A DNA stretch of 64,000 bases from Desulfobulbaceae bacterium (GTDB lineage: Bacteria > Desulfobacterota > Desulfobulbia > Desulfobulbales > Desulfobulbaceae): the NCBI GenBank assembly GCA_011391865.1, contig JAABPV010000087.1, positions 1-64,000 of the forward strand, in the 5' to 3' direction. The translations under genes and the position numbers were made by a program. Numbering within the stretch: position 1 is the first letter of the stretch; each line of letters begins with the position of its first letter. Positions 1 to 64,000 of the stretch are shown here, piece by piece. The notes beneath the pieces are model-generated. The model ran no database searches. It was not told the origin of the DNA and saw only the letters and a program-made list of their open reading frames with translations.

Positions 1-52
1 AAGAAAACTTGGCTGTTCGACAGATGAGATTTTTCAGCAACCATGCTTATAG

Positions 53-352
53 TCAATTTATTGTGCTACGGCTATAATCAACAGAGCCGAGCAGGTAGGT
101 GTTGATGATCTTGTCTCTGGCGATGTTGTCGCCGCTGAAGCTGGCTTGGCGCACCGAATTGTCCGTGGTGACAGTCTTGTTGCCAGCCACGTTGTCGCCG
201 CTGCCGCTGTGCGTCTGCCGCACAGTGCTGCCGGGCGGAGGAGCAGGCGGCGTGCTCTCTTCAGGCCAGAGCAGACCTATCCCTGCGGTCAGCGCAGCCA
301 CCGCCACGCCGCTGAAGAGCCACTCCTTGTTCTTCATGATCCAATCCAGCAT
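53..352 (-). CDS. Small membrane-anchored protein with GDNxxRDK motifs, likely truncated paralogue
   Basis: A 99-residue protein of unknown function. The start at 352 is chosen because AGAGGAGG lies 7 nt upstream; an in-frame Met 24 codons earlier has no such site. Residues 1-30 are an amphipathic start (MLDWIMKNKEWLF) and one transmembrane helix ending in LLWPEE, followed by a Pro-rich linker. Two Gly-Asp motifs follow: GDNVAGNK and GDNIARDKIIN. The last 20 residues (YLLGSVDY) match the N-terminus of the TPR protein at 6405-8252, and the N-terminal half matches the small membrane protein at 8256-8438. It therefore looks like a fusion of that pair that ends just after the shared segment, as if the TPR part were lost. 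Function unknown; reality of the ORF is well supported by this homology. Confidence 0.7.
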   Translation of the reverse strand: MLDWIMKNKEWLFSGVAVAALTAGIGLLWPEESTPPAPPPGSTVRQTHSGSGDNVAGNKTVTTDNSVRQASFSGDNIARDKIINTYLLGSVDYSRSTIN

Positions 353-454
353 GAGACAGCCTCCTCTGTAGTGCTTGCCCGCAAGCTGCGGGAATGCTTC
401 GCTTCCGCCTGCATCAACGTACATCAGCCCGCTGCCGCAGTAAACAGCAAAAAG

Positions 455-615
455 GAGTCACTACGGTGTCTCCTGAAGAGTGACCATAGTGACTCCCTCA
501 GAGTCAGCATAGTGTCTCCACCAGAGTGACCATAGTATCTCCACTGGAGACAGCGTAGTGTCTCAACCGGAGTCACCGTAGTATCTCCGCAAGAGACACT
601 ATGGTGTCTCCGGCA
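455..615. repeat. Tandem array of seven 23-bp hairpin units
   Basis: Seven consecutive units with exact 23-bp period starting at 455, 478, 501, 524, 547, 570 and 593. Each begins GAG(T/A)CA and contains an inverted repeat. The last unit is the cleanest: GAGACAC-TATG-GTGTCTC, a 7-bp stem with a 4-nt loop, then a 5-nt spacer. The units diverge mainly in spacer and loop. There are no unique spacers, so it is not CRISPR. The array lies between two minus-strand genes and no gene covers it. Confidence 0.9.
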
Positions 616-684
616 GAGGGTGCTTTCGGGCTGGGAAGAACCGAGCGCGGGAGGAAGGTGGTAGGCAGGGGCTGAAGCGAATCT

Positions 685-1029
685 TCATTCTGCATGTTGC
701 GTCAGCAGAGCTGCCACTTCCTCGCGCAGCTTGGGCAGCTCCTTGATCGCAATGGCCCAGATGATGCTGCTTGAAACTGTGTCGTAGCCATGAATGACCC
801 GGTTGCGGGTATCGACGATGCGGCGGGCGTTGGCAATCTGGAAGTCCGGCTTCAGCTTGAGAATGCGGCTCATTGCCTCGCCGATGATCTCGATGTTGCG
901 CTCCACCGCCCGCCGCGTTTTGAGGTCTCGCTCAAAGGCAAGATAGTTGCGGGGTTCAGGAAGGAAGGAGACTATCTCATCAATGGCGGCCAGCATGTCA
1001 TGCAACCACACAGCGATGTCTTTATCCAT
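685..1029 (-). CDS. hepT: HepT-like ribonuclease toxin (DUF86)
   Basis: A 114-residue all-helical protein of the HepT/DUF86 family, the RNase toxin of the HEPN-MNT type VII toxin-antitoxin system. The family catalytic motif R-x4-H-x-Y is seen as R75-NRVI-H80-G-Y82. The length is normal for the family. Its start overlaps the 3' end of the MNT nucleotidyltransferase gene by 8 nt, the usual antitoxin-toxin arrangement. In studied pairs the MNT partner neutralises HepT by AMPylating the motif tyrosine (established knowledge); that should apply here as Y82 is intact. Confidence 0.9.
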   Translation of the reverse strand: MDKDIAVWLHDMLAAIDEIVSFLPEPRNYLAFERDLKTRRAVERNIEIIGEAMSRILKLKPDFQIANARRIVDTRNRVIHGYDTVSSSIIWAIAIKELPKLREEVAALLTQHAE

Positions 1030-1321
1030 AAATCAGCACCTTGGTCTCGTTGATCCGCTGACGCAGGCAGGGATTGCGCAGCTCCTTCTCCTCCAGCAGG
1101 TCTATGCTGCGGCTGAAGAGCTGCTCAAGCGCGAACTTGAGCGCGAAATACGTGTCCGCATACGAGAGCGGGTCTGCATCGTCAATGTCAACGATGAGGT
1201 CAATGTCGCTGCTCTGCTTGAAGTCCTGCCGCAGGACAGAGCCAAAGGCCGCAAGGCTCCGCACGTGGTGCTTCCGGCAGAGCTGTTGCAGGTTATCCTT
1301 GTGCTGTTCGGTGAGAGTCAT
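1022..1321 (-). CDS. mntA: MntA-like nucleotidyltransferase antitoxin
   Basis: A 99-residue minimal nucleotidyltransferase. The family signature GS-x10-D-x-D is present as G27-S28 ... D39-I-D41, and a further Asp follows (IVDID). It is the upstream, overlapping partner of the HepT gene (8 nt), so the two form a HEPN-MNT toxin-antitoxin operon. Length and motif spacing are typical of MntA. No substitution of key residues is visible. Confidence 0.9.
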   Translation of the reverse strand: MTLTEQHKDNLQQLCRKHHVRSLAAFGSVLRQDFKQSSDIDLIVDIDDADPLSYADTYFALKFALEQLFSRSIDLLEEKELRNPCLRQRINETKVLIYG

Positions 1322-1397
1322 TTGTTTGTCTATAGCTGCCGTGCAATCAGAGCCTCAATCTCGGCAATCAGTGCAGGCAGGTTGGGCTGGTGAAAGC

Positions 1398-1481
1398 TCA
1401 TGCTGGGAGCAGTAATGCGGTTTTGCTTGATGTTCGGCGGAATATGCTTGTGATGTGGGTGCCTTCGATGGCGCAATTCAT
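1398..1481 (-). pseudogene. Decayed copy of an antitoxin start
   Basis: A 27-codon ORF beginning MNCAIEG, the same seven residues that begin the antitoxin at 1932-2171. The match extends into the DNA on both sides of the ATG (shared GCGCAATTCATGCAA on the plus strand). The reading frame departs after residue 7 and stops. A second minus-strand frame downstream (ending [16 protein letters not shown] just before the mntA start) may be the tail of another lost small gene. Read as debris of an earlier toxin-antitoxin gene. Confidence 0.35.
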
Positions 1482-1486
1482 GCAAA

Positions 1487-1522
1487 CTCCGCAAGAGACA
1501 CTATGGTGTCTCCGGCAGAGGG
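1487..1522. repeat. Dispersed single copy of the 23-bp hairpin unit
   Basis: A 36-bp stretch identical to 585-620, the final unit of the tandem array plus flanks (core GAGACACTATGGTGTCTC). It sits directly upstream of the antitoxin-start remnant on the minus strand. One copy ~0.9 kb from the array indicates recent local duplication. Confidence 0.85.
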
Positions 1523-1537
1523 CACTCTTCATGCGCA

Positions 1538-1939
1538 TCAGCCGCTCAAGCTGACGCAATCCACAAAGCTGCTGGCCAGAATGAGCGGATCGTTGGTGAG
1601 GAGCGGCAGGCGCAGATGCCGCGCTGTGCCTGCAATCAGCCGGTCGTGCAGCTCAGGGATGTCGGGGATGTCAAAGGCGCATTCGATGATCTCCAGCGAC
1701 AGCCTCTCCTCCCGGTAGTTCAGGGAGTCTTCCAGCACGGCCCGAAGGTCTTTGACAGAGACAGAAATCCGTCCTTTCTCATGCAGATACCCTATCTCAA
1801 ACAGGACGACCGCCGGGATGATGATCAGGTCTTCCCCTGCGTCCGCCCTGTTGAAAATCAGGTCGGCAGCTTTGCTGATGCCTTTGCCGCCGCTGAGGAA
1901 ACGCACCAGCGCCTGCGTGTCCGTGACGTATTTATTCAT
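1538..1939 (-). CDS. PIN-domain toxin (VapC-like ribonuclease)
   Basis: A 133-residue PIN-domain protein, probably an RNase toxin. Acidic residues expected at the metal site are visible: D7 (YVTDT), E48 (VVLFEIG), D99 (ELHDRLI) and D117 (TNDPLI). The start at 1939 (MNKYVTDT) is preferred because PIN toxins begin a few residues before this Asp; a start 5 codons upstream (1954) is also possible. Either overlaps the end of the upstream antitoxin gene, implying coupled translation. It is the last gene of a gyrA-antitoxin-toxin run. Confidence 0.85.
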   Translation of the reverse strand: MNKYVTDTQALVRFLSGGKGISKAADLIFNRADAGEDLIIIPAVVLFEIGYLHEKGRISVSVKDLRAVLEDSLNYREERLSLEIIECAFDIPDIPELHDRLIAGTARHLRLPLLTNDPLILASSFVDCVSLSG

Positions 1940-2171
1940 CTGCGCTGGACTCATCTAAGAGATGCGCCGCCGACCTGCTTTGCAGCTCCTTCAAGTCCTG
2001 CTCAAGCTGATCGTACTCCACGGCAGTCCCCTTGAACATGCCGCCGAGCTTCGCAATCCGCTTCTGCTTGTTCAGGAAGACCACCAGCACGCTGACCGGT
2101 TCGTGGAACGGCGGCGTTTCCGCTAGCTCAACGGCACCGTTCCGGTACACGCCTTCTATGGCGCAATTCAT
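1932..2171 (-). CDS. Antitoxin of the PIN pair (DUF104/VapB-like)
   Basis: A 79-residue protein. Residues 1-32 ([16 protein letters not shown]...VSVLVVF) resemble the small beta-rich DUF104/AF2212-type antitoxins, and the C-terminal half is a charged helix that could bind the toxin. Its start ATG overlaps the gyrA stop codon by 4 nt and its end overlaps the PIN toxin start, so it is translationally coupled at both ends. Family assignment is from the N-terminal pattern and position only. Confidence 0.7.
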
Positions 2172-4696
2172 GCAAGCTCCTCCCCGCTCTCCACCGCCCC
2201 GTCCTCCTCAAGCTCCACATCCCCAGAAGAGCGCGCCAAGATGGACATGTCCACCACGCGCTCGCCCTCACCGAGGTTGATCATACGCACGCCCTGAGTG
2301 TTGCGGCCAATCACCCGCATTGAGTCCATCGGCATCCGAATGACCTTGGCCGAGTTGGCAATGAGCATCACTTGGTCGCTGTCCTCCACCTGCAAGGCAC
2401 CGACCACCATGCCGTTGCGGTCGCTGGTCTTGATCGTAGCCACACCCTTGCCGCCACGGCTTTGCAGGCGGTACTCGGACACTGCGGTGCGCTTACCGTA
2501 GCCGTTCTCCGTCACGGTGAGGATGGACGTTGACTCGCACTCGCTCTTCTTCAGCACCACCGCGCCGACCACCGCATCGTCGTCTGTTAGGGTGATGCCC
2601 TTGACTCCACTCGCGATGCGGCCCACTGTGCGCACGTCATCTTCTTGGAAGTGAATGGACATGCCCTGCCGCGTGACAAGGAAGACCTCATCCTCGCCGG
2701 AGGTGATGGCCGCGCAGAGGATCTCGTCGTCCTCGCGGATGGTCAGGCCGATCTTGCCCTTGCGCATGGGCCGCTTGTACTCGGCAATGCTGGTCTTCTT
2801 GATGATGCCCTTCTTGGTCACAGTGAGGATGGAGAGAGCCTCGTCGGCATGGGCAAGGTCAGCCACCGGCAGGATGGCCGCCACCTTCTCGCCCTCGCCC
2901 AGCTCCAGCAGGTTGACGATTGCCCGCCCTTTGGCCGTGCGTCCGCCTTCAGGCAGCTCATAGACCCTGCGCCAGAAGACCCGGCCTAAGTTGGTGAAGA
3001 AGAGGAAGGTGTCCAGCGTCGAGGCGGTGTAGAGGCCGGAGACGAAGTCATCCTTCACGTCGGCCATGCCTGCCACGCCCTTGCCGCCGCGCCGCTGCGC
3101 CCGGTAGAGGCTGAGGGCGTTGCGCTTGATGAAGCCGTTGTGCGAGACCGTGACCACCATCTCCTCGTCGGCGATCATGTCTTCCGGCAGGATCTCGTCC
3201 GGCATGTCGATGATCTCGGTGCGGCGGCTGTCGCCGTACTGCTCGCGGATCTCGCGGAACTCATCGCGGATGATCTGCATGACCAGCGCGTCATCAGCCA
3301 GCACGCTCTTGAGATACGCGATGCGCTCGCCCACCTCGGCATACTCCTGCATGATCTTGTCGCGCTCCAGACCTGTGAGGCGTTGCAGGCGCATGTCGAG
3401 TATCACCTGCGCTTGCAGCTCGGACAGGGCGAAACGCTCCATCAGCCCGGCCTTGGCATCACTTGGCCCAGCAGCGGCCCGCACCAGCTCAACCACTGGG
3501 TCGAGGTTGTCCAAGGCGATCTTCAGTCCTGCCAAGAGATGGGCGCGTTCCTCGGCCTTGCCCAAGTCAAAGGCGGTGCGGCGGTACACTACGGTGCGCC
3601 GGTGCTCGACGAAGTGAACGAGCAGCTGCTTGAGGTTGAGGATCTCCGGCCTGCCATTGACAATGCAGAGCATGATCACTCCGAAGCTCTTTTGCAGCGG
3701 CGTGAGGGTGTAGAGCTGATTGATGGTCACGTCGGGATTCTCATCCCGCTTCAGGTCCATGACAATGCGCAGGCCGTCGCGGTCAGACTCGTCGCGCACA
3801 TCAGCGATGGAGGTGATGCGCTTCTCCTTCATCAGCAGGGCGATGCGCTGCACCAAGTCCGCCTTATTCTGCTGGAACGGCACTTCCGTGACCACGATGG
3901 CCTCGCCCTCGCCCTTCTTGCGCCGCTCTACGTGCAACCTGCCACGCATCACCAGCCTGCCGCGTCCGGTCTCGTAGGCTTCGCGGATGCCTGCCCTGCC
4001 GCAGATGAAGCCGCCTGTCGGGAAGTCCGGGCCGGTGATGTGCTCGGCCAGTTCCGGCACCGTAATCTCTGGGTTCTCCGTCAGGGCGACGAGCGCGTCC
4101 ATCATCTCGCTCAGATTGTGCGGCGGGATCTTGGTCGCCATGCCCACCGCAATGCCTTCCGAGCCATTGAGCAGCAGGTTCGGGATGCGGGCGGGCAGGA
4201 CAGTCGGCTCCTGCTGCGAGCCGTCGTAGTTGGGGATGAAGTCCACCGTGTCCTTGTCAATATCCGCCACCAGCTCCTGATCCAGCCTGCTCATGCGGGC
4301 CTCGGTGTAGCGCATGGCCGCTGCTGAATCGCCGTCCATGGAGCCGAAGTTGCCTTGGCCGTCCACGAGCGGGTAGCGCAGGGAGAAGTCCTGGGCCATG
4401 CGCACAATGGTGTCGTACACCGCTGTGTCGCCGTGCGGGTGGTATTTGCCGATCACATCGCCGACAATGCGCGCGGACTTGACGTAGGGCCGGTTGTGGA
4501 GGGTGCCCAGCTCGCGCATGGCGTAGAGGCAGCGCCGGTGCACCGGCTTGAGGCCGTCGCGCACGTCCGGCAGGGCGCGGCCAACAATCACGGACATGGC
4601 GTAGTCCAGATAGGACTTGCGCAGCTCCTTCTCAATGTCAACGGTCTGTATTGCTTCGGGCAGGATTTCGTCCTGCGCTGCTTCTGCTGTGGTCAT
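2168..4696 (-). CDS. gyrA: DNA gyrase subunit A
   Basis: An 842-residue GyrA, the DNA-cleaving subunit of gyrase. The breakage-reunion domain is complete: active-site Tyr is Y130 in RYTEARM, and the quinolone-resistance region reads [10 protein letters not shown] with Thr91 and Asp95 at the positions of E. coli Ser83 and Asp87. The C-terminal domain carries the GyrA box QRRGGKG, which separates gyrase A from ParC. The tail after the last blade is short and acidic. The stop overlaps the next gene (an antitoxin) by 4 nt. gyrB is not in the window. Confidence 0.97.
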
Positions 4697-4729
4697 GCCT
4701 TGCCTTGTTTCGTGGTTGCCGGCTGCGGG

Positions 4730-5137
4730 TCAGCGCAGGCCGTTCTCATGGAAGAATGCGCTGTACTTCTTGTCTGTGCCCTTGATGTGGCCTTGCAGCC
4801 AGTCGCGCAGGAAGTACAGGGTGTCTATGGAGACCGTCAGGCGGCCTCCCTCAAAGTCGGTCTGGAACTCAGTCACCTTCTTGACAAAGGCGGCGTGCTC
4901 CTTCATGTGCGCCGCTGCATCAGGGTATCTGAACTGGGCGAAGTATTTTTCCTCCACCTTGAAATGGCTGTCGGTGTAGCTGATCAGGCCGCTGAGGATC
5001 CTGCCCATCACGTCCTTGCCCTTGCCGCTCTTCATCGCGTCGTGCAGCTCGTTGATCATCACCACCAGCTTCTGGTGCTGCCTGTCGATCTCCGCCACAT
5101 GGACGCTCAGGCTCTCGTCCCAAGTTATCAGACTCAT
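4730..5137 (-). CDS. Bacteriohemerythrin
   Basis: A 135-residue single-domain hemerythrin that binds O2 at a non-haem di-iron site in the cytoplasm. All seven iron ligands are in place: H21, H58, E62, H77, H81, H117 and D122 (motifs DRQHQ, SHFKVEE, HMKEH, HIKGTD). GGGAGG precedes the ATG. It lies 33 nt upstream of gyrA on the same strand but no functional link is implied. In microaerophilic anaerobes such proteins buffer or deliver oxygen. Confidence 0.95.
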   Translation of the reverse strand: MSLITWDESLSVHVAEIDRQHQKLVVMINELHDAMKSGKGKDVMGRILSGLISYTDSHFKVEEKYFAQFRYPDAAAHMKEHAAFVKKVTEFQTDFEGGRLTVSIDTLYFLRDWLQGHIKGTDKKYSAFFHENGLR

Positions 5138-5158
5138 CTCGCCACCTCCCGGTTGTTG

Positions 5159-6061
5159 TTATTGTTTCTGCAAACTGACCAGTTCATCGCTGGACAAGCC
5201 TGTGCTGGCAGCGATGACCTCCAGCGCGATGCCATGCGCCAGCAGGCTGCGGGCAATGGCGAGCTTTGCCTCGCGCTGCCCTTTTTCCATGCCTTGCTCT
5301 AAGCCTTTCGCCATGCCCTTTTCCATGCCTTTTTCCATGCCCTTCGCCAGTCCGTCCTTCTCCGCCTTGATCAACGCACCCTGTTGAAGCATGATGAAGT
5401 CCCGGCGTTTGAATTGCACTTCCAGCTCCTCCTCGCTCAGGGCGGCGGTGTTGGCCAAGTCAAACGCCTCCAGCAGCGGCAGCTCGGTGAAGGTCTTGGG
5501 GATGAAGTCGAGTGCGCCTGCGTTCTTGATGAAGTAAATCCACTTGTCCGTGACCGTGCGCAGCTCCTCCTCACCTTTCTTGAACTTGGGCAGCTCGACA
5601 AAGATCAGCTCGATCTCATCGCTGTACTGGACAAGCTGCTCCTTCTCCCGCAGGTTCCAGTACGAGATCACCTTGTCAAAGTCCTTGAACATCTCGAAAT
5701 CGGTGATGGTCAGGGCAATGACCGGCTCCAAGCCCGCATACTGCTGCGAGCGTCTGAGCTGCGAGGAATACAGTTTGGCGGCATTGTACAGCACCCGCTT
5801 CTCGAAGCCCTCAACATTGAGCACCTGCATCTCAATGATGACTTTGGCGCGGTTAGATAGCACCGCCTTCACGTCAACATAGCTGTCCTTCATGCCCTTC
5901 AGCGGCGGCACCTGATACGGATCAACAATGATCAGATCAGTGATTCTCTCGTCGCCAAAGTCAATTATGGCGTTGAGGAAGTCAATCAAGATGCTTTTTG
6001 ACTGCTCGCTGCCAAAGACCCGCTTGAAGGCGAAGTCGGTTCTCACGTCAAGGAATTGCAT
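5159..6061 (-). CDS. Rpn-family recombination-promoting nuclease / putative transposase
   Basis: A 300-residue PD-(D/E)XK nuclease of the Rpn/PDDEXK_2 type. The N-terminus MQFLDVRTDFAFKRVFG is the family hallmark, and the catalytic core reads KDSYVDVKA...VIIEMQ (Asp and E-x-Q). Residues ~240-262 are a run of tetrapeptides of GMEK/GMAK/GLEQ type, encoded by 12-bp DNA repeats, followed by a helical tail (LAIARSLLAHGI...LSSDEL). The repeat run is common in this family and can vary by slippage. Downstream gene is bacteriohemerythrin. Confidence 0.88.
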   Translation of the reverse strand: MQFLDVRTDFAFKRVFGSEQSKSILIDFLNAIIDFGDERITDLIIVDPYQVPPLKGMKDSYVDVKAVLSNRAKVIIEMQVLNVEGFEKRVLYNAAKLYSSQLRRSQQYAGLEPVIALTITDFEMFKDFDKVISYWNLREKEQLVQYSDEIELIFVELPKFKKGEEELRTVTDKWIYFIKNAGALDFIPKTFTELPLLEAFDLANTAALSEEELEVQFKRRDFIMLQQGALIKAEKDGLAKGMEKGMEKGMAKGLEQGMEKGQREAKLAIARSLLAHGIALEVIAASTGLSSDELVSLQKQ

Positions 6062-6130
6062 CTCAAGCCTCTTTTTTCACAAGTTGCATTCAGCAGAAGG
6101 AAAAGGCCCGCTGCTAATGGCGGACGCTCT

Positions 6131-6259
6131 TCATGCAGTATATCCGCTTGACGGCCCCGGAAGCCAGCACTGCCGCGCTTTTTCCGCATTTAGCTGGCAG
6201 CGGGGCCGCTGCGGCTTGGTGAGGGCGTTGATCTGCGGCTGCCATTGAATCGTTGTCAT
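6131..6259 (-). CDS. Small ORF of unknown function, possible gene fragment
   Basis: A 42-codon ORF (start MTTIQWQPQINALTKP) with AGGAGCATCAGC directly before its ATG. It is the only candidate gene in the 343-bp space between the Rpn gene and the TPR gene. I do not recognise it; the start resembles an N-terminal fragment of a larger protein. Nothing else is evident in that space. Confidence 0.3.
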   Translation of the reverse strand: MTTIQWQPQINALTKPQRPRCQLNAEKARQCWLPGPSSGYTA

Positions 6260-6404
6260 GCTGATGCTCCTATGCAGAGGGAAAGACACGGAATGCGCGG
6301 CGCTTCTGTCAGACTAAAACGGCGCGGCGGCGTTGTCAACAGGATTCCGCCGCAGACCGCCAAGCACGGTCGGCGGTTACGGTCAAGGCTGCTGCGCGGA
6401 TGCT

Positions 6405-8252
6405 TCATGCCGACGGCTTTGCCTTGTTGGCCGCCAGCAGCCGTTCTGCTTGATCAAGATAGCCTTGCAGATGCGGTGCCTCCTTGCACAACGGGATGAG
6501 AATATCCCGCGCCTCCTGCGCATACGCAATAGACTTGGCTTTGTCAGGCACATTTTGCAGGTGGAAGATGCTCAGGTTGAACAGCGTCTGCGCCACATTT
6601 TCGAGAAATGCTTTCGGCTCGGCCTCGGCAAGGCTGCGGTATATCTTCAGTGCTTCCTCAAGTTCTTTCAGGGCCGGGCCGTAATCCTTGGTATCAGCAT
6701 GAAGAAGAGCCAGATTGTTCAGGGTGCCTGCCACATACGGGAGAAATGCTTTCGGCTCAGTTTCGGCAAGGCTGCGCCTGATCTTCAATGCTTCCTCAAA
6801 TTCTTTCAGGGCCGGGCCGTAGTCTTGGGTCTGATAATGCAGGGCAGCCAGATTGTTCAGGGCTATTGCCACATAAGAGAGAAAGGCTTTCGGCTCGGTC
6901 TCAGCAAGGCTGCGGTACAGCTTCAATGCTTCCTCGTATTTCTTCAAGGCCGGGCCGTAGTCTTGAGTGGCATCATGAAGCGAGGCCAGATTGTTCAGGG
7001 TTGTTGCCACATCCGGGAGAAATGCTTTCGGCTCGGCCTCAGCAAGGCTGCGCCTGATCTTCAGTGCTTCCTCATATTCCTTCAGGGCTGGGCCGTAGTC
7101 TTGGGTGTCGCTATGCAGGTTAGCCAGATTGTTCAGTGTATTTGCCACATCCGGGAGAAATGCTTTCGGCTCGGCCTCGGCAAGGCTGCGCCTGATCTTC
7201 AGTGCTTCCTCATATTCCTTCAGGGCTGGGCCGTAGTCTTGGGTCTGAGCGTGCAGGAGGGCAAGATTGTTCAGGATACCTGCCATATCCGGGAGAAATG
7301 CTTTTGTCTCGGTCTCGGAAAGACTGCGGTAGATCTTCAATGCTTCCTCATATTCCTTCAGGGCTGGGCCGTAGTCTCGGGTATAATAATGCAGGTTGGC
7401 AAGATTATTCAGAGTCATGGCCATATCCTTGAGAAATACCTTTGGCTCGGTCTTGACAAGACTGCGAAAGAGCTTCAGCACTTCCTCGTATTCTTTCAGC
7501 GCTGGGCCGTAGTCGTGGGTCTGAGTATGCAGGTTGGCCAGATTGTTCAGGGTGCTTGCCACCTTCGGGAGAAATACTTTTGGCTCAGTCTCAGCGTTTT
7601 TGCGGACCTGCTGCAAGACTTCTTGAAACAGCAGCTCCGCTTTGCTGAAGGCATTATTCTGATAGAGGAAGACAGCGTAGGCGTGCAGCACCTCCTCCGT
7701 CCGTGCCGCAGCAAGTGCCTGCGTGAAATACCCATCTGTCCGACGGAACCTGTCCTCTCCCTCTGCCAGCGGCGTGACTAAGGAAAGCTGCGCCTTGAGC
7801 AGGAACTCAGTCGCCCTGTCCGCTAAGTCCTGCTCAATGGCTGCCAGCTTGTCTTTGGCCGCAGTCTGCTCCAGCTTCAGCCGGTCAACGTCGCGCTCAA
7901 TCTCCTCAGCTTTGAGCACGGCATCCGCTTCCCTGAACTCGCCTTTTTCAAAGTGCTCCTTGGCCCGCCGCAGCCGCTCTGTATTGATGGGAATGCGGGT
8001 GATCTGCTCATGTATGCGGAAGACCTGCACCTTGAAGTCCGCCAGCTGCTTGCGCAGCTCTTCCAGCTTGGCGGACTGCTTCAAGCGCAGGTCGGCGCGC
8101 TCCGAGGGAATGCCTGCCAGCAGCTCTTCTCCGTCCTTGATCTCAGCCATGAGCTGCTGATAATCCACGGAGCCGAGCAGGTAGTTGTTGATGATCTTGT
8201 CTCTGCCGATGTTGTCGCCAGAGACATTGTGCTGCTGATGCTGATCAAACAT
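6405..8252 (-). CDS. TPR protein with N-terminal GDNxxRDK motif
   Basis: A 615-residue protein. Residues 1-25 carry GDNIGRDKIINNYLLGSVDY, shared with the neighbouring small membrane protein and with the paralogue at 53-352. Residues ~30-190 are predicted helical/coiled coil (charged Glu/Lys/Leu heptads). From ~220 to 560 there are seven 46-residue tetratricopeptide units of the kinesin-light-chain style (TLNNLANLH...DYGPALKEYEEALKI). The repeats are nearly identical in DNA with a 138-bp period, so copy number may vary. No enzymatic domain is visible. It follows its membrane partner by 3 nt and is probably translated with it. Likely a scaffold held at the membrane through the shared motif; that is inference. 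Confidence 0.85.
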   Translation of the reverse strand: MFDQHQQHNVSGDNIGRDKIINNYLLGSVDYQQLMAEIKDGEELLAGIPSERADLRLKQSAKLEELRKQLADFKVQVFRIHEQITRIPINTERLRRAKEHFEKGEFREADAVLKAEEIERDVDRLKLEQTAAKDKLAAIEQDLADRATEFLLKAQLSLVTPLAEGEDRFRRTDGYFTQALAAARTEEVLHAYAVFLYQNNAFSKAELLFQEVLQQVRKNAETEPKVFLPKVASTLNNLANLHTQTHDYGPALKEYEEVLKLFRSLVKTEPKVFLKDMAMTLNNLANLHYYTRDYGPALKEYEEALKIYRSLSETETKAFLPDMAGILNNLALLHAQTQDYGPALKEYEEALKIRRSLAEAEPKAFLPDVANTLNNLANLHSDTQDYGPALKEYEEALKIRRSLAEAEPKAFLPDVATTLNNLASLHDATQDYGPALKKYEEALKLYRSLAETEPKAFLSYVAIALNNLAALHYQTQDYGPALKEFEEALKIRRSLAETEPKAFLPYVAGTLNNLALLHADTKDYGPALKELEEALKIYRSLAEAEPKAFLENVAQTLFNLSIFHLQNVPDKAKSIAYAQEARDILIPLCKEAPHLQGYLDQAERLLAANKAKPSA

Positions 8253-8255
8253 GGC

Positions 8256-8438
8256 TCACCTGTTGACGTTCTTATCCCTGCCCACGTTGTCGCCATTGAC
8301 GTTGGTTTGATGCAAAGAATGTGTGCCAGCCTCATCCTTGCCCTTCTTCGGCCAAAGCCAGCCAACGGCTGCAACCAGCGCAACAACACCGATGCCCTCA
8401 AACAACCAATCCTTGTTCGCTATGATCCAATCCCACAC
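8256..8438 (-). CDS. Small membrane protein with GDN motif, partner of the TPR protein
   Basis: A 60-residue protein. Residues 1-30 (MWDWIIANKDWLFEGIG...GWLWPKK) form an amphipathic start and one transmembrane helix; the rest ends in NGDNVGRDKNVNR. It parallels residues 1-60 of the protein at 53-352. It ends 3 nt before the TPR gene, which begins with the same GDNxGRDK motif. This spacing, plus the shared motif, suggests that the two form a complex at the inner membrane. Function unknown. Confidence 0.8.
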   Translation of the reverse strand: MWDWIIANKDWLFEGIGVVALVAAVGWLWPKKGKDEAGTHSLHQTNVNGDNVGRDKNVNR

Positions 8439-8549
8439 GATCCGCCCTCCTCGTGTCCTGTTTGTTTGCTGTCCGCGACCGCCAAAGCAAACAGGGACTC
8501 GGCCTGCGCCAAGTCCCTGCCGTGTTGTCGCTGCTGCGGGAGGCCGCCC

Positions 8550-9218
8550 TTACACGGTCAGATCCTCGCGCACCCGCTTGCGCGGCCCGCCGTGCCCGGC
8601 AGTTGACCAGTCGCGGACAGGCGCGGCGGCGGTCAGCTCCTGCTGGCGCTCCAGCCTGCCCATGCGGTCATAAATCATCTGCCAGACGCAGTCGGTCTCA
8701 GTGTTGATCTCGCAGCGGCCATTGGCCGAGCCGCCGCAGGGGCCGTTCATCAGGCTCTTGGCGCAGCGGGCCACCGGGCAGAGGCCGCCGGTGAAATGCA
8801 GCACGCAGTGGCCGCAGCCCGCGCACATCTCCTTCCACACGCCCTGCTCGGCAGAGCCGCCGAAGAAGGTGGTGTTGAGCGCCGGGTAGACATGCTCGGC
8901 GGGGCGCAGGTTGGCGATGAAGTTCACGCCCACGCCGCAGGCGGTGGAGAGGATCGCGTCGTACTGGCCAGCGTATTGGTCAAGGCCGTCGATGTACTCC
9001 TTGTCGCACTGGCGCACGAGCGAGGCCGTGGCCACTTCCGCCTCCTTGCCTTCCTTGCGCAGGCCGAGGCGCACCAAGGAGGCGAGGATCTCGGCTTCGC
9101 GCTCGCCGCCTGCCGAGCAGACAGTGACGCAGCCCTTGCAGGCCAGCACGAGTATCTTCCTGCTGTCCCGCAGCATCTTCAGTATTTCCGCCAGCGGCTT
9201 CCGTTCAGCTACTATCAT
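8550..9218 (-). CDS. metV: MetV-like methylenetetrahydrofolate reductase C-terminal-family protein
   Basis: A 222-residue iron-sulfur protein of the MTHFR C-terminal/MetV family. The start at 9218 has GAGGAG 8 nt upstream. Cysteines cluster in an N-terminal group (ACKGCVTVCSAGG), a middle group (CAGCGHCVLH) and the family signature MNGPCGGSANGRCE. MetV partners MetF in acetogens and feeds electrons from an Hdr/Mvh module to methylene-H4F reduction (established). Here it is the third gene after hdrC- and mvhD-like genes (28 nt gap), but no metF is adjacent. Confidence 0.85.
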   Translation of the reverse strand: MIVAERKPLAEILKMLRDSRKILVLACKGCVTVCSAGGEREAEILASLVRLGLRKEGKEAEVATASLVRQCDKEYIDGLDQYAGQYDAILSTACGVGVNFIANLRPAEHVYPALNTTFFGGSAEQGVWKEMCAGCGHCVLHFTGGLCPVARCAKSLMNGPCGGSANGRCEINTETDCVWQMIYDRMGRLERQQELTAAAPVRDWSTAGHGGPRKRVREDLTV

Positions 9219-9246
9219 GGGTGTTCTCCTCAAACAGGTCTTGGTG

Positions 9247-9669
9247 TCAGGCCGCCTTGCGGCAGAAGGGGCTTTTCCCCAGCCTACTGGTCAGCGCGTT
9301 CATCTCCTCGGCGGCGGCGATGAATTCCGGGTGCAGTCCGCGCTCCAGATGATACATGCGCACACGGTCCGCCTCAACGCCCAGCTCGGCCAAAGCCTTG
9401 CGCACTGCGGCGACCCGCTTGGCCGCGCGCTGGCTGCCTTTGACGTTGTGGCAGCCCTCAGCCGGGCAGCCGACCACATAGACTGCGTCCGCGCCGTCCT
9501 CAAAGGCCTTGAGCAGGTCGGTCTCCTCCAGCTTGCCGGTGCAGGCCAGCCGGGTCAGAGTGATGTTGGCCGGGAAGTTCAGCTCGCCCAGCACCTTGCC
9601 GCCTTCGGCGCAGCTCTGCGCTGCGGCGTAATGGCAGGTGAAAAGCCGGATGTCTGGTGTGAAGCTCAT
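9247..9669 (-). CDS. mvhD: MvhD/FlpD-like iron-sulfur electron-transfer subunit
   Basis: A 140-residue protein of the MvhD/FlpD family, a small [2Fe-2S] electron carrier that links an electron donor to heterodisulfide reductase-type complexes. Family cysteines are visible in FTCHY, LACTGK and GCPAEGCHN. The size is typical. It sits 10 nt downstream of the hdrC-like gene and 28 nt upstream of metV-like, forming a three-gene operon. Final residues FCRKAA are slightly unusual but the fold region is complete. Confidence 0.88.
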   Translation of the reverse strand: MSFTPDIRLFTCHYAAAQSCAEGGKVLGELNFPANITLTRLACTGKLEETDLLKAFEDGADAVYVVGCPAEGCHNVKGSQRAAKRVAAVRKALAELGVEADRVRMYHLERGLHPEFIAAAEEMNALTSRLGKSPFCRKAA

Positions 9670-9679
9670 GGCAGCCTCC

Positions 9680-10243
9680 TTAGTTCGCGCCGCAAGCAGC
9701 TAAGAGCCGCTCGTCTTCGGACTGGTTGAGAGTGATGGCCTGGGCAGGGCACTCACCCGCGCAGATGCCGCAGGCGCGGCAGGCCGCCGGGTCGATGTGC
9801 GCTACGCCGCCCGCGTCGATCTTGGGCACGCCCCACGGGCAGACGCGGACGCAGGTCAGGCAGGAGACGCAGAGGTCGCGCTCGACCTTGGCGGCCTTGC
9901 CCTTCGCCACGAGCTGGTCAAGGCTGACATGGCCTTTCTTCAGGGCCAGCCCGCGCAGCACGGTCATGATGTCGGCGAATCCGACATTCTGAGGGCAGAC
10001 GGGCACGCAGCTCCGGCAGCCGGAGCAGTGCCAGATCAGCTCGGAGGAGAGCAGCCGCTCCTCCATGCCCATGCGGATCATGTGGATGATCTTGCGGGGA
10101 TCATAGGCGGGAATTGCCATGCTCACCGGGCACGCGCCGGAGCACGCGCCGCAGGCGAAGCAGGAGTTGAGATGCCCGCCGCCGGGTTCAGCGGCCACTT
10201 CGGCGCTGAAGCGGGGATTCATTGCAAACACTTTCTGAGACAT
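9680..10243 (-). CDS. hdrC: HdrC-like protein with four [4Fe-4S] cluster motifs
   Basis: A 187-residue protein. Residues 28-83 are HdrC-like with two CxxCxxCxxxCP motifs (C28/31/34/38 and C73/76/79/83). Unlike plain HdrC, it has two more ferredoxin motifs at C125/128/131/135 and C155/158/161/165. It is cytoplasmic (no signal). It is first in the operon with mvhD- and metV-like genes; hdrA and hdrB are absent, so it may serve as an electron wire to a distant HdrA or to MetV. The extra ferredoxin domain resembles HdrC variants in anaerobes. Confidence 0.87.
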   Translation of the reverse strand: MSQKVFAMNPRFSAEVAAEPGGGHLNSCFACGACSGACPVSMAIPAYDPRKIIHMIRMGMEERLLSSELIWHCSGCRSCVPVCPQNVGFADIMTVLRGLALKKGHVSLDQLVAKGKAAKVERDLCVSCLTCVRVCPWGVPKIDAGGVAHIDPAACRACGICAGECPAQAITLNQSEDERLLAACGAN

Positions 10244-10326
10244 GCGGCAGCCTCGCTGGACAGTTGCGTTGCCGGAGCAACAATATAGGGAAATACGAAT
10301 GAGCGGATTCAGTGTGCGACCAGCAA

Positions 10327-10355
10327 TAACTAACGCATTTTGGCGGGTTTGTCAA
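10327..10355 (-). promoter_or_regulatory. Candidate sigma70-type promoter of the hdrC operon
   Basis: On the minus strand TTGACA (10350-10355) is followed after 17 nt by TAGTTA (10327-10332). The -35 is perfect, the -10 weak. It lies ~85 nt upstream of the hdrC-like start and fits the orientation. Confidence 0.4.
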
Positions 10356-10367
10356 TGAAAGGCTGCG

Positions 10368-11249
10368 CTATGCCGCGCCGAGGAAGCTGCTGGTCTCCTG
10401 AATCAGCCGCTGCAGCTCCTCGATTTTGACCGCCGCGTCAGGGCAGCTGCTGTCCAAGGTCAGGGCGCGGCGGTACATGATCAGGGCGCGGGTGTGCCAC
10501 TGGCCGCTCATGTAGCTGCGTCCGGCGGCGCAGAAGCCAAGGCCGGGCCTGCCGGGGAACATGTCCTGAAAGACAGATTCGAGGGTCTCGCCCCACAGCT
10601 CCTCCACCATGTCCTCGCGCTCGACTAAAAAGCGGACGAGCAGGTGGTTGCCGGAGAGCAGAGGCAGTATAGTGCGGAGCATGTTGCTGGTCTGGCCGAA
10701 GAGCATGGCTAACTGCTCCATCTGGCGCATGACATCCACCGCCACCCGCCGCACCAGCCCTTTGCGGTCAATGACCCGGCGCAGGCGGAAAGCCGAGGCG
10801 GCCAAGCCGCCGCTCCAGAAGGCGGCCGAGCCGTAGCTGTTGAGTATCTGCACGTCCTCCTTGAGCTTGACCGCCTCATGGAAGATGGAGCCGATCAGCC
10901 ATTCGATCAGGGAGTCCTCCAGCTGCTGGGCCGGGCCGCCTTCGGGCCAGATCTGCTGACAGAGGTCGCGCAGCAGCCAGAGCTGGCCTTTTTCCGACTC
11001 TGTGCCGACCATCACTGAGAGCTGGTCCCAGATGCTGCATTTCTCATGCTGTTCGCTGCTGATCAGCAGGCAGCAGGCTTCGCCGCGCCGGGTGGTGCGG
11101 CAGTGGCAGTAAGACTGATACAGGGCCTGAAAGGCGGGCATCAGATTGAAGAAATCAGCAAAGACCTGACGGATGAAAAAATCTCGCTGCCGCTCAAACC
11201 AGCTGACGCGGAGAGAGCTGCGGAAGGCGGGCGGGAGAAAGGCGGACAT
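10368..11249 (-). CDS. Hypothetical protein linked to glycogen synthase
   Basis: A 293-residue cytoplasmic protein that I do not recognise. It is helix-rich, with no signal peptide or membrane segment. The C-terminal ~40 residues (TRALIMYRRALTLDSSCPDAAVKIEELQ) look like one TPR-like helical pair. It starts 6 nt after the GlgA-like gene ends and is probably co-transcribed with it, so a role in glycogen metabolism is possible but not shown. Confidence 0.7.
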   Translation of the reverse strand: MSAFLPPAFRSSLRVSWFERQRDFFIRQVFADFFNLMPAFQALYQSYCHCRTTRRGEACCLLISSEQHEKCSIWDQLSVMVGTESEKGQLWLLRDLCQQIWPEGGPAQQLEDSLIEWLIGSIFHEAVKLKEDVQILNSYGSAAFWSGGLAASAFRLRRVIDRKGLVRRVAVDVMRQMEQLAMLFGQTSNMLRTILPLLSGNHLLVRFLVEREDMVEELWGETLESVFQDMFPGRPGLGFCAAGRSYMSGQWHTRALIMYRRALTLDSSCPDAAVKIEELQRLIQETSSFLGAA

Positions 11250-11255
11250 CGGCGG

Positions 11256-12878
11256 TCAGCGCAGGGCCTGCCGGTAGAGGGCGAGATAATCCTGCATCAC
11301 CCGCTCCCACGTGTGCCGCTCGTGAATGCGCCCGACAGCGGCCCGCCGCATCGCGTCCAGCCGGGCCGGATCGCTGCGGTGCAGACCCAAGGCTTGCTGC
11401 ATAGCTGCGGCCAAGGCTTCCGGCGCGTGCTCCTGATACGCGAAGCCGGTTTCGCCGTCAGCAACTTTGACCAAGCCGCCGACGTGATGCACGACCGGCA
11501 GATTGCCGAAGAGCTGGGCGATGTAGTCGGTCAGGCCGCAAGGTTCATAGAGCGAGGGAATGAGGAAGAAATCTCCGGCGGCGTAGATTCGGTTGGCCAA
11601 GGCCGGGGCGTATCCTTGAAGGAAGCAGAGCCGCCCGCCGCCCGCTGCGGTCATTTCCTTCAGATGCTCCTCCAGATATTTCTCGCCGCTGCCGAGAATC
11701 AGGGTCTGAAAGCCGGTCTCGCCGGTGGCGGCTAAGAGAATCAGGGCCTTGAGCAGCACGTCCACGCCTTTCTGCGCGGTCAGTCTGCCGATGAAGGTGA
11801 AGAGCGGCAAATCCGGCTCAAAGCGCAGGCTGCCGTGCTGCGTCACTTTGCCCCAGTCCTGCCCTTCGCCGCAGGCCGCCAGCAGCCGCTCCTTGCAGAC
11901 GCGCTTGCCGTGCAGCTCGCCGGAGGCCGGATCAAAGGCCGCGTCAAGGCCCAGCTTCCCGGCCTCGCGGGGATTGAAATCCTCCGGGCAGATGCCGTTG
12001 GTGATGCCTGCCAGCGTCACGCCTTTGCGCAGGAGATGATGACCCAGCCAGCCGGTGCGGCTGTCCTCCTCGCTTTTTTGCAGTTCGCGGGCGTAGTTCT
12101 CGCTGACCGTGTTCATCACCGCATAGCCAGCGGCGGCGGCAAAGGGATCAAAGCAGCTGTTGAAGATGCCAGAGCGCACCACCGAAGGCGGCAGGCCGGT
12201 GACAGCCTCGGCGAATTCGATGTCCGCCACTTCTTGGTGATAGCCCATGCCCGCGTTGTGGATGGTCACTGCCGCGCCGGTGCGGCAGAACCAGTGCCGC
12301 CATCCTTCATTTTCGCGCATCATCGCGGGCAAAACAGCGGCGTGGCCGTCGTGGCAATGGATGATGTCCGGGCGGAAATCGAGCAGAATCAGCAGCTCCA
12401 GCGCGGCCTTCTGGAGGAGGATGTTCATGGCGAAGTAGTCAAAATGCCCGACCCCGGCCTGCTGCCAGCTCTTCTGCGCCTCCTCCTCGGCGGTGTAGGT
12501 GTAGACCCCGTGCTTTTCGGCAAAACGTTTTGAATCGAGCAGATAGACGGTCACGCCCCGTATATTCCGCTGCCAGACGCTGACTTCCTCGCGCCGCTCT
12601 CTCCCCGGATAGTTCATGTCTACCTCAAAGCTGGAGGCAGGCTTTCTGGCGGCCTCGCGGCAGGGACAGGGCAGCGGCAGCGGTTCAAAGCCCAGCGCGG
12701 CGGCATCCATGAAGCCGTAGAGGGGCAGCGCGGCCCGTACGTCGCAGCCGCCGTGCTGCGCCAATGCCTCGGCGAGCTGACGGCAGACATCCTTCACTCC
12801 GCCAGCTCCGGCCAATCCCTCGTACTCGCGGCTGACCATCAGGATGCGCTGCGCTCTTCGTTCTTCCAGTGGATTCAT
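11256..12878 (-). CDS. glgA: Glycogen/starch synthase family glycosyltransferase (GT5)
   Basis: A 540-residue GT5 enzyme that extends alpha-1,4-glucan from ADP- (or UDP-) glucose. The N-terminal domain has the nucleotide-sugar loop in a variant form (GLAGAGGVKDV rather than KTGGL). The C-terminal domain has FTFIGRLTAQKGVD and the E-x7-E-like segment IPSLYEPCGL. Length is within the family range (480-550). The changed loop may alter donor choice. Two GlgC-type genes lie at 19-21.5 kb, consistent with an ADP-glucose glycogen pathway. Confidence 0.88.
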   Translation of the reverse strand: MNPLEERRAQRILMVSREYEGLAGAGGVKDVCRQLAEALAQHGGCDVRAALPLYGFMDAAALGFEPLPLPCPCREAARKPASSFEVDMNYPGRERREEVSVWQRNIRGVTVYLLDSKRFAEKHGVYTYTAEEEAQKSWQQAGVGHFDYFAMNILLQKAALELLILLDFRPDIIHCHDGHAAVLPAMMRENEGWRHWFCRTGAAVTIHNAGMGYHQEVADIEFAEAVTGLPPSVVRSGIFNSCFDPFAAAAGYAVMNTVSENYARELQKSEEDSRTGWLGHHLLRKGVTLAGITNGICPEDFNPREAGKLGLDAAFDPASGELHGKRVCKERLLAACGEGQDWGKVTQHGSLRFEPDLPLFTFIGRLTAQKGVDVLLKALILLAATGETGFQTLILGSGEKYLEEHLKEMTAAGGGRLCFLQGYAPALANRIYAAGDFFLIPSLYEPCGLTDYIAQLFGNLPVVHHVGGLVKVADGETGFAYQEHAPEALAAAMQQALGLHRSDPARLDAMRRAAVGRIHERHTWERVMQDYLALYRQALR

Positions 12879-12890
12879 GGCTACTACTCC

Positions 12891-13973
12891 TTAGAATGTT
12901 TGCTGCTTGCTCACGACTTGCTGCCGCAGTAGCTGATCCGCCAGCACCAGCCGGACCATCGCTTCGCAGACCGGGATGATACGCGGAATGGCGGAGATGT
13001 CGTGGCGGCCTCCGACCTTGATCGCCACCGGCTCGTTGCGCAGATTGACGGTCTGCTGCTCCTTGCGGATGGACGGAATCGGCTTGACCGCGACCCGCAG
13101 AACCAGCTCTTGGCCGCTGCTGACTCCAGCGAGAATGCCGCCCGCGTTGTTGCTGCGAAAGCCTTCCGGCGTGAGCGGGTCGTTGTTCTCCGAGCCAAGC
13201 ATCTCTGCCGCCCGGAAGCCTGCGCCGATTTCCACGCCTTTCACCGCGCCAATGGACATCAAAGCGCGGGCCAGCTCCGCATCCAACTTGTCAAACACCG
13301 GCTCGCCCAGCCCGGCAGGGCACGTTGCACGAATCTCAACAATGCCGCCCAGCGTGTCGCCTTGCTCGCGCACCTCGGCGATGCGAGCCTCCATCCGCGC
13401 CGCCGCCGCGCTGTCTGGGCAGAACAGGCTGTTTTCGCTGATCACCGCAAGATTGCGCTCTTCCGCCCAAATGCCGCCAAGAGCGACCGTATAGGCCAAG
13501 ACGTTTATATTGTACTGCTTGAGCAGCTGTTTGGCAACTGCGCCCGCCGCCACCCGCGCCGCCGTCTCCCGCGCCGAGGCCCGCCCGCCGCCTCGGTGGT
13601 CGCGGATGCCGTATTTGGCCTGATAGCTAAAATCGCCGTGGCCGGGCCGGAAAATGTCCTGCAAGTCGCTGTACGATTTGGAATGCGCGTCCTTGTTGAA
13701 GATCACCAGCGAGATGGGCGTGCCAGTGGTTTTGGGACAGACCGCGTCCTTCGGCTGAAAAATGCCGGACATGATCTCGACCTTGTCCGGCTCCTGCCGG
13801 GGCGAGGTCGCGCCGCCCTTGCCGGGCCGCCTGCGCTCCAGCTCCAGCTGGATCATTTCCGGGGTAAGGTCAATGCCCGGAGGGCAGCCATCAATGACCG
13901 CGCCCAGCGCGGTGCCGTGGGATTCGCCCCACGTTGTTACCCTAAACAGGGTGCCGAAGGTGTTTCCTGCCAT
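12891..13973 (-). CDS. aroC: Chorismate synthase
   Basis: A 360-residue AroC that converts EPSP to chorismate with reduced FMN, the last step of the shikimate pathway. Signature segments are intact: GESHG near the start, the RRPG-KGG loop, FRPGHGDFSYQAKYG, the GGGRASARET motif, and DI(S)AIPRI near the end. Length is normal. It ends 12 nt before glgA on the same strand. A truncated shikimate kinase remnant lies ~0.6 kb upstream, hinting that an aroK-aroC pair once existed. Confidence 0.96.
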   Translation of the reverse strand: MAGNTFGTLFRVTTWGESHGTALGAVIDGCPPGIDLTPEMIQLELERRRPGKGGATSPRQEPDKVEIMSGIFQPKDAVCPKTTGTPISLVIFNKDAHSKSYSDLQDIFRPGHGDFSYQAKYGIRDHRGGGRASARETAARVAAGAVAKQLLKQYNINVLAYTVALGGIWAEERNLAVISENSLFCPDSAAAARMEARIAEVREQGDTLGGIVEIRATCPAGLGEPVFDKLDAELARALMSIGAVKGVEIGAGFRAAEMLGSENNDPLTPEGFRSNNAGGILAGVSSGQELVLRVAVKPIPSIRKEQQTVNLRNEPVAIKVGGRHDISAIPRIIPVCEAMVRLVLADQLLRQQVVSKQQTF

Positions 13974-14014
13974 GATGGTGCTATATCGAAAAGTTTTTTA
14001 TTCTTGCGACAGAG

Positions 14015-14605
14015 CTACAGCTCCAGCCGAATGAAATTGTCAGCAAATGTGACTTCTGAATAATCTATTGGAACAACTTTAAATTCTTCACATTCTACCT
14101 CGCTCTCTATTTCGCCGTTATGCAGAAAAAGCAGCACATTCTTTAAATGAGGTTGAGATACATAATGTTTTTTGATTATATCAAAAATATTTTTTATATT
14201 TTTAGCGAGCAAGCTGTTTGCATCTGGGATGGAATGCGCCAGATGCTCCTGTTCTTGCTCCTGAAAATCATCCCAGCTTGCATATTCTCCAGATGCCCAC
14301 TTTTCAAAATAAAAAACAAACAGATCATGCCGCTTTATCTGCTCATCACGCAACATCACGGGGCCGTTTTTATTTTTTTCGCTCGATTTATTCCACTTGC
14401 TTTCACCCAGATAAATCACTTGGTCTGCCAAAATAATGAAGTCAAATTCACCGAATCCACTGCGGCCCCGGCCAAAACTTGGACGATAAAATATTTTGCA
14501 CGAATTAGGTTCTGAATTATCCCCTATCAACATCAGAATTTCTGAGAATTTTTCTTTCAACGCCCAGAGAGTAAGAGCGTCTTCTCCGTAACCAATAAAT
14601 TCCAT
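14015..14605 (-). CDS. Putative PD-(D/E)XK-type nuclease, AT-rich insert
   Basis: A 196-residue protein with no close family that I can name. Residues ~50-75 (GEFDFIILADQVIYLGESKWN) fit a restriction-nuclease core: Glu/Asp, a beta-hairpin and E-S-K. The rest is helical and acidic (EQEQEH). Its base composition is visibly more AT-rich than aroC and lptG on either side, suggesting horizontal gain. It separates aroC from the shikimate kinase remnant. Confidence 0.6.
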   Translation of the reverse strand: MEFIGYGEDALTLWALKEKFSEILMLIGDNSEPNSCKIFYRPSFGRGRSGFGEFDFIILADQVIYLGESKWNKSSEKNKNGPVMLRDEQIKRHDLFVFYFEKWASGEYASWDDFQEQEQEHLAHSIPDANSLLAKNIKNIFDIIKKHYVSQPHLKNVLLFLHNGEIESEVECEEFKVVPIDYSEVTFADNFIRLEL

Positions 14606-14769
14606 ATTGTTTGATTTGTAGTGTTAAATATTTTTAATAAAATCCACTCAGCAACCTCTTCCGTCTTTCTCCCCGCCGTATCAATCACCACATCCGAACC
14701 AGCCCGATACAGCGGCTCGCGTTCTGCTGGATTCAAGTAATAAGTGAATAAGCCATGATTTTTCTGGCA
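14557..14769 (-). pseudogene. 3' remnant of shikimate kinase
   Basis: An open minus-strand frame without a start codon reads NPAEREPLYRAGSDVVIDT then AGRKTEEVAEWIL. This is the C-terminal signature of shikimate kinase (ER.PLYR.ADLVVDT..R..EEVA). A stop in frame lies 13 codons upstream of it, so the P-loop and substrate domains are missing. The frame runs on into the next gene and stops at 14557. A REP-like hairpin sits just upstream, at the apparent break. Confidence 0.6.
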
Positions 14770-14804
14770 TCAAGCATGAGCTACCTGAGCGAAGTCAGCT
14801 ACCT

Positions 14805-14842
14805 GAGCGTAGCCGAAGGCAGCAGCGGTTTCGGCTACGCTC
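14805..14842. repeat. REP-like hairpin, copy 1
   Basis: Perfect 13-bp inverted repeat GAGCGTAGCCGAA / TTCGGCTACGCTC with a 12-nt loop, followed by AACCGCC. A related element lies at 44586-44626. Similar GAGCGNAGCCGAA-type hairpins are widespread intergenic repeats in bacteria. It lies between the lptG-like gene and the shikimate kinase remnant. Confidence 0.8.
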
Positions 14843-14947
14843 AACCGCCTTGACGCAATAAAGCGGGAACGAGATGTTTCTGAATATCAGCCGGTTGCAG
14901 ATGTCATGCACTTGTTATACGAGTTCAGACACAATATGTAAAAAAAT

Positions 14948-16033
14948 TCACACATCTTCCTTCATCAGCAGGAAAAGTCCCAGCGCGCCGACGGTCAGAT
15001 GCACCGACAGCGCGGCGGCCAGCGGATTGAGATATGCCGCCTTAGCCAATGACTGCAATATCGCCCAGATGCCCCAGCAGGCGAAGGCCATGCCGCAGCT
15101 CACCGGCACGGCAAGGGAGAGATCACGGCCCCATTTCCGATAGACCAGCAGAAGCAGCGGCAGGCCCAGCAGAAGCAGCGGCAGGCCCAGCAGAATGTAC
15201 GAAATGCGCCCGTAAAACTCCGCCCAAGCGGCGGCTTTTTCCTCCTTGCTCTGCTTGCCGCGCAACGCCTCGCGGTACAGCTCAAGGATGGACAGCTCGC
15301 TGCTGCGGAGCTGGGGGAGGAAGAAATCCGCCGGTTTCTCTTGGAACGGGAAGCTGCGCCAGCCGAAAATCTCGGTCTTGAACGTGCCGCCGCCGAGCGC
15401 GGTCTGCACCTGGCCGTTGTAGAGCAGCCATTTTCCTTTCTCCCAGACCGCATGGCCTGCCGCGATCAAGGTTTGCAGTTCGTAGTCCTTGTTCCACGAG
15501 GCGTAGGAGAAAAACGAATATTCGGTCTTTTTCGGATCAGGGCGGGTGAAGGAGTAGAAGTTGCTGTCGCCCTGATAATAATAGCGGCCGCTGCGGTAGA
15601 TGCCGAGCGGCATCTGTCCCTTGACCTCGCGGTACCAGATGCTGGTGGTCTGGGCCGCTGTTTTCGGCAGGACAAACTGCGACAGCGCGAGCAGCAGCAA
15701 GGTGGCGGCGATGCCTGCGGCGATGACCGGGGTCACGATTTTGCGCAGCGACACGCCGCCCGCCTTGAGCGCAGTCAGCTCGTTGGAATGATTGAGCACG
15801 CCGAGCGTCACCACGCCAGCAAGGAGAATGCAGACCGGCCCCATCTGCTCGACAACAAAGGGGATGGAGAGCAGGAAAAACTTCCCCACCAAGGCCATTG
15901 ATTTGCCCTTCTCCATGAAGTTGTCGATCTTTTCAAAGAAATCGATCAAAATGTAAATCGCGATGAAGCTGAGAACCAGCAGCAGGATGTTCTTGGCGAA
16001 CTGCTTGAGAATGTAGCGGTTGAGGAGGTTCAT
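14948..16033 (-). CDS. lptG: LptG/LptF-type LPS export permease (YjgP/YjgQ family)
   Basis: A 361-residue inner-membrane permease of the LptFG family, which with LptB extracts LPS and passes it to LptC/A. The start at 16033 (MNLLNRYILKQFAKN) is the conserved family N-terminus; the longer frame upstream is not conserved. There are three N-terminal transmembrane helices, a periplasmic beta-jellyroll (~130-270) and three C-terminal helices. Near residue 300 a 21-bp unit is duplicated in tandem, giving LLGLPLLLLGLPLLLL. Whether it is LptG or LptF is not certain. lptB is not nearby. Confidence 0.85.
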   Translation of the reverse strand: MNLLNRYILKQFAKNILLLVLSFIAIYILIDFFEKIDNFMEKGKSMALVGKFFLLSIPFVVEQMGPVCILLAGVVTLGVLNHSNELTALKAGGVSLRKIVTPVIAAGIAATLLLLALSQFVLPKTAAQTTSIWYREVKGQMPLGIYRSGRYYYQGDSNFYSFTRPDPKKTEYSFFSYASWNKDYELQTLIAAGHAVWEKGKWLLYNGQVQTALGGGTFKTEIFGWRSFPFQEKPADFFLPQLRSSELSILELYREALRGKQSKEEKAAAWAEFYGRISYILLGLPLLLLGLPLLLLVYRKWGRDLSLAVPVSCGMAFACWGIWAILQSLAKAAYLNPLAAALSVHLTVGALGLFLLMKEDV

Positions 16034-16145
16034 TTGGCAAAGAATGGCAGGGGTATTGCAGGGGCGAAAGATTTTTTGCCCCTGCCGCAATTTTTTACTC
16101 CCTGCGCCCGCTTCAGTCAAGCATTACCCGAAAAACCCGTGTCCC

Positions 16146-17711
16146 ATGACAGCAGCTTTTCCCCTGACCATCACCCTGCCGGTGGCCGCCGCGCCGCCCA
16201 GCCTGGGTGACAACACCGCCGACCTTGACCGATTGAAGGCCGCCTGCGCCGCCGCGCTGCCGCCGGAGCTGGCTGGCTCGCCGCTGCGGGTTCCTTTCGC
16301 CCGCATGGCCTCGCTCGCCGCGCAGTTCCGCGCCGCCGGATTCAAGGGCTGGGCGCTTGCGCACAATCTGCCCGGCCAGATAGAGCTGATTGATTTTCTA
16401 CCGGAAGAGCCGCAGCAGCTGCCGGGCATTGCTTTGGATTTGGGATCAACGCATCTTGAAGCCAGCCTGATTGACCTCCGCAGCGGCAGGACGCTGGCCC
16501 GCCGCACTGCGCTCAATCAGCAGGTGGAATACGGGGCCGACATTCTTACCCGCATTTATTTTGCAGCCAAAGAGGAGAGCCTGCGCCAGTTACAGCAGGC
16601 GGCAGTTGATTCCATCAACGGGCTGACTGCGCAGCTCTGCCGCGAGGCCGCCGTTTTGCCGGAAGCAATTCGGGCGGTGGTCATCGCAGGCAACACCACG
16701 ATGGCGCACCTGCTGCTTGGCCTCAGCGCGTATCATCTCTGCCGCGAGCCGTACACTCCGCTCTTCAACGCCGCTGATCCGTTTTTGGCAGCGGCAATCG
16801 GGCTGCGGCTGCATCCGCAGGCGATGACATGGCTTTTACCCAGCCGGGGCAGCTATTTCGGCGGCGACCTGATTGCCGGCATACTTGCGGTCGGCCTTGA
16901 CCGGACTGAGCAGCCCGCGATGCTGATTGACGTGGGCACCAACGCCGAGGTGGTCATCGGCGGAGGCGACTGGCTGATCGCCTGCGCCGGTGCGGCTGGC
17001 CCGGCCTTGGAAGGCGGCGTGGCGCGGATGGGAATGCGGGCCGCGCCCGGTGCGATTGAGCAGGTCAGCATTGACCGCGAGAATTGGCGGCTGACGTGGC
17101 GCAGCATCGCGGACGCGCCGCCGGTCGGCATCTGCGGCTCCGGCCTGATTGACTTTGCCGCCGAGCTGTATTTAGCACGGATCATTGATCTGCGCGGCAA
17201 ATTTCAGGCGGAATTCCCCGGCCAGAACGCGGCCCAGCGGCAGTTTGTCCAAGAACGCTTGCTGCGGCGCGGCGATGAGACAGCTTTTCTACTGACAGAG
17301 GGCGTGAGCGTCAATCAGACCGATTTAGACGCGATGATGCGTTCCAAGGCGGCAATGTATGCGATTCTGGAGACATTGACCGCGCAGGTTGGCCTGTCCT
17401 TCGGGGAATTGGAGCGGATTCACGTGGCCGGTGCTTTCGGCGAACACATCAGCCCGCGCCAAGCTATCACGCTGGGAATGCTGCCGGATTTGCCGCTGGA
17501 GCGGTTTCAGCCCGCAGGCAACACCTCGCTGGCCGGGGCCGAACTGCTCCTGCGCGACAGCGGCTGCTGGGAGCAGGCCAAGGCCGTCTGCCGCCGGATC
17601 ACCTACCTTGAGCTGAACGTGAATCAGGATTTCATGATCCGTTTTTCCGGCTCGCGCTTCATCCCGCACACTGATCCGGGACGATTTCCTTCGGTGTCTG
17701 TTTTCCGTTGA
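16146..17711 (+). CDS. RACo-like ASKHA ATPase (DUF4445) without N-terminal ferredoxin
   Basis: A 521-residue protein of the RACo family, which reductively activates corrinoid proteins at the expense of ATP. The start at 16146 is the first Met after the divergent lptG promoter region. Residues ~95-520 are the ASKHA domain: ALDLGSTHLEAS (phosphate 1), VIAGNTTMAHLL, LIDVGTNAEVV and the late VAGAFGEHI. The N-terminal [2Fe-2S] domain of canonical RACo is missing; only ~90 residues of linker-like sequence precede the ATPase. It may use an external electron source. It fits the C1/corrinoid theme of the metV operon at 8.5 kb. Confidence 0.85.
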   Translation: MTAAFPLTITLPVAAAPPSLGDNTADLDRLKAACAAALPPELAGSPLRVPFARMASLAAQFRAAGFKGWALAHNLPGQIELIDFLPEEPQQLPGIALDLGSTHLEASLIDLRSGRTLARRTALNQQVEYGADILTRIYFAAKEESLRQLQQAAVDSINGLTAQLCREAAVLPEAIRAVVIAGNTTMAHLLLGLSAYHLCREPYTPLFNAADPFLAAAIGLRLHPQAMTWLLPSRGSYFGGDLIAGILAVGLDRTEQPAMLIDVGTNAEVVIGGGDWLIACAGAAGPALEGGVARMGMRAAPGAIEQVSIDRENWRLTWRSIADAPPVGICGSGLIDFAAELYLARIIDLRGKFQAEFPGQNAAQRQFVQERLLRRGDETAFLLTEGVSVNQTDLDAMMRSKAAMYAILETLTAQVGLSFGELERIHVAGAFGEHISPRQAITLGMLPDLPLERFQPAGNTSLAGAELLLRDSGCWEQAKAVCRRITYLELNVNQDFMIRFSGSRFIPHTDPGRFPSVSVFR

Positions 17712-17723
17712 ACAAAAGCCTGC

Positions 17724-17753
17724 TTGCATTTCTCCGCCGCCCTGTGCTACTAT
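17724..17753 (+). promoter_or_regulatory. Candidate promoter of the DHH phosphoesterase
   Basis: TTGCAT (17724-17729), 18-nt spacer, TACTAT (17748-17753). A start site near 17760 would fit translation from the ATG at 17802. Confidence 0.4.
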
Positions 17754-17801
17754 TGGGCAGAGTTTCCGGGATTCCGCAGAAAAAGACCTTGCCTTGCGGA
17801 G

Positions 17802-18887
17802 ATGCGCAGAACTGCCCCTCCGTGGACCCCAGCCGCAGGTGCCTTGTTGCAGCAGACACGCTTGGAAAAAATCGCAGGCACAGTCAACCGGAGCGAAAAG
17901 AGCCGCTGCTCCGCCCAGACCCGCCTGAATGCCTTTTACCAGCTCTTCAGCCGCACCGATCAGGTGCTGATCGTCATTGTCGCCGACCCTGATTCATTAG
18001 CCTGTGCGCTGGCGGTGAAACGGCTCCTCAGCTACCGGGTGGGCAGCGTCACCATCGGCTATCCCAACGAGATCCGGCGGCTGAACAATCTGACCATGAT
18101 CGAGCGGCTGAAAATCCCCATCGAGCGGCTGCACACCCTCCAGATCAACGACTACTCGAAAAAAGTCCTGATAGATTCGCAGCCGACCCATAATCCCTGC
18201 TTTGAGAAGATGCAGTTCGCGGCAGTGATTGACCATCATCCGATCACCAAGGGCTGGGACGAGAACGTGAAGTTCATCGACATTCGCCCGGATTACGGCG
18301 CAGTGGCTTCGATGATGGTTGAATATCTGCGGGCCGCCAACATCACTCCGTCGGTCGCCTTGGCCACCGCCCTGTATTACGGCATCAAGGTTGACACCCA
18401 GAATTTTGAGAAGAAGAATCTTCAGCTGGCAGACGGCATCTCCTTCCGCTATGTCTTCAATCTCGCCAACCGCAACTTGGTGCGCAAGTTCGAGCTGACT
18501 GAACTGCGCCGCTCTGAGCTGAAATATTTCCGCACCGCCCTCAAGGAAGTCAAATCGAGCAAGGGCCGCGCCTACGCCCACCTCGGCAAGGTCAGCACCC
18601 CGGACGTGCTGGTGATCATCGCCGACTTTCTCAACCATGTTGAGGGGTTTGACTGGGTTTTCGTCTCCGGCATTGCCGGCGACAAGCTGATCATCATCCT
18701 CCGCTGCGACGGCTACCGCAAGCACGCGGGCAAGTTCGCCCAGAAGACTTTCAGCGAATACGGCTCCGCAGGCGGCCACCGCGAGGCTGCGCGGGCCGAG
18801 CTGCCGCTGAAGAACCTGCCGCCCCGGCGCGAGGGTCAGGACTTCAGCACAGCCACGCTGATGAAAATCGCCACCCGCCATCTCTGA
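17802..18887 (+). CDS. DHH/DHHA1-family phosphoesterase
   Basis: A ~361-residue DHH-superfamily phosphoesterase (NrnA/RecJ-related), acting on nanoRNA or cyclic dinucleotide products. Visible motifs are ADPDSLACALAVKRLL (metal Asp pair), a later Asp region (LIDSQP), VIDHHP (the DHH motif) and in the DHHA1 domain SAGGHREAARAEL. The start is uncertain: 17802 is used because a promoter fits just upstream, but the N-terminal ~50 residues are not conserved. Standalone gene. Confidence 0.85.
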   Translation: MRRTAPPWTPAAGALLQQTRLEKIAGTVNRSEKSRCSAQTRLNAFYQLFSRTDQVLIVIVADPDSLACALAVKRLLSYRVGSVTIGYPNEIRRLNNLTMIERLKIPIERLHTLQINDYSKKVLIDSQPTHNPCFEKMQFAAVIDHHPITKGWDENVKFIDIRPDYGAVASMMVEYLRAANITPSVALATALYYGIKVDTQNFEKKNLQLADGISFRYVFNLANRNLVRKFELTELRRSELKYFRTALKEVKSSKGRAYAHLGKVSTPDVLVIIADFLNHVEGFDWVFVSGIAGDKLIIILRCDGYRKHAGKFAQKTFSEYGSAGGHREAARAELPLKNLPPRREGQDFSTATLMKIATRHL

Positions 18888-18906
18888 GCCTTCCGCAGCA
18901 AATCCT

Positions 18907-18935
18907 TTGTCCTTTTCATCGAAACGCAGTATAAT
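18907..18935 (+). promoter_or_regulatory. Sigma70-type promoter of the tandem glgC genes
   Basis: TTGTCC (18907-18912), 17-nt spacer, TATAAT (18930-18935). The -10 is perfect. It lies 85 nt before the first GlgC-type start, and no other gene intervenes. Confidence 0.6.
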
Positions 18936-19020
18936 TCGGTCGCGGAAAAGACAGGTCAGCCGTCTTTTGCCGCAGGCAGCATTTCCAACAATCAACAAGC
19001 CTGAACTTCAGGGAGTCTGT

Positions 19021-20268
19021 ATGGCAACGCCTTCCACGTTGGCGATGATTCTGGCCGGAGGCCGCGTTGACGAGCTGGGGGTTCTCACCCACTACCGTCC
19101 CAAATCCGCTGTTCCCTTCGGCGGCTTCGCCAGGGTGATCGACTTCCCTCTGAGCAATCTGATGCGCTCCGGCATCGAGCGCATCGCCATCCTCAGCCAA
19201 TACCGCTCCTACTCGCTGATCAACCACATCGGCACCGGCGCGGCCTGGGACATGATCGGCAGGAACCGGGGCATCTTCATCCTGCCGCCGTTCAAAGATT
19301 ACTACAATCCGCACTGGTATCGCGGCTCGGCAGACGCAGTCTATCAAAACCTTGATTTTGTCCGCCACAACAAGCCGGAAGAAATACTCATCCTCTCCGG
19401 CGACCATATTTATGAGATGGACTATCGGCAGCTCATCCGCTTTCATCATGAGCAGGATGCTGACCTCACCGCCGCCTTCATCAAGGTGGAGAAAAAGAAC
19501 GCGGCCCGGCGTTTCGGCGTGGCGGAGATTGCTGATGACACTGCTGAAGGCGGACGGCTGCTTTCCTATGAAGAAAAGCCGGAGGAGCCGAAGGGCGACT
19601 GGGCGTCGCTCACTGTGCTTTGCTTCAAGCCAAAGGTGCTTTGCGCCATATTGAAAGAGAATCAGGCCGCTGAATCCTACGAGTTTGGCCGCGACATCAT
19701 TCCCATGATGATGCAGCGCGGCATGAAGGTTTTCGGCTACAAGTTCAACGGCTACTGGGGCTACAGTCGCACCGTGGATGAATACTGGCAGACCTCAATG
19801 GACCTGCTTGGCGACAGCCCGCTGATTGACATGGAGCACTGGGGCCTGCGCACGAACTTGGAGCATCGCGGCATCCGCGACTGCCAGCCGCTCAAGGTTG
19901 GGCCGGACGGCTCCTTGGACAATTCAATGGCCTACAATGGCTGCATTGTCGAGGGCACAGTGCGGAATTCGATCCTCTTTCCCGGCGTGCGGGTGGAGAA
20001 AGGCGCTGAGGTCAGCAACTCCATCCTCTTCTTCAACAATACCGTGAAGGAAGGCGGCAAACTGGAGCGGGTGATCAGCGATGTCAACACCAGCTTTGGC
20101 AGCGGCGTGCGGGCAGGCGGCGCAGCCGGAGGCCGGGTGACAGTGATCGGCTGGAACAACCACGTGCCCGACGGCATGGTGATCGGCGGCGGCTGCTCAG
20201 TCGCGCCGGAGATGGACGCGGACAAATGGCCGCAGCAGGGCTTGGCTGATTTGGAGGAACTGCGATGA
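19021..20268 (+). CDS. GlgC-type sugar-phosphate nucleotidyltransferase, atypical paralogue
   Basis: A 415-residue GlgC homologue. The start at 19021 follows AGGGAG. The nucleotide loop reads ILAGGRVDELGVLTHYRPKSAVPFGG, lacking the GxGxRL of active enzymes; the metal/sugar motif (SGDHIYEMDY) and C-terminal left-handed beta-helix hexapeptides remain. It overlaps the second, canonical glgC by 4 nt. The pairing resembles two-subunit ADP-glucose pyrophosphorylases in which one copy is regulatory; that role is inferred. Confidence 0.85.
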   Translation: MATPSTLAMILAGGRVDELGVLTHYRPKSAVPFGGFARVIDFPLSNLMRSGIERIAILSQYRSYSLINHIGTGAAWDMIGRNRGIFILPPFKDYYNPHWYRGSADAVYQNLDFVRHNKPEEILILSGDHIYEMDYRQLIRFHHEQDADLTAAFIKVEKKNAARRFGVAEIADDTAEGGRLLSYEEKPEEPKGDWASLTVLCFKPKVLCAILKENQAAESYEFGRDIIPMMMQRGMKVFGYKFNGYWGYSRTVDEYWQTSMDLLGDSPLIDMEHWGLRTNLEHRGIRDCQPLKVGPDGSLDNSMAYNGCIVEGTVRNSILFPGVRVEKGAEVSNSILFFNNTVKEGGKLERVISDVNTSFGSGVRAGGAAGGRVTVIGWNNHVPDGMVIGGGCSVAPEMDADKWPQQGLADLEELR

Positions 20269-21551
20269 GAGAAGCAAACGACGCGCTGGTGCTGCTGCTG
20301 GCAGGCGGCATAGGCAGCCGCCTGAATATATTAGTCGGCCACCGGGCTAAACCGGCAGTGCCTTTTGGCGGCATCTACCGAATCATTGATTTTTCCCTGT
20401 CCAATGTGATGAACGCTGGGTTGAGCCGGGTTGGTGTGCTCACCCAGTATAAGCCGCTCTCGCTGATGCGGCACATCGGCAGCGGCCAGGCGTGGGACTT
20501 CACAGGCCGCAGCCGGGGCGTGGAAATCCTGCCGCCGCGCACCGGCGAGAAGGATTCCGACTGGTACAAGGGCACGGCGGACGCGATCCGGCAGAACATT
20601 GACTTCATCAAAGCCAATCCCTCCGAGCAGGTGGTCATCCTTTCCGGCGACCATATTTACCGGATGGATCTCAACGACATGATTGCCTGCCATCGGGCGA
20701 AAAAAGCGGGCATCACCATCGGCATGATGGTCGTGCCGATGAGCGAGATTCATCAGTTCGGAGCCGGGATTGTCGATGAGGACAACCGGATTGTCGATTG
20801 GGAAGAGAAGCCCAAGGTCGCCCGCACCAATCTGGCTTCAATGGGCATTTATGTCTTTGACACCAAATACCTGCTGGCCATGCTGGCCCGCGACCGCAGC
20901 GAGATTGACTTTGGGATGCACATCATTCCGAAGGCGATTGAGGAGCGGCAGGTTTTTGCCTATCCCTTCTACGGCTACTGGCGCGATGTCGGCACTATTC
21001 AGGCGTATTGGGATGCGAACATGGACATTATCCGCCCGGATTCAGGCATCTCACCAGAGGCATGGGGCATCCGACCGAACATCGAGACCAAGCGGCGGAT
21101 GATGGACCGCGCCCCGGCCCGCTTCGCCGCTGGCTGCACGGTGCGTTCCTCGCTGATCGCCGCTGGCTGCGTGATCGAAGGCACGGTGATCAACTCCGTT
21201 CTTTCGCCCGGCGTGATCGTGCGAAAAGGCGCAGTGGTGCGCGATTCCGTGATTCTCGAAGATTCAGTGATAGAAGCCGGGGCTGAAGTTGACTTAGTGG
21301 TGGCAGACAAGCGGATTCACGTCGGCTGCGGCGCGGTTGTGGGCTGCGGCGGCGATGCCGAGGCCAAGAAGATCATCAACAAGGCGTTCCCCACCCATCT
21401 CTACAGCGGCATCACCCTGCTCGGCAAAGAGGCGCATATCCCGGAAGGCATGAAGATAGGCCGCAACTGCATTGTCCAGTCGGGCTTTGGCTGCAACACT
21501 GCGCCGCCGCTCGAAGAGTGCCAGCACGGCGTGGTCTTTTCCGCCGCCTGA
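20265..21551 (+). CDS. glgC: Glucose-1-phosphate adenylyltransferase
   Basis: A 428-residue ADP-glucose pyrophosphorylase that makes the donor for glycogen synthesis. Catalytic features are canonical: LLAGGIGSRLNILVGHRAKPAVPFGG at the N-terminus, SGDHIYRMD for the metal/Glc-1-P site, IVDWEEKP, and a C-terminal beta-helix. ATGA overlap with the upstream paralogue implies coupled translation and probably a mixed oligomer. The C-terminal ~30 residues include several Cys (NCIVQSGFGC, LEECQ) that could form a redox switch (speculative). Confidence 0.92.
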   Translation: MREANDALVLLLAGGIGSRLNILVGHRAKPAVPFGGIYRIIDFSLSNVMNAGLSRVGVLTQYKPLSLMRHIGSGQAWDFTGRSRGVEILPPRTGEKDSDWYKGTADAIRQNIDFIKANPSEQVVILSGDHIYRMDLNDMIACHRAKKAGITIGMMVVPMSEIHQFGAGIVDEDNRIVDWEEKPKVARTNLASMGIYVFDTKYLLAMLARDRSEIDFGMHIIPKAIEERQVFAYPFYGYWRDVGTIQAYWDANMDIIRPDSGISPEAWGIRPNIETKRRMMDRAPARFAAGCTVRSSLIAAGCVIEGTVINSVLSPGVIVRKGAVVRDSVILEDSVIEAGAEVDLVVADKRIHVGCGAVVGCGGDAEAKKIINKAFPTHLYSGITLLGKEAHIPEGMKIGRNCIVQSGFGCNTAPPLEECQHGVVFSAA

Positions 21552-21563
21552 TGCGGAAAAACT

Positions 21564-21591
21564 TTGCTTTTGCCCGGCGTTCAGGTAAAAT
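21564..21591 (+). promoter_or_regulatory. Candidate promoter of tRNA-Arg
   Basis: TTGCTT (21564-21569), 16-nt spacer, TAAAAT (21586-21591), ~18 nt upstream of the mature tRNA 5' end. Confidence 0.5.
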
Positions 21592-21609
21592 CGGCAAGCA
21601 GTTGTCGCC

Positions 21610-21686
21610 GCGCCCGTAGCTCAGGTGGATAGAGCACCAGATTCCTAATCTGGGTGCCGCAGGTTCAAATCCTGCCGGGCGCACCA
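21610..21686 (+). tRNA. tRNA-Arg (anticodon CCT)
   Basis: Acceptor arms GCGCCCG / CGGGCGC pair perfectly and are followed by A-CCA encoded in the DNA. The anticodon stem CCAGA/TCTGG closes loop TTCCTAA, giving anticodon CCT at 21644-21646 (reads AGG). The D arm (GCTCAGGTGGATAGAGC) and T arm (GGTTCAAATCC) are standard. It stands alone between glgC and the polysaccharide cluster. Confidence 0.97.
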
Positions 21687-21796
21687 GGCAGAGCCGCTTC
21701 CGATTCATCCTGCGGGCAGTTTTGTCCGCCGTTCAATGCCGCGCTTGCTGTTCTGGCGCATTTTTTCATAAAAAACATCGTGGAGTGGAGACAAGC

Positions 21797-22756
21797 ATGA
21801 AAGCTGTGCAGCGAAACAAGCGGATATTGATCACCGGCGGTGCCGGGTTTCTCGGCTCGCATCTTTGCGAACGGCTGCTGGCCGAAGGCAACGATGTAGT
21901 TTGTTTGGACAACTACTTCACCGGTGCCAAGCAGAACATCCTGCCGCTGCTGGGCAATCCGCATTTTGAGCTGCTCCGCCACGATGTGACGTTCCCCCTC
22001 TATATTGAGGTGGATGAGATATACAACCTCGCCTGCCCAGCCTCGCCGATTCACTATCAGTTTGATCCGGTGCAGACCACCAAGACCTCGGTGCATGGGG
22101 CGATCAACATGCTGGGCCTCGCCAAGCGGGTGAAAGCGAAGATATTCCAAGCCTCCACTTCCGAAGTCTATGGCGACCCGCAGATTCACCCGCAGCCGGA
22201 ATCCTATTGGGGTCATGTCAACCCGAACGGCATCCGTTCCTGCTACGATGAGGGTAAACGCTGCGCCGAGACGTTATTTTTCGACTACTACCGTCAGCAC
22301 AAGCTGCGGATCAAAGTGGCCCGGATATTCAACACCTACGGGCCGCGAATGCACCCCAACGACGGGCGGGTGGTTTCCAACTTCATCGTTCAGGCCCTGC
22401 TCGGCGAACCGATTACCATCTACGGCGACGGTGCTCAGACCCGCTCCTTCTGCTATGTCGATGACCTGATTGAGGCGTTCATCCGCCTGATGGCCACTGA
22501 GGACGATTTCACCGGCCCGGTCAACACCGGCAATCCAGGCGAGTTCACCATTCTGCAATTGGCTGAAAACGTGCTGGAACTGACCGGCTCAAAGTCCGAG
22601 CTGATCTTCAAGCCGCTGCCGCAGGATGACCCGAAGCAGCGGCAGCCGGACATCACTTTGGCCAAGGAAAAGCTCGGTTGGGAGCCGAAGATTTCTCTGC
22701 GCGAAGGGCTGGTTCCGACCATCGCTTATTTTGACGATTTCCTCCGCAAGCAATGA
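21797..22756 (+). CDS. UDP-glucuronate decarboxylase (UDP-xylose synthase)
   Basis: A 319-residue extended short-chain dehydrogenase. The start at 21797 has GGAGTGGAG upstream. [14 protein letters not shown] binds [12 protein letters not shown] and the Y-x3-K pair in RSCYDEGKR form the catalytic site; [18 protein letters not shown] is the UXS-type segment. It oxidises and decarboxylates UDP-glucuronate to UDP-xylose for surface glycan. It overlaps gmd by 4 nt and opens the polysaccharide operon. Confidence 0.93.
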
Positions 22757-23838
22757 AAACAGCTCTGATCACCGGTGTCACCGGGCAGGACGGCGCGTAT
22801 TTAGCTGAACTTCTGCTTGAAAAAGGCTACTCCGTGCATGGCCTCAAGCGCCGCTCCTCGCTCTTTAACACGGACCGGGTGGATCATCTCTACCAAGATC
22901 CGCACGAGGAGGATGTCCGTTTCAAGCTCCATCACGGCGATCTGACCGATGCCACCAATTTGATCAGAATTGTGCAGGAAGTTGAGCCGGATGAAATTTA
23001 CAATCTGGCCGCGCAAAGCCATGTGGCGGTGTCCTTTGAGACCCCGGAATACACCGCCAACAGCGATGCGCTCGGCACCCTGCGCCTGCTGGAGGCTATC
23101 CGCATCCTTGGTTTGGAACGCAAAACGCGCTTCTATCAGGCCTCCACTTCCGAGCTGTTCGGCAAGGTGCAGGAAATTCCGCAGAGCGAGACCACGCCGT
23201 TCTATCCCCGCTCGCCCTACGCGGTGGCCAAACTCTATTCGTATTGGATCACGGTAAATTACCGTGAAGCCTACAAGATGTACTGCTGCAACGGTATTCT
23301 TTTCAATCATGAATCGCCGGTGCGGGGAGAGACCTTTGTCACCCGCAAGATCACCAGAGCCTTGGCGCGGATCAAGCTGGGCTTGCAGGACGCGCTCTTT
23401 CTCGGCAATCTTAATTCCTTGCGCGACTGGGGTCACGCTAAGGACTATGTGCGGATGCAGTGGCTGATGCTCCAGCAGGAGCAGCCGGAGGATTTCGTCA
23501 TCGCCACCGGCAGACAGCATTCTGTGCGGGAATTCGTGGAAATCGCCGCTGAAGAGCTGGGCATGAACATCGTCTGGCAGGGCAGCGGGCTGGAAGAGGT
23601 CGGCATTGAGCGCAAAAGCGGCAAGAGCATAGTCCGCGTTGATCCCCGCTATTTCCGCCCGACTGAAGTTGAAACCCTGCTTGGCGATCCCTCCAAGGCC
23701 AAGGAAAAGCTGGGCTGGGAGCCGAAGATCAGTTTTGAGGAGATGGTGCGCGAGATGATCGTCGAAGACTTGAAACTGGCAGAGCGGGATCAGGTTGTGC
23801 GGCAGAAGGGGTATAAGGCGTATAATTATTTTGAGTGA
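22753..23838 (+). CDS. gmd: GDP-mannose 4,6-dehydratase
   Basis: A 361-residue GMD that forms GDP-4-keto-6-deoxy-mannose. Visible are [16 protein letters not shown] (NADP site), [26 protein letters not shown], the catalytic [10 protein letters not shown], and [17 protein letters not shown]. It should hand its product to the GDP-fucose synthase at 25779, normally the adjacent gene; a 1.9-kb AT-rich island now lies between them. Length is normal. Confidence 0.96.
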
Positions 23839-23870
23839 TGTTGATCCAACTATCTAACGGAGCAAATAAA

Positions 23871-25022
23871 ATGGAAAGTAAGATTTCAAGGCCAGCCGCC
23901 GTCGTTAAACAGGGAAATTTAACATTATATACGACTTCTTTAAGAGTCTCAGATTTACTGAGACCTAATTTTTATAATGTTGAAACGTTAGATTCTGATA
24001 ATAATGACCAAGGATATCAACGACTATTAAATCATTCGCGTGCCAAAAAACTTGCAGATTATATTATAAAAGGAATTGAAACAAAAGATGCTTTCCTCCC
24101 AACAAGTATTTTTATAGCCACAGATAAAAAAATAGCCTTCAATGAAAAAACAAATACTATATCTTTTGACATCAATCATGTCGGTCCTTTTTCTGTTGTT
24201 GATGGTCAACATAGGATTGAAGGTTTAAAAATAGCTTGCGAAAAAAATAAAAAAGTTTTGGAATTTGAAATACCTGTGAATATCGCGCCCGAATTACCAA
24301 AAATATCACAAATGTGTCATTTTTTAATTGTTAATACTACACAGAAGAGTGTCGATAAGGCTGTTGAGCAACGGATATACGCTCGTCTAACAAGGGCTTT
24401 AGAAGTTGAAAATATTCCATCGTTACCTAAATGGATTACAAGAGCTATTGAGAAAGGAGAGGATGATTTGGCTTTGAAATTTGTTGATTTTTTGAATTCA
24501 AATGAAAATTCCCCTTGGAAAGATCGTATCGAAATGGCTAACAAGGAAGACAAGAATACCACTGTAACTCAAAAGAGTTTCGTGAGAACAATCAAACAAT
24601 TTGTTTTGATTGATAGCAACCCTTTAAATATTTACCCAGAGGAAAAGCGATTGAAAATATTTCTCAATTACTGGAAGGCTATATCAAATATTCTTTATGT
24701 TAAAGAGCCAACAGTATTATTTAAATATAATGGAATTCAGTTGTTTTGTCGTTTTTGTGTCCCTTTTTTTTCTAAAATACATGCCACTAATGATAATGGG
24801 GGCGGATTTACAGTTCCAGCAATGGAAAGCCTTCTGAAAGCTACCTTTGAAAATCTTGATGGCGAAAATGCAATGATAGGCCATCCTAAATGGTGGAATA
24901 GCGGCAGCGAAGGAAAAGCGAGTTATCTAAATTCTGGGGCATTGCATAGAATTGGATCGGAGATGGCAAAGGCTCTGCATAAAACAAACTTAAATAAAAA
25001 TATTACAGACTGTGAAGTATGA
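23871..25022 (+). CDS. DGQHR-domain protein (DndB/DpdB-like)
   Basis: A 383-residue protein. The start at 23871 (MESKISRP) is the first Met after the gmd stop with an upstream purine run. The motif D111-G-Q-H-R115 (SVVDGQHRIEGLK) is diagnostic of the ParB-like DGQHR fold found in DndB of DNA phosphorothioation and DpdB of DNA deazaguanine systems. The remaining ~270 residues are helical and unassigned. The gene is markedly AT-rich against its neighbours. It overlaps the downstream GIY-YIG gene by 11 nt. It probably forms a DNA-defence or DNA-modification cassette with the next two genes; no modification enzyme is seen here. Confidence 0.8.
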   Translation: MESKISRPAAVVKQGNLTLYTTSLRVSDLLRPNFYNVETLDSDNNDQGYQRLLNHSRAKKLADYIIKGIETKDAFLPTSIFIATDKKIAFNEKTNTISFDINHVGPFSVVDGQHRIEGLKIACEKNKKVLEFEIPVNIAPELPKISQMCHFLIVNTTQKSVDKAVEQRIYARLTRALEVENIPSLPKWITRAIEKGEDDLALKFVDFLNSNENSPWKDRIEMANKEDKNTTVTQKSFVRTIKQFVLIDSNPLNIYPEEKRLKIFLNYWKAISNILYVKEPTVLFKYNGIQLFCRFCVPFFSKIHATNDNGGGFTVPAMESLLKATFENLDGENAMIGHPKWWNSGSEGKASYLNSGALHRIGSEMAKALHKTNLNKNITDCEV

Positions 25023-25353
25023 TCAGTTAGTTCCATACCCTTCATTCAAAATGATTTTTTCTTATTCGGTATCATTTCAAGTTCATAAAAATTCAGGATG
25101 CTATACGATAACAAGTTTCTCTGGAGAGATACTGTATATTGGTCTTTCAAGAAACTTAAAAAATAGATTTTGTCAGCATCTTGAAAATAAGGAAAAAACA
25201 AAAAGTGGGTATTACGGAAAGCCTTCATTTTTTAATTATTTATTAGCAGAGGAGTATCTTCTTGAAAGGATCGAGAGAACATGGATGCATCAATTTGAGA
25301 TATTACATGGACATCTCCCGGTACTTAACAAGGTGTCATCACCTTTAGCATAA
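25012..25353 (+). CDS. GIY-YIG nuclease domain protein
   Basis: A 113-residue single GIY-YIG domain. The two halves of the motif read GCYTI and LYIGLSRNLKNRF-x2-H, a candidate catalytic Glu lies in LLAEEYLLERIE, and PVLNK matches the usual terminal Asn. It is AT-rich, overlaps the DGQHR gene by 11 nt and is followed after 8 nt by a second nuclease-like gene. A DNA-cleaving role in the island is inferred. Confidence 0.8.
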   Translation: MKYDQLVPYPSFKMIFSYSVSFQVHKNSGCYTITSFSGEILYIGLSRNLKNRFCQHLENKEKTKSGYYGKPSFFNYLLAEEYLLERIERTWMHQFEILHGHLPVLNKVSSPLA

Positions 25354-25361
25354 CGTTTTCC

Positions 25362-25754
25362 ATGAAAAAATATATTGATTGTGTTCGCAAGTTATGCAAT
25401 AAGATTAAGTGCAATTGTCTCTTAAACAGAAAATCTGTGGTATATGACGGATTAGCAAAAGAATTTCCGCAGGTTATTTTTGAAGAAAGCGATCCGCAGC
25501 TTGACCACGCGGGAGATGTTGAATATGTTGCTAAAATAGGATGCAAATCTTTCGGCATCCAAATCAAGCCAGTCACAGCAAAAGCAAATTTCGGCAATTA
25601 CTCGCCCAGCGAGCGCATGAAAGCGAGCTTTAAAGAGTTTGAGGAACAATACGGCGGCAAGGTTTTCATCGTCTTTAGTTTGGACGGAGAAATTGCCAAT
25701 AAAAATGTTCTCGATGAAATTAAACATGAAATAGAGCGATTAAGCAGTTTATAA
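25362..25754 (+). CDS. MjaI-like restriction endonuclease fragment or small nuclease
   Basis: A 130-residue protein. The centre reads DHAGDVEYVAKIG, then SFGIQIKPVT, fitting a PD-(D/E)XK core in which Q replaces the usual acidic residue (QIK). The later NYSPSERMKASFKEFEEQYGG and VFIVFS resemble the C-terminal half of MjaI-type restriction enzymes. Known MjaI-like enzymes are longer, so this may be a truncated or minimal form. It is the last gene of the AT-rich island. Confidence 0.6.
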   Translation: MKKYIDCVRKLCNKIKCNCLLNRKSVVYDGLAKEFPQVIFEESDPQLDHAGDVEYVAKIGCKSFGIQIKPVTAKANFGNYSPSERMKASFKEFEEQYGGKVFIVFSLDGEIANKNVLDEIKHEIERLSSL

Positions 25755-25778
25755 CATTTTCTCTGAAAATAAAACAGC

Positions 25779-26732
25779 ATGGCTTTATCTCTGGCCCCTT
25801 CCTCGTCCATTTACATCGCCGGTCATCGCGGCTTGGTCGGCAGCGCGATCTGTCGTGCGCTGGCGCAGGCTGGCTGCGCGAATCTGCTCACCCGCACTCA
25901 CGCCGAGCTGGATCTGACTGATCAGGCTGCCGTGCGCCGCTTTTTCGCCGAGGCGCGGCCTGATTTTGTCTTTCTTGCAGCGGCCAAAGTCGGCGGCATT
26001 CACGCCAACAACAGCAGCCCGGCGGATTTTATCCGCGACAACCTGCTGATTCAGACCAACATCATTGACGCAGCGTGGCGCAGCGGCGTGAAGAAGCTGC
26101 TTTTTCTTGGCTCCTCGTGCATTTATCCCAAATTCGCACCGCAGCCGATGCGGGAAGAGCACCTGCTCACCGGCCCGCTGGAGCCGACCAATGAATGGTA
26201 TGCGATTGCCAAAATTGCGGGCATTAAAATGTGCCAAGCGTACCGCAAGCAGCACGGCTTTGATGCAATCAGTCTGATGCCGACCAATCTCTACGGGCCA
26301 GGCGACAATTTCGACCTGCACAGTTCGCATGTTTTGCCCGCGTTGATCAGAAAATTCCACGAGGCCAAGCTGAATCAATTGCCGGAGGTGGAAATCTGGG
26401 GCAGCGGCAGGCCAAAACGGGAGTTTCTTCATGTTGACGACCTTGCTTCTGCCTGCCTTTTCCTAATGGACAAGTACAGCAGCGCGGAAATAATTAATAT
26501 CGGCTCAGGGCAGGAAGTCACCATCGCCGAATTGGCATCTTTAGTGAAAGAAATTGTCGGCTTTGCAGGCGGACTCCGCTATGACACCGCCATGCCCGAC
26601 GGCACACCGCGCAAGCTGCTTGATGTCTCCAAGCTCTCCGCCTTAGGCTGGCAGAGCAGCATCAGCCTGCGCGACGGCATTGCCGCTACCTATCAGTGGT
26701 TTCTTGATCATGACCAGCAGCTCCGCCTGTAA
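25779..26732 (+). CDS. fcl: GDP-L-fucose synthase
   Basis: A 317-residue epimerase/reductase that finishes GDP-L-fucose from the GMD product. Motifs are [11 protein letters not shown] (NADP), [11 protein letters not shown], the SSCIYPK segment and catalytic [13 protein letters not shown], and [18 protein letters not shown] content returns to the level of the cluster here. It is followed directly by the ABC exporter (start on the nucleotide after the stop). Confidence 0.95.
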
Positions 26733-27533
26733 ATGAACAGTCTGCTCGCCTTTCTCCGTCTGCTTCATGAGCGCCGCAAGCTGATCACCGCGATGGCGGC
26801 GCGGGAGCTGCGCGCCCATTACGTGGCATCCTCACTCGGCCTGCTCTGGACGCTGATTCATCCAATCGTGATGATTACGGTTTTCTGGTTTGTTTTCAGC
26901 GTCGGCTTCAAAACCCAGCCGCTTCACAACGTGCCCTTTGTGGTCTGGCTGACAGCGGGCATGGCGGCATGGTATGTTTTTTCCGACATCGTCAGCGGCT
27001 CCACCGGCATCATCATTGCTCACGCCCATTTGGTGAAGAAAACCATCTTCCCTTCGCAAATCTTGCCGGTGGTGAAGATCGCATCGGCCTTGGTCACGCA
27101 CGGCATTTTCATCGCTGTGCTGCTGGTGCTGCTGCTCTTTCAGCAGATGCCTTTCAGTCTCTATTATTTGCAAGCCCTGTACTACCTCTTCTGCCTGCTG
27201 ACGCTCTCGCTCGGCATCGCTTGGGCCTTGGCCGCACTCAACGTTTTTGTCCGCGACGTAGCCCAGCTCGTGGCCGTGGCCCTGCAAATCGGCTTTTGGA
27301 TCACGCCGATCTTCTGGGATATCAAAATGATGAGTTCGAACATCCAGCGGCTGCTCAAGCTCAATCCGGCCTACTACATCGTGCAGGGCTACCGCGAGTC
27401 CTTCATCACCTTTCAGCCCTTCTGGTCGCATCCGCTGCACACCGTCTATTTTTGGACGGTCACTGCGGCTGCGCTGGCCTGTGGCGCATATATTTTCAGG
27501 AAGCTGAAGCCGCAGTTTCCCGACGTGCTCTGA
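26733..27533 (+). CDS. wzm: Polysaccharide ABC exporter permease (Wzm type)
   Basis: A 266-residue ABC-2 permease with about six transmembrane helices. The N-terminal amphipathic segment AARELRAHYVASSLGLLW and the FWITPIFWD region are typical of Wzm/KpsM exporters. It begins immediately after fcl and is followed 3 nt later by its ATPase. It exports a lipid-linked polysaccharide across the inner membrane. Confidence 0.92.
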   Translation: MNSLLAFLRLLHERRKLITAMAARELRAHYVASSLGLLWTLIHPIVMITVFWFVFSVGFKTQPLHNVPFVVWLTAGMAAWYVFSDIVSGSTGIIIAHAHLVKKTIFPSQILPVVKIASALVTHGIFIAVLLVLLLFQQMPFSLYYLQALYYLFCLLTLSLGIAWALAALNVFVRDVAQLVAVALQIGFWITPIFWDIKMMSSNIQRLLKLNPAYYIVQGYRESFITFQPFWSHPLHTVYFWTVTAAALACGAYIFRKLKPQFPDVL

Positions 27534-27536
27534 ATC

Positions 27537-28850
27537 ATGTCTGATTTGGCCATTTCCGTCCGCGAGGCGAGCAAGGTTTATGCGCTCTACCGCAAGCCGT
27601 TCCACCGGCTGCTGGAAATTTTTCATCCTCGCGGCAGAAAATACCACACGCCCTTTTGTGCCTTGGACAAAGTCAGCTTTGAGCTGCACCGGGGCGAGGC
27701 ATTAGGCCTGATCGGGCGCAACGGCAGCGGCAAGTCCTCGTTGCTCCAGCTCATCACCGGCATTCAGCAGCCGACCAGCGGCACAGTGCAGGTCAATGGC
27801 CGCATCTCCGCCCTGCTGGAGCTGGGCGCGGGCTTCAACCCGGAATTCACAGGCCGGGAGAATGTGTATTTAAATACCGCGATTCAGGGCATCTCCGAAG
27901 AGGACACCGATGCCCGCTTCCAGCGCATCGCCGAGTTCGCCGACATTGGCGAATTCATTGACCGCCCAGTGAAGACCTATTCCAGCGGCATGTACATCCG
28001 CCTCGCCTTTGCCGCCGCAGTCAGCGTCCAGCCGGAAATCCTGATCGTGGACGAAGCCCTTGCCGTGGGTGACATCTTCTTCCAGCAGAAATGCATGACC
28101 CACATGAAAAAGATGATGGCAGGCTGCACCATTGTTTTGGTCAGCCACGACATGCACTCCATCGTCAACCTCTGCAATCGGGTACTGCTGCTGGAAAACG
28201 GGCGCGTGACCTTTGACGGCGACCCGGTGCAGGCGGTGAGCAAATACACCAAGCTCCTCCATGAGGAGCAGTTCAGCGGCGGCAAAAAGCGGGTTGAGCG
28301 CACGGAGACCACGCTGCCGTCCGTCGTTGTCAGCGCGGGCCTGCCAGACGATTTTGCTGAATGGATCAAGGTGCCGCCAGAAAAACGCTCCGGGGTCGAG
28401 CAGGCAGTGATTGAATATCTGAGCATCACCTGCGAGGGCAAGCCGTTAAATTTAGTGCAGAAAGGCGATCTTATCACTATCCGCCTTCTGGTTCATGCCG
28501 CGACCGACTTGGACGAGCTGATTTTCGGCTACAACGTCAAAGACAGGATTGGCAATGCCTTGTTCGGCGAAAACAGCCTCTGCCTGAACGCGCCCGCCCC
28601 ACGCTTGGCCGCCGGACACAGCATTGTCGAGTATTCCTTTTACTGGCCGGAAGTCTATCCTTATAAATACACCATCACCGTCGGCATTGGCCAAGGCGAG
28701 GCCGCGCTCGGCCACGTGGTGCAGTGCTGGGCGCACGACATTGTTTCCCTCAGCGCAGTGACTCCGGGGCGTTCGATTCATGGAATGTTCAATAATGAAC
28801 TGAATTCGCTGGCAGTGCGGGCGGTGGAGATGGCCCCGAATTCACTCTGA
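27537..28850 (+). CDS. wzt: Polysaccharide ABC exporter ATPase with carbohydrate-binding C-terminus (Wzt type)
   Basis: A 437-residue ATPase. Residues ~1-245 are the nucleotide-binding domain: Walker A GRNGSGKSS, signature YSSGMYIRLAFA, Walker B ILIVDEALAVGD, and H in VLVSHD. Residues ~270-430 form a beta-sandwich like the Wzt C-terminal domain, which recognises a capped O-antigen end (established for E. coli O8/O9a). The downstream methyltransferases could place that cap. This supports LPS O-antigen or a similar glycan as substrate. Confidence 0.93.
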   Translation: MSDLAISVREASKVYALYRKPFHRLLEIFHPRGRKYHTPFCALDKVSFELHRGEALGLIGRNGSGKSSLLQLITGIQQPTSGTVQVNGRISALLELGAGFNPEFTGRENVYLNTAIQGISEEDTDARFQRIAEFADIGEFIDRPVKTYSSGMYIRLAFAAAVSVQPEILIVDEALAVGDIFFQQKCMTHMKKMMAGCTIVLVSHDMHSIVNLCNRVLLLENGRVTFDGDPVQAVSKYTKLLHEEQFSGGKKRVERTETTLPSVVVSAGLPDDFAEWIKVPPEKRSGVEQAVIEYLSITCEGKPLNLVQKGDLITIRLLVHAATDLDELIFGYNVKDRIGNALFGENSLCLNAPAPRLAAGHSIVEYSFYWPEVYPYKYTITVGIGQGEAALGHVVQCWAHDIVSLSAVTPGRSIHGMFNNELNSLAVRAVEMAPNSL

Positions 28851-28862
28851 AACAGATATGAT

Positions 28863-29966
28863 ATGATTTATCCAAAAGACATCGTTGAATTTGTCAGCAA
28901 TGATCCTGCGCTGAAATCACGTTTCAGCCATATAGCCGCCATCCGTTCAGTCAACACCGCCGCCGCGCCGCCGCAGCAGGATTTTTCTTTTGAAGAATAC
29001 ATGCTGACTGAAGGCTACAACAAAAGCCGGGCGGTCAGGAGGTATTTGCATTTTATCGCCTCGACCTACAGCATCTTCAACGAGATCTATCAGTATTTCC
29101 CGAAGCTGAACGCCAACAGCACTCACAAGGACGATGTCAGTGCCATCGGCACCGCGCCCGGCGAGCTGATCTATCATGCCATCTATCTGTATTGCCTTGA
29201 CAGCTGGGGCGTGCCGGGCGATGTGATCGAATGCGGCACCTACAAAGGCTTTTCCGCCTGCTGCCTGAGCTGGGTCTGCAATTATCTCGGCAGGCGGCTG
29301 ATTGTCGCCGACTCCTTTGCCGGACTGCCCGATAACAGCACCGATCCCTATTATAAAAAAGGCGATTTCTGCGGCCAATTGGACGAGGTCAAGGCCAACT
29401 TGGCCGACTTCGGCAGAATCGAGCAGGTGGATTTCATTCAAGGCTTTTACGAGATTTCGCTGCGCGGCTTCAGCCGCCCGCTCTGCCTGCTTTGGATGGA
29501 CGTGGATTTGTACGAATCCGCGATGGACATCCTCAGCAACGCCTATCCGCTGCTCTCGCCCGGCGGCCTGCTGATCTCGCACGAGCTGTTCGCCGAGCGC
29601 GATTTTGACGACAACGGCTTGCTCAAGCCGACCATCGGCCCATCCAAAGCCCTGAACGCCTTTTTTGCTGAGCGCGGCATCACGTATCAGGCCATGCCGC
29701 TGGAAAACGGCTCCGGCCTTGTCGTGCCCTGCGCACCGGGCGAGAAGCTGCTGCTTTCCTGCGCCCATGTTCAGTTCCTTCGCGCCCGCTGCCGCCATGC
29801 CGACGCAGTGCTGGCCCAGCAGCGGGCGCAGGCAGATCATGACATCCGCCACTGGCAGCACGAGGTGGACAAGCTGATGCAAATTTACAAGGCCACAGCG
29901 GATTTCAAGCTCAAGCAGGCGGTCAAGGGCATTCTCAGCACGCTGGGGCTGCGCAAGGCAAGCTGA
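28863..29966 (+). CDS. TylF/MycF-type O-methyltransferase with C-terminal tail
   Basis: A 367-residue class I methyltransferase of the macrocin O-methyltransferase (TylF) type. The SAM site is VIECGTYKGFSACCL, and the metal-binding region includes LLWMDVDLYES and GGLLISHE. TylF-type enzymes methylate sugar hydroxyls, so it may cap or decorate the exported glycan. The last ~60 residues are helical and charged, perhaps for docking. It shares 1 nt with the next gene. Confidence 0.82.
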   Translation: MIYPKDIVEFVSNDPALKSRFSHIAAIRSVNTAAAPPQQDFSFEEYMLTEGYNKSRAVRRYLHFIASTYSIFNEIYQYFPKLNANSTHKDDVSAIGTAPGELIYHAIYLYCLDSWGVPGDVIECGTYKGFSACCLSWVCNYLGRRLIVADSFAGLPDNSTDPYYKKGDFCGQLDEVKANLADFGRIEQVDFIQGFYEISLRGFSRPLCLLWMDVDLYESAMDILSNAYPLLSPGGLLISHELFAERDFDDNGLLKPTIGPSKALNAFFAERGITYQAMPLENGSGLVVPCAPGEKLLLSCAHVQFLRARCRHADAVLAQQRAQADHDIRHWQHEVDKLMQIYKATADFKLKQAVKGILSTLGLRKAS

Positions 29967-31105
29967 TGCACCGGGAACACATCATCGAGGACGGCGAGCA
30001 GCTGCGGCAGATTGAAGAGGCTCTGCGGGCTTCGTATTTTAAGAATTACGATCCCGCTTTTCTGGAAACCGAGGCTGGAAAGGAGGACATCAAGGCCAAT
30101 GTCTTCCGCCGCTACAACAACTCGCTGACCCATGTTGTGCCGTGGGTGGCCCGCCATATTGACCTGCGCGACAAAACCTTGGTCGAGATCGGCAGCGGTA
30201 CTGGCTCCAGCACTGCCGCCTTTGCTCATTTTGTCGCCAAGATAGATGGTTACGACATTGACGCGCAGGCACTGGCCGGAGCGCGGGCGCGGCTGGAGGT
30301 CATGGGCCTGCGCAACACGGCCCTGCATTTAGTCAAGGCAGACGAACTCGTGGCGGCCCTGCGGCGCAATCATGCCGAAGAAGGCGCGGACATAGTCCTG
30401 CTCTTCGCCGTGCTGGAGCATCAGACCATCCGCGAACGGCATGAGACGCTCAAGCTCTGCTGGGAGCTGCTCAAGCTCGGCGGCCTGCTGGTGGTCACGG
30501 AAACGCCGAACCTGCTCCATTACACGGATCTGCACACCTCTGAGCTGCCCTTTCTCCATCTGCTGCCCTCAGAATTGTACGCCCGCTACGCCGACCGCTC
30601 GCCGCGCGAAGGATTTGGCAAAGGCTTCGCCAATTTTGCCGCCATTTCAGTTGAAGAATTAGACACTGCCATCATGCGCTGGGGCCGGGGCGTGAGCTTT
30701 CACGATTTCGAGCTGGCCATTGGCAAACAGCATGGCAGATATTTGGTCGCCAGCGGCTTTGAGCCGGAAATGCTGTCTTGGTTTGATGTGACGCTGGATG
30801 AGGAACTGCTGCGTCATTATTTTTTATTTGCCCATGTGGATGCGCCGCTGGGATTCTCGCGGGTGGTGCTGAATTTGATCTACAAAAAACACGACAGCCC
30901 GCCGCCGGAATTGGCTCCGCCGCCGGAGAGCATATTTGTCGCTGACAAATATCTCCTCCGCGAGCAGAATTTTGTCATCAGCAATCTGAACGAGCGGCTG
31001 GCGGCGGCGGAACAGCAGCTGCGCGAAATGTTGTCCTCCAAACGCTGGCAGCTCGGCAATCTGATCGCCGCGCCATACCGGAAGCTGAAGGAGCTGCTGG
31101 GATGA
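29966..31105 (+). CDS. SAM-dependent methyltransferase with C-terminal coiled coil
   Basis: A 379-residue protein. Residues ~65-180 are a class I methyltransferase domain (VEIGSGTGSSTAAF, DIDAQALAGARARL, LLFAVLEHQT). Residues ~330-375 form a coiled coil (NERLAAAEQQLREML) ending in SKRWQLGNLI, a tail often found in O-antigen enzymes that work together on chain termination. The acceptor is unknown; sugar methylation is likely from context. It overlaps the glycosyltransferase gene by 4 nt. Confidence 0.8.
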   Translation: MHREHIIEDGEQLRQIEEALRASYFKNYDPAFLETEAGKEDIKANVFRRYNNSLTHVVPWVARHIDLRDKTLVEIGSGTGSSTAAFAHFVAKIDGYDIDAQALAGARARLEVMGLRNTALHLVKADELVAALRRNHAEEGADIVLLFAVLEHQTIRERHETLKLCWELLKLGGLLVVTETPNLLHYTDLHTSELPFLHLLPSELYARYADRSPREGFGKGFANFAAISVEELDTAIMRWGRGVSFHDFELAIGKQHGRYLVASGFEPEMLSWFDVTLDEELLRHYFLFAHVDAPLGFSRVVLNLIYKKHDSPPPELAPPPESIFVADKYLLREQNFVISNLNERLAAAEQQLREMLSSKRWQLGNLIAAPYRKLKELLG

Positions 31106-33243
31106 GAATCGCATTCCTGCTTGGCTGGCCAGGCATCAGCGGCGGCAGCTATGTCATCTATGAGCACGCTTCGCGCCTGAAGCGCAGGGGCCACAGCGTC
31201 GCCATTGTCACCCGGCAGGAAGTCCAGCCTGAAGACCACGCTTGGCACAGCTCCGCCGCCGAGCTGGACTGGCTGACGCTCCGGCAGGCGCGGAACGAAT
31301 GTTTTGACGTAGTGTTCGCCACATGGTGGGAGACCGCCTTCCTCCTCCGCAAGCTCAAGGCCAAGCATTGCGCCTATTTCGTCCAGTCCATCGAAAGCCG
31401 TTTTTTTGAGCCGCCGGATCCGCAGCATCCCCGCAACGCCGAGCGGGCACTTTGGCGCGGCATCTGCGAGCAGACCTATTCCTGTGCCGTGCCGATGATC
31501 ACTGAGGCGCGCTGGATTCAGGAATATCTCCAACGGCACCACAACAACTGGCCCTATTTGGTGCACAACGGTATTCGCAAGGATATTTACACTGCCGACG
31601 GCCTGGCAATTGCGCCGCGACAGCCGGGCCGTTTCCGGGTTTTAGTGGAGGGGCCGACAGAGGTTTTTTTTAAAAACGTGCCTGCGGCGGTCAGGCTGGC
31701 CAAGGCGGCGGGCGCGGATGAAATCTGGCTGCTCACTTCTTCGGCCATTCAGAGCTGGCCTGATGTGGACCGAGTTTTCTCGCGGGTGCCGATCCACGAG
31801 ACTCCGGCAGTGTACCGCTCCTGCGACTTGGTGCTGAAGCTCAGTCATGTCGAGGGGATGTTCGGCCCGCCGCTGGAGATGTTCCACTGCGGCGGCACAG
31901 CCTTGGTCTATGATGTCACTGGCCATGACGAGTACATCGTCCACGACCGGAATGCGTATGTGGTCAAGCGGGATGACGAGGCCGAAGTTGTCCGCCTCCT
32001 GCGTCATCTGAAGGAGAACCCGGCGGAGCTGGAACGGCTCAAGCGCGGCGCGGCAGCGACAGCGGCGGCGTGGCCGGACTGGGATGCCTGCGCCGCCCAT
32101 TTTGAGCAGGCTTTGCTGGAAATTTCGGCGGGCAAGCCGGTCAGTCGCACCTATCTGCAAACATGGACCCGCGAGCTGTTCCGCAGTCAGAAACCTTTTC
32201 TCCGCGCCGCTCTGCACAAGCAGTTTGCCGCCCGTGAAAAGGCGGACTGGGAAGGAAAAGCGTCAGAGCACAATAATTTTGTCCGCTTCTCTTGGAGCGG
32301 CGACGGCACGTTCACTGATCAGCAGTCCCAATGGCGGCATTGCCACAGCGGGGAATGGACGGAATGCGTCTTCACCCTGCAAATCGAGGAGCTGCCGCTC
32401 TGGCTCCGCCTTGATCCCAGCTCCCGCCTCGGCATCACTGAAATTGACGGCATCACCGTGCGCAATGCTAGCCAAGGCTGCGAGATCGTGGTCTTCCGCG
32501 ATCAGGCGGAATTTCAGCGTTTATTTTTGGCCAAAGATTTGAAATGGATTTGCCCGGAGCGGAAAAACGTGGTTTTCACCTACGGCCCGGAGCCGATTAT
32601 CCTGCTGCCGCTTCTGACCGAAGCTGATGCCGCCGTGGGCGATTCTTTGGAACTCGCTGTCCGGCTGCGGGAAAACGGAATGCAGCAGCTCAACGTCCTT
32701 AGCGGGGCGGAGGATGAGGGCAGAGACAATGTGATGCTGCTGTATTGGGACGGACAGGGGCAATTCAGCGGCAATAAATCGAAAATCCATCGTTATAAGG
32801 GCGGAGAGCAGACAACTGTCTCTTTCACGCTGCCGGTTGAGGAAACGCCGCTTTGGCTCCGCCTTGATCCCAGCCGCCGTACCTGTTTTGTCGAAATCGC
32901 CAGCCTTGTCGTGCGCAATGTCACGCGGCAGGAGGAGATCATGGCCTTCCGGCAGCCGGATGATTTTCAACAGCTTTTTTTGACCGGCGGCCTGACGTGG
33001 CTTGCGCCAGAGCAGCGAAACGTCCTGCTCTCCGGCGGCGCGAACGCCATCTGCGTGCTGCCGAAAATTGAGCAGGAGCAGATTTCCATAGGAGATATGC
33101 TGGAGATCACGGTCACGCTGCGGGCAAGCAGCCCGCAGCAGTTTGCCGCCCGGCATCATGTCCGCATCGCCGAACATGACGGCCCGCTTTGGAAAAAAAT
33201 GCTGCGGAGCGGAGCGCGGCGGCTGGGGCTGACAAACAGCTGA
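31102..33243 (+). CDS. GT4-like glycosyltransferase with two C-terminal beta-sandwich repeats
   Basis: A 713-residue protein. Residues 1-350 are a GT-B glycosyltransferase (FLLGWPGISGGSYVIYEHA start; E-x7-E-like region HVEGMFGPPLEMFHCGG). Residues ~400-690 hold two homologous ~150-residue modules (each with a W-x-GDG/WDGQG start, a TPLWLRLDPS core and a VVRN strand) that look like carbohydrate-binding beta-sandwiches. The module duplication is unusual for a glycosyltransferase. It overlaps the neighbours on both sides, so it belongs to the operon. Confidence 0.82.
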   Translation: MRIAFLLGWPGISGGSYVIYEHASRLKRRGHSVAIVTRQEVQPEDHAWHSSAAELDWLTLRQARNECFDVVFATWWETAFLLRKLKAKHCAYFVQSIESRFFEPPDPQHPRNAERALWRGICEQTYSCAVPMITEARWIQEYLQRHHNNWPYLVHNGIRKDIYTADGLAIAPRQPGRFRVLVEGPTEVFFKNVPAAVRLAKAAGADEIWLLTSSAIQSWPDVDRVFSRVPIHETPAVYRSCDLVLKLSHVEGMFGPPLEMFHCGGTALVYDVTGHDEYIVHDRNAYVVKRDDEAEVVRLLRHLKENPAELERLKRGAAATAAAWPDWDACAAHFEQALLEISAGKPVSRTYLQTWTRELFRSQKPFLRAALHKQFAAREKADWEGKASEHNNFVRFSWSGDGTFTDQQSQWRHCHSGEWTECVFTLQIEELPLWLRLDPSSRLGITEIDGITVRNASQGCEIVVFRDQAEFQRLFLAKDLKWICPERKNVVFTYGPEPIILLPLLTEADAAVGDSLELAVRLRENGMQQLNVLSGAEDEGRDNVMLLYWDGQGQFSGNKSKIHRYKGGEQTTVSFTLPVEETPLWLRLDPSRRTCFVEIASLVVRNVTRQEEIMAFRQPDDFQQLFLTGGLTWLAPEQRNVLLSGGANAICVLPKIEQEQISIGDMLEITVTLRASSPQQFAARHHVRIAEHDGPLWKKMLRSGARRLGLTNS

Positions 33244-34424
33244 TGGGCGGCCCGGCAGCGCATCGGCGGTTCTGTCTCTGCGTGCTCGGCACAGTCGGCG
33301 CGCTGTTCGGCAGCCTGCTCCTGTACGGCTTTTTTTTTGATCCGTGGCAGCTTTTTCATCAGCCGTGGTTCCGGGAAAACGTCTTCATCAACAACGCCCG
33401 CTTTCAGAATGCCGGACTGATCAACAGCCACGATTTCGACTCCGCCATTCTCGGCAACAGCATGGCGGAGAATTTTTCCGCCTTCGAGGCCGGACAGAAG
33501 CTGGGGGGCCGCTTCGTCAACCTCTCAATGGCCGGCTCGCTGTTCAGCGAGCGGCAGATTGTGCTGGAGCATCTTTTCCGCAAGAAAAAAAAACTGCGGC
33601 AGCTCGTCATCTCGCTCGACCACATGCCCACGTATCCCGCCGGAGCCTACAATCAGGACATGCCGCCGGAACGCTTCACCTTTCTTTACAACCACAATCC
33701 ATTTGACGATTTTCGCCTCTACTTCGACATCCGCCTGCTCCGCTGCTGGAACTTCAGTAAAAAAAAATCTTGCTGGGATGAAATTCCCGGCACAGCGCGG
33801 GTGAAGTCTTTAGAGGAACTGTACCAGTGGTTTCCGTATTACGTCAAAGCCTTCGGCGGTGTCAAAGCATGGTGCGGCTGGACGAAGCAGTCACCGCCGT
33901 TTAAAGCCTTTTTAGATGAAATCATCCGGGTGGCCGATATTGTTGCGCAGCAGGGGCAGAAAGATATATGGACAGAGAAATTTTTGGCGGAATGCCGGAA
34001 CAACAGCCGCTCGTCCTTTGAACAGCATCTGCTGTCAATTGTGACCGCGCATCCAGAAACAGAATTTTTGTTCTTTTTCCCGCCTTACTCCCGGCTTTGG
34101 TACGCCATGCAGGAGCAATACTATGTCAGCTATTACAAAAGCTACCAGCTCTTCATCGAAGATGTGGTCCGCGCTGCCGGAAATCTGCCAAATGTGCGTA
34201 TCTTCGGTTTTGACAATCAAGAATTCACCGCCGACATCGCCAATTACAAAGACCAGAGCCACTATCACAAAGACATCAACGCCAAACTGCTGCGTCTGAT
34301 GGCTGAGGGGCGCGGCCTGCTGCGAGCGGAGAATCTTGACGCTTATTTGCAGGAAATTGCCGGGCTGGCGGCTGATTACGACCTGCGGGCTGTTGCCGCC
34401 GAGCTACAAAGCTGCATGAATTAA
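33243..34424 (+). CDS. Membrane-anchored SGNH-like protein, partner of MBOAT acyltransferase
   Basis: A 393-residue protein. The start at 33243 shares its A with the preceding stop. Residues ~8-32 are a transmembrane anchor (LCVLGTVGALFGSLLLYGFFF). A following GNSMAENFSAFEAG resembles the GDS-like nucleophile block of AlgJ/DltD-type proteins, with YKDQSHYHKDINAKL near the end as a possible Asp/His block. It lies 3 nt before a MBOAT gene, the usual pairing for acetylation of exported polysaccharide in the periplasm. Confidence 0.7.
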   Translation: MGGPAAHRRFCLCVLGTVGALFGSLLLYGFFFDPWQLFHQPWFRENVFINNARFQNAGLINSHDFDSAILGNSMAENFSAFEAGQKLGGRFVNLSMAGSLFSERQIVLEHLFRKKKKLRQLVISLDHMPTYPAGAYNQDMPPERFTFLYNHNPFDDFRLYFDIRLLRCWNFSKKKSCWDEIPGTARVKSLEELYQWFPYYVKAFGGVKAWCGWTKQSPPFKAFLDEIIRVADIVAQQGQKDIWTEKFLAECRNNSRSSFEQHLLSIVTAHPETEFLFFFPPYSRLWYAMQEQYYVSYYKSYQLFIEDVVRAAGNLPNVRIFGFDNQEFTADIANYKDQSHYHKDINAKLLRLMAEGRGLLRAENLDAYLQEIAGLAADYDLRAVAAELQSCMN

Positions 34425-34427
34425 GCC

Positions 34428-35942
34428 ATGCTTTTCAACTCTCCAGCCTACATTTTTCTTTTTCTGCCCGCCGCTGTTCTGCTTTATTTTCTGCTCAACC
34501 GCTGGCGTTTTGGTTTTGCGGCCAGCGCATGGCTGGTTTTGGCCTCGCTCTTTTTTTACGGCTGCTGGAATCCATCCCACCTGCCGCTACTACTGCTGTC
34601 GATCATAGTCAATTTCGCTCTGAGTACTATGCTCCAGCAGGCGGGCCGGGCGGGCAAATTCGGCCTCGCCCGCCAAGTCATTCTGCCGGTCGGCATCTGT
34701 TTCAATCTCAGCCTGCTCGGCTATTACAAGTACGCCGATTTCTTTTTAGCGAATTTTAACAGCTTGCTGGGTGCCGCGCTGCCGCTGCCGCAGCTGGCCC
34801 TGCCCGTGGCAATCAGCTTTTTTACGTTCCAGCAGATTGCCTACTTGGTGGACTGCGGCAGGGTGCGCGTGCAGGAATGCAGTTTTCTCAACTACTGCCT
34901 TTTTGTCACCTTCTTCCCAAGGCTGGTAGCCGGGCCGATTGTCCATCATCAGGAGATGATGCCGCAGTTTGCCCGCCTGCGCAACCGTCTGCCTGCGCCC
35001 CGCAACATGGCCTTGGGCCTTTTTTTCTTTTCGCTCGGCCTGTTCAAAAAAGTCTGGATCGCCGATCAGTTTTCAGTCTGGGCCGGGACAGGCTTTGCCG
35101 CTAAAACCACCCTCACCTTCTTTGACGCATGGGGCACCAGCCTCAGCTACACCTTTCAGCTGTACTTCGATTTTTCCGGCTACTCCGACATGGCCATTGG
35201 CTCTGCGCTGTTCTTCAACATCGTTCTGCCGGTGAACTTCGAATCGCCCTACCAAGCTGCCAGCATTCAGGACTTCTGGCGGCGATGGCATATCACCCTG
35301 TCGCGCTGGCTACGAGACTATCTCTATATTCCCCTTGGCGGCAGCCGAAAGGGCCGCTTCCGCACCTGCCTCAATCTGTTACTTACCTTTCTCCTTGGCG
35401 GGCTGTGGCACGGCGCGGGCTGGACCTTTGTCCTCTGGGGCGGGCTGCACGGCGCGGCACTAGTCGTCCACCGTCTTTGGCAGGAGCGGGGCCTGCGGCT
35501 GCCTGCCGTGCTCGGCTGGCTCTGTACCTTTCTTTTTGTCAACGCTTCGTGGGTGATCTTCCGGGCTGCGAGCTTGGAAGAGGGGCTACGGGTGCTGAAG
35601 GGCATGATCGGGCTGAACGGCATCGTTTTCAGCGCAGGTATGACCCAGCTGCTGGAACAAATCAGCCCGTTAAGCGGCCAGCTGACCGCAGGAACCCGAA
35701 CCCTGCTGCTGCCGGGCGAGACGCGCTGGCATCTGCTCGCCTTCGCCGCTGTGCTTTTCCTGCTGCCCAATTCCTGCCGGATCGGCGGGTTGCTGCCGAA
35801 GAAGGAAGAAAATGCGGCGCAGCGGCTTTTCCGCTTCCGCCCGAATCTGTGCTGGGCCGTCCTCACCGGCCTCCTCTTTTCCTGCGCCCTCTACCGGATG
35901 CTGCGGGCCGCGCCAAGCGAGTTTCTCTATTTTAACTTTTAA
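34428..35942 (+). CDS. MBOAT-family O-acyltransferase (AlgI-like)
   Basis: A 504-residue polytopic membrane protein of the MBOAT family. Conserved blocks: FFTFQQIAYLVDC, FFPRLVAGPIV, FWRRWHITLSRWLRDYLYIPLGG and LLGGLWHGAGWTFVLWGGLHG, with the two histidines expected in the channel. It moves acetyl groups across the membrane to the SGNH-like partner upstream. Last gene of the plus-strand polysaccharide cluster; a strong terminator follows ~95 nt later. Confidence 0.93.
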   Translation: MLFNSPAYIFLFLPAAVLLYFLLNRWRFGFAASAWLVLASLFFYGCWNPSHLPLLLLSIIVNFALSTMLQQAGRAGKFGLARQVILPVGICFNLSLLGYYKYADFFLANFNSLLGAALPLPQLALPVAISFFTFQQIAYLVDCGRVRVQECSFLNYCLFVTFFPRLVAGPIVHHQEMMPQFARLRNRLPAPRNMALGLFFFSLGLFKKVWIADQFSVWAGTGFAAKTTLTFFDAWGTSLSYTFQLYFDFSGYSDMAIGSALFFNIVLPVNFESPYQAASIQDFWRRWHITLSRWLRDYLYIPLGGSRKGRFRTCLNLLLTFLLGGLWHGAGWTFVLWGGLHGAALVVHRLWQERGLRLPAVLGWLCTFLFVNASWVIFRAASLEEGLRVLKGMIGLNGIVFSAGMTQLLEQISPLSGQLTAGTRTLLLPGETRWHLLAFAAVLFLLPNSCRIGGLLPKKEENAAQRLFRFRPNLCWAVLTGLLFSCALYRMLRAAPSEFLYFNF

Positions 35943-36036
35943 TCCAGAGAGATTAAAGACTGGATTCAAGTTAGAGCTGGATGAAAGCAGGCGGCGGATA
36001 GCTGATCTGCTTCAGGCGCAGCTGCACGCAAAAGAC

Positions 36037-36072
36037 AAAGGGCGCACAGAGAGAATGTGCGCCCTTTTTTTA
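36037..36072 (+). terminator. Rho-independent terminator of the polysaccharide cluster
   Basis: Stem AAAGGGCGCAC / GTGCGCCCTTT around a short loop (AGAGAGAAT), followed by a run of T. Strong and well placed after the MBOAT gene. The A-run on the left side could also serve the opposite strand. Confidence 0.9.
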
Positions 36073-36137
36073 TTTTCTTGCAGACAAGAGCAGATTGTCT
36101 GCGACTAGGACGTTAAAAAAATCGCCAAGGCAGTGGC

Positions 36138-38621
36138 TCACTGCGGGTTGTCGTCAATCCACTGCATGATCGCCTGATATTTCGGCGCGGCAGCCGGATT
36201 CTGCTTGGGGCTGAGCAGAACGCCCCAGTAGCCGTACTGGCTGTAATTGCCTACCGCAGAGAAGGCGCAGTACATGTCGCCGCCCAGCTCCTTCCATTTG
36301 TCGAGATCTGTCTTATAGACATTGCCCATTTCTGGATCAAGATTTGCGGCAAGAAATTTCTCGCCGAGCTGGGCATCTTCAAAGGTGTTTATGCCGTCCT
36401 CGCAATATCCGCCGGTGAAATGCTGTCCTCCTTCATAGGCAATGGCCATCTTTCCCTGCGATTTGATGTAATCGATGCTGGCTTCGGTGTTCACCCAAGC
36501 CATCGGCATGGAAACCGTCTTGATGTCGTTGAAGAACTGCGCGAGCGTGAACGATTTCACCTGCTGATATTTCTCGCAGGCGTACTCGTGGCCGAAGTAC
36601 GGCGCAATGGCGACTGCGTCGGTCTTGCTCGCCGCGCTCTCGCTCTCCAACGCTGTCTGCGCAGTCCACGAATTGCCCTGCTGTGCGCCTAAGGTTCTGA
36701 TCAGGCGGGACGTGCCGCCGAACACGCTCTCGAAGAGGTTGAAGATTTCCACAGACCGGCGGGAATACCATTTCAGCTGCATCTCGAAATCGCTGAAGCC
36801 CTGCCCCTGATAGGTCTGCCGCCCGTTGTCCAAACAGTAACGCGCCTGATCAAACATGCCGTTCCAGCATTCGTTGGAATACTCGACATAGATTTTCAAA
36901 TCAGGGTTGAGGTTGTCCCGCAGGAGAGTCGCCATATTGGTGATGTAGTCGTTGGAAGCCATGTGGGGCACGTTGATCCACGCGTCGGCATGAAGCCGGT
37001 TGCAGAGATCGATGATCAGCTCCAAGGGAATGCCGCTTTTAGTCGGAATCTCCATGAAGTCTTCATATTTGTAGGTGTTGTAGGTGTACCATTCAGGATG
37101 CGTCCGGTCGGCCCAGCTGACTTGGGTTGAATAGTTGGTGAGCATCCAGTCCATGAAGCGGATGACTTTGAACTTGGTCCACCGCTCCAAGATGTAAGGC
37201 CGCCACGGATTCTCCTGATAGTTCGCTTCGTAGACAGCAGGCAGCAGCCGGATGTTGCGGAGATGATTGCCCGGAGTTGTGGCGGTGATGTTGACCGAGC
37301 GGACTCCCGGAGCCGCAGTCACGTTGTAGACCATCCTGCCCAGTGTCGAGCTGATCAAAGAAACGCCGGGGCCTTCAAAGGCCACTGTCCCTTGGCCGTC
37401 ATAGAGCAGGACATACTGTCCCATTTCGTAGACATCGCCCGGATTGTCGCTGATCATCAAAAAGGCCCGCGCATTGGCGGCGCCGTTCAGCGAGGTGATC
37501 CAGCCGTTGGCATCATAAGAAAGCTGCGGCGGATGAAGAGCATTGGGATTGGCACCTACACTCCAAGGCCGGGCGGATTTGAACACATCCTTGAACGGCT
37601 GCTCTTCGGAATAATCCCTCAAGCCTGTGAGGTTCATACCCATCCGGGAATTGCTGTTAGGATGAGTGCCGGAACCCTGCTCGGCGGTGGTCACGGGCAG
37701 CGGCGCGCTGGCTTCGGAAACATTGCCTGCCGCGTCTCTGGCGGTCACGGTCATCTGGTAGGTTGTCGCCGCTGTCAGGCCGCTGAGCTGCATGAAGGTG
37801 CTGGCCGTTGTGCCTCTGGAAACGCCGTCGGCAAAGACTTCATACGAGACCACGCCGACATTGTCCGTCGAGGCGGCCCAGCTCAATCGGAAGCCAGTTG
37901 CGGCAATCAAGGAGGCGGCAAGATTTGTCGGTGCGCTTGGCGGCAGAACATCCGGGCCTTTCACTGAGCCGAGCACAACGAGGTCGTGCTCATCCAAGCC
38001 GGGTAGCCGCTCGCCGATGCCGACGGATTCATATATGTTATCATGGCCGTAGATGTAGAGGCGGAATTCAAGCGGCTCCTCGGCGGAGGAGAGGCCGCCG
38101 CGTTTTCCTGCCACAGTGATGCCCGGCAGCGCAATGAGGTAGCTTTTTTCTGTGCTGATCTGACGCAGCGGCTGATGGCTTTCTGATGAAGTGAACTCCG
38201 CCAGCTGATTGCCCGACGCAAACGGCTTCTGGCTGGAAAATAAGGCGAAGCTGCGCGTTCTGTTCTGGCTCACCGGCCTGATTTTGATGCCGCTTACGGA
38301 GATGTGCTGCTGATCCGCCGGGGTCAGGATGAAGGAAATGTACTCATCCGCAGAGAGTGCTTCTTCAAGCGTCGCCGCTGTTTGGTTTTGCCCGGCTATG
38401 GTGTTTTTCAAATGGTCGACAGGTGTCAAACCGCTGCCGACAGCGGCAGTGGCAGTAATGCCTGAGGAAACGACTGGGGCGGCAACAGTGCTTTGCCCTC
38501 CTTTGCCGGTGAAATCCCAAGCAGCCAACACGTTCTGCGCGGATGCAGGCCGCGCCATGCTGAACAGCGCAAGAAGGCAGCCAGTCAGCAGAAGCGTTCT
38601 GAAATGTAGTTTTTTGTTCAT
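36138..38621 (-). CDS. Secreted multidomain protein: FN3 plus glycoside hydrolase-like domain
   Basis: An 827-residue exported protein. The start at 38621 has GAGAGGGAAC upstream and begins a signal peptide (MNKKLHF...MARPASAQ). Residues ~30-205 are a beta-sandwich domain, ~210-300 a fibronectin type III domain (PPSAPTNLAAS...YQMTVTARDAAGNVSE), and ~310-827 an alpha/beta-barrel-like region. The latter holds YVEYSNECWNGMF, a pattern with a likely catalytic Glu, and a second acidic site in IAYEGGQH. It is probably a polysaccharide-degrading or -binding enzyme outside the cell. I cannot assign a GH family. Confidence 0.75.
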   Translation of the reverse strand: MNKKLHFRTLLLTGCLLALFSMARPASAQNVLAAWDFTGKGGQSTVAAPVVSSGITATAAVGSGLTPVDHLKNTIAGQNQTAATLEEALSADEYISFILTPADQQHISVSGIKIRPVSQNRTRSFALFSSQKPFASGNQLAEFTSSESHQPLRQISTEKSYLIALPGITVAGKRGGLSSAEEPLEFRLYIYGHDNIYESVGIGERLPGLDEHDLVVLGSVKGPDVLPPSAPTNLAASLIAATGFRLSWAASTDNVGVVSYEVFADGVSRGTTASTFMQLSGLTAATTYQMTVTARDAAGNVSEASAPLPVTTAEQGSGTHPNSNSRMGMNLTGLRDYSEEQPFKDVFKSARPWSVGANPNALHPPQLSYDANGWITSLNGAANARAFLMISDNPGDVYEMGQYVLLYDGQGTVAFEGPGVSLISSTLGRMVYNVTAAPGVRSVNITATTPGNHLRNIRLLPAVYEANYQENPWRPYILERWTKFKVIRFMDWMLTNYSTQVSWADRTHPEWYTYNTYKYEDFMEIPTKSGIPLELIIDLCNRLHADAWINVPHMASNDYITNMATLLRDNLNPDLKIYVEYSNECWNGMFDQARYCLDNGRQTYQGQGFSDFEMQLKWYSRRSVEIFNLFESVFGGTSRLIRTLGAQQGNSWTAQTALESESAASKTDAVAIAPYFGHEYACEKYQQVKSFTLAQFFNDIKTVSMPMAWVNTEASIDYIKSQGKMAIAYEGGQHFTGGYCEDGINTFEDAQLGEKFLAANLDPEMGNVYKTDLDKWKELGGDMYCAFSAVGNYSQYGYWGVLLSPKQNPAAAPKYQAIMQWIDDNPQ

Positions 38622-38675
38622 ATCCGTTCCCTCTCTCATGCTTTTTTATGAAAAATGTGGCTTGCAGATATGTTA

Positions 38676-38704
38676 AGTAAACTTGCCATGATTCCCCGTG
38701 TCAA
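38676..38704 (-). promoter_or_regulatory. Candidate promoter of the FN3/hydrolase gene
   Basis: On the minus strand TTGACA (38699-38704), 17-nt spacer, TTTACT (38676-38681), about 55 nt upstream of the start codon. The -35 is perfect and the spacing ideal. Confidence 0.55.
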
Positions 38705-38957
38705 TATCACAAAGTAAAATTTACCGCTTGACACAGATCTTGAAATATGGCATGTCGGCTTACTTGTGTTGGCACTGCAAATAATACTATCTTAATAACA
38801 GCAGTTTGTGCTGCACGACGCGAACAAAATCCTCTTCTGGAGAAATTTTATCTGCATCATATTTACATTGCAATTAGCATCACATCTGAACTAATGAAAA
38901 ACTCTTATGTAGTCCGAATAGCTGAGAATAGAATTGCTGTAATTGTTCTTCTCTGGC

Positions 38958-39120
38958 GGTTCAAAAAACTTGGCCAAGAACGGCTGGCCGTTCAACGCCC
39001 ACGGCAAACGCCGGGCGATTTACGACCCGGCGGCCCTGCCCGCCTCCTGCGAGCTGATGAATCGCACTTTGGTCTATCAAATTTCGGTCAAGCTGGAAGA
39101 AAGCAGGCGGCGGTGCAAGA
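38958..39120 (+). pseudogene. C-terminal remnant of a DegT/DnrJ/EryC1-type aminotransferase
   Basis: A start-less plus-strand frame reads KNGWPFNAHGKRRAIYDP, then ALPASCELMNRTLVYQISVKLEESRRR. The LP-x(2)-E-x(3)-RTL-x(2)-QI-x-VKL pattern matches the end of sugar aminotransferases of the DegT family. The PLP-binding part is absent. It is followed closely by a terminator, suggesting the tail of a lost operon. It is the only gene-like content of the ~580-bp space between the two large secreted-protein genes. Confidence 0.45.
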
Positions 39121-39141
39121 GACGGCGTTTTCAGGCAGGTC

Positions 39142-39184
39142 AAAAGGAAAGGGGCAGACCGGCAGTCTGCCCCTTTCCTTTTTT
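39142..39184. terminator. Strong, probably bidirectional terminator
   Basis: A long stem AAAAGGAAAGGGGCAGAC / GTCTGCCCCTTTCCTTTT with a 5-nt loop (CGGCA), flanked by A and T runs. It lies 19 nt past the end of the minus-strand RCC1 gene and just after the aminotransferase remnant on the plus strand. Confidence 0.85.
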
Positions 39185-39202
39185 CCGCTTTTGCCCTTCG
39201 CC

Positions 39203-42200
39203 TTAGCGGGACATCATCGGAGCATCATCTTCCTTCGTGAATGCAGCCCGCACCCAGCAGCTACGGGTGATTGCGCCCGTGGTGTAGATGTCGCCGCTGA
39301 GGCTGCCGCCGCAGCCGTAAACTCTGCGGACAGCATAGCCCGGCCTCGGCGTGACCGTGAAGCTCGTGGTCTCGCCGTGCAGCACCCTCTGCACTCTGCG
39401 CGGCGAGATGGAGCCGTGGCGGCCCGCCGACGGAATCACGAAATGCTTGGGAAGCCTTTTAAACAAGGCGGTCACGCTGCAATTGCGGGTTATCGGCCCG
39501 GTGGTGTACACATTGCCGCTGAGGCTGCCGCCGCAGCCGGACACATATCTGATCGCATATTCAGCATCCGGGGTGACGGTGAAGCTGGCGACCGTCCCCT
39601 GCCGCACCTGCTGCGGCGCGGAAGGCGAAATGGAGCCGTGGCGGCCTGCGCTAGGAGTCACGGTGTATGTCGTGCTGCTGACAAATGTTGCTGTCACGGC
39701 GCAGTCGGCGATGATGGCTCCGGTGGTGTAGGTGCTCCCACTCAGAGTTCCGCCGCAGCCTTCCACTTTGTCGATGACGTAGCCGGTGCTCGGCGCGACA
39801 TCGAAGCTGGCGGTGTTGCCATGTTCAACGCTCTGCGGCGTGGCTGGGCTGATGCTGCCGCCGGTGCCTGTTGAAGGCGTGACCGTGTAGTGCTTGATCA
39901 CAAAGCTGGCTGTCACGGCGCAGTCGGCGATGATGGCGCCGGTGGTGTAGGTGCTCCCACTCAGAGTTCCGCCGCAACCTTCCACTTTGTCGATGACGTA
40001 GCCGGTGCTCGGAGTGACCTCGAAGCTGGCGGTGTTGCCGTGTTCAACGCTTTGCGGGCTGTCCGGGCTGATACTGCCCCCGGTTTCTGCGGAAGGCGTG
40101 ACGGTGTAGGCGATCGGCTTGAAATTCGCCGTCACAGCCTTGTCTTTGTACATGGTGACTGTGCAGGTTCTTGCTGCTGTGTCGGTCGAGTCGCAGCCGC
40201 CCCACTGGATGAAGCTTTTGCTCCCGCTTGCCGCAGGCGCGGTCAGCGTGATGACAGTTCCGCTGGGAATGCCGGTCTTGCTGTAGTTTGTTGCGCCACT
40301 GTACGCAGAAGGACTGCCGGTGATTGCAACACCCGATGCGCCAGAAGAGTTGACTGAGAGGCTCGTAGCTGTTGTAGCTGATCTGCCCCAGCAATTGGCA
40401 TCTTGATCGTTGATGTCCACCCAGAAACGTGATTTGTCGACCAATTGTCCCGGCCCATATAGACCCCATCCGCCTGCGGAGGTATTTGCAGGCCATGTGC
40501 TGCCGTAGAAGTTGTTTTCATCCATTCCCATGACATAGCGGCCAGTATGATGCTCGGCGACTTTGTAGCCCTCGCCGAGCTGCGCCGCGCAGTAGGCATC
40601 TGCATCCGCCAGCGTGGCAAAGGCGTTGCCCTGCGCCGGTGCCGTCAGTCCTATGCTGCCCTCTGCCCAGCCGTTGTAATACTCGTCAGACATGGCGCAA
40701 GACGAACAAGTGGCAAGAGCGTAGGCAGGCCGGGGCGTTCCATCAACCTTCACGCACAGCAGCGGCAAGGCTGCGGAACATGACGTGTCGCCCTGATAAG
40801 GATCGCAGGGGCCGCGATTCGGGCCAACTTGGCCATAACAATGCACTCTGGTGATGTCAAGCTCCGCAATATACTTGTTGATCCCCCAAGTCATCCCGTT
40901 TCTTGATGGATGCGGCGTGAAGCTGGCCGTCACGGCGCAGTCTTCTGTCACAGGAGCGGTGGTGTAGGTGCTCCCGCTCAAAGTTCCGCCGCAGCCCTCC
41001 ACTGTCTCGACTCTGTAGCCTGAATCAGCCAGCACAGTGAAAGATGCAGTCGCTCCTTGGCTTACTGCCTGCGGGCTGTCCGGGCTGATCGTTCCGCCTG
41101 TGCCTGCTGACGGCGTGACCAGCCAAGCTGTCGGATCTATCGGAGGAAGTATCTGTACCGGACTGAGTCTGTCTGTTTCAGTCCCGTCGCCGAGTCGGCC
41201 GGACCAATTAGAACCCCACGCATAGAGGGTGCCGTCTTGCTTCAGCGCGACGGTGTGAAACGTCCCTGATGCCACAGCCTGCCAGTCAGCAGCTGTACCG
41301 ATCTGCACCGGGCTGCTTCTCTGTGTCGTTGTCCCGTCACCGACTTGGCCGTAGTTGTTCAGCCCCCAAGCCCAGAGGGTGCCGTCCTGCTGCACAGCGA
41401 CGGTTTGCACGTATCCGGCGGCCACAGCTTGCCAAGGGGCTATGCCGATCTGCACAGGACTTATCTTGCTTGCCATTGTCCCGTCGCCGAGCTGACCGGA
41501 TAAGTTCTGTCCCCAAGCCCAGAGGCTGCCGTCCTGCTTCACAGCGACAGCGTGATAATCCCCAGCGGCCACTGCCTGCCAAGTGGCTGTGCCGATCTGC
41601 ACTGGGCTGTTTCTCTGTGTCGTTGTTCCGTCGCCCAGCTGGCCGTAGTTGTTCATTCCCCAAGCCCAGAGAGTGCTGTCCTGCTTCAGCACAACGGTAT
41701 AATATGCCCCTGCCGACACAGCCTGCCAGTCAGCAGCTATGCCGATCTGCACCGGACTGCTTTTGCTCACCGTTGTCCCGTCGCCGAGCTGGCCGTTGTC
41801 GTTGTATCCCCAACCCCAGAGCGTGCCGTCCTGCTTTATAGCGACGTTGTGCGAGTATCCAGTGGCCACAGCCTGCCAGTCAGCAGCGGTGCCGATCTGC
41901 ACCGGGCTGTTTCTCTGTGCCGTTGTCCCGTCGCCCAGCTGGCCGTAGGAGTTCTGTCCCCAAGCCCAAAGAGTGCCGTCCTGCTTCAGCGCGACGGTGT
42001 GATGCTGCCCAGCGGCCACAGCCTGCCAGTCAGCAGCGGCGCCAATTTGCACCAAGCTGCTTTTGTTTACTGTTGTTCCGTCGCCGAGCTCGCCGTAGTA
42101 GTTGTATCCACAAGCCCAGAGGGTGCCGTCTGTCTTCAGGATAACTGTGTGAACATTTCCAGCGGCAATTTGGGCAACACCAGCCGCCGCCCCGCCCGCC

Positions 42201-42277
42201 CAAGCACCCAGAGTGAGAAGAAAAATCACATGGGCAAACAAAAATCTCTGCCAACGAGCCATCCCCGATGTCTTCAC
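39203..42277 (-). CDS. Secreted RCC1 beta-propeller protein with Cys-paired bacterial repeats
   Basis: A 1024-residue exported protein. It starts with GTG at 42277, chosen because AGGAGG lies 7 nt upstream; a signal peptide follows (MARWQRFLF...[13 protein letters not shown]). Residues ~33-385 are seven RCC1-type repeats ([37 protein letters not shown]), enough for one complete seven-bladed propeller. Then come one bacterial beta-repeat, a ~250-residue central domain rich in Cys and Trp, and four more beta-repeats ([15 protein letters not shown]...[13 protein letters not shown]), each with a Cys pair (GCGG, DC/SC). It probably acts in adhesion or binding at the cell surface. No anchor motif is seen. 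Confidence 0.85.
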   Translation of the reverse strand: [1024 protein letters not shown]

Positions 42278-42304
42278 AGCACGTCCTCCTTTTTCAATTC
42301 TGGT

Positions 42305-42338
42305 TAAAAAACAGAGGCAGGGGACATTCCCTGCCTCT
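42305..42338 (-). terminator. Rho-independent terminator of the 42349-42720 gene
   Basis: Read on the minus strand: AGAGGCAGGG-loop-CCCTGCCTCT followed by G and a run of six T. It lies directly after the stop of the small gene and before the RCC1 gene. Confidence 0.85.
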
Positions 42339-42348
42339 CAGCTGATCT

Positions 42349-42720
42349 TTAGTTCCCACCGCTCTCCGGCTCTTCCGGCGACGTGCTCGGATGATAGTCA
42401 ATCTCGCTGGCGCGGGTGCCGCCCGCCATCTCGTACTCATTGCTGTCCTTGCCGTACTTCACACCCACCCCGGCCAGCATCCGGGCGGACTGGGCGCGGA
42501 GCTGCTTTTCCCCCGCCTTGAAGTCGTTGCCCGCCGCGTCGGCCTTGGCCAGCTTGGCGTTGTAGGTGTCGAGCAGATTCTGCGTCGCCGCAATTTCAGC
42601 GTTGAAGGCGGCCAGCGTGAGATCATTGCCCAAATCCAAGGCCGGGTCAATGGCCTTCAAATTGGCGGCGCGTTCCTGCGCGTCTGCGATGTGCTTGGAT
42701 GACTTGCGTTGATAGGCCAT
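42349..42720 (-). CDS. Conserved-looking hypothetical protein
   Basis: A 123-residue cytoplasmic protein. The start at 42720 has AGGAGG 7 nt upstream. Residues 1-85 are helical (ERAANLKAIDPALDLGNDLTLAAFNAEIAATQNLLDTYNAKLAK...), possibly a coiled-coil hairpin. The end is acidic and Pro/Ser-rich (STSPEEPESGGN). I do not recognise the family. Its upstream region is the 21-bp tandem array, and it has its own terminator, so it is likely expressed alone. Confidence 0.75.
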   Translation of the reverse strand: MAYQRKSSKHIADAQERAANLKAIDPALDLGNDLTLAAFNAEIAATQNLLDTYNAKLAKADAAGNDFKAGEKQLRAQSARMLAGVGVKYGKDSNEYEMAGGTRASEIDYHPSTSPEEPESGGN

Positions 42721-42769
42721 GAGATTCCCTCCTGCATGAATGAAGTTGAGGATGTTTTTTGCCCGCTGA

Positions 42770-43028
42770 CAACCTTCTCTTGCTCGACAACAGAAGGTTG
42801 CTGCCGAGTAACAAAAGGTTTCTGTCAAACAACAACTCTGTCTTGTTCGGCAGAGAAAGGTTTCTGCTTGGCAGGAGAAGGTTCTTGTTTGGCAACAACC
42901 TTCTCTTGCTCGGCAGCAAGGAGTTCTTGTTTAGCAAAAACCTTCTGCTGCCAAGCAACAAAAGGTTCCTGCTTGGCCGCAGCCTTTGTGTGCCGACTGA
43001 AAACCTTCTTCTGCCGAGAAGGAGAATA
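42770..43028. repeat. Tandem array of twelve 21-bp hairpin units
   Basis: The core TG-x5-GC (or its complement) recurs at 42781, 42802, 42823, 42844, 42865, 42886, 42907, 42928, 42949, 42970, 42991 and 43012, an exact 21-bp spacing. Many units hold small inverted repeats such as TTGCT-CGGC-AGCAA and TTGTT-TGGC-AACAA. Since 21 is a multiple of 3, several frames stay open on both strands and mimic 7-residue repeat proteins; no start signal supports any of them. Located just upstream of the small minus-strand gene. Confidence 0.88.
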
Positions 43029-43243
43029 CTGACGGGACGAAAAAGCTGCCTGTCAGCAGGCAGAAGAAGGCTGACACAGTCTTGCAAGCAAGAATCATGC
43101 CAGTTGTCAATGTTTTTTATTGGCGCAATGAATATGATGCCGAATACCGCATAAGTCCTGCTGAACACAGAAGGAAATAAGGCTGGTAACAAATGAGAAT
43201 TATTCCTAAATAAAACTCTGGCGGGAAGAAGAGCTTGCTTCAG

Positions 43244-43278
43244 TGACAATTTTTGTCACCGAGTGACAAAAATTGTCA
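43244..43278. repeat. Perfect 16-bp-stem hairpin
   Basis: TGACAATTTTTGTCAC, 3-nt loop CGA, GTGACAAAAATTGTCA. Each half is itself almost a palindrome (GTGACAA/TTGTCAC). It lies 40 nt after the stop of the TraB-family gene and may stop its transcript, though no long T run follows. Apart from this and a small CTGCCTG/CAGGCAG hairpin near 43050, I see nothing in 43029-43317. Confidence 0.8.
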
Positions 43279-43317
43279 GCAGTTACGCGAGGAGAAAAGG
43301 CCGGAGGATTGAAGCGC

Positions 43318-44517
43318 TTACCCAAAGAGGCTGGTGAAAATCTTATAGCCGCCCATGAAGGTGCCGAGCGATGCGCCGAAGCCGGGCAGCAGAAAGGCGA
43401 GGAAGACGCGCAGGAGGCGATTCCGGCACCAGCCGCGCAGGGTGGTGATGTCGGCGGCCACGGTCTCGAATTCTTTGACCACCGGCGGCTGGACCATGAC
43501 TTGGACAAAGGCGCAGACATGGCCAACGCCGATCACCGGACTGAGCGTGGTGAAGGGCGCGGCGACAAAGGCGGCAAGAATGGTCGCCGGATGGGACAGG
43601 GCCATGATTGCGCCAGCAGCGGCGGGCAGGCCGGTGGCCAGCACCCAGAAGAGGACGTTGGCTCCGGCCTCGCCCAAGCCCTGCTGCCAAGCGATCACCG
43701 CGATAGACAGCACAATCGCTGCCGGAACCGACCAGCCCACGACGTGCCAGACTTTGCCCACCGGCGGAATGGTGCTGATTTCCGCCATTCTGCCGCTGTT
43801 GTCCTCCTGCATGGCCCGCGTGATCCCGGCCATGTGCCCGGCCCCGACCACCGCAACCACCCGTCTGCCCGCCGCCGCCTTGATTTTCTCAGCCATGAAG
43901 ATGTCGCGCTCGTCGATCAAGGCGGCCTTGGCCGCAGGCATGGCCTTGCCGACCTCGTCCATCAGCTCGGAGAGCACGTCCTTCTGGCGCAACTCGGCCA
44001 GCTTCTCCTCGGTCAGCTCGGTCTCGTCAAAAAGCGAGCTGATCAGCGCGGCCACCAAGTAGCCTTTCTTCCACAAAGATGTGGCCTTCCAAGCCCGGCG
44101 GAGGGTGATCCGCACGTCGCGGTCGCACAACTCCATCGGGATGCCGTGCCGCTCCGCTGTTTTTGCTGCTGTCAGCAGCTCGGTGCCTGGCTGCACACCG
44201 AGCTTGCCGCCGAGTTTTTTCTGGTAGGAGGCCAGCACCAGATTGACCATCAAGGTGGAAAGCTGCTGCTTTTTGATGATCTGCTTGAGATCGAGATTTT
44301 CCCAGTGCTGCGGCTTGGACAGGGCGTTGTAACGCTTCTCATCCAGCTCGATGCAGACCGTGTCAGGCCGTTCCTGCTCAATGATTTCTTCAACGAGGTC
44401 AGCGGACTGCCGGGAAATATGCGCCGTGCCGACCAAGAGGACGGTCTGGCCGCTGTCGCGGCGGATCACCGCCACGTCGTCGGAATAGCTGCGGGAAGGA
44501 AAGGCGGTGTCAGTCAT
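43318..44517 (-). CDS. TraB/PrgY-family membrane protein
   Basis: A 399-residue protein of the TraB/PrgY (pheromone shutdown/TIKI-like) family. The start at 44517 (MTDTAFPSRSY) is chosen over a longer frame that runs through a repeat. The N-terminal domain has the family motifs LLVGTAHIS and CIELDEKRYNAL, and later VVAVVGAGHMAG with conserved Gly-His. The C-terminal ~130 residues hold about four transmembrane helices. Related domains are thought to be metalloproteases; the precise role in bacteria is unclear. Confidence 0.88.
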   Translation of the reverse strand: MTDTAFPSRSYSDDVAVIRRDSGQTVLLVGTAHISRQSADLVEEIIEQERPDTVCIELDEKRYNALSKPQHWENLDLKQIIKKQQLSTLMVNLVLASYQKKLGGKLGVQPGTELLTAAKTAERHGIPMELCDRDVRITLRRAWKATSLWKKGYLVAALISSLFDETELTEEKLAELRQKDVLSELMDEVGKAMPAAKAALIDERDIFMAEKIKAAAGRRVVAVVGAGHMAGITRAMQEDNSGRMAEISTIPPVGKVWHVVGWSVPAAIVLSIAVIAWQQGLGEAGANVLFWVLATGLPAAAGAIMALSHPATILAAFVAAPFTTLSPVIGVGHVCAFVQVMVQPPVVKEFETVAADITTLRGWCRNRLLRVFLAFLLPGFGASLGTFMGGYKIFTSLFG

Positions 44518-44585
44518 GATAGGTCGTGTGAAAAGAAAACTTGGGGCTGTTTCTGCCGGAAACGTCAAGCGAAGCCCCGCTGTCT

Positions 44586-44626
44586 GAGCGGAGCCGAAGA
44601 CGGCGGTGGTGGTTTCGGCTTCGCTC
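44586..44626. repeat. REP-like hairpin, copy 2
   Basis: GAGCGGAGCCGAA / TTCGGCTTCGCTC (12 of 13 pair) with a 15-nt loop, and an outer pair CGGTGGT/ACCACCG. Same family as 14805-14842. It fills the space between the TraB-family and Sel1 genes. Confidence 0.75.
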
Positions 44627-44640
44627 AACCACCGTTCGGC

Positions 44641-46209
44641 TCAGGCTCCGGCAAAGGATTCCTGAAGCTGGCGGAAGTAATCGCGGGCCTTGGCCTTCTG
44701 CGCGGCGGGCAGGCGGGCATCCAAGTCCTGCCGTTGCAGCTTGGCCTGCTGCCTCTCCTCCTCGCTCAGGCCGTTGTCATGGCTGGCAGCCACGGACAGC
44801 CACGCATGGGCAAGAGCATGATCCTGCGGGCAGCCCCGGCCTTGCAGGCAGCAGGCCGCCGCTTCTAATTGAGCCGGGCCATAGTCTAACTGGGCGGCGT
44901 AGAGCAGCCATTCAAAACTGAGCTGGGCATCTTGGGACACCGCCTCGCCAGCCCCGTCGCGGCAGATCATCGCCAAAGCGTGAGCTGCCGGGCCGTGGCC
45001 GAGATTGGCGGCCTCAGTCAGCCACGTCACTGCTTCGGCAATGCTTTGCTCGACTTCCCATTCAGGATCGCCGCTGAGGTAAATCTGCGCGGCCTCCATT
45101 TGCGCCTCGGCCTCGCCTGCCTCGGCCCGCTGAAGAATCAGCTCAAAGGCACTGGGGCGCAGCTCGGTCTCGCCGCAGAGGGCTTGCAAATGCTTCCGGT
45201 AGCAGAGCAGCTCCTCCAGCGTGATCGGCAGCAGGCCCATGAACACAGCCGGGCGACTGAGGAAGCTGTCCGCGCTGAGGGAGGCGTGGGTAAAATCTTG
45301 GCCTGCCTGCGCCAGCAGCCGAGCTGGATTGGTCTTTTTCGGCGGCTGCTCGAAGCGGGCCGGGCAGATCAGCAGCTGCACCCCGTTCTTGTCCTTCAGC
45401 GCCGCCTTGCAGACCGCCCAGCCGTCCTCCATCTCGCGGACATAAATTCCACCCGTAAGAATCTGATACTCCTCCTGCGCCTGCTCGCCGGGCTGCACAA
45501 GGCCGATGCCCTGCTGGACGAGCCGGTTCAGCCAGTAGCGGGCTTTCTTGCTGTCTCTGGGCAGTGCCGCGCCGAGCAGATAGCGGTCGGCCAAAGCGGC
45601 CATCGCATTGCGGTCGTCGCGCCAAGCCGCGTAGGAGCCAGCCTTGCGCAGCCACGGCGGTGCGCTCTCGCTCAGGCAGTCGTAAATGGAATCCACATAC
45701 AGCCGCCAGCCGTGGAAATCTTCGTCGGTCAGAGGGCTGTCAGCGAGATGAATGCTGTTGACGGCAAAGGACTGGGCCGGAATGGGCAGATGCGCCGCGC
45801 CGAAGGAGCCGTCAATGGCATCCACGTCCAGATGCAGCTCTTCCTCCTCAAGCTGCTCAGGAATCTGGAGGAAACGTCCGGCGTAGCGGAGGATATGCAC
45901 CATGCCGTCCTCGGCGTGCACGACCTTGACCAAGCGGTACATGCCGCCGTTGCGCTCCTGCATGGCGTAGATGCCGCCGGGCTGCGGCAGGGGCGCAGGC
46001 TTGGCCGTCTCCGCCGCTGCTGCCGGGCTGAACGCCATATCCGGCGCAGACGCGGGCGGCAGCTCCGCGTTGATTTTGATGCTGTCCAGCACCGCGCAGT
46101 TCATATCTCCGCCGTCTTCTTCATGGCGGAATGAGACGGCCTCCAGCCGCCTGCGCCGGTCATCTGCGCCGGAATCTGCCAGTCTTTTGAGAAAATCGAA
46201 AAAAGCCAT
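44641..46209 (-). CDS. Sel1-repeat protein
   Basis: A ~522-residue protein. Start set at 46209 (MAFFDFLKRLAD); a longer start at 46236 is possible and neither has a clear ribosome site. Residues ~30-330 are of unknown fold (LRYAGRFLQIPEQ and other beta-like segments). The C-terminal ~190 residues contain several Sel1-type helical repeats (AEAGEAEAQMEAAQIYLSGD; AVTWLTEAANLGHGPAAHALAMI; SFEWLLYAAQLDYGPAQLEAA; ALAHAWLSVAASH). No signal peptide. Sel1 proteins are adaptors; a specific partner cannot be named. Confidence 0.75.
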   Translation of the reverse strand: MAFFDFLKRLADSGADDRRRRLEAVSFRHEEDGGDMNCAVLDSIKINAELPPASAPDMAFSPAAAAETAKPAPLPQPGGIYAMQERNGGMYRLVKVVHAEDGMVHILRYAGRFLQIPEQLEEEELHLDVDAIDGSFGAAHLPIPAQSFAVNSIHLADSPLTDEDFHGWRLYVDSIYDCLSESAPPWLRKAGSYAAWRDDRNAMAALADRYLLGAALPRDSKKARYWLNRLVQQGIGLVQPGEQAQEEYQILTGGIYVREMEDGWAVCKAALKDKNGVQLLICPARFEQPPKKTNPARLLAQAGQDFTHASLSADSFLSRPAVFMGLLPITLEELLCYRKHLQALCGETELRPSAFELILQRAEAGEAEAQMEAAQIYLSGDPEWEVEQSIAEAVTWLTEAANLGHGPAAHALAMICRDGAGEAVSQDAQLSFEWLLYAAQLDYGPAQLEAAACCLQGRGCPQDHALAHAWLSVAASHDNGLSEEERQQAKLQRQDLDARLPAAQKAKARDYFRQLQESFAGA

Positions 46210-46377
46210 GCCCAGAGCGTGCGGTGGAAGTTGCAATGTGTTCAGCGCGGAAGTATATATGATTTCTGAACAGTGTAGGTCGAAAAGCGGCGCGTGTCAA
46301 TTGCTCTGGCAGTCTTCCTGCTGGAACCGAACAGCGTTCCCGGTTTTGAGTGCCGGGGCATGAAGGAGAGAAGAACG

Positions 46378-47403
46378 ATGAATCAGACTGTTGGCGGCGG
46401 CGCAGCCCCGGAACAGAACCTGTCAGTTGCGGAAATCAGCCGGGCGGTGCGCGACAGCTCGGCCTGGGCCGGGCTGCTGAAAAATGAGATGGCCAAGCGC
46501 ATAGTCGGCCAAGAGCGGCTGGTTGAGCGGCTTTTGATCGGCCTGCTCACCGGCGGGCACATTCTGCTGGAGGGACTGCCCGGCCTAGCGAAAACCTTGG
46601 CGGTGAAGACGCTGGCCGCCGCTGTCTCGGCCAGCTTCCGCCGCATTCAGTTCACCCCGGACATGCTGCCTGCGGATATTATTGGCACGGAGATTTATAA
46701 CCCCAGAGACACCAGCTTTGTCGTCAAGCAGGGGCCGATCTTCGCCTCGCTCATCCTTGCCGACGAGATCAACCGCGCTCCGTCCAAGGTGCAGTCGGCC
46801 CTGTTGGAGGCGATGCAGGAGCGGCAGGTGACGATCGGCGAAAGCACCTTTCCGCTGCCTGAGCTGTTTCTCGTGCTGGCGACGCAGAACCCGATTGAAC
46901 AGGAAGGCACTTACCCGCTGCCGGAAGCGCAGGTGGACCGCTTCATGCTCAAGGTCAAAGTCGGCTATCCGACCCGCGAGGAGGAGCGGCGCATCCTTGA
47001 TCTCCTCGATCATGCCGACGACAAAGCGGCCATGCCGCCGATCCTCGCGCCGGAGGAGATATTGGCCGCCCGCAAGATAGTAGACAGCATTTATGTGGAC
47101 GAGCGGATCAAAGACTACATCGTCGAGCTGATCTGTAGCACCCGCGAGCCGTCCGGCCCCAACGCGGGAATGCGCGGCTACATCGAAACCGGGGCCTCGC
47201 CCAGAGCGACCATCAACCTGAAAGCTGCGGCCCGCGCCTTGGCCTATCTCAACGGGCGCGGCTACGTCATCCCGGATGACATCAAGAACTGCGCCCCGGA
47301 CGTGCTCCGCCACCGCATCCGCATCAGCTACGAGGCTGAAGCCGAGGGCATCAGCAGCGAGGACATCATCCGCCGCCTGCTGGAAACCGTGCCGGTGCCG
47401 TGA
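46378..47403 (+). CDS. MoxR-family AAA+ ATPase
   Basis: A 341-residue MoxR ATPase. The start at 46378 follows AAGGAGAG. Walker A is EGLPGLAKTL, Walker B LILADEINRAPSK, sensor 1 LATQNPIEQEGTYPLPEAQVDRF, all canonical. MoxR proteins act as chaperones for maturation of VWA-domain partners, which are encoded downstream (DUF58 at 47461 and VWA at 49390). A 28-bp palindrome lies in the gap to the DUF58 gene. Confidence 0.94.
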   Translation: MNQTVGGGAAPEQNLSVAEISRAVRDSSAWAGLLKNEMAKRIVGQERLVERLLIGLLTGGHILLEGLPGLAKTLAVKTLAAAVSASFRRIQFTPDMLPADIIGTEIYNPRDTSFVVKQGPIFASLILADEINRAPSKVQSALLEAMQERQVTIGESTFPLPELFLVLATQNPIEQEGTYPLPEAQVDRFMLKVKVGYPTREEERRILDLLDHADDKAAMPPILAPEEILAARKIVDSIYVDERIKDYIVELICSTREPSGPNAGMRGYIETGASPRATINLKAAARALAYLNGRGYVIPDDIKNCAPDVLRHRIRISYEAEAEGISSEDIIRRLLETVPVP

Positions 47404-47416
47404 TCATCCACCCAAC

Positions 47417-47444
47417 GTAAGGGCAATTCATGAATTGCCCTTAC
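47417..47444. repeat. Perfect 28-bp palindrome
   Basis: GTAAGGGCAATTCA followed by its exact reverse complement, with no loop. It fills most of the 57-bp space between moxR and the DUF58 gene. The sequence type (GTA-GGGCAATTCATGAATTGCCC-TAC) is a widespread mobile palindromic repeat in bacterial genomes as far as I know. Confidence 0.9.
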
Positions 47445-47460
47445 AAAACTCGGCCAATCT

Positions 47461-48375
47461 ATGGAAACAGCGGCGGTCAGGGAAATTCTAAAAAAGGTGC
47501 GCCAGATCGAAGTGCGCACCCGGCGGATGGCGGACAGCAGCCTCGCGGGCAGCTATCATTCCGTTTTCAAGGGCCGGGGCATGAATTTCGACGAGGTGCG
47601 CGAATACGTGCCGGGCGACGAAATCCGGGCCATTGACTGGAACGTCACTGCCCGCACCGGCGTGCCGCACGTGAAGAAGTTCACCGAAGAGCGCGAGCTG
47701 ACCATCATGCTCCTGATTGATCTGAGCGCGTCAGGCGGCTTCGGCTCCGGCAGTCAGTCCAAGCGCGAAGTTATGGCCGAGCTGGCCGCTGTGCTGGCGT
47801 TTTCCGCCGTGCGCAACAGCGACAAGGTAGGCCTGCTCCTCTTTTCCGACTTCGCCGAGCTGTTCATTCCCGCAGGCAAAGGCCGCAGCCACATCCTGCG
47901 GGTGATCCGGGAAATACTCTTTTTTCAGCCGCAGGGCAAAGGCACGAGCATCGGCGGCGCACTGGATTTCTTCAGCCGGGTGGCGAAAAGGAAATGCGTG
48001 ACTTTCCTCATTTCTGATTTCTGCCTGCCCGGCGAGTTTGACGACGCGCTGCAAGAGCTGCGGCCCAAGCTGCAAGCCGCAGCGCGCCGCCACGACCTTA
48101 TTGCGGTTTCCGTCACTGACCCGCGTGAGCTGGAGCTGCCGGATACGGGCTGGATCACCTTGGAGGACGCGGAAAGCGGCGAGCAGATTCTCCTCAACAC
48201 TTCGGACGAATGGACGCGGCGGGCCTACGCCAATCTGACCGGCGACCAGCGGGAACGCTTCGCCCGCGCCCTGCGCGGCATGGGCGTTGATCTGCTCCAG
48301 CTTTCCACCGGCACGCCCTATCTTGCTCCGTTGATGGGCTTTTTCCGCGCCCGCAGCCGGAGGCAGTCGCGATGA
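47461..48375 (+). CDS. DUF58 domain protein (VWA-like)
   Basis: A 304-residue protein of the DUF58 family, usual companion of MoxR. The signature GRGMNFDEVREYVPGDEIRAIDWNVTAR is present, followed by a VWA-like fold (MLLIDLSASGGFGS as the MIDAS-type loop). Cytoplasmic. It overlaps the next gene by 4 nt. The unit probably helps assemble or stabilise envelope or redox complexes. Confidence 0.92.
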   Translation: METAAVREILKKVRQIEVRTRRMADSSLAGSYHSVFKGRGMNFDEVREYVPGDEIRAIDWNVTARTGVPHVKKFTEERELTIMLLIDLSASGGFGSGSQSKREVMAELAAVLAFSAVRNSDKVGLLLFSDFAELFIPAGKGRSHILRVIREILFFQPQGKGTSIGGALDFFSRVAKRKCVTFLISDFCLPGEFDDALQELRPKLQAAARRHDLIAVSVTDPRELELPDTGWITLEDAESGEQILLNTSDEWTRRAYANLTGDQRERFARALRGMGVDLLQLSTGTPYLAPLMGFFRARSRRQSR

Positions 48376-48965
48376 GCCGCCGCGTTATACTGCTCTTCTT
48401 CCTGCTCCTGCCCGCGCCGCTTCTGGCGCAGCAGCCCGGCCCGCCGCTGCACGACGAGCTGGCGGCAGTGGAAATAGAACCGCCGCTGCCTCTGCCGGAG
48501 CCTCAGCCGCGCTGGCCAATTGCAGCAGGAGCCGCGCTGCTGCTCGGCGGCGGTCTGCTTGCGCTCTATCTGCGGAAAAGAAAGCAGAAGCCACTGCCTG
48601 CGCCGCTGGCTCATGAAACCGCCCTGCTCCGGCTGACGCAGGCGGACGGCTTGATTGACTCGCACGACTGCGCCGCCTTTGCCGCGCTCTTTGATCAGAC
48701 CCTGCGCCGCTATTTGGAGGAACGCTTCCGCCTTGCCGCCTCCCGGCAGACCGCTGGCGAGCTGATCCGTTTGCTGGCTGATTCTGAAGAAAAACAGCTC
48801 CAGGCGCATTCCGAACAGCTGCAAACCTGGCTTACGCTTTGTGAGGCGGCGAAATTTGCCGGAGCCGCGCTAAACAAGGCAGATATGGCGGAATTGACAG
48901 CGCAGCTCCGCGCTTTTGTTGAAGCGACGAAAGAAACCTTGCCGCGTTCGGCAGTGCCGCGCTGA
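48372..48965 (+). CDS. Small signal-anchored DUF4381-like protein of the Bat cluster
   Basis: A 197-residue protein. Residues 1-19 are a signal peptide (MSRRVILLFFLLLPAPLLAQ), then a Pro-rich stretch, one transmembrane helix (~55-75, AAGAALLLGGGLLALYL) and a cytoplasmic helical domain (~85-190, DQTLRRYLEERF..., TAGELIRLLADSE). This layout matches the small membrane protein commonly found between DUF58 and VWA genes. 4-nt overlap with DUF58. Confidence 0.75.
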   Translation: MSRRVILLFFLLLPAPLLAQQPGPPLHDELAAVEIEPPLPLPEPQPRWPIAAGAALLLGGGLLALYLRKRKQKPLPAPLAHETALLRLTQADGLIDSHDCAAFAALFDQTLRRYLEERFRLAASRQTAGELIRLLADSEEKQLQAHSEQLQTWLTLCEAAKFAGAALNKADMAELTAQLRAFVEATKETLPRSAVPR

Positions 48966-49160
48966 TTGCATCGGCAAGGCAATGCAGTCAGCGTCACCTT
49001 GATGACTGCGTCGGCAGGCCGCTGCCGAGATTTTCGAGCTGCCGCGTTCGGCATTGAGGCAATTCTGAGCGCATTGCCTCGATGATCTCGGCAGCAAGGC
49101 GATGCGGAGCTTTTCGAGCCGCTGACTTCATCGGCACGGCAACGCTGGACTCTTCGCCTC
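48966..49160. repeat. Degenerate GC-rich repeat tract, ~20-bp spacing
   Basis: TCGGCA recurs at 48971, 49011, 49048, 49088 and 49131 (spacings 40, 37, 40, 43), with related TGCCGA/GCCTCGATGAT elements between them. It looks like an old array of ~20-bp alternating-orientation units. It occupies the 424-bp gap that separates the VWA gene from the rest of the Bat cluster; beyond 49160 I see no gene in the gap. Confidence 0.55.
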
Positions 49161-49389
49161 GTTGATACAGTCAGTGTGCCGCCGCCTCGCGCTGCATGAC
49201 GCGGCGCGGCGCAGTTGCGCAATGACCGGCGGATCAAGGCGAAAAGTTTTTCGCTGATACAGGCCGCGCCGTTTGGTGCCGCAGCAAAAGATTTTTTGCC
49301 GCTGCACATGCAAGAAGCCTGCTGCGCGGCGCGTCATGCTGAAAACTTCCGCGCCGCGCATTGTTGGCAGTTTATCTGCAAAAGGTATT

Positions 49390-50385
49390 ATGAACAGCTT
49401 CCGTTTCGATGAACCGCAGCTTCTCTGGCTGCTGCTGCTCCTGCCGGTTCTGGCTTTGCTCCGCAGCAAAGGCGGCCCGGCTCCGTCCCTGCTTTTCTCT
49501 TCGGTCTCGGCGGTGCGGGCCATCGCCGGGAGCCGCAAGGTCAGGCCGGGCGGGCTGCTGGCTTGGCTGCGGCTGGCTGCGCTTGGCCTGCTGATCATCG
49601 GCCTGGCCCGCCCGCAGTGGGGCCGCACCAGCACCGAGGTGGAGGCTTCCGGCATTGACATCCTGCTGGCCGTGGACATCTCCGGCTCAATGAAGGCACT
49701 GGATTTCAGCCTCAACGGCAGGCAGGCCAACCGCTTGGATGTGGTCAAGTCGGTGGTGGCCAAATTCATTACTGAGCGGCCCAACGACCGCATCGGGCTG
49801 GTGGCCTTCGCAGGCAGGCCGTATCTGGTCTGTCCGCTGACTCTTGATCACGACTGGCTGCGGCAGCGGCTGCATTCGCTGCGCAGCGGCATGATTGAGG
49901 ACGGCACCGCCATCGGCTCGGCCATTGCTTCCGGCGTGAACCGCCTGCGCGATCAGCAGGCCAAGTCGCGCATCCTCATCCTGCTTACGGACGGCGTGAA
50001 CAATGCGGGCAAGATCGCGCCGCTCACAGCGGCGGAAGCGGCTGCGGCGATGCAAATCAAGGTCTATGCTGTCGGCGTTGGCAAGCACGGCGTGGCGCCG
50101 CTGCCGGTGGAAGATCAATTTGGCAGAACTCGGATGGTTCAGGCCGCAGTGGATATCGACGAGGAGACGCTGACAAAGGTCGCGGCAATGACTAAGGCGA
50201 AATATTTCCGAGCCACGGACACCGCCTCGCTGGCGCGCATCTACGAGGAGATCAACGCGATGGAGACCACCGTTAGAAAAGTACGGCATCTGTCCCAGCA
50301 CAACGAGCTGTTTCCGTGGCTGGCTCTGGCGGCTTTGCTGCTGCTGGCGGCGGAACTGGCTGCATCAAGAAGGCGGCTGCCGTAA
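49390..50385 (+). CDS. batA: VWA-domain membrane protein (BatA-like)
   Basis: A 331-residue BatA-type protein. Start at 49390 (MNSFRFDEPQLLW), the conserved N-terminus; an in-frame longer version is not conserved. There are two N-terminal transmembrane helices, then a von Willebrand A domain with MIDAS D96-x-S98-x-S100 (VDISGSM) and LLTDGVNNAG, and a C-terminal helix (~305-325). It is 424 nt from the moxR-DUF58 genes but same-strand, so functionally linked. BatB and BatE-like TPR genes are not present. Confidence 0.9.
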   Translation: MNSFRFDEPQLLWLLLLLPVLALLRSKGGPAPSLLFSSVSAVRAIAGSRKVRPGGLLAWLRLAALGLLIIGLARPQWGRTSTEVEASGIDILLAVDISGSMKALDFSLNGRQANRLDVVKSVVAKFITERPNDRIGLVAFAGRPYLVCPLTLDHDWLRQRLHSLRSGMIEDGTAIGSAIASGVNRLRDQQAKSRILILLTDGVNNAGKIAPLTAAEAAAAMQIKVYAVGVGKHGVAPLPVEDQFGRTRMVQAAVDIDEETLTKVAAMTKAKYFRATDTASLARIYEEINAMETTVRKVRHLSQHNELFPWLALAALLLLAAELAASRRRLP

Positions 50386-50459
50386 TCGTTCTTTTTGCCG
50401 ATCAATCCTTATGCACACAAAGACGTATTTTTTGAAGAACCGCAAGACCAGCTAAAGCA

Positions 50460-51674
50460 TCAGCCCTTCAGCAGCAGCCGCACCGCATCTAACGCCGCTG
50501 TGGCTGTCATCTCCTGAATTTCGTTCCGGCTGCCAGAGAAACGGCGCAGGCTGGCTTGAGTCGTGTTGTCATGATGCAGGCCGATGTAAACCGTGCCAAC
50601 AGGCTTCTCCGCTGTGCCGCCGTCCGGCCCGGCAATTCCGGTCACCGCAACGGTGACGGCTGCGCCACTGCGCCGGGCTATTCCTGCGGCCATCGCTTCC
50701 GCAACTGCCGCGCTGACCGCGCCATGCTGCCGCAGCAGCTCCGCGTCCACATCCAAGAGGCGTTCTTTGAGCTGATTGGAATAGGCCACCACCCCGCCCG
50801 CAAACCAAGCGGAGCAGCCCGGCACAGCTGTGATTTTCGCGCTGATCAGGCCGCCAGTGCAGGACTCCGCAACCGCGAGCGTCAGCCCGCGCCGCAGCAG
50901 CAGCAGCCCGACCGTTTCGGCCAAGCTCTCCTTGTCCGTGCCGTAGAGATGCCAGCCCAAAGCGGCGCGGATACGCATGTCCGCCTCGGCAAAGAGCGGC
51001 TCCGCGCCGCTGACGGTCAGGCTGACATGCACCTCGCTTTCGACAGGATAATAACCGATGCTGATGCCCTCTTCCTGTTCCAGTAGAAGCAGCCGCCGGT
51101 TGATCTCGCATTCAGGCAGGCCCGTTGTCCGGTACAGCCGCATATGCATCGGGCCGCCGCCTTCGCGCCACGCTGAGAGCCTCGGCAGCACAGCCTCTGT
51201 CAGCAGCTTGACCGCTTGGCCGGGCACGCCGGGCAGGAAAAAGACCGGCACCGAGTCGTGCACGAGCAAGTGGCCGCAGGTGCGCGCTTCCAGATTGAGC
51301 ATCTCCGCGCCCTCAGGCAGCCAAGCCAGCCGTTCCAAGTCCGCTTGGCAGCACACGTCTCCCCAAGGCTGCGCCCGTATCTTTTCCAGAATTTCCGGGC
51401 GCAGCGTGGCGGGCCTTCCCAGTGCCTCGGCGGCGGCTTCATTAGTCAGGTCGTCGCTGGTCGGGCCAAGCCCGCCGGTGACAAGGACAAAATCCGCCCG
51501 CCCAATCGCCCGTTTCAGGGCCTCGCCGATCAGCTGGCGCGTGTCGCTGACAGTGTGCATGGCCAGCACCTTGTGCCCGGCTGCAAAAAGCTGCCGGGCC
51601 GCGAACGCGCTGGTGGTGTTGACAATCCGGCCTGAAGTCAGCTCGTCGCCGACCGCGATGATTTCCCCGATCAT
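50460..51674 (-). CDS. cinA: CinA family protein (nicotinamide-nucleotide amidohydrolase)
   Basis: A 404-residue two-domain CinA. The N-terminal MoaB-like domain has IAVGDELTSGRIVNT and TGGLGPTSDDLT; the C-terminal PncC-type NMN deamidase domain has VAESCTGGLISAKIT and GIAGPDGGTAEKPVGTVYIG. It recycles NMN to nicotinate mononucleotide and may hydrolyse ADP-ribose. Full length. Free-standing between divergent or convergent plus-strand genes. Confidence 0.95.
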   Translation of the reverse strand: MIGEIIAVGDELTSGRIVNTTSAFAARQLFAAGHKVLAMHTVSDTRQLIGEALKRAIGRADFVLVTGGLGPTSDDLTNEAAAEALGRPATLRPEILEKIRAQPWGDVCCQADLERLAWLPEGAEMLNLEARTCGHLLVHDSVPVFFLPGVPGQAVKLLTEAVLPRLSAWREGGGPMHMRLYRTTGLPECEINRRLLLLEQEEGISIGYYPVESEVHVSLTVSGAEPLFAEADMRIRAALGWHLYGTDKESLAETVGLLLLRRGLTLAVAESCTGGLISAKITAVPGCSAWFAGGVVAYSNQLKERLLDVDAELLRQHGAVSAAVAEAMAAGIARRSGAAVTVAVTGIAGPDGGTAEKPVGTVYIGLHHDNTTQASLRRFSGSRNEIQEMTATAALDAVRLLLKG

Positions 51675-51775
51675 TCTTCTGCCTTTCCGTGCGCTTGGTT
51701 GCGGGTTCCTGTTTCAGTCTGTCAGTCTATCATGAAAAAAAGGAAAGGGAAACAGAGAACAAACTGCCGCAGTAT

Positions 51776-51805
51776 TTGACATTGCCAAGGAATCTGTGGT
51801 TCAAT
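51776..51805 (+). promoter_or_regulatory. Candidate promoter of the GYF/AIM24 gene
   Basis: TTGACA (51776-51781), 18-nt spacer, TTCAAT (51800-51805), ~70 nt before the ATG at 51877. Confidence 0.5.
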
Positions 51806-51876
51806 GACCGATGCCGTCGGCGTGTCGGCGCGGAGCTGGCCGCCATGCTTCTCAACACAATGCAGGAGGTGCGATC

Positions 51877-52878
51877 ATGTACAGCTGGCACGTGGCCGTC
51901 AACGGCCAAACCACAGGCCCCTTTTCCCATCAGCAGCTCTTGGCCGGGCTGCGCTCCGGGCAGTTCAGCCGCGCCGCGCTGGTCTGGCGCGAGGGCTTCA
52001 GCGACTGGCAGGCGGTTGAAACTGTGCCGGAGCTGGCCGATCCCGGCTCGGCCGCCACGCAAGCCCCGCCGCCGGTGACAGGCCGCCATGCGCACGAGAT
52101 CGATTACGAAATCTTCGGCCATGAGATGCAGTTTGTCGAGATCGAGCTGGATCCGCAGGAAAGCGTGATCGCCGAAGCAGGCAGCATGATGCACATGACC
52201 GACGGCATCCGCATGGACACGGTCTTTGGCGACGGCTCGACGGCCTCGCAGTCCGGCGGCATATTCGACAAGATGCTCGGCGCGGGCAAGCGGCTGATCA
52301 CCGGCGAGAGCCTGTTCATGACCGTCTTCACCCACACCGGCGCGGGCAAGGGCCGGGCCGCCTTTGCCGCGCCCTATCCCGGCAAAATTATTCCGCTTGA
52401 TCTGAGCAAATACGGCAACCGGATCATCTGCCAGAAGGATGCCTTTCTCTGCGCGGCCAAAGGCGTTGCCGTGGGCATCGCCTTTCAGAAGAAGATCGGC
52501 GTGGCTCTGTTCGGCGGAGAGGGATTCATCATGCAGCGGCTGGACGGCGACGGTCTCTGCTTTGTCCATGCGGGCGGCACGATCGTCGAGCGCGAGCTGG
52601 CTGCCGGGCAGAGCCTGCGGGTGGACACCGGCTGTCTTGTCGCCCTGACTCAGACCGTGCAGTACGACATTGAGTTTGTCGGCAACGTCAAGTCAGCGGT
52701 TTTCGGCGGTGAAGGTTTTTTCTTCGCCACACTGCGCGGGCCGGGCCATGTCTGGCTGCAATCGCTGCCCTTCTCGCGCTTGGCCGGACGCATCTGGGCC
52801 GCAGCCCCGCAGGCGGGCGGCAAAGGCGGCGATGAAGGCTCAGTGCTTGGCGGCTTGGCGAATCTCTTTGAGAAATAA
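51877..52878 (+). CDS. GYF_2 domain plus AIM24 (TIGR00266) protein
   Basis: A 333-residue protein. The start at 51877 follows GCAGGAGG. Residues 1-50 form a GYF_2 domain ([24 protein letters not shown]...[15 protein letters not shown]). Residues ~75-310 are an AIM24/TIGR00266 beta-domain ([25 protein letters not shown]...[14 protein letters not shown]). Cytoplasmic, function unknown; AIM24-like proteins are common in bacteria. The GYF fusion is frequent in this type. Confidence 0.88.
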
Positions 52879-52939
52879 GCCGCCGCCGTTTTCTTTCCCT
52901 AGCAGGGAGGCAACCTCTCCTGCGCAGCCTCCACAGCCA

Positions 52940-53827
52940 ATGAAAGGAATCATCCTCGCGGGCGGCTCCGGCACCCGCCTCTATCCGCTGACCAGAGTAA
53001 TCAGCAAGCAGCTTATCCCGGTCTATGACAAGCCGATGATCTATTACCCGCTTTCCGTGCTGATGCTGGCCGGAATCCGGGACATCCTACTCATCTCCAC
53101 ACCTGAAGATTTGCCCCGCTTTGAGCAGCTCTTTAGCGACGGCAGCCAGCTCGGCCTAAACATCTCCTACGCCGAGCAGCCCAAGCCGGAGGGGCTGGCG
53201 CAGGCCTTTCTCATCGGCAAAAAGTTCATCGGCAGGTCGTCAGTCGCGCTGGTGCTGGGCGACAACATCTTTTTCGGCACCGGCTTTCAGGAGATCGTCA
53301 AGCGGTGCAGCCGCCTGAAGAACGGCGACGGCGGCATCATCTTCGGCTATCTGGTCAAAGACCCGGAGCGCTACGGCGTGGTCGAGTTTGACGCGCAGCA
53401 GCGGGTGATCGGCATCGAGGAGAAGCCCGCCACGCCGAAGTCGCGCTATGCCGTGCCGGGCCTCTACTTTTACGACAACAGCGTGGTGGAGATCGCCTCG
53501 TCTATCAAGCCGTCGGCACGGGGCGAGCTGGAAATCACTGATGTCAATAGCGCGTATTTGCAGCAGGAGCGGCTGAAAGTCGAGCTGCTGGGGCGCGGCT
53601 TCTGCTGGTTAGACACTGGCACGCACGAGTCCTTGCAGCAGGCGGCCAGCTACGTGCAGGCGGTGCAGGAGCGGCAGGGCCTGAAGATTGCCTGCGTCGA
53701 GGAGATTGCTTGGCGGCTGGGCTGGATCGACGCGGCGCAGGTGGAGCGCATCGCTGCGCCGATGCTGAAGAATCAGTACGGCCAATACCTGATGTCCATC
53801 CTCAAGGAAGGAGGCGCGCCGCTATGA
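52940..53827 (+). CDS. rfbA: Glucose-1-phosphate thymidylyltransferase
   Basis: A 295-residue RmlA/RfbA that makes dTDP-glucose, first step of dTDP-L-rhamnose. [11 protein letters not shown]...[18 protein letters not shown] is the nucleotide/sugar-1-P loop, and LGDNIFFG holds the metal Asp. The true start is at 52940 (MKGIILAGG). It overlaps rfbD by 4 nt. rfbB and rfbC are not in the window. Confidence 0.96.
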
Positions 53828-54696
53828 AACTGCTGATCACCGGCGCGGGCGGGCAGCTCGGCCAAGACTGTGTGCGGCTGATGCTCGACCGGCACGAAAT
53901 CTGCGCCCTCACCTCGCGGCAGCTTAACATCACCGACGCAGAGATGGTTCGGGGGGCGGTGGAATGCGTCCGGCCTGATGTGCTGATCAACTGCGCGGCC
54001 TACACCGCTGTGGATGCCTGCGAGAGCGAGACCAACTGCTGCATGGCGGTCAATGCCCACGGCCCGGCCCATCTCGCTGCTGCCTGCGCCGAGTTCGGCT
54101 GCCGCCTGATTCACATCTCCACCGATTACGTCTTTGACGGCAGCAAGCCTGCGCCGGAGCCGTACACCGAGGACGATGCCGTCGGTCCGGTCTCCGCCTA
54201 TGGCAGCAGCAAGCTGGCAGGCGAGCAGGCCATTGCCGAGCGGCTGGAGAATCACCTCATCCTGCGCACGGCCTGGCTCTACGGCATCGGCGGCAGGAAC
54301 TTCCTCAAGACCATGCTCCGGCTGGCCAAGGCTGATCCGCAGCGCACGATCAAGGTGGTGAACGACCAGCACGGCTCGCTGACGTGGACAATGAGCTTGG
54401 CTAGGCAGATCGAGCGGCTGCTGGACTGCGGCCTCTGCGGCATCGCTCACGCAACTGCCGAAGGCCACGGCACGTGGTATGAAGCGGCCAAGCAGTTCCT
54501 TGAGGCCATGCAGGTGGACTTCTCCCTCGCGCCCTGCACCACGGCGGAGTATCCGACTCCGGCCCGGCGGCCTGCCAACTCCATCCTTGAGAACCGCCGC
54601 CTCAAGGAGCATGGCTTGAACGTCATGCGCGACTGGCGGGCGGACCTAGACGAGTTTGTCCGCCTGCACCGCGAGGAGCTGCTTGCCCTTACCTGA
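53824..54696 (+). CDS. rfbD: dTDP-4-dehydrorhamnose reductase
   Basis: A 290-residue RmlD/RfbD, which reduces dTDP-4-keto-L-rhamnose to dTDP-L-rhamnose. GAGGQLGQD binds NAD(P)[11 protein letters not shown] and [10 protein letters not shown] carry the catalytic Thr/Tyr/Lys. The start at 53824 is set by the ATGA overlap with rfbA and conserved N-terminus [13 protein letters not shown]. Product likely feeds the surface glycan. Confidence 0.94.
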
Positions 54697-54726
54697 AGAA
54701 GCGGCGGTGCCAGATGCAAGTAGCTG

Positions 54727-55653
54727 TTAGACAAACAATTCCGGCCACCGCTTTGCAAACTCCTCCCGCAGCGGAATCATCACTTCGCGCATTGACGGCT
54801 CCGCCGCCTTCGAGCAGCGCAGCTTGAAGATGTGCCGCCACTGCTCCAAGTTGGCGTAAACGATGATCTCCGTCTTGCAGGAATTGGGCAGCACGGTGCG
54901 GGCGGCCTGCGGCGTGGATGTCTCCAGCAGCTTGAAATAGAGCCGCTCCGTCTCCTCCATCGCCTGCCACCAAACAGCATACTCCTCGCTGTCGTCCGCC
55001 CAGAACAGCGGCCTGATGAACGTCACCTCGCTGCCGAACTTGTCCTCGCTGTAGCGGCAATACCTTTGTGATTCTTGAAGAAATTGGCAAGGGCGGTGCC
55101 GTACCAGCTCATGCGTCACAGCCCGGTTGACGATGAACTTCACCGCGATGTGGCGGTGCTTGGCCAGCAAGCCTGCGGGCAGCCGCTCCACATCTTCCAG
55201 CGGAACCTTGCGGACGCTGATACCGGGCATGATCAATCCGCCTTCCGGCAGGATGCTGGCGAAAAAATACGGATGCCGCTCGTGGAGCAGGGCGCAGGCA
55301 GCCCGAACGACGGCGCAGTCCGGGTGATTGAGCAACATCTCCCGCCAAGCCCTGATGCTGGCGGTGATCAGCAGGCGGCCTTGTTCGCGGCTGATGTGCA
55401 GATATTTGGGCTGGCAGAGAAAAAGCTCATCAATTTTGCTGTCGTCCGCGCAGACCTCAAGCGTCACCACGCCCATCTCCAGCACCGAGTTGTGGCCGTG
55501 CTCCGCCATCTTCTCGACAAACGGCAGGGCCGACTCCGGCGTGATGCGGTCTTCGCTCTTGTAGCAGATGCGCCCGCAATGCTCGATGCGGACAGCAAGG
55601 CTCTGTTGGTCGAGGAAATCAAGTATCTTAAAGGACGGGGGAATTACTTTCAT
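54727..55653 (-). CDS. thyX: Flavin-dependent thymidylate synthase
   Basis: A 308-residue ThyX that methylates dUMP using methylene-H4F, FAD and NADPH. The motif RHR-x7-S-x-R is seen at R185-H-R187 ... S195-x-R197 (RHRPCQFLQESQR). C-terminal YANLEQWRHIFKLRCSKAAEP binds dUMP. It is ~60 residues longer than many ThyX proteins but of a known long type. A degenerate fragment of its 3' end lies inverted at 55985-56085. Confidence 0.95.
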   Translation of the reverse strand: MKVIPPSFKILDFLDQQSLAVRIEHCGRICYKSEDRITPESALPFVEKMAEHGHNSVLEMGVVTLEVCADDSKIDELFLCQPKYLHISREQGRLLITASIRAWREMLLNHPDCAVVRAACALLHERHPYFFASILPEGGLIMPGISVRKVPLEDVERLPAGLLAKHRHIAVKFIVNRAVTHELVRHRPCQFLQESQRYCRYSEDKFGSEVTFIRPLFWADDSEEYAVWWQAMEETERLYFKLLETSTPQAARTVLPNSCKTEIIVYANLEQWRHIFKLRCSKAAEPSMREVMIPLREEFAKRWPELFV

Positions 55654-55683
55654 CTGTTCGCTTGTTGATGGATATTATAAAAC

Positions 55684-55971
55684 AACCTAATGTGCAACTC
55701 TTTTCAGTCTGCGAGATGTTCAGTAACTTCATGAAAATACATACATTGTCAATGCAGCCGATGTTAACGTATGCGCGATGACGCGCCGCTTTGAAGCATT
55801 CCAACAGATGTGGGCCTGCTGTTTCCCGGCACACTTCCTTGGTCATGTGCGGAAGGCAATACCATCAAGCACGCTCAAATTTTTCCAACTAACTGGAATC
55901 TCAAGACAATCAAATCAGCAGCCGAACTGTCTTCAGCAACACTGCATCCCAAAAGAGTCGCACATTAGGTT
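55684..55971. mobile_element. MITE-like element with terminal inverted repeats and target duplication
   Basis: 288 bp bounded by 21-bp inverted repeats (55684-55704 AACCTAATGTGCAACTCTTTT is longer than the core; right arm 55951-55971) with 20 of 21 positions matching. It is flanked by a 7-bp direct repeat ATAAAAC at 55677-55683 and 55972-55978, the mark of transposition. The inside has only short non-conserved frames and no transposase. More AT-rich than its surroundings. It occupies the gap between thyX and the thyX fragment. Confidence 0.8.
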
Positions 55972-55984
55972 ATAAAACAGCGTA

Positions 55985-56085
55985 TTGCAGCACCTTGGAG
56001 CATTCAAACTGCGCTGCTCCAAGGCGGCGAAGGGAAGGATTATGCCGCTGCGGGGGAAGGCTGAACGGTGTTTGCCTGACAGTTA
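55985..56085 (+). pseudogene. Degenerate 3' fragment of thyX, inverted
   Basis: The plus strand carries AAACTGCGCTGCTCCAAGG and CCGCTGCGGG, closely matching the end of thyX (sense AAGCTGCGCTGCTCGAAGG ... CCGCTGCGGG). Translated, FKLRCSKAA-MPLRGK compares with ThyX FKLRCSKAAEP...MIPLRE. Internal deletions break the frame. Orientation is opposite to thyX. It starts a few bases after the MITE target repeat. Confidence 0.65.
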
Positions 56086-56712
56086 CGGCCAAGCCGTGCC
56101 GCTGCCGCCCAGCTCCAAGGGGCCGTGCGGCTCAATTTCCGTCGGCTCGACAGCGAAAAACTCTCTGGGCTGATCCGATCTGCTGCCCGCCGGGCCGTTG
56201 GAGACAAAGAACATCCCGTTGCCATAGGGATTGACCGGCGGCGCGACAATGCTGCCGGACAGCTCCAGCCAGCCGCGCGAGCTTTCAATGTGCAGATGCG
56301 GCTTCCAGCCGCCGGTGCCGCCGATTTCTGCAATCTGCTGCCCCGCCCGCACCGCGCCGACGGCCCAGATGTTCTTCAGATGGGCGAGAAAAAGCCGCTC
56401 CGTGCCCGCGAGATTCCGCCATTCAAGGGAATGGCCCCAGGCATTGGTGTTGCGGTGGACTATGCGCACCGTCCCGTCTTCCGGGGCGAAGAGCGGCATC
56501 CCCTCGTCATCGTGACTGTTCGCGCCGATGTTGATGTCCACGACCTGCTCCGGGCGGCAGCCGTAATAGCTGGGATGTGTGCCGAACTGGGGATGGCGAA
56601 TGTAGGTCGCAGCCTGATAGACCATGCCCTTACCCAGCACGTGGCCTTGGGTTGCCTGCGCGGAAAAAGGCCATGCTGTCAGTAGGATAAACAAAAATAG
56701 CGAACGAAACAT
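56083..56712 (-). CDS. Secreted M23/LytM-like protein
   Basis: A 209-residue exported protein. Start at 56712 (MFRSLFLFILLTAWPFSAQA) gives a clean signal peptide; a start 16 codons upstream is possible. The domain follows the M23 plan: MPLFAPEDGTVRIVH, WGHSLEWRN, LAHLKNIWAVGAVRAGQQIAEIGGTG, and the terminal HLHIE. The first metal motif (H-x3-D) appears altered (PEQVVDINIG), so peptidase activity is uncertain. Probably cell-wall related, perhaps non-catalytic. Confidence 0.7.
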   Translation of the reverse strand: MFRSLFLFILLTAWPFSAQATQGHVLGKGMVYQAATYIRHPQFGTHPSYYGCRPEQVVDINIGANSHDDEGMPLFAPEDGTVRIVHRNTNAWGHSLEWRNLAGTERLFLAHLKNIWAVGAVRAGQQIAEIGGTGGWKPHLHIESSRGWLELSGSIVAPPVNPYGNGMFFVSNGPAGSRSDQPREFFAVEPTEIEPHGPLELGGSGTAWP

Positions 56713-56814
56713 CGAAGACAAAAAGTTCTGCTCCGGGCGGTCATCTGAACGGCATCTCATTGCCCCTGAATTTTTCCATGCCGTCTTTCAATGTCGCACA
56801 AACAAGACAATCTG

Positions 56815-57900
56815 TCAAGAATGCTCCGGGAACAGACTCCGCAACCCTTCCCTGCTGGCGGCGCAGATGCCGCGCTCAGTGATCAGGCCGGTGACAAGGC
56901 GGGCCGGAGTCACGTCAAAGGCCGGATTGGCCGCCCGCGTCCGTTCCGGGGCGATGCGCACCCGCCGCACTTGGCCGTCTTCAGCCAAGCCAGAGACGAA
57001 CAGCACCTCGTCCTCGTCCCGCTCCTCAATCGGAATCGCCATGCCGTCGTCCAGCGTCCAGTCAATTGTGGAGCCAGGCAGGGCCACGTAGAAAGGAACG
57101 CTGTTGTCCGCAGCGGCAAGGGCTTTCAGGTAGGTGCCGATCTTGTTGCAGACATCGCCGCAGGCTGTAGTGCGGTCTGTGCCGACAATGCAGAGATCAA
57201 CCTTCCCTTGCCGCATGAGCCAGCCGCCGCTGTTGTCGGCAATCAGGCGGTGCTCGATGCCTGCTGAGGCCAGCTCCCAAGCGGTGAGCTGCGCGCCCTG
57301 ATTGCGGGGCCGAGTCTCGTCCACCCAGACATGCAGGGGAATTCCCGCCTGTTGGGCCTTGAAAACCGGAGCGAGGGCTGTGCCCCAATCCACGGTTGCC
57401 AGCCAGCCCGCGTTGCAATGAGTGAGAATGTTCACCGGCTGGCCGGTGCGCCGGTGCGCATCCTCAATCAGGCGCAGGCCGTGCTGGCCGATAGCCTCGT
57501 TGACCTGCACATCCTCCTCGCAGACAGCCGCCGCCTCGCAGCGGGTTGCGTCAATTCGCTGCTCAGGCGGCAGCGCGGACAGTACGCGCCGCATCCGCTC
57601 GACTGCCCAGCGCAGGTTCACCGCTGTGGGGCGCGCTTGCAGCAGCTTAACGCAGACCGCATCCAGCCCGGCATCGGAGCTGTCCGCCAGCAGGCCGAGA
57701 AATACGCCCCAGGCCGCTGCCGCGCCGATCAGCGGTGCGCCGCGCACCAGCATGGCCCGGATGGCATGGGCCGCGTCATCCGCCGTGCGCAGACGGACAG
57801 TCTCAAACTGATGCGGCAGCTTGGTCTGGTCAATGATGCCGACGCTGCGCTGGTCCGCTTCCAGCCAGATAGTGCGCCAAGGCAGTCCGTTGATATTCAT
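56815..57900 (-). CDS. mtnA: S-methyl-5-thioribose-1-phosphate isomerase
   Basis: A 361-residue MtnA, which isomerises methylthioribose-1-P to methylthioribulose-1-P in methionine salvage. Start at 57900 ([13 protein letters not shown]) is the conserved N-terminus. Motifs: [13 protein letters not shown], the catalytic Cys in [10 protein letters not shown] and Asp in [18 protein letters not shown]. Full length. No other salvage gene is nearby. The 370 bp upstream of it hold only AT-rich DNA and a hairpin. Confidence 0.93.
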
Positions 57901-58137
57901 GTTTGAAATATTTGCAAATTTATTGTCATCATGTTTCTTGATCAGAATCAAGCCTGCGCGTAGTCAACCATATTTTTCTCCGCGCCGCTTGCGTTTTCAA
58001 GGCCCCCTCGAACTGCCCGCGCCCCCTATCTTGCTGAAAGAGCAAAAAACTGAGGCGGCAAGCACCGTTAGCAAAAAAATATCTTTTTTGCGAAAAAACA
58101 AGAAAAACATCTTGCTTTTCTTCCCGTTAAAGAATAA

Positions 58138-58160
58138 AATCTTTCTTTTTAAGAAAGATT
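58138..58160. promoter_or_regulatory. AT-rich hairpin in the mtnA/small-gene intergenic region
   Basis: AATCTTTCTT / AAGAAAGATT as a 10-bp inverted repeat with a 3-nt loop. It may be an operator for the small secreted-protein gene or a transcription stop; no T run follows. The rest of 57901-58273 is AT-rich with no gene visible. Confidence 0.45.
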
Positions 58161-58273
58161 ATCGCTTTCCCTCAGCAAGCGTTTGCTGACGCAAGGCAAG
58201 TCGCGGCATGTCGCCGCTGGCTGTTTGTATAAATAAAAGTCACAGGGGAAAATCCCCGCAAGGAGTATTAGTC

Positions 58274-58444
58274 ATGAATAAAGTACTGGCACTGTTCGCA
58301 GCCGCTCTGTTCTCTGTTGCAGTCAGCAATGCTGTATTTGCGGAAGACGGCGCAACAGCTACCACTGGCGTAGAAGGCACCACTGGTGCCACCGGCACCA
58401 CCGGCGGCGCAGTAGTTCCGACCGGCGATCAACCTGCTGAGTAA
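58274..58444 (+). CDS. Small secreted Gly/Thr-rich protein
   Basis: A 56-residue protein. AAGGAG lies 9 nt upstream of the ATG. Residues 1-23 are a signal peptide (MNKVLALFAAALFSVAVSNAVFA), leaving a mature peptide of ~33 residues rich in Gly, Thr and Ala (TTGVEGTTGATGTTGG). It has its own strong terminator, so it is likely made in quantity. No family is recognised. Confidence 0.75.
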   Translation: MNKVLALFAAALFSVAVSNAVFAEDGATATTGVEGTTGATGTTGGAVVPTGDQPAE

Positions 58445-58476
58445 AACACTGCATTCGCTCAGGCGAAAGCAGATTC

Positions 58477-58515
58477 AAAAGGGCAGTCCCCCTGATCAGG
58501 GGGCTGCCCTTTTTG
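58477..58515 (+). terminator. Rho-independent terminator after the small secreted-protein gene
   Basis: AAAAGGGCAG-CCCCCTGATCAGGGGG-CTGCCCTTTTT: a long stem with one bulge and a T run. Lies ~35 nt after the stop. Confidence 0.93.
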
Positions 58516-58565
58516 CATTTCCCCCTCCAGTAGCCGCGCTGCCACGCGCATTCTTTTTCCATTTC

Positions 58566-58607
58566 TTGATCTATGTCAAGGAAAGGCGTATGCTGTTCAG
58601 ATATAGT
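58566..58607 (+). promoter_or_regulatory. FNR/DNR-type box and promoter of the truncated haemoglobin gene
   Basis: TTGAT-CTAT-GTCAA (58566-58579) fits the FNR/DNR consensus (TTGAT-N4-ATCAA/GTCAA). A -10-like TATAGT follows at 58602-58607, placing the box centre ~41.5 bp before the expected start site, the class II activator position. The surrounding 34 bp recur before the nap operon with three differences. Confidence 0.75.
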
Positions 58608-58673
58608 ATCTCTCACATGCGGCACGCAGCACTTCCGCCGTCCTCACCACAACGAATATACGGAGCCTTTTTC

Positions 58674-59174
58674 ATGAAGAAAACTATTCTGTTCACCGCT
58701 GCCGCATTCCTGACTGTCTTCGGCCAGAATGTCTTTGCTGAAGACAAAGCCCCTGCGCCCAAAGCTCCTGCCGCCGCAGAGAGCAAGGCTGAAGCTGCCA
58801 AACCCGCCGAGCCGTCCCTCTACCACCAGCTGGGCGGCGAGAAGGCCGTTGATGCCGCTGTGGATCTGTTCTACAAGAAAGTGCTGGCCGACGACCGGGT
58901 CAACGGCTTCTTCAAAGGCGTGGACATGAACCGCCAGCTGGCTATGCAGAAGGGCTTCCTCACCTTCGCCTTTGGCGGGCCGAACAATTATGCTGGCCGC
59001 GACCTGCGCGCCACCCATGCCCATCTGGTGCAGCGCGGGCTGAACGACACACATTTCGATGTCATCGTTGAGCACCTTGGCGCATCGTTGAAAGAGCTGG
59101 GCGTGAAGCCTGAGCTGATTCAGAAGGCCGCTGATGTCGCCAACAGCGTACGCAAGGACGTGCTGAACAAGTAA
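58674..59174 (+). CDS. Exported truncated haemoglobin (group I)
   Basis: A 166-residue protein. Start at 58674 after CGGAG; residues 1-23 are a signal peptide (MKKTILFTAAAFLTVFGQNVFA), then an Ala/Pro/Lys linker (~24-47) and a complete truncated-globin domain (~48-166). Y67 (DLFYKKVL) fits B10, and H115 in LRATH is the likely proximal haem ligand. Most truncated haemoglobins are cytoplasmic, so export to the periplasm is notable and places it with NapA. It likely handles NO or O2. FNR-type control is indicated. Confidence 0.92.
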   Translation: MKKTILFTAAAFLTVFGQNVFAEDKAPAPKAPAAAESKAEAAKPAEPSLYHQLGGEKAVDAAVDLFYKKVLADDRVNGFFKGVDMNRQLAMQKGFLTFAFGGPNNYAGRDLRATHAHLVQRGLNDTHFDVIVEHLGASLKELGVKPELIQKAADVANSVRKDVLNK

Positions 59175-59193
59175 GTCTTTTCCCCCGCCGCAG

Positions 59194-59224
59194 GGTCAGG
59201 CTGGCCGCAATGGTCAGCCTGACC
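59194..59224. terminator. Hairpin between convergent haemoglobin and Crp/Fnr genes
   Basis: GGTCAGGCTG / CAGCCTGACC with an 11-nt loop. It spans the end of the regulator gene. No strong T run on either side. Confidence 0.5.
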
Positions 59225-59921
59225 GTTTCTGCGTCACCGTGCCCCTCTCCATGATAGTTCCCCCCTGAAATGCTGTGTGATCCAGCAGCGCAATCCGCCG
59301 TCCCTCCACCCGAATCAGCCCAGCCGCGCTCATATCGTTGAAGATGCGCGACAGCGTTTCCGCGCTGGTGCCGAGCAGATTAGCGAGCTGCTTCTTGGGG
59401 ATGTCCAGCGTGATCTGGCTGGTGCCTCCCTGCTTCCTGGCCAAATAAAGAAGATGAGCGGTCAGGCGCGCTGGCACGTCCTTGAGCGACAGGCTTTCAA
59501 TCTTGGCAGCAAAGCGGCGCATCCGGCGCGCCATCGCAGCCATGACCGCCAAGGCCAGCTCCGGGTGCGCAGCGAGCAGAGCGATGAACTCCTTTTTCGG
59601 CAAGAACAACGCGGTGACTGCGGTCAGGCTGGATGCGCTGGCCGGGAAACTGTGGCCGTGGAAGACCGGCACAATGCCGAACGGCTCGCCTGCCTCCAAG
59701 ACGTACAGAATCTGCTCCCTGCCGTCCAAGGCCATCTTGTAGAGCTTGACCTGCCCCTGCGCCACGATATAGAAGCCGCTGCACGCAGTCCCCTCCAAGA
59801 AGATCATCTCGCCGCGACGGAATTTCTTTTCTTGAGCGATCTGAGCCAGCTGATGCAGCAGCGGCTCCGGCAGGCCCTTGAAGAAGACCGACTCGGCCAG
59901 CACCTGTTTCTTGTTTTCCAT
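59214..59921 (-). CDS. Crp/Fnr-family transcription regulator (DNR-like)
   Basis: A 235-residue regulator. AAGGAG is 4 nt before the ATG. Residues ~10-125 are the cyclic-nucleotide-binding-type sensor barrel, ~125-150 the dimer helix (MAAMARRMRRFAAKIESL), and ~165-215 a winged helix-turn-helix with recognition helix TSAETLSRIFNDM. The E-x2-S-R pattern is that of FNR/DNR, which read TTGAT half-sites. The N-terminal Cys cluster of FNR is missing, so it is more like DNR, an NO-responsive haem regulator (inference). Target boxes flank it at 58566 and 60182. Confidence 0.9.
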   Translation of the reverse strand: MENKKQVLAESVFFKGLPEPLLHQLAQIAQEKKFRRGEMIFLEGTACSGFYIVAQGQVKLYKMALDGREQILYVLEAGEPFGIVPVFHGHSFPASASSLTAVTALFLPKKEFIALLAAHPELALAVMAAMARRMRRFAAKIESLSLKDVPARLTAHLLYLARKQGGTSQITLDIPKKQLANLLGTSAETLSRIFNDMSAAGLIRVEGRRIALLDHTAFQGGTIMERGTVTQKRSG

Positions 59922-59986
59922 GCAGCTCCTTGATGCAAATGCGCCCTCCAGACTGACAGGCAGAAAAGCACTCCAGTGCGATGATG

Positions 59987-60124
59987 CGTCACAGCCTGCT
60001 GTGGCAGTTCGTCACAGCCTGCTGTGGCGGTTCGTCACAGCCTGCTGTGAATACCCGTCACAGCCTGCTGTGAATATTCGTCACAGCCTGCTGTGAATAT
60101 CCGTCACAGCCTGCTGTGGCAAGC
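59987..60124. repeat. Tandem array of six 23-bp hairpin units
   Basis: Units start at 59987, 60010, 60033, 60056, 60079 and 60102. Each begins CGTCACAGCCTGCTGTG, in which CACAGC/GCTGTG (7 bp, TCACAGC/GCTGTGA, in the units ending GAAT) forms a hairpin with a 2-nt loop. Only the ~7-nt spacer varies. Across each junction TGTGA-N7-TCACA resembles a Crp-type palindrome with one extra base. It lies between the Crp/Fnr gene and the nap promoter. Confidence 0.92.
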
Positions 60125-60181
60125 TGCCCAGAGACGGTGCGGCTGCCCGCCCTTTATTCCCTGTTGATTTTTTTCCAATTC

Positions 60182-60223
60182 TTGAGCTATGTCAAGGAAT
60201 GGCCCTTGCTTTGCCGCTACACT
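60182..60223 (+). promoter_or_regulatory. FNR/DNR-type box and promoter of the nap operon
   Basis: TTGAG-CTAT-GTCAA (60182-60195) lies inside a 34-bp block (60170-60203) matching 58554-58587 at 31 positions. At the same spacing as in the haemoglobin promoter a -10-like TACACT occurs at 60218-60223. napF starts ~155 nt downstream. Confidence 0.7.
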
Positions 60224-60378
60224 CGATATAGCCAGAAACTGCTTCTGAGCGCAAGCAAAAAAAGAGGCAGGATCGCGGTGATGAATCAGCTTGACATGCG
60301 CCACCTGTCCGCATACAAGGATTGTGCTGCACAAAAGTGCAGGTAAACATTCAAAATTGTCTGGGAGGGATAACGGCC

Positions 60379-60927
60379 ATGCGTCTTGCTTCGTTTATCG
60401 CTGACCAGTGCTTGGCCTACCTCCTGAGCAGCGATTCTGATCCGCAACGGCAGCCGCGATCAGGGAGGAGAACTCCTCTGCATCCGCCTTGGTCGTCTGC
60501 TGCCGCTTCCTTCCTCGCCCTCTGCAACGGCTGCGGCGACTGCGCCAAAGCCTGCGGCAGCGGCATCATCCGCATCAACGAAGACGGTTTCCCGGTTGTT
60601 GATTTCAGCCAAAACGCCTGCACCTTCTGCGGCGACTGCGCTCGCAGCTGCCCGACAGGAGCCTTGCAGTTCAACCAAGAACAAGAGCCGTGGCATGTCC
60701 GCGCCCGCATCGAAGCCAGCTGCCTGCTCGGCAGCCGCGTGCTCTGCCGCAGCTGCGGCGACCGCTGCGAGCACGGCGCAATCCGCTTTCCGCTGGCGGA
60801 AGGCCAACTGCCGACGATTGCAGCCGAGCAATGCACGGGCTGCGGGGCCTGCGCCAGCGTCTGTCCAGTCAACGCGATTTCCTTTGCGGCCACAAGCAGC
60901 AAACTCAACCAGCCTGAATCACCATGA
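60379..60927 (+). CDS. napF: NapF-like ferredoxin
   Basis: A 182-residue protein with three [4Fe-4S] cluster motifs: CNGCGDCAKACG, CTFCGDCARSCP and CTGCGACASVCP, plus extra Cys in the middle (CLLGSRVLCRSCGDRC). The start at 60379 follows GGGAGGG. NapF is a cytoplasmic factor for NapA maturation (established in E. coli). First gene of the nap operon; overlaps napD by 4 nt. The first motif has G in place of the usual Pro. Confidence 0.88.
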   Translation: MRLASFIADQCLAYLLSSDSDPQRQPRSGRRTPLHPPWSSAAASFLALCNGCGDCAKACGSGIIRINEDGFPVVDFSQNACTFCGDCARSCPTGALQFNQEQEPWHVRARIEASCLLGSRVLCRSCGDRCEHGAIRFPLAEGQLPTIAAEQCTGCGACASVCPVNAISFAATSSKLNQPESP

Positions 60928-61154
60928 ACATCTCCGGCATTGTCGTGCACGCCCTTCCTGAAAACACGGAAGCACTTAGGACGCAGATGGCAGCTTTGGC
61001 TGGCGTTGAGGTGCATGTGGCCCAGCCCGACGGCAGAATCGTGATCACTGTGGAAGACACGCCGGATGCAGTGCCGTCCGACACCATCATGCAGGTGCAG
61101 CTTCTGCCCGGTGTGCTGTCTGCGGCCATGATTTACAATTACTGCGATGAATGA
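60924..61154 (+). CDS. napD: NapD chaperone
   Basis: A 76-residue NapD that binds the Tat signal peptide of NapA and holds it back until cofactors are loaded. The pattern NISGIVVHALPE, ...DGRIVITVE and LPGVLSAAMIYNYCDE is typical. ATGA overlap with napF. Confidence 0.92.
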   Translation: MNISGIVVHALPENTEALRTQMAALAGVEVHVAQPDGRIVITVEDTPDAVPSDTIMQVQLLPGVLSAAMIYNYCDE

Positions 61155-61190
61155 GGATTCATCACAACTGCACAATATAGGAGGAGACCT

Positions 61191-63686
61191 ATGAAACTGA
61201 CTCGACGTGCTTTTATCCGGGCCAACGCTGCCGCTGCTGCTGCGGCAGTCGTCGGCGTGAACCTTCCGGCTGCGACAGAGGCTTTGGCGCAAAAGAATGA
61301 CGACAGCGGCATCCGCTGGGACAAGGCGCCCTGCCGCTTCTGCGGCACTGGGTGCAGCGTGCTGGTGGGTGTCAAAGACGGCAGAGTGGTGGCCACGCAG
61401 GGCGACCCAGACGCGCCGGTCAACCGTGGCCTGAACTGCATCAAGGGCTACTTCCTCTCTAAGATCATGTACGGCAAAGACCGTCTGACCCAGCCCCTGC
61501 TCCGCAAGAAGAACGGCCGATACGACAAGAACGGCGAGTTCGCTCCGGTCTCTTGGGACGAAGCCTTTGACATCATGGAGCTGAAGTTCAAGGAGTCCAT
61601 CAGGAAGAACGGCCCGGACTCAGTGGGCATGTGCGGATCAGGGCAGTGGATGATCTGGGAGGGCTATGCCGCGCAGAAGTTCATCAAGGCAGGGCTGCGC
61701 ACCAACAACCTTGACCCGAACGCCCGCCACTGCATGGCCTCGGCGGTCACAGGCTTCATGCGCACCTTCGGCATTGACGAGCCGATGGGCTGCTACGATG
61801 ACATTGAGCACGCCGACGCGTTCGTGCTCTGGGGTTCAAACATGGCGGAAATGCACCCGATCCTGTGGTCGCGAGTCACCAGCCGCCGCCTGACCGCCGA
61901 GCATGTTAAGGTGGCGGTGATGTCGGTGTATCAGCATCGCTGCTTTGACTTGGCCGACCTGCCGATAGTCTTCAAGCCGCATTCTGATCTGGTCATCCTC
62001 AACTACATCGCCAACTACATCATCCAGAACGGCAAGGTCAATCAGGACTTCATCAAGCAGCACGTCAAGTTCAAGACCGGCACAACGGACATCGGCTATG
62101 GCCTGCGTCCTGAGCATCCCAAGGAGAAGGCGGCCAAAAACGCGGGCAAGGCCAATGACGCGGTTGATTGCAGCTTTGAGGACTACGCCAAGTTTGTCGC
62201 CGAATACACCGTGGACAAAGCCAGCGAGATGTCTGGCGTGCCAAAAGAAACGTTGGAAGAGCTGGCCAAGCTCTACGCTGATCCCAAGCGCAAGGTGATG
62301 TCTTTCTGGACCATGGGCTTCAACCAGCACACGCGGGGCACTTGGGCCAACAACATGATCTACAATATCCATCTCTTGGTGGGTAAGATCTCCGAGCCGG
62401 GCAACAGCCCATTCTCGCTCACCGGCCAGCCTTCAGCTTGCGGCACAGCCCGTGAAGTCGGCACATTCGCCCACCGGCTGCCTGCGGACATGGTTGTGAC
62501 CAACCCTGAGCATCGGCACCATGCTGAGGAGATATGGAAGCTGCCGGAAGGAACCATCCCGGACAAGGTTGGTTATCACATTGTCCAGCAGAACAGGATG
62601 CTCAAGGACGGCAAGCTGAATGTCTATTGGGTGATGTGCAACAACAACATGCAGGCCGCCGCGAACCTCAATGAGGAGAGCTATCCAGGCTACCGCAACC
62701 CGGACAACTTCATCATTGTCTCAGATGTCTATCCGACCGTCACGGCACTGGCCGCTGACCTGATCCTGCCTGCGGCCATGTGGGTGGAGAAGGAAGGCGC
62801 CTGGGGTAACGCCGAGCGGCGCACCCAGTTCCTCCGCCAGCAGGTCAAGGCCAAGGGTGATGCGAAAAGCGATCTGTGGCAGATCGTCGAGTTCTCCAAA
62901 CGCTTCAAGACCGATGAGGTTTGGCCCAAGGAGCTGCTGGACAAGAACCCGGCCTACAAGGGCAAGACGCTGTATGAGGTGCTCTACGCTAATGGCCAAG
63001 TGAACGAGTTCCCTCTGAGCCAGCTGCAAAAGGGCTTTGACAACGACGAGTCCCATTATTTCGGCTTCTACATCCAGAAGGGACTGTTCGAGGAATACGC
63101 CAAGTTTGGCCGTGGCCACGGTCATGATCTCGCCCCGTTTGAGATGTACCATCAGGCGCGCGGCCTGCGCTGGCCAGTGGTGGACGGCAAAGAGACTTTG
63201 TGGCGCTTCCGTGAGGGCTATGATCCCTATGTCAAGAAGGGCGAGGGCGTGAAGTTCTACGGCCACAAGGACGGCAAGGCCGTGATCTTCGCCCTGCCCT
63301 ACGAGCCGCCGCCAGAGTTGCCGGACGCGGAGTACGACCTCTGGCTCTGCACAGGCCGCGTTTTGGAGCACTGGCATTCTGGCTCCATGACCCGCAGGGT
63401 GCCGGAGCTGTACCGGGCTGTGCCGGACGCGCTGCTCTTCATTCACCCGGAGGACGCAAAGAAACGCGGCCTCAAGCGCGGTGAACTGGCGAAGATTGTT
63501 TCCCGCCGAGGCGAGATCACCTGCACGGTGGAGACGCAGGGCCGCAACAAGCCGCCGCAGGGCTTGGTCTTTATCCCGTGGTTTGATGAGGGCCGCTTGG
63601 TCAACAAGCTGACCTTGGACGCAACCTGTCCGATCTCCAAGCAAACCGACTTCAAGAAGTGCGCGGTCAAGATCATGAAAGCCTGA
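61191..63686 (+). CDS. napA: Periplasmic nitrate reductase catalytic subunit
   Basis: An 831-residue molybdoprotein that reduces nitrate to nitrite in the periplasm. AGGAGGAG precedes the ATG. A Tat signal ([19 protein letters not shown]) leads to the [4Fe-4S] motif C48-x2-C51-x3-C55 ... C83 and the Mo-ligating Cys C181 ([10 protein letters not shown]). Four MGD-binding regions are present along the length. Full length and intact. The electron partner NapB/C or NapGH lies beyond or at the window edge. Confidence 0.96.
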
Positions 63687-63697
63687 CGGAGCACATC

Positions 63698-64000
63698 ATG
63701 GAAACTGAACAGCCTGCCAGCTCGTCGCGGCGGCGGCTTTTAACTGAAACCATCCCGGCGGCAGCAGGCGCGGCAGTGCTGGCCGTCCTGCTCGGCGGAC
63801 ACCAGCAGTCGGCGCAGGCCTTGCCGCCTCATGCAATCAGGCCGCCCGGAGCCTTGCCGGAGGAGGACTTCCTCGCTGCCTGCCTGCGCTGCGGGCAGTG
63901 CGTGCGTGCCTGCGAGAAGAATCTGCGCCAAGATAAAGGCGGGGAAACAACAGCACCACCAGCGGCCTTCCCAACAGACGCAGGCGCGTTCGTCTCGCAG
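63698..64000 (+). CDS. napG: NapG-like ferredoxin, partial (cut by window end)
   Basis: The first 101 codons of a gene that continues past 64000, starting 11 nt after napA. It has a Tat-like start (SSSRRRLLTETIPAAAGAAVLAVLLG) and then RPPGALPEEDFLAACLRCGQCVRAC, the NapG signature with a C-x2-C-x2-C-x3-C cluster motif. The residue after the last Cys is Glu instead of the usual Pro, and the next ~25 residues are poorly conserved. NapG passes electrons towards NapA in quinol oxidation with NapH. Confidence 0.78.
   Translation, partial: METEQPASSSRRRLLTETIPAAAGAAVLAVLLGGHQQSAQALPPHAIRPPGALPEEDFLAACLRCGQCVRACEKNLRQDKGGETTAPPAAFPTDAGAFVSQ

Follow-up and report, generated by a model that had tools for sequence, protein, structure and literature searches.

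Related systems

DGQHR proteins are widely annotated, mostly without a function. Their domain has three motifs in common with GmrS domains, namely QR, DGQHR and FxxxN (PMC4619093). The HNH nuclease of GmrSD, BrxU, SspE and DndI is under the control of a ParB/Srx NTPase module that bears a DGQQR motif (PMC10952713, PMC11662687), and the gating of an HNH nuclease by a DUF262/DGQQR NTPase has precedent (PMC4619093, PMC11662687, PMC10952713). GmrSD and BrxU are type IV systems that combine DUF262 with a DUF1524-HNH nuclease, in adjacent genes or as a fusion, and contain no methyltransferase; SspE and DndI are phosphorothioate-sensing NTPase-HNH effectors partnered with a phosphorothioate modification operon. 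A GIY-YIG nuclease is found in CMoRE (PD-T4-3), a type IV restriction enzyme consisting of a single protein with a GIYxY-YIG motif and a C-terminal modification-sensing domain (PMC12923530). GIY-YIG-type nucleases are also reported among the genes near Dnd operons, not as a stand-alone pair with a DGQHR protein (PMC10853773). Such a pair, which is the subject of this analysis, is undescribed in the open-access literature that we searched (subscription papers and preprints lay outside the search), where DGQHR and GIY-YIG are mentioned together only in an unrelated sentence.

A low-GC island between gmd and fcl

The window, that is, the whole stretch of 64,000 nucleotides analysed here, belongs to a Desulfobulbaceae genome of 2.8 Mb in 87 contigs. 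Among named relatives, 'Candidatus Electronema aureum' (NQJD01000004) is the nearest one that shares the island, and since this species belongs to the same genus as the window genome, the host is a cable bacterium. The surroundings of the island, read off the ORF translations, comprise glgC-like, UDP-glucuronate-decarboxylase-like, gmd, fcl and ABC transporter genes, which we take to be a polysaccharide cluster. The AT-rich island of three ORFs pointed out in the initial annotation lies between 23838 and 25779 (Table 1) and, as was also stated there, holds no modification gene. Its GC content is 34.5% (34% in ORF1, 32% in ORF2 and 38% in ORF3) against 58.4% for the window, in which the lowest value of any other 1.9-kb stretch is 50.8%. 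The flanking Gmd is 93-96% identical to its orthologues in two congeners that have the same downstream site. The gap between gmd and ORF1 is near-identical in an alignment with 'Ca. Electronema aureum', and the pair formed by ORF1 and ORF2, with only this 32-bp leader, probably relies on the promoter of the gmd operon.

Table 1. The island and its flanking genes, in window coordinates
Feature	Position	Strand	Description
gmd (GDP-mannose 4,6-dehydratase)	22753..23838	+	left flank; intact ORF of 361 aa
gap between gmd and ORF1	23839..23870	+	32 bp; GGAG resembling a ribosome-binding site
ORF1, DGQHR-domain protein	23871..25022	+	383 aa; TIGR03187, Pfam DndB; predicted ParB/Srx-type fold
ORF2, stand-alone GIY-YIG nuclease (predicted)	25012..25353	+	113 aa; Pfam GIY-YIG, structure model
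ORF3, apparent relic of an MjaI-type restriction endonuclease	25362..25754	+	130 aa; intact orthologue L019:2490-3194, alignment with 19 homologues
fcl (GDP-fucose synthase)	25779..26732	+	right flank; intact ORF of 317 aa; orthologues in L003, L019

The DGQHR protein and the GIY-YIG nuclease

Profile searches place ORF1 above the cut-offs of the DGQHR family TIGR03187 (E = 3.4e-35, 122.1 bits, cut-off 58.85) and of Pfam DndB (6.6e-15, 55.4 bits, cut-off 29.1), in agreement with the kinship to DndB and DpdB that had been read from its DGQHR motif. The match to GmrSD_N (GmrS/DUF262, PF03235) stays below the cut-off of 33.2 (17.7 bits, E = 0.0042). Although ORF1 shares the DGQHR domain with DndB, DpdB and DGQHR_dnd_1, it falls far under their equivalog cut-offs (20.1 against 328, 46.7 against 300 and 66 against 450 bits among these three) and, unlike them, lies outside dnd and dpd operons and has a fixed GIY-YIG partner: no dnd gene is adjacent, there is no dpd operon context, and the window genome gives no DndC match. 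The QR (residues 50-51), DGQHR (111-115) and FxxxN (151-155) motifs are all present; among the 46-52 homologues aligned, Q50, R51, D111-H114, F151 and N155 are invariant, and R115 is conserved in at least 90%.

Structure prediction, which had been suggested as a check of the DGQHR and GIY-YIG folds, yields confident models of ORF1 (pLDDT 88) and ORF2 (pLDDT 92). The top PDB matches of ORF1 are ParB-like (5k5a and PadC, 6ryk), with a probability of 0.95-0.96 and E-values of only 0.04-0.07; a sequence search of the PDB with the DGQHR profile matched no solved chain. As the E-values of these structural matches are weak, the assignment of a ParB/Srx-type fold draws on the family link as well, and by analogy ORF1 probably acts as an NTPase.

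ORF2 is confirmed as a member of the GIY-YIG family, the assignment made initially, by a Pfam match above cut-off (PF01541; 2.4e-7, 31.4 bits, cut-off 22.6) and by its model, which matches the N-domain of a plant glutaredoxin of the GIY-YIG fold and UvrC with a probability of 1.00; Eco29kI, Hpy188I and I-TevI are further structural matches. Its motif reads GCY...YIG, and its 113 residues comprise the nuclease part only, without a C-terminal or DNA-binding domain. Seven residues do not vary across 50 homologues (G29, Y31, G44, R52, H56, E88, N106), Y42 is conserved in at least 90%, and the catalytic Tyr/Tyr/Arg/Glu/Asn set of GIY-YIG enzymes is complete in ORF2. A Pfam search of ORFs 1-3 gave no match to the DUF1524 HNH domain.

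Co-occurrence and coupling of the two genes

Scanning about 85,000 species genomes once with an ORF1 alignment as query yielded 53 loci. A GIY-YIG gene lies immediately downstream in 45 of the 47 close DGQHR members that have downstream room; the exceptions are L052 and L064, and the count leaves aside L051, L072 and L074, which are at contig ends, and L076-L078, which are distant DGQHR proteins without GIY-YIG. The three-gene unit originally proposed therefore survives in part: the survey finds DGQHR and GIY-YIG genes together elsewhere, and the MjaI-like ORF is not among their recurrent neighbours. An all-against-all comparison of 545 neighbour proteins revealed no third recurrent partner. 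Five large plasmids, from Sinorhizobium, Rhizobium and Cupriavidus, carry the pair too, as do three prophage-type viral contigs, in one of which (L002) it lies antisense amid tail genes.

The two genes are joined by an NTGA 4-nt stop/start overlap, or have that junction, in 48 of 52 pairs; in the window, ORF2 as annotated starts early enough to overlap the ORF1 stop by 11 nt, compared with 4 nt in nearly all relatives. The DGQHR and GIY-YIG gene trees are concordant (Mantel rho 0.87 overall and 0.74 in the 35-member core clade, p = 0.001). Comparison of the two Electronema species shows purifying selection on both genes, with dN/dS of about 0.06 and 0.13 and with dS of the DGQHR gene near saturation, and the pair proteins diverge faster than Gmd. 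The DGQHR protein and the stand-alone GIY-YIG nuclease, catalytically complete by prediction, are a near-obligate and usually translationally coupled pair without a modification gene.

Several variants were seen around this core. The distant DGQHR proteins of Roseateles, Burkholderia glumae, Providencia and phage PfAC19 have no GIY-YIG gene. On Providencia and Burkholderia glumae plasmids and in the Pf-type phage PfAC19, a protein of about 300 aa follows other DGQHR genes by 0-12 bp (L088:4990-5874, L087:4898-5806, L089:5000-5974); it has no Pfam, PADLOC or NCBIfam match and possibly forms another DGQHR two-gene module. On rhizobial plasmids the DGQHR ORF carries an in-frame N-terminal extension of about 135 aa (L005:7590-7997, also in L004, L007 and L008), which in L005 matches DUF5655 barely above cut-off. 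Orphan GIY-YIG genes of the same family, apparently truncated and without a DGQHR gene, occur on Rhizobium plasmids (L083:3890-4255, L084:3890-4180, L085:3824-4165) and are likely decayed cassettes.

Distribution, mobility and genomic context

Hosts of the pair come from about a dozen phyla, including Pseudomonadota, Bacteroidota, Acidobacteriota, Myxococcota, Bdellovibrionota, Chloroflexota, Elusimicrobiota, Spirochaetota, Planctomycetota, Verrucomicrobiota and Thermodesulfobacteriota, together with a Methanoperedens archaeon. The archaeal copy falls inside a clade with 99% support that also holds Myxococcota, Acidobacteriota and Spirochaetota. It is located at L034:1581-3112 in a Ca. Methanoperedens MAG, on an 8-kb contig, and reflects either transfer between domains or mis-binning of this contig. 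The GC content of the pair lies below that of its flanks in 43 of 44 loci, with a mean difference of 12.5 points. On this sequence evidence the pair is horizontally mobile.

Neighbouring genes were called as mechanical ORF picks, and the context tallies are accordingly approximate. Some loci adjoin type I, type IIG/ISP-like or type III-like restriction genes, or AbiEii-type or SMC-type genes; others adjoin integrases and relaxases. Housekeeping genes (hom, aspS, gatB, pyrC, ubiD) flank the pair at many loci, and defence islands do not predominate. In a Gallionella MAG (L039:6201-10588), the pair stands between hom, encoding homoserine dehydrogenase, and thrC, presumably the threonine synthase gene as identified by eye, which makes a second split of adjacent biosynthetic genes.

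In two prophage-type contigs, a second DGQHR gene lies beside the pair on the opposite strand (L115:6000-8962 (-) and L114:7400-9088 (-)). The N-terminus of the L115 protein carries DNQIDVVAIDGEVAFAVECK, a PD-(D/E)XK-like motif, and a Dam methyltransferase gene is adjacent. The phage-borne joining of a PD-(D/E)XK-like N-terminus to DGQHR, right beside the pair, suggests that several nucleases occur in combination with DGQHR sensors.

Proposed function

The reading we favour, with moderate confidence, is that of a two-gene restriction cassette, horizontally mobile, which has come to occupy the place of an older restriction-modification (R-M) system, and in which the DGQHR protein would sense DNA and gate cutting by the GIY-YIG nuclease in a type IV-like manner. 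A minimal restriction-type cassette with the DGQHR protein as its sensing partner had been proposed in the initial annotation, and we judge that idea to be right; its defensive, anti-phage role is what we infer. The roles of sensor and gated nuclease are assigned because the anatomy of the pair follows the outline of GmrSD, BrxU, SspE and DndI, with a DGQHR module and a nuclease without a DNA-binding domain in one operon, and no gene for self-modification. In the proposed mechanism, the DGQHR subunit would bind NTP and DNA and detect a feature of incoming DNA, which may be a modified base or backbone in phage DNA or some other non-self state. An NTP-dependent rearrangement of this subunit would then license the small GIY-YIG nuclease to cut. 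Apart from the exchange of the HNH module for a GIY-YIG module, the logic would be that of GmrSD, BrxU, SspE and DndI.

As in GmrSD and BrxU, a ParB/Srx-type module with QR, DGQQR/DGQHR and FxxxN motifs is associated with a nuclease and no methyltransferase is present, whereas the sensor of the pair belongs to the DGQHR/DndB family instead of DUF262 (GmrSD_N being below cut-off) and the nuclease is of GIY-YIG instead of HNH type. SspE and DndI likewise combine a ParB/Srx module with a nuclease, the gating in the pair being assigned by analogy, but unlike them the pair has no adjacent Dnd operon. CMoRE also joins a GIY-YIG nuclease with a sensing module, and thereby offers a precedent for modification-dependent defence; in the pair, by contrast, a nuclease without a C-terminal domain is accompanied by a separate DGQHR protein. 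Dependence on phosphorothioation was considered and is unlikely, as only 3 of the 45 host genomes have a DndC that passes the cut-off, and the window genome gives no match.

More tentatively, the pair may represent a separate class of two-gene restriction system, consisting of a DGQHR NTPase-type sensor and a GIY-YIG effector without a self-modification gene, spread horizontally across bacteria and into archaea, and one of a wider set of DGQHR-nuclease combinations. With one DGQHR clade tied nearly one-to-one to a nuclease, an 'unknown function' becomes a testable sensor-effector pair, which would carry the logic of GmrSD and SspE over to another nuclease fold and, at only about 1.5 kb, is easily cloned and tested.

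A near-obligate two-gene operon with strong overlap, a small nuclease and a mobile distribution would also suit a toxin-antitoxin-like or abortive-infection pair, in which a host-damaging GIY-YIG nuclease is restrained by the DGQHR protein and freed on infection; ParB/Srx proteins can indeed be NTPases that regulate a nuclease (PMC11662687). The DGQHR protein is, however, large, looks enzymatic and is the better conserved of the two (mean column identity of 57-61% against 46-47% for the GIY-YIG protein in the homologue alignments), unlike a labile antitoxin, and the orphan nuclease fragments of Rhizobium occur without the partner, though they look truncated. We regard this alternative as unlikely, while giving it some weight.

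GIY-YIG is a classic homing-nuclease fold, and a selfish homing or intergenic-insertion element, whose nuclease cuts empty alleles so that the pair spreads between genes without benefit to the host, is favoured by the presence of I-TevI among the structural matches of ORF2 and by the clean, sporadic and AT-rich placement between gmd and fcl and between hom and thrC. Homing predicts the same site in many relatives, whereas the insertion sites of the pair all differ and have no recurrent neighbours, and inspection by eye of about 50 junctions revealed no shared flanking sequence, transposon or homing ends, or terminal repeats. Unlike I-TevI-like homing endonucleases, ORF2 has no attached DNA-binding region and requires a 375-aa partner, and some copies of the pair adjoin R-M genes. 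An element of this kind is accordingly quite unlikely.

A function in DNA repair or gene regulation, for example with a DndB-like regulator bringing in a UvrC-like incision enzyme, is improbable: UvrC N-domains are among the closest nuclease structures, and a role of DndB in transcriptional regulation is on record (as cited in a passage of PMC10853773), but the pair is sporadic, horizontally moving and AT-rich and has no consistent regulated neighbour, and the scarcity of DndC in the host genomes noted above also speaks against it.

The third ORF and the history of the site

Returning to the restriction cassette, the replacement of an older system is read from ORF3 and from the same site in a congener. 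The proposed relation of ORF3 to MjaI is upheld, while its membership of a trio is not. ORF3 matches the PADLOC type II REase model (2.1e-47), covering only positions 82-195 of 197, and RE_MjaI (PF09568) in the C-terminal half only, below the cut-off of 22.7 (0.15, 12.4 bits). A complete type II R-M system occupies the same gmd/fcl site in a genome of the same genus (G004, locus L019). Its REase (L019:2490-3194, 234 aa) belongs to the MjaI family (RE_MjaI 2.3e-28, 99.5 bits; PADLOC REase_II 3e-98), and its methyltransferase (L019:1193-2500) is of the N6/N4 type (MTase_II 4.5e-182). PDB sequence searches with ORF3 and with the intact L019 REase gave chance-level matches only.

Homology between the two proteins begins at about residue 24 of ORF3, corresponding to residue 126 of the REase, so that the first 125 residues are gone; the remainder is 81% identical over 107 residues. 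In the alignment with 19 homologues, a Glu in ORF3 replaces the invariant Asp156, which lies in the VD(F/Y) motif and probably serves as the catalytic Asp in the PD-(D/E)XK site, and the ORF3 start has no clear ribosome-binding site. In 'Ca. Electronema aureum' (G003), which keeps the pair, the REase remnant spans about 35 codons and contains a stop. The R-M methyltransferase is absent from both island-bearing genomes, which elsewhere contain only distant methylases. Judged by its sequence, ORF3 is an N-terminally truncated gene in decay, left over from a separate type II R-M system: it descends from the REase of an MjaI-type system, but the island retains only the C-terminal half of that enzyme and has lost the methyltransferase. 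The idea of a three-gene restriction cassette in which ORF3 is a functional nuclease subunit, to which the intact frame and the unaccelerated evolution of the retained half would lend support, is already largely refuted and highly improbable in view of the truncation, the Glu at the invariant Asp, the short interrupted remnant in the sister species and the lack of recurrence of ORF3 beside the pair.

The retained half of ORF3 evolves no faster than the intact L019 enzyme (76% and 77% identical, respectively, to the nearest homologue), and the truncation therefore looks recent. By a rough neutrality argument, an ORF3 that had been decaying as a pseudogene ever since the sister species diverged should by now contain stops, which suggests that the truncation in the window genome is probably recent, or else that the two lineages lost the R-M system independently. 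The 5' junction, near-identical in the window genome and 'Ca. Electronema aureum', is common to them by descent, so that the pair itself most likely entered once. It would have taken over the site of the older R-M system either by replacement in one step or by insertion beside it before lineage-wise deletions. The gmd/fcl site thus presents a defence-type cassette where a congener has its R-M system, with the remains of the older system still readable. The C-terminus of the L019 methyltransferase is SNase-like, with a Pfam SNase match of 3.3e-4 that is barely above cut-off.
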